From NCBI GenBank assembly GCA_947454745.1, contig CANGMV010000018.1, positions 1 through 10,561 of the forward strand: a DNA stretch of 10,561 bases, given 5' to 3'. The notes beneath the pieces were generated by a model. That model saw only the letters and a program-made list of their open reading frames with translations. It had not been told where the DNA came from and made no database searches. The first letter of the stretch is position 1, and each line of letters begins with the position of its first letter. The DNA is from Bacteroidota bacterium (GTDB lineage: Bacteria > Bacteroidota > Bacteroidia > Chitinophagales > Chitinophagaceae). Position numbers and translations under genes: made by a program. Below are positions 1 to 10,561 of the stretch, piece after piece.

Positions 1-1
1 A

Positions 2-709
2 AGGCAGTCTCCTCATAATAAAAGACAACAACATATTATTGCCTCCAATTTGGATCAATCAATTTTGTTGGCTACCCTTAAATCGCCAAAAACTTCTCAA
101 GGGTTTATTGACCGTTTTTTAATTTCCTGTGAGGCTTTTCATATTCCAGCCATTATTGTATTTAACAAGTCGGACATTTATGGTGAAAAGGAAATGGCTA
201 TATATGAGATGATGAAGGAAATGTATGAAACCATTGGGTACAAAGTGTTTTTAATAAGTATTGAAAAGGAAATAGGATTAGCTCCGATCCAGGAGTTGTT
301 AAAAAATAAAACAACTTTGGTAAGTGGGCATAGTGGGGTAGGTAAATCTTCTTTTATTAATTATTTGTTTCCCGATTTAGACATTGACACTCAGGAAGTA
401 AGTGGATGGAGTGGAAAAGGAATGCACACCACTACATTTGCTCAAATGTATGATTTGCCTACAGGTGGATCGGTGATTGATACGCCGGGTATGCGTGAAT
501 TAGGTTTAGTGAATTTAGAGAAAGAAGAGTTAGCGCAATATTTTCCTGAGATGCGTGAAAAGATGAGTGGTTGTCAATTTAATAATTGCCAACATATTAA
601 CGAACCAGGCTGTGCCGTAAAAGCTGCTGTAGAAAAGGGTTTGATAAGTGAAGCGCGTTTTTTTAGCTATGTAGATTTATGGCATGGAATTGAGACTTAC
701 AAATATTAG
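2..709 (+). CDS. rsgA: Ribosome small-subunit-dependent GTPase A, 5'-truncated by window edge
   Basis: Circularly permuted GTPase that acts late in 30S subunit maturation. The reading frame is open to the left edge, so the true start and most of the N-terminal OB-fold lie outside; 235 C-terminal residues are visible. Numbered from the edge, the G motifs run in the permuted order typical of RsgA: G4 NKSD at 55-58, G1 P-loop GHSGVGKS at 109-116, a Thr-rich switch region (TTT) about 27 residues later, then G3 DTPG at 160-163. The C-terminal zinc knuckle is complete (C191, C196, H198, C204). An internal TTG at position 50 could be mistaken for a start, but the upstream codons are family-like (an RQ...HIIASN stretch before the G domain), so it is not one. 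The gene is convergent with the next gene, with a 28-bp T-rich gap and no clear hairpin. Identification is firm. Confidence 0.95.
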   Translation, partial: RQSPHNKRQQHIIASNLDQSILLATLKSPKTSQGFIDRFLISCEAFHIPAIIVFNKSDIYGEKEMAIYEMMKEMYETIGYKVFLISIEKEIGLAPIQELLKNKTTLVSGHSGVGKSSFINYLFPDLDIDTQEVSGWSGKGMHTTTFAQMYDLPTGGSVIDTPGMRELGLVNLEKEELAQYFPEMREKMSGCQFNNCQHINEPGCAVKAAVEKGLISEARFFSYVDLWHGIETYKY

Positions 710-737
710 GCTGCCATTTTAAAGAATGATTTTTTGT

Positions 738-1274
738 TTATTTTTTAGGTGCCTCATTCGTATGTTCAAACCAACTTGCATATTTCACATAATTATTAGA
801 GATACGATTAATCTCTCCATGAATTAAAGCCTCGCTAACCATCTTTACTTTTTTAGCCGGAACCCCAGCATAAATACTTCCTGCCTCCACAATGGTTCCT
901 TCTAACACCACCGCACCTGCTGCAATAATTGCATTGGAATGCACCACACATGCATCCATTACGATACTACCCATACCAATTAATACATTATCGTGAATGG
1001 TACAACCATGCACCATGGCATTGTGTCCTATAGAAACATTATTCCCAATAGTTGTGGGGTGTTTTAAATATGTGCAGTGAATAATGGCGCCATCCTGCAC
1101 ATTTACTTTATGGCCCATTTTAATAAAATGTACATCGCCTCTAATTACGGCATTGAACCAAATAGAGCATTCATTGCCCATCACTACATCTCCCACAATG
1201 GTTGCATTGGGGGCTACAAAACAATTTTCTCCAAATTGTGGTTCTTTTCCTTGAACTGCGAGTATGGTTGCCAT
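738..1274 (-). CDS. Gamma-carbonic-anhydrase-like hexapeptide-repeat protein
   Basis: A 178-residue protein of the YrdA/PaaY/gamma-CA family, a trimeric left-handed beta-helix that binds metal between subunits. Imperfect hexapeptide repeats run from about residue 18 to 135, followed by a C-terminal helix that packs on the helix prism. Three likely metal ligands are present: H66 (in the QDGAIIH stretch), H84 and H89 (IGHNAMVHG). The equivalents of the Cam active-site Arg, Asp and Gln are R45 and D47 (VIRGD) and Q60. Whether it hydrates CO2 is unknown, because many family members show weak or no activity. An in-frame upstream start at 1325 would add 17 residues and overlap the divergent aminotransferase start. 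The ATG at 1274 (MATILAV) was chosen because family members begin there. Likely cytoplasmic and monocistronic. Confidence 0.9.
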   Translation of the reverse strand: MATILAVQGKEPQFGENCFVAPNATIVGDVVMGNECSIWFNAVIRGDVHFIKMGHKVNVQDGAIIHCTYLKHPTTIGNNVSIGHNAMVHGCTIHDNVLIGMGSIVMDACVVHSNAIIAAGAVVLEGTIVEAGSIYAGVPAKKVKMVSEALIHGEINRISNNYVKYASWFEHTNEAPKK

Positions 1275-1308
1275 AAAAATGCGACTTTTGTAATGCAATT
1301 TACTCCTA

Positions 1309-2508
1309 ATGGCAACAATAACCAATAGACAACTTTTTTTTCAGCATTTAGCACAAACCTCCGATAAGCCAATTGGCATCGAAGTGGCAACTGCAAATGG
1401 TATTTATATTCACGATACACAAGGCAAGGCTTTTATAGATATGATTGCTGGGTTTAGTGTTTGTAATATTGGACATAGTCATCCTGCTGTGATTAAAGCA
1501 ATACAAGAGCAGGTAGAAAAATATATGCATGTAATTGTGTATGGTGAATTTGTGCAAGCACCACAAGTGCAATACGCAAAGGCACTAACAAGTTTATTGC
1601 CCACAACATTGCAGTCGGTTTATTTCACCAATAGTGGGGCCGAAGCAACCGAAGGTGCTATGAAATTAGCGAAGCGTGTTACAGGTAGGACTAAGATTGT
1701 CGCGTTTGAAGGGGCGTATCATGGAAGTACACAAGGTGCATTGAGTGTAATGGGAGATGAATATTTTAAAACAGCTTTCAGGCCCTTGTTACCTGATATT
1801 TTGCATTTACGTTACAATAATTTTGAAGACATTGAATTATTAGATCAAACAGTTGCCTGTGTGTTGGTAGAATTAGTGCAAGCCGAAACGGGCATTACGC
1901 CGGCTAATAAAGAATGGATTGCTGCATTAAAAATGAAATGTGCATCACTTTGTGTTTTGTTAATTGTAGATGAAATTCAATCAGGCTTTGGCCGTACAGG
2001 AACTTTGTTTGCATTTGAGCAATATGATATTGTACCGGATATTTTATTAGTAGGAAAGGCATTAGGCGGTGGACTTCCACTGGGTGCTTTTATTGCAGAC
2101 ACGAAAATGATGGGTACATTAACAGAAAATCCTGTACTAGGCCATATTACTACATTTGGGGGCAATCCGGTGGCATGTGCTGCAGGGCAAGCTGCATTGA
2201 ACATTTTGGAAAATAGTGGTTGGATACATTCCGTAAAAGAAAAAGAAACTTATTTAATAGCGCATTTGCATCACCCTGCAATCTTACATCGCAACCATTG
2301 TGGTTTATGGATGTCTTTACAATTTGAGTCGGCCGCCATTACTAAAAAAGTGGCAGCGGCATGTATTGAAAATGGTATTATAACTGACTGGTTTTTATTT
2401 GCCGAGGATCGTATTCGCGTAGCACCACCTTTATGTATTACAATAGACGAATTGATTATTGCAATCGAAAAAATAATCAAAAGTATTAACCAAGTAGTGG
2501 CTGGGTAA
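1309..2508 (+). CDS. Class-III PLP-dependent aminotransferase
   Basis: Fold-type I aminotransferase of the acetylornithine/ornithine/4-aminobutyrate group, 399 residues, a normal length for the family. Visible signatures are SGAEATE at 109-115 (cofactor phosphate binding), AYHG at 136-139, D221 in the VDEIQSGFGRTG segment (pairs with the pyridine nitrogen), K250 in LLVGKALGGGLPLGA (Schiff-base lysine) and TTFGGNPV at 281-288. Near the C-terminus RVAPPLCIT supplies the usual carboxylate-binding Arg. The amino donor cannot be fixed from sequence alone; argN/argD-like, GABA or lysine/ornithine roles are all possible, and no arginine-synthesis gene lies nearby. The ATG start lies 34 bp from the start of the divergent hexapeptide gene. 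The 3' end is 18 bp from the end of bshA, convergent. Confidence 0.9.
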   Translation: MATITNRQLFFQHLAQTSDKPIGIEVATANGIYIHDTQGKAFIDMIAGFSVCNIGHSHPAVIKAIQEQVEKYMHVIVYGEFVQAPQVQYAKALTSLLPTTLQSVYFTNSGAEATEGAMKLAKRVTGRTKIVAFEGAYHGSTQGALSVMGDEYFKTAFRPLLPDILHLRYNNFEDIELLDQTVACVLVELVQAETGITPANKEWIAALKMKCASLCVLLIVDEIQSGFGRTGTLFAFEQYDIVPDILLVGKALGGGLPLGAFIADTKMMGTLTENPVLGHITTFGGNPVACAAGQAALNILENSGWIHSVKEKETYLIAHLHHPAILHRNHCGLWMSLQFESAAITKKVAAACIENGIITDWFLFAEDRIRVAPPLCITIDELIIAIEKIIKSINQVVAG

Positions 2509-2526
2509 TTTATTATGCAATCTTTA

Positions 2527-3663
2527 TTAGCAGTCGCCGGTACGGCAATACTGACGATATAAAGCTTCGTATTGAGGAATTACATTCGCAATATCAAATT
2601 GCTTCGCTTGCTTTAATGCATTCTTTTTAAAAGCTTTTAATTTTTCCTCGTCTTGTAAAAGTGCAATTGCTTTTTGGCTCATAGTAGCTGTGTCGCCCAC
2701 AGGTGCCGTATATCCAGTTACGCCATCGATATTTACTTCGCTTAATCCACCTGCATCAGAGCTAATCACCACAGCACTTGCAGCCATGGCTTCTAATGCA
2801 GCCAAACCAAAACTTTCATATTCCGATGGCAGTAAGAAAATATCGCTAACGGCTAATATTTCTTCCATTTGTTCCTGCTTTCCTAAAAAACGAACATCGG
2901 CTTCTATTCCAAACTGTCTCGCTAAGTCTTCGGCAACAGGACGCTCAGGGCCATCGCCTACCATTAATAATTTTGCAGGCGTGGCAGCGTGAATGTTTTT
3001 AAATATTTCCATCACATCGTCGATTCTTTTTATTTTTCGAAAGTTGGATGCGTGTACTATTATTTTTTCTCCATGAGGCGCAATCACTTGTCTGAATGCG
3101 GCTACTGGTTTTTTATCGTAACGATGCAAGTCTACAAAGTTATTTATGACTTGAATATTTTTACGAATATCAAAATGCTTTAAAGTTTCTTCTTTTAAAT
3201 TTTCTGACACCGCGGTAATCGCATCACTCTCATTTATGGAAAAAGTAACAACGGGTTCATAAGTTTTATCTCTACCCACTAATGTAATGTCAGTTCCGTG
3301 TAATGTGGTAATAACGGGCACCGACCTTCCTGTTTTTTGTTTTACAATTTGTTTAGCTGTATACGCAGCCGATGCATGCGGAATGGCATAGTGCGCATGT
3401 ATTAAATCCAGGTCGTGGTTTAAGATCACATCCACCATGGTACTAGCCAATGCGAGTTCATAGGGAGGGTAGTCAAATAAAGGATAAGTGGGTACCCTTA
3501 CTTCGTGGTAAAAAATATTGGCATGGAAACCATTTAGTCGGACAGGTTGTTGGTAGGTGATAAAATGAATTTCGTGTCCTTTTTCGGCCAATGCTTTTCC
3601 AAGCTCAGTCGCTAACACGCCACTTCCACCAAACGTAGGATAACAAACAATACCGATCTTCAT
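2527..3663 (-). CDS. bshA: N-acetyl-alpha-D-glucosaminyl L-malate synthase
   Basis: GT-B, GT4-family glycosyltransferase that joins UDP-GlcNAc to L-malate, the first step of bacillithiol synthesis. The 378-residue length fits BshA. Features in order: N-terminal glycine loop YPTFGGSGVLATELG (8-22), HAHYAIPHA (89-97), LHGTDITLVG (121-130), the nucleotide-sugar phosphate site SNFRKIKR (206-213), and the C-terminal EX7E motif with E283 and E291 (ESFGLAALE). These segments are characteristic of BshA rather than of generic GT4 enzymes. The ATG at 3663 (MKIGIVCYP) is preferred over an in-frame ATG seven codons upstream, because the Rossmann strand begins right at MKIGI. No bshB or bshC is in the window. 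Bacillithiol genes are known from Bacteroidota, so the gene fits the host. The protein ends in Cys, which is unremarkable on present evidence. Confidence 0.93.
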   Translation of the reverse strand: MKIGIVCYPTFGGSGVLATELGKALAEKGHEIHFITYQQPVRLNGFHANIFYHEVRVPTYPLFDYPPYELALASTMVDVILNHDLDLIHAHYAIPHASAAYTAKQIVKQKTGRSVPVITTLHGTDITLVGRDKTYEPVVTFSINESDAITAVSENLKEETLKHFDIRKNIQVINNFVDLHRYDKKPVAAFRQVIAPHGEKIIVHASNFRKIKRIDDVMEIFKNIHAATPAKLLMVGDGPERPVAEDLARQFGIEADVRFLGKQEQMEEILAVSDIFLLPSEYESFGLAALEAMAASAVVISSDAGGLSEVNIDGVTGYTAPVGDTATMSQKAIALLQDEEKLKAFKKNALKQAKQFDIANVIPQYEALYRQYCRTGDC

Positions 3664-3734
3664 TTTCTTGAGTTGAATATGCAATTAACAACTAATTATC
3701 CGATAAAGTTTAATTATATTTAAGAATTATTTGA

Positions 3735-5123
3735 ATGTTAAAACAACTACTTATGCGTCGATTATTTCTATTGGTATTTTGCTTGCCTTTTATGGCTCAA
3801 GCACAGGTGAATCAAGATAGTGTTACCATTAAAAAAATGGTAGACGAAGTGATGACAAACGGCAAGGCTTATGATTTGTTAAGAGAATTAACCAAAAAAA
3901 TAGGAGGTCGATTGGCAGGTTCTCCTCAGCAACAAAATGCTGCAATTTGGGGAAAGCGCAATATGGATGCTTTGAATCCCGACAAGGTATATATGCAGCC
4001 ATGTAAAACACCTAATTGGCAAAGAGGAGGCAAAGATTTTGCTGCCATTGTAGGTTTGAATGGCAAGCCAACGATTCAAAAATTAGAGGTGCTGGCATTG
4101 GGTAATTCCTTGGGAAGTAATGGCTTGGTGGAAGCCGATGTATTGGCTGTCGCGAATTTTGATGAGTTAGAAAAGCGCAAGGATGAAGTAAAAGGAAAAA
4201 TAGTTTATTACAATAGTGAGTTTGATCCAACTTTGATTCAAACCTTTAAAGCCTATGGCGCATCCAATGCGTATCGTGGAATTGGGGCAAGCCGAGCTGC
4301 AAAATATGGTGCAGTAGGTGTGATGATACATTCTTTAAGCTCAGCGCCCGACAATGCGCCTCACACAGGTGGCATGCGTTATGACTCTGCTTACCCAAAA
4401 ATTCCTGCAGTAGCATTAGGACCTAATGATGCAAAGGCGTTGTATGCACAAGCAAAAAAAGGAACAGTGCGTGCTCAAATGCAAACTTATGGATTCTTTT
4501 TACCAGATGCAGACGAGAACAATGTGGTAGCTGAATTAAAAGGCACAGAACATCCCGAAGAAATTATCACTATTGGCGGTCACTTAGATAGTTGGGATGT
4601 GAATGAAGGTGCACATGATGATGGTGCTGGAGTGGTACAAACTATGGAAGTATTACGTACCATGAAAGCGTTGAATTATCAACCTAAGCGCACTATTCGT
4701 TTTGTATTATTTGCGAATGAAGAGAATGGAGGAAAAGGCGGCGCTAAATATGCTGAATTAGCTAAGTTGAATAAAGAAAAACATATTTTGGCATTGGAAA
4801 GTGATGAGGGTGGATTTACACCAAGAGCTATTGCAATTACTTGTACACCTGCACAGTTAACACGTTTTCAAAAATGGACTCCTTTGTTAAAACCTTATGG
4901 TACCGAAGTGACTACAGGCGGTGGTGGCGCAGATATTGGCCCATTAACGGGGTATGATAAAAGTATTATTATGTCGAGCATGATTCCAGATAGTCAACGT
5001 TATTTTGATTTGCATCATGCTAAAACTGATGTATTTGAAAATGTAAATAAGCGTGAATTGTTATTAGGTGCAGCGAATATTGCAGCGTTCATTTATTTAG
5101 TAGACCAGTACGGTGTTAATTAA
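3735..5123 (+). CDS. Exported M28-family zinc metallopeptidase (carboxypeptidase Q-like)
   Basis: A 462-residue di-zinc aminopeptidase/carboxypeptidase. The N-terminus has a basic start, a hydrophobic stretch (residues 10-20) and an AQA-type cleavage site near residue 23-24, so it is probably exported to the periplasm or beyond. C16 is not in a valid lipobox (Phe precedes it), so a lipoprotein is unlikely. A PA-like insert spans roughly 110-260. The M28 ligands are all visible: H283 (GGHLDSWD), bridging D295 (AHDDGAG), catalytic/ligand pair E329-E330 (FANEENGG), D357 (ESDEGG) and H427 or H428 (DLHHAKTD). Order and spacing resemble mammalian plasma glutamate carboxypeptidase (CPQ). Likely role: trimming peptides during nutrient uptake. 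A second in-frame ATG at 3753 would give a shorter, equally good signal peptide, so the start is uncertain by six codons. Confidence 0.92.
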   Translation: MLKQLLMRRLFLLVFCLPFMAQAQVNQDSVTIKKMVDEVMTNGKAYDLLRELTKKIGGRLAGSPQQQNAAIWGKRNMDALNPDKVYMQPCKTPNWQRGGKDFAAIVGLNGKPTIQKLEVLALGNSLGSNGLVEADVLAVANFDELEKRKDEVKGKIVYYNSEFDPTLIQTFKAYGASNAYRGIGASRAAKYGAVGVMIHSLSSAPDNAPHTGGMRYDSAYPKIPAVALGPNDAKALYAQAKKGTVRAQMQTYGFFLPDADENNVVAELKGTEHPEEIITIGGHLDSWDVNEGAHDDGAGVVQTMEVLRTMKALNYQPKRTIRFVLFANEENGGKGGAKYAELAKLNKEKHILALESDEGGFTPRAIAITCTPAQLTRFQKWTPLLKPYGTEVTTGGGGADIGPLTGYDKSIIMSSMIPDSQRYFDLHHAKTDVFENVNKRELLLGAANIAAFIYLVDQYGVN

Positions 5124-5137
5124 TATGATTACTAAAG

Positions 5138-5173
5138 TTAATCAATGCCCTCGTTTATGGGGGGCTTGATTAA
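5138..5173. terminator. Bulged hairpin after the M28 peptidase gene
   Basis: The arm TTAATCAA (5138-5145) pairs with TTGATTAA (5166-5173). After one unpaired T, GCCC (5147-5150) pairs with GGGC (5162-5165). It begins 14 bp past the peptidase stop codon. No U-run follows on either strand, so it may act as a 3'-end protecting structure or as part of a tandem terminator with the stronger hairpin downstream. The pairing is clear; the role is inferred. Confidence 0.5.
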
Positions 5174-5204
5174 TCATAAAATATTAAATAAAAAGTCTCT
5201 TAAA

Positions 5205-5235
5205 TAAAATGCCCCGATTTTGTCGGGGCATTTTA
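5205..5235. terminator. Bidirectional intrinsic terminator between peptidase and carB
   Basis: A perfect 13-bp stem: TAAAATGCCCCGA (5205-5217) pairs with TCGGGGCATTTTA (5223-5235) across a five-base loop TTTTG. The GC core is flanked by an A-run on one side and a T-run on the other, so each strand reads as a GC stem followed by U's. It sits between two convergent genes and can end transcription of both. Confidence 0.85.
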
Positions 5236-5251
5236 AATTATGCTTCACATC

Positions 5252-5266
5252 AGTCGCTTTGCGACT
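5252..5266. repeat. Small perfect hairpin AGTCGC-TTT-GCGACT
   Basis: A six-base perfect inverted repeat with a three-base loop, lying 6 bp beyond the carB stop codon. There is no adjacent T-run of terminator type. Short GC palindromes of this kind in otherwise AT-rich spacers are often members of dispersed REP-like families, but only one copy was noticed in this window, so that is a guess. Confidence 0.4.
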
Positions 5267-5272
5267 TCTTAT

Positions 5273-6466
5273 TTAACGGCTTAGGTTCATAGAACGTTCT
5301 TTGTATAAGGTTCTAAAGTAAGGATCATGTAAGTCTTTGATAAAGCGAATGGCTTCACCCGTACTCTTCATTTCTGGTCCTAATTCTTTATTGACACCTG
5401 GGAATTTATCAAAACTAAATACCGGCTCTTTTATCGCGTAACCATCTAGTTTTTTCTCCATGGTAAAGTCGGTAAGCTTGTTCACGCCCAACATGATTTT
5501 AGTGGCAATATTTAAATAAGGAATTTGATATGCTTTTGCAATAAATGGTGTTGTTCTTGATGCTCTTGGGTTGGCTTCAATTACATAAATTTTATCATCT
5601 TTAATTGCAAATTGAATATTAATCAATCCTTTGATATTTAAAGCTCTTGCAATTTTTTCGCTGTAAAATTCCATCGTCTCAACGATCAATGGAGTTAAGT
5701 TAAATGCTGGTAATACTGCATTACTGTCTCCACTATGGATACCTGCTGGTTCAATATGCTCCATCACACCCATCACGTGGAAAGTTTCTCCATCAAAAAT
5801 AGCATCCACTTCTGCTTCTTGACAACGATCTAAGAAATGGTCAATCAAGATTTTATTATCAGGGATATGTTTTAAGATACTTACTACTGAGCTCTCTACT
5901 TCGTCGTCGTTAATTACAATGCGCATTCTTTGACCACCAATTACATAACTAGGTCTTACCAATACAGGATAACCTACTTGGTTGGCTACTTCAATCGCTT
6001 CTTCGGCCGTGTAAGCAGTTCCGTATTGAGGGTATGGAATATTTAATTCTTTTAATAAATCACTAAAGCGACCTCTGTCTTCGGCAATATCTAAACTATC
6101 AAATGAAGTACCTATAATTTTAATACCTCTTTCGGTTAAGCGTTTTGCTAATTTTAAGGCAGTTTGTCCACCTAATTGTACAATCACTCCTTCGGGTTGT
6201 TCTAATTCGATAATTTCCCAAAGATGCTCCCAATATACAGGCTCGAAATATAATTTATCGGCCATGTCAAAATCGGTGGATACGGTTTCGGGGTTGCAGT
6301 TTACCATGATCGCCTCGTAACCGGACTCCTTAATGGCTAATAATCCATGAACGCAACAATAATCAAATTCTATACCTTGACCAATGCGATTAGGTCCACT
6401 TCCTAATACAATAATTTTCTTCTTTTTAGAGGGGATGGATTCGTTGGAGTTCAGCTTGTTGCTCAT
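5273..6466 (-). CDS. carB: Carbamoyl-phosphate synthase large chain, second synthetase half only (split carB)
   Basis: A 397-residue protein matching the carbamoyl-phosphate (second) ATP-grasp half of CarB, which phosphorylates carbamate to carbamoyl phosphate for pyrimidine and arginine synthesis. Features: pre-ATP-grasp domain with GSGPNRIGQGIEFDYCC (22-38), NCNPETVSTD (56-65) and GVIVQLGGQT (93-102); the ATP-grasp domain with RPSYVIGGQRM (171-181), MEHIEPAGIHSGDS (235-248) and the metal/ATP site NIQFA...IEANPRASRT (283-305). It ends soon after GPEMKSTGE (363-371), so the MGS-like allosteric domain is absent, as I recall for the large chain in this phylum. The whole first half of about 550 residues is also absent: upstream there are only 78 noncoding bases and then umuC. 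The NES(I)..KKKI lead-in resembles the inter-half linker of fused CarB. An ATG start at 6466 was chosen over a non-ATG extension to 6538 with no family-like residues. Confidence 0.88.
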   Translation of the reverse strand: MSNKLNSNESIPSKKKKIIVLGSGPNRIGQGIEFDYCCVHGLLAIKESGYEAIMVNCNPETVSTDFDMADKLYFEPVYWEHLWEIIELEQPEGVIVQLGGQTALKLAKRLTERGIKIIGTSFDSLDIAEDRGRFSDLLKELNIPYPQYGTAYTAEEAIEVANQVGYPVLVRPSYVIGGQRMRIVINDDEVESSVVSILKHIPDNKILIDHFLDRCQEAEVDAIFDGETFHVMGVMEHIEPAGIHSGDSNAVLPAFNLTPLIVETMEFYSEKIARALNIKGLINIQFAIKDDKIYVIEANPRASRTTPFIAKAYQIPYLNIATKIMLGVNKLTDFTMEKKLDGYAIKEPVFSFDKFPGVNKELGPEMKSTGEAIRFIKDLHDPYFRTLYKERSMNLSR

Positions 6467-6481
6467 AGGTATAAAATTGTG

Positions 6482-6489
6482 CAAAAATA
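6482..6489 (-). promoter_or_regulatory. Candidate -7 element for the carB half-gene
   Basis: On the minus strand this reads TATTTTTG, a full match to the Bacteroidota sigma-ABfr -7 consensus TAnnTTTG. It lies 15 bp before the carB ATG, which would give a leader of about 10 bases. No TTG -33 element is found at the usual spacing, so support is partial. It would let carB be transcribed apart from umuDC. Confidence 0.35.
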
Positions 6490-6498
6490 CGTTAGCCG

Positions 6499-6529
6499 AA
6501 CCATTTTTACGAATTTTTATAAAATGGTT
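6499..6529. repeat. Inverted repeat in the umuC-carB spacer
   Basis: AACCATTTT (6499-6507) is the exact reverse complement of AAAATGGTT (6521-6529), with a 13-base AT-rich loop. It lies just after the umuC stop codon and just upstream of the carB promoter candidate. It could be a weak umuDC terminator, although the minus strand lacks a clean U-run after the stem, or an operator for carB. Structure seen; role unknown. Confidence 0.4.
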
Positions 6530-6544
6530 TTCCACCAACTTTGC

Positions 6545-7831
6545 TTATTGAACGGCACAAAGCTCATCCCAGCGGGTGGTAAAGCGCTTGCTACGATTTT
6601 CGCTACGCATTTTCCAGTTTTTTTTGGTCCCGGTAGTGCCGAATTTGAGTACATCGTTCCTAAATGCAGCATTCATATTGTCAATAACATTCATTAGTTT
6701 TTTGCGTCTTACATCGGCGGGTGCGACAAATAAATTGATTTGCAGGGTATTATCAGGCACAAAATCGCTTACAATGACGCCAGCTTTTTTATACACTTCC
6801 CCTTCTTCAAATAAGGTTTTCCCAATGGCCACCGCCGCTTTGATAAGGTCGGGGGTGAGGTTACTGGGATTGTCGAGCTGAGTGAAACCATTTACTTGAC
6901 TGCCTCGCTGGTAATGGCTATACTCGGGCTGGGGTGGTAGCTTGCGTAATAAAAATACTTGCACGCGGCTTGCTGCACTATGCTGCCTTCGGAGTTTTTC
7001 GGCGCAGCGTGTTGCATAGGTAGCTAATGCTTCTTCTATTTCCTGCCATTCAGTAACCGGTCTTCCAAACATGCGCGTGGTAGCAATCATCTTTTTCTCG
7101 GTGCGTGGTGCTTGCATGCTGTGACTTTGCAAACCTTTTAACTCGCGTATTAATTTAATACCGGTAATGCCGCCTAAAAAACGTTTACCCCAACTTAGGT
7201 CCTTCATGCTTAATGCAAAAGCGGTATTCACTCCGTATACTTTTAATTTTTCACTATAGCTGTATCCAATGCCCCAAACATCTTCGATAGGTGTTTTTTG
7301 TAATGCAGTTTGTATTTTTTGTGTACTATCCAATACCACTACGCAGTTGGTTTGTAGTTTATTTTTTTTGGCTAAACGATTGGCTACTTTGCTTAATACT
7401 TTATTGGGTGCTGCACCTACTGACACCGAAATACCTGTCCATGTTTCAATCGTATTTTTTAAGTGGACGCAAAAATCATACACGTCATTATGGGCAATAT
7501 GATCTAAGTTTACAAAGGCTTCATCGACCGAATATACTTCTACGTGACCCGGTGGTAGCAAGGATCTCATGGTTTCCATCACACGCCAACTCATGTCGCC
7601 ATATAAATGATAATTGGAAGAGAAACATTGAATCCCAAATTGTTTAATTCTTTCTGCTTCCTGAAAATAAGGAGTTGCCATTCCAATGCCTAATGCCTTG
7701 GCTTCATCGGAACGAGACACAATACAACCATCATTATTACTTAATACAATAATGGGCGCGCGTAATAATTTAGGATCAAATAAACGTTCACAGGAACAAT
7801 AAAAACTATTACAATCAATAATCGCTTGCAC
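6545..7831 (-). CDS. umuC: Y-family DNA polymerase, UmuC type (Pol V catalytic subunit)
   Basis: A 428-residue translesion polymerase, close to the 422 residues of E. coli UmuC. The catalytic carboxylates are present: D6 in the DCNSFY motif and D103-E104 in YSVDEAF. Y11 occupies the steric-gate position. SNNDGCIVSR (31-40) and CFSSNYHLYGDMS (69-81) are UmuC-like finger/palm segments; VWGIG (185-189) marks the thumb helix-hairpin-helix. A clamp-binding sequence QINLF (364-368) lies in the C-terminal part, matching QLNLF in UmuC, so the protein should reach the beta clamp. The start codon is GTG at 7831 with no Shine-Dalgarno, as is usual in this phylum. It follows umuD by 53 bp on the same strand, so the two form an operon. 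No frameshift or missing catalytic residue was seen. Confidence 0.94.
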   Translation of the reverse strand: MQAIIDCNSFYCSCERLFDPKLLRAPIIVLSNNDGCIVSRSDEAKALGIGMATPYFQEAERIKQFGIQCFSSNYHLYGDMSWRVMETMRSLLPPGHVEVYSVDEAFVNLDHIAHNDVYDFCVHLKNTIETWTGISVSVGAAPNKVLSKVANRLAKKNKLQTNCVVVLDSTQKIQTALQKTPIEDVWGIGYSYSEKLKVYGVNTAFALSMKDLSWGKRFLGGITGIKLIRELKGLQSHSMQAPRTEKKMIATTRMFGRPVTEWQEIEEALATYATRCAEKLRRQHSAASRVQVFLLRKLPPQPEYSHYQRGSQVNGFTQLDNPSNLTPDLIKAAVAIGKTLFEEGEVYKKAGVIVSDFVPDNTLQINLFVAPADVRRKKLMNVIDNMNAAFRNDVLKFGTTGTKKNWKMRSENRSKRFTTRWDELCAVQ

Positions 7832-7884
7832 ACTTTTTAATTTTAATTTGCGCAGTTGTTTAGGCGCGAATATTTATGAGGTGA

Positions 7885-8328
7885 TTATAAACCGTGAATT
7901 ACATAGGTTACTACGCCCCATGTGCGATAGTCTTCCAAATGTTCAATATGTATGGCACCATATTTTTTATTTTCAGGAAATAGGGTAATGCTATGTGTTT
8001 GTATTTGTAGTCGGCGCACTAAAAATTCGCCATTTAAAATGGCTACCACCACTTTCCCCGACCTAGGAGGAATACTGCGGTCCACAATTAAAGTGTCTCC
8101 AATATGAATGCCCGCTCCCAACATGGCATCGCTATTGACCCTGAAGAAAAAAGTAGCTGGTTTATTATGAATGAGCTGCTCGTTTAAGTCGATACCTCTT
8201 TCCATAAAGTCGTCCGATGCGGCCCCAAAACCTGTTGCATTGGCCTGTACTATTTGACTAGATTGATAGTTTTTATTAATCTGTTGGGTGGCAATACCCT
8301 GGCTAGGATCTTGGTCGATATATTCCAT
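7885..8328 (-). CDS. umuD: UmuD-like S24-fold protein lacking the Ser-Lys catalytic dyad
   Basis: A 147-residue protein that aligns without gaps to E. coli UmuD from the cleavage region onward: GF at 33-34, the ERGIDLNEQLI segment (43-53), ATFFFRVNSDAM (58-69), GDTLIVDRSI (77-86), NGEFLVRRLQ (99-108) and the closing GVVTYVIHG (138-146). There is no helix-turn-helix, so it is not LexA. The nucleophile Ser that precedes Met in this family (S60 of E. coli) is Ala here (A68, codon GCC at 8125-8127). The general-base Lys (K97 of E. coli) is Arg (R105, codon CGC at 8014-8016). The protein should therefore be unable to cleave itself. The frame is intact and well conserved elsewhere, so it does not look like a decaying pseudogene. 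It is first in an operon with umuC and presumably folds as the polymerase accessory dimer. Confidence 0.9.
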   Translation of the reverse strand: MEYIDQDPSQGIATQQINKNYQSSQIVQANATGFGAASDDFMERGIDLNEQLIHNKPATFFFRVNSDAMLGAGIHIGDTLIVDRSIPPRSGKVVVAILNGEFLVRRLQIQTHSITLFPENKKYGAIHIEHLEDYRTWGVVTYVIHGL

Positions 8329-8371
8329 AATACTAAATTTATTAGCAATATTAGCTAAATAATTTAGTATT
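8329..8371. promoter_or_regulatory. Nested palindrome, candidate operator of umuDC
   Basis: Outer 11-bp arms AATACTAAATT (8329-8339) and AATTTAGTATT (8361-8371) are perfect reverse complements. Inside the 21-bp spacer lie a second inverted pair, TTAGC (8342-8346) and GCTAA (8354-8358), and a direct repeat ATTAGC. One outer arm touches the umuD start codon and the other lies between the proposed -33 and -7 boxes, as expected for a repressor site. The sequence is not the E. coli LexA box. The structure is certain; the regulator is unknown. Confidence 0.6.
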
Positions 8372-8375
8372 TCAA
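8346..8375 (-). promoter_or_regulatory. Candidate Bacteroidota promoter of umuDC
   Basis: On the minus strand a TTG (-33, at 8373-8375) is followed after 19 bases by TAATATTG (8346-8353), which matches the -7 consensus TAnnTTTG at all but one fixed position. Spacing fits the Bacteroidota sigma-ABfr pattern. The start site would fall near 8340, about a dozen bases before the umuD ATG, within the inverted repeat. Confidence 0.5.
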
Positions 8376-8425
8376 TGAATATTTTCTAGCTCCTATTTTG
8401 TACCTTGAGGGTCAAATTGTGCGTT

Positions 8426-9517
8426 ATGGATAAACCATTTTTTATTGACCCGAATATTGCGAGGGCAAAGACGATTGACACTAGTTTTTATTTGGAAACC
8501 AAGTGGTTAGAAGCCTCCAAGGAAAAAATATTTGCGCCTAGCTGGCAATATATTGGCCATACAGGCATGGTGCCCAAAGCGGGGGATGCACATCCTATTC
8601 AATTTTTAGAAAATTATATTAACGAGCCCTTGGTGCTAACGCGTGACGGGGACAATCATATTCATTGCTTATCCAATGTATGTACGCATCGTGGAAATTT
8701 AATGGTGTACGAACCTTGTAGTGCGCAAAAACATTTGCGTTGTAAATACCATGGACGTGCATTTCATTTGGATGGAAAATTTATTTCGATGCCAGAGTTT
8801 AAGGATGTAGAAAATTTCATTCCCGAAAACAATCACCTGCATCATTTACAATTATACCAATGGGGTCCTTTGTTGTTTACTCAATTGCAAAAGGGATTAG
8901 GTCCTGAATTATTTTTTAGAGAGATGGAAGAACGCATTGGTTGGATGCCGATTAATAATTTGGTATTTGATGCATCTCGTTCCAAGGATTATGATATTAA
9001 AGCCAACTGGGCATTGTATTGTGAAAATTATTTAGAAGGATTCCATATTCCATTTGTACATCCGGGATTGAATGCATTTTTGGATTTTAAAGATTATGCT
9101 ACGGAGACTTTTAAATATTCGAACCTACAATTGGGCATTGCAAAAGACGATGAGCATTGTTTTGACATACCAGCAGGCCATCCCGACGAAGGCAAGCGTA
9201 TTGCAGCTTATTATTTTTGGGTATTCCCGAACATGATGTTTAATTTTTATCCTTGGGGATTGTCTTTAAACGTAGTGCAGCCAGTAGCCGAGGGGCATAC
9301 CAAAGTAAAATTTTTAAGCTTTGTGTTTGATGAAAGTAAATTAGGCCAAGGTGCAGGTAGTGGATTGGATACAGTAGAAATGGAAGATGAAGAAGTAGTG
9401 CAATATGTACAAAAGGGCATACGTTCTCGCTTTTATCATTTTGGCCGCTATGCTACACAGCGTGAACAAGGCACACACCATTTTCACAGTTTGCTTGCCG
9501 ATTTTTTAAATCAATAA
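8426..9517 (+). CDS. Rieske non-heme iron oxygenase, alpha subunit
   Basis: A 363-residue ring-hydroxylating/choline-monooxygenase-type oxygenase. The N-terminal Rieske [2Fe-2S] domain has CTH (C86, H88) and CKYH (C106, H109). The catalytic domain has the mononuclear iron ligands H207 and H212 in ENYLEGFHIPFVHPGL, and a likely third ligand D321 (MEDEE). The residue three before the first His, which bridges to the Rieske centre of the next subunit, is Glu (E204) instead of the common Asp; a Glu there is known in the carnitine oxygenase CntA. The substrate cannot be told from this; quaternary amines are one option. No reductase or ferredoxin gene is adjacent, so electrons must come from elsewhere in the genome. 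The start is the ATG at 8426; an in-frame TTG at 8405 adds seven unlike residues. Divergent from umuD. Confidence 0.92.
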   Translation: MDKPFFIDPNIARAKTIDTSFYLETKWLEASKEKIFAPSWQYIGHTGMVPKAGDAHPIQFLENYINEPLVLTRDGDNHIHCLSNVCTHRGNLMVYEPCSAQKHLRCKYHGRAFHLDGKFISMPEFKDVENFIPENNHLHHLQLYQWGPLLFTQLQKGLGPELFFREMEERIGWMPINNLVFDASRSKDYDIKANWALYCENYLEGFHIPFVHPGLNAFLDFKDYATETFKYSNLQLGIAKDDEHCFDIPAGHPDEGKRIAAYYFWVFPNMMFNFYPWGLSLNVVQPVAEGHTKVKFLSFVFDESKLGQGAGSGLDTVEMEDEEVVQYVQKGIRSRFYHFGRYATQREQGTHHFHSLLADFLNQ

Positions 9518-9532
9518 TAACGATCATAAATA

Positions 9533-9567
9533 AAATAAAAAGGGCTCCGAGTGGAGTCTTTTTATTT
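9533..9567. terminator. Bidirectional terminator overlapping the SAM-hydrolase stop codon
   Basis: CTCC (9545-9548) pairs with GGAG (9553-9556) across a GAGT loop. The stem continues through a G-T wobble, a G-C pair and, after a bulged G, a long run of A's (9537-9541) against T's (9559-9563) and onward to about 9533/9567. It lies between convergent genes and gives a U-rich tail in both directions. The minus-strand stop codon TAA (9562-9564) is inside the downstream arm. Confidence 0.7.
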
Positions 9568-10464
9568 GGACCAACTTACCGTTACATTCCAATCATTGCC
9601 TGCTTGGATATGGTAAGTGTCGGCAAAACTTCCTTGGTTTAATGCAAAGGAAAGATCCATTAAGCTATTTAAATAAGCCAAAGGTTTACCCACTGCAACT
9701 CCGCCAAAAGTATTTTCAAAAGGCATTTTGCCAGTGTATACTAATTTTTGTGCGTGGAATATTTGCACCGTAATTTCATTTTTAGAATGTGTAAGGGCAT
9801 TGAATTTTTTCCAGTTGTCTTGGTCAATATTAGTCCAAATATTACCGTACTGAATATCTAAAATGGAAATATTCCCTTTTAGTTTTCCATTATTTAAAAC
9901 CGCTTTTTGATAAGATAAAGCCGTGATAGGATCTTTGCTTATTTGACCTACTTGTTCGTAACGAATAGTATGTGATGCGAGTCTTGCTGCAGTATAAGCA
10001 TATACATCACGACCGTGAAAAGTATAAGAGGCGCCTGAGTTTTTTCTTCTATTCACTACTTCGTCAATTTCCCTGATGGAATCAATGCCTAAGCTTTGTG
10101 CAATTAAAGTAAGGGTACCATTATCGGGGGTAACAATAAAATGTCCCGATTTTGTTTTTACCACTACTGACTTACGCGTAGTGCCCACGCCTGGATCCAC
10201 CACCGACACAAATACAGTGCCAGCGGGCCAGTAGGCAACGGTTTGATCCAAACGGTAAGCCGCTTCCCAAATATTGTAAGCAGGAATATCATGTGTTAGG
10301 TCATACATTTTTAAACTAGGATCCACGCTACTCGCAACCCCTTTCATAGCGGACACGGCGCCGTCCTTGGTGCCAAAGTCGGTTTGAAAAACTACAATGC
10401 CATTTTGTGCAAATGTATTTACAGTAAAGAGCCCAACAATAAAAAGGAGTAGTAAGTGTTTCAT
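9562..10464 (-). CDS. Exported SAM hydroxide adenosyltransferase (DUF62 / chlorinase-fluorinase fold)
   Basis: A 300-residue member of the family that splits S-adenosyl-methionine with water to adenosine and methionine, related to fluorinase and chlorinase. The catalytic Asp-Arg-His triad known for the hydrolases is complete: D90 and R97 in DPGVGTTR (90-97) and H150 in FHGRD (149-153), with spacing as in the archaeal enzyme. The N-terminal TDFGTKDG (28-35) and TPDNGTL (112-118) are family hallmarks. The C-terminal beta domain starts near residue 190. Residues 1-20 form a textbook signal peptide (MKH, then a leucine-rich core, then TFAQ), so the mature protein would begin near Q20/N21 and work outside the cytoplasm. 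Residues specific to halogenating enzymes cannot be judged securely, but the intact triad favours hydrolysis. Transcribed alone, convergent with the Rieske gene. Confidence 0.9.
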   Translation of the reverse strand: MKHLLLLFIVGLFTVNTFAQNGIVVFQTDFGTKDGAVSAMKGVASSVDPSLKMYDLTHDIPAYNIWEAAYRLDQTVAYWPAGTVFVSVVDPGVGTTRKSVVVKTKSGHFIVTPDNGTLTLIAQSLGIDSIREIDEVVNRRKNSGASYTFHGRDVYAYTAARLASHTIRYEQVGQISKDPITALSYQKAVLNNGKLKGNISILDIQYGNIWTNIDQDNWKKFNALTHSKNEITVQIFHAQKLVYTGKMPFENTFGGVAVGKPLAYLNSLMDLSFALNQGSFADTYHIQAGNDWNVTVSWSK

Positions 10465-10490
10465 TCAAAATGAATTTTAAGTAGCAAAAA

Positions 10491-10514
10491 AAAGTCCAGA
10501 CGAATCTGGACTTT
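10491..10514 (-). terminator. Intrinsic terminator of the gene at the right edge
   Basis: AAAGTCCAGA (10491-10500) pairs perfectly with TCTGGACTTT (10505-10514) across the tetraloop CGAA. On the minus strand the 10-bp stem is followed by a run of eight T's (10486-10493), the classic rho-independent form. It ends the gene entering from the right and isolates the SAM-hydrolase gene that starts 26 bp further on. Confidence 0.8.
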
Positions 10515-10536
10515 AAAGTTATGTTAGTTTAGCGAA

Positions 10537-10561
10537 TTAAAACTTAATGGCTAATTTGGTA
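10537..10561 (-). CDS. 3' end of a further gene, possibly an outer-membrane beta-barrel protein
   Basis: Only eight codons, the last a TAA stop, are inside the window. The frame reads TKLAIKF then stop. Alternating polar and hydrophobic residues ending in Phe resemble the C-terminal beta-signal recognised by the BAM complex. A strong terminator follows 22 bp downstream, which supports a gene ending here. The other two minus frames also stop within this stretch, so the choice of frame rests on the Phe-ended strand pattern and is tentative. Confidence 0.4.

Follow-up and report, generated by a model that had tools for sequence, protein, structure and literature searches.

In the textbook view, self-cleavage of UmuD acts as the safety catch on SOS mutagenesis. 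The N-terminal arm of Escherichia coli UmuD carries the hydrophobic stretch FPLF, and HumD of phage P1 is an analogue of the cleaved form, UmuD'. The scissile bond of E. coli UmuD is Cys-Gly (PMC8565304), and when the protein is made uncleavable by the S60A substitution UV mutagenesis is strongly reduced and cells are sensitised (PMC3901139, PMC5342242). The arm includes residues L17 and F18; the arms of the variant UmuD-3A (T14A L17A F18A) are only weakly bound to the globular domain, for which reason it has been called a UmuD' mimic, and an arm-truncated, uncleaved UmuD gives low but detectable mutagenesis (PMC5342242). One arm of UmuD' has been modelled inside UmuC, near the active site (PMC11791011). 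In Bacteroidetes, including the Chitinophagaceae, CTAA-N5-TTAG is the operator of a non-canonical LexA (PMC8565304).

Here we describe a umuD-umuC locus from a Bacteroidota bacterium of the family Chitinophagaceae (assembly GCA_947454745.1), carried on a stretch of 10,561 nucleotides, the window (contig CANGMV010000018.1). It resembles E. coli UmuD/UmuD' and Pol V (UmuD'2C-RecA) in family by sequence, umuD-umuC order, UmuC tail and the presence of SOS boxes, but its UmuD lacks the Ser-Lys dyad and has a different cleavage-site segment and an arm without the hydrophobic stretch. As a presumably uncut, full-length protein with an arm expected to be loosely held, it is reminiscent of UmuD-3A (PMC5342242); that protein was engineered in the laboratory, however, whereas dyad and arm of the window's clade were replaced by evolution. 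Self-cleavage is likewise unneeded in HumD and in two armless UmuDs of our sample (L136 and L182), yet in the window protein an arm is present and conserved. The S24 family also includes the non-canonical LexA of Bacteroidetes, which differs in having a helix-turn-helix domain and in keeping Ala-Gly, Ser and Lys, while UmuDAb of Acinetobacter is another UmuD gone in a new direction (PMC8565304). Missing UmuD dyads are not mentioned in the covered parts of PMC8565304, which deals with UmuD and with Chitinophaga. The components are thus known, but in the literature searched, which took in no supplements and few subscription papers, we found no description of a clade-wide, selected loss of the UmuD protease accompanied by a rewritten arm.

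Materials and methods

Relatives were gathered by searches of relatives, of the order and of the class, by a genome-contig scan (the best 80 of 92) and from 60 genome stretches, and an HMM search of the reading frames in these loci gave 228 UmuD-like rows. Membership of the window's clade was assigned from the motif [TAG][NDK]A[TN]GF, found in 157 of the 228 rows, 125 of them with different coding sequences; conservation of the motif segment is therefore partly built in, which does not apply to columns 68 and 105 or to the arm preceding the motif. Niastella yeongjuensis (L106) and Pseudoflavitalea (L096, L101) are among the clade members. Many rows are the same species from two sources, and 'different' refers throughout to identity of the coding sequence or frame. 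Counted among the 71 non-clade rows are L191, L193 and L194, which are repressor-like S24 proteins with Ser and Lys, as well as L184 and L186 (both Ala/Arg), which lack the motif yet fall with the clade in a quick tree. Three clade loci stand under other organism names in the titles of their MAG records (L046, Comamonas; L092, Sphingobacterium; L097, Sphingobacteriia). A more careful tree was built after removal of the trait columns and of 13 long or odd rows. The host genome of the window is 1.3 Mb and 57.7% complete.

Results

The umuD-like gene (7885..8328, reverse strand), identified from the list of open reading frames, profiles and alignment, starts with ATG and encodes a 147-residue protein of the S24/UmuD family with both catalytic residues replaced. 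On NF007621, the profile of the Pol V autoproteolytic subunit with a cut-off of 110, it reaches 134.6 bits, and it is by profile a member of Pfam Peptidase_S24 (PF00717, 81 bits). By sequence, its nearest solved relative is E. coli UmuD' (1umu, E 3.3e-20), in an alignment that covers residues 33-145 and sets A68 against the Ser of G-D-S-M and R105 against the first Lys of V-K-K. This confirms the initial annotation, which had read both dyad residues as substituted: on the reverse strand, Ala68 (GCC, 8125..8127) holds the position of E. coli Ser60, and Arg105 (CGC, 8014..8016) that of Lys97. The same annotation had the rest of the fold aligning to E. coli UmuD without gaps, which needs correcting, as the window protein has one extra residue shortly after R105. 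Active S24 enzymes have a Ser nucleophile and a Lys base; the window UmuD has neither, nor does it have the Ser-Lys dyad behind the word 'autoproteolytic' in NF007621. It is not a HumD, with 62 bits on NF051876 against a cut-off of 120 and a 32-residue arm before Gly33; on the LexA profile TIGR00498 it reaches 50.8 bits against a cut-off of 110.95 and matches positions 81-199 only, and a Pfam scan of the protein found no DNA-binding domain. Thr32-Gly33 (codons at 8230..8235, reverse strand) aligns with the Cys-Gly bond that is cut in E. coli UmuD, so the residue before the Gly is Thr here; 55 of the 71 non-clade rows have Ala.

Scoring of the Ser and Lys columns across homologues, the check proposed in the initial annotation, revealed that Ala/Arg is the common state of a whole clade rather than a one-off. 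Among the 125 different clade sequences, column 105 is Arg without exception, written with all six Arg codons; column 68 is Ala in 118, with all four Ala codons in use, and Ser in seven; and column 32 is Thr in 123 and Asn in two. Ser together with Lys occurs in none of the 125 and in 59 of the 71 different non-clade rows, the remaining 12 of which include L136, L182 and several rows on long branches. The best-scoring loci from Bacteroidia outside the order, the only ones taken from there (L207-L229, n=23), all have A-G, Ser and Lys. In the careful tree, the clade forms one side of a branch with 100/100 support, and the group labelled Ser/Lys on this tree also holds L136, which is Ala/Arg. A search of the class (395 genomes) placed all clade-like matches (E 1.2e-42 or lower) in the window's family, the next match following at 6.1e-32 and 40% identity. 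The clade was found in the Chitinophagaceae (family taken from named records), in which its UmuD was read in 43 of the 85 genomes of the order search; about ten unfetched genomes score similarly and others are without it.

The seven clade sequences with Ser and Arg were basal in the quick tree, which included the trait columns, but nested among Ala-Arg rows in the careful tree. In five of the seven, Ser is encoded by AGC, a codon that needs two changes to become one for Ala, which hints that Ser may have been retained in these members. S66 was tried as a replacement nucleophile and rejected, since its column is not conserved (Ser in 89, Gly in 35 and Asn in one of 125), making a stand-in role unlikely. 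Thr at the cleavage site is by itself no proof of a dead site, because six viral UmuDs with T-G (L247, L257, L264, L269, L292, L293) keep both Ser and Lys. L136 and L182, UmuDs of the canonical branch, begin at M-GFPSP without an arm and have Ala/Arg and Asn/Arg, respectively, in place of Ser/Lys; they appear to represent a second, armless route away from self-cleavage.

The N-terminal arm of the window UmuD (residues 1-31; 8236..8328, reverse strand) has been rewritten relative to canonical UmuD, as judged by arm comparison and dN/dS. A hydrophobic stretch, for example LPYV or IPFI, marks the canonical arms in our sample. A pattern for this stretch, composed after inspecting the sequences, matched 116 of 138 usable non-clade arms (and thus missed 22) versus none of 119 clade arms; 15 rows were excluded because they were too short or had no recognisable site. 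The clade arm is instead conserved in its own way: among 99 different arms, Lys is found at -10 in 97%, Tyr or Phe at -8 in 100% and Val or Ile at -3 in 100%, followed by the segment ANATGFGAA(A/S)DD. In clade proteins with their usual starts, the Gly at which UmuD' begins is preceded by 27-32 residues. Pooled over 44 window-type coding sequences, dN/dS was 0.079 for residues 1-22, 0.043 for residues 23-41 (the cleavage segment) and 0.074 for the remaining core, values that are rough because dS exceeds 1 and pairs are non-independent. On these data the new arm is under purifying selection and is not a remnant.

The partner gene, umuC (6545..7831, reverse strand), lies 53 bases after umuD, starts with GTG and encodes 428 residues, with D6, D103, E104 and the DUF4113 tail present; it scores 340 bits on NF002955, below the cut-off of 431. 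Each of the three residues is found in >97% of 87 UmuC rows. UmuCs beside clade UmuDs form one clan in a quick tree (44 versus 43 rows, 98% SH-aLRT) and have typical differences near the catalytic residues (S9 in 86%, C12, S39, V102) and in the tail, where R391 is present in 100% of the clade versus Gly in 98% of the others. A UmuC 51-88% identical to that of the window was present in 15 of 15 genomes with a clade UmuD, a set in which eight had been chosen for having no umuC seen beside umuD on the same strand; in some of the 15, umuC is divergent or lies elsewhere, at a distance of a few kb or of ~90 kb (G303) or on a separate contig (G233). A similar UmuC was found in none of 24 Chitinophagaceae genomes without a clade UmuD, of which G216 has a UmuC of 38% identity and G307 only a UmuD fragment. 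UmuD and UmuC of the clade are thus retained and lost together. The initial annotation held that dyad loss beside an intact UmuC reflects selection, not chance, a view borne out by the clade counts, codon use, dN/dS and UmuC residues.

Other genes occur around some of these pairs. In L142 (1061-1498) and L178 (825-1277), umuD and umuC are separated by an IS200-like (Y1_Tnp) transposase-type gene according to Pfam, and a similar gene was recognised by looking at the sequences in L156 (1928-2365), L091, L169 and L173; L178 showed no more than a fragment of umuC. A DUF559 (nuclease-like) gene occupies this place in L097 (3421-3804, by Pfam) and L105 (3489-3911). In loci with a divergent umuC, umuD is followed by a radical SAM gene, as in L165 (2113-3219, by Pfam) and, by sequence look, in L157 (185-1294), L143 (194-1291) and L175 (2538-3185, as second gene); this gene may be the SOS-linked SplB type of PMC8565304. 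In the window itself, the carbamoyl-phosphate synthase large subunit looks split: 5273-6538 (reverse strand) corresponds to profile positions 545-933 of 1052 and G000:C2:6663-8303, on another contig, to positions 2-545, and the C-terminal part was not found.

Two exact matches to CTAA-N5-TTAG (motif from PMC8565304) lie upstream of umuD, one at 8333..8345, four bases from the start codon, and the other at 8355..8367, versus 0.22 expected in the whole window; two or more occurred in four of 200 shuffles. Such a box lies within 120 bases upstream in 122 of 123 different clade regions versus 13 of 71 non-clade ones. As for the eight umuC copies not behind umuD, L324, L329 and L331 have their own box within 200 bases, the divergent umuD/umuC pair of L321 appears to share one, and no box was found within 200 bases of umuC in L323, L326, L328 and L330. 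The interval 8329-8404, which contains both boxes of the window, separates umuD from a Rieske-type oxygenase gene transcribed divergently (8405-9517, forward strand), and this gene may share SOS-box control with umuD. The initial annotation, right about the dyad, had noticed neither these boxes nor the clade-wide state and the replaced arm. It had also proposed a search of the host genome for a second umuD or a lexA with intact dyad; the latter was found, in one further S24 protein, LexA-like (L199), that by eye keeps AAAG, GDSM and VYKR, while no second UmuD was found in this 57.7% complete genome. Exactly two S24 matches were present in 29 of 41 genomes of the genus, the second having been read in the host's own genome only.

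Among mobile elements, 80 viral loci and four plasmid regions gave 85 rows, 83 of them with Ser and Lys (exceptions L267 and L268). A mobile origin of the clade UmuD was considered and rejected, with no clade-like copy among the plasmid, phage and viral-contig matches listed: none among 12 plasmid matches (the best of these at 52% identity), none among 12 matches from phages (63 records) and none among the best 80 of at least 335 relatives on viral contigs (the best of these at 50% identity). The UmuD fragment of G307 (L333, 738-1127, reverse strand) has Asn-Ser-Met and runs into an apparent transposase, presumably of the IS110 type.

Discussion

On balance, and by a modest degree, we favour the view that RecA-triggered self-cleavage has been abandoned in a Pol V variant of the Chitinophagaceae, its UmuD working uncut in the manner of UmuD' and its control lying in transcription, a reading drawn from comparison of sequences. 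The clade UmuD, without its dyad, would no longer cleave itself. Its arm lacks the hydrophobic stretch that holds the E. coli arm on its own globular domain and would therefore be unlatched, so that the full-length dimer could bind UmuC as UmuD' does. The ANATGFGAA(A/S)DD segment, perhaps along with the Lys/aromatic stretch before it, might then sit in the UmuC cleft near the active site. Mutagenesis would be controlled through transcription by a LexA-like repressor that has the dyad, and perhaps through RecA binding, with no need for UmuD to be cut. To the fuller scheme of a natural Pol V present across much of the Chitinophagaceae, in which cleavage was lost at the base of the clade, the new arm works uncut inside UmuC and transcription is the switch, we would give about an even chance. 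Several observations count against uncut activity, namely the 27-32 extra residues before the Gly of UmuD', which may not fit the UmuC cleft, the 22 non-clade arms that also lack the hydrophobic pattern, the seven members that keep Ser and the occurrence of T-G in viral UmuDs with a dyad. The E. coli S60A phenotype, too, indicates that uncut UmuD is not active by default.

The initial annotation had left three options, an active uncleaved form, cleavage in trans and a standing brake on UmuC; we favour the first, although none is proved and the S60A data speak against it. As a brake or checkpoint factor, an uncleavable UmuD would hold UmuC or other polymerases inactive and never act as an activator. 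E. coli S60A does lower mutagenesis, full-length UmuD is described as keeping UmuC from translesion synthesis (PMC3901139), and the conserved clade arm could fit a brake equally well; yet the clade UmuC is catalytically intact and was found in all 15 genomes with the clade UmuD and in none of the 24 without it, the hydrophobic stretch of canonical arms is missing, and a polymerase retained just to be inhibited would be hard to select unless something releases it. We regard such a brake as unlikely. Removal of the arm in trans, by a LexA-like S24 protein or a general protease, would yield UmuD' after all, and a partner whose active site is intact does cut the arms of E. coli S60A in trans (PMC5342242). 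The host's LexA-like S24 protein has A-G and both dyad residues, and the ANATGF segment is nearly invariant, but this segment belongs to the motif by which the clade was recognised, making its conservation partly circular. The site is T-G rather than A-G or C-G, albeit that the six viral UmuDs combine T-G with a dyad, and the two S24 matches typical of the genus, with no second UmuD in the host's own genome, also weigh against cleavage in trans, which we consider improbable.

It is very improbable that self-cleavage persists, with Arg as the base and another nucleophile, either S66 or the Ser68 of seven members: Ser does occur with Arg in these seven of 125 different coding sequences, but S66 is variable, and no clade member has Lys at 105. 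Least credible is decay, that is, a drifting gene whose residues at these positions are meaningless. Other rows without a dyad do stand on long branches (L185, L187-L190, L192, L195), but this reading is already contradicted by dN/dS of 0.04-0.08 in all three parts of the gene, by Ala and Arg kept through all their synonymous codons, by the SOS boxes upstream and by co-occurrence with UmuC.

If UmuD of this clade does work uncut, as we favour, the cleavage catch on SOS mutagenesis would be optional, and the Chitinophagaceae would offer a natural system in which the action of an uncut UmuD could be tested. The label of NF007621, 'autoproteolytic subunit', which the window UmuD earns by its score, would then be wrong in its key word for the clade.
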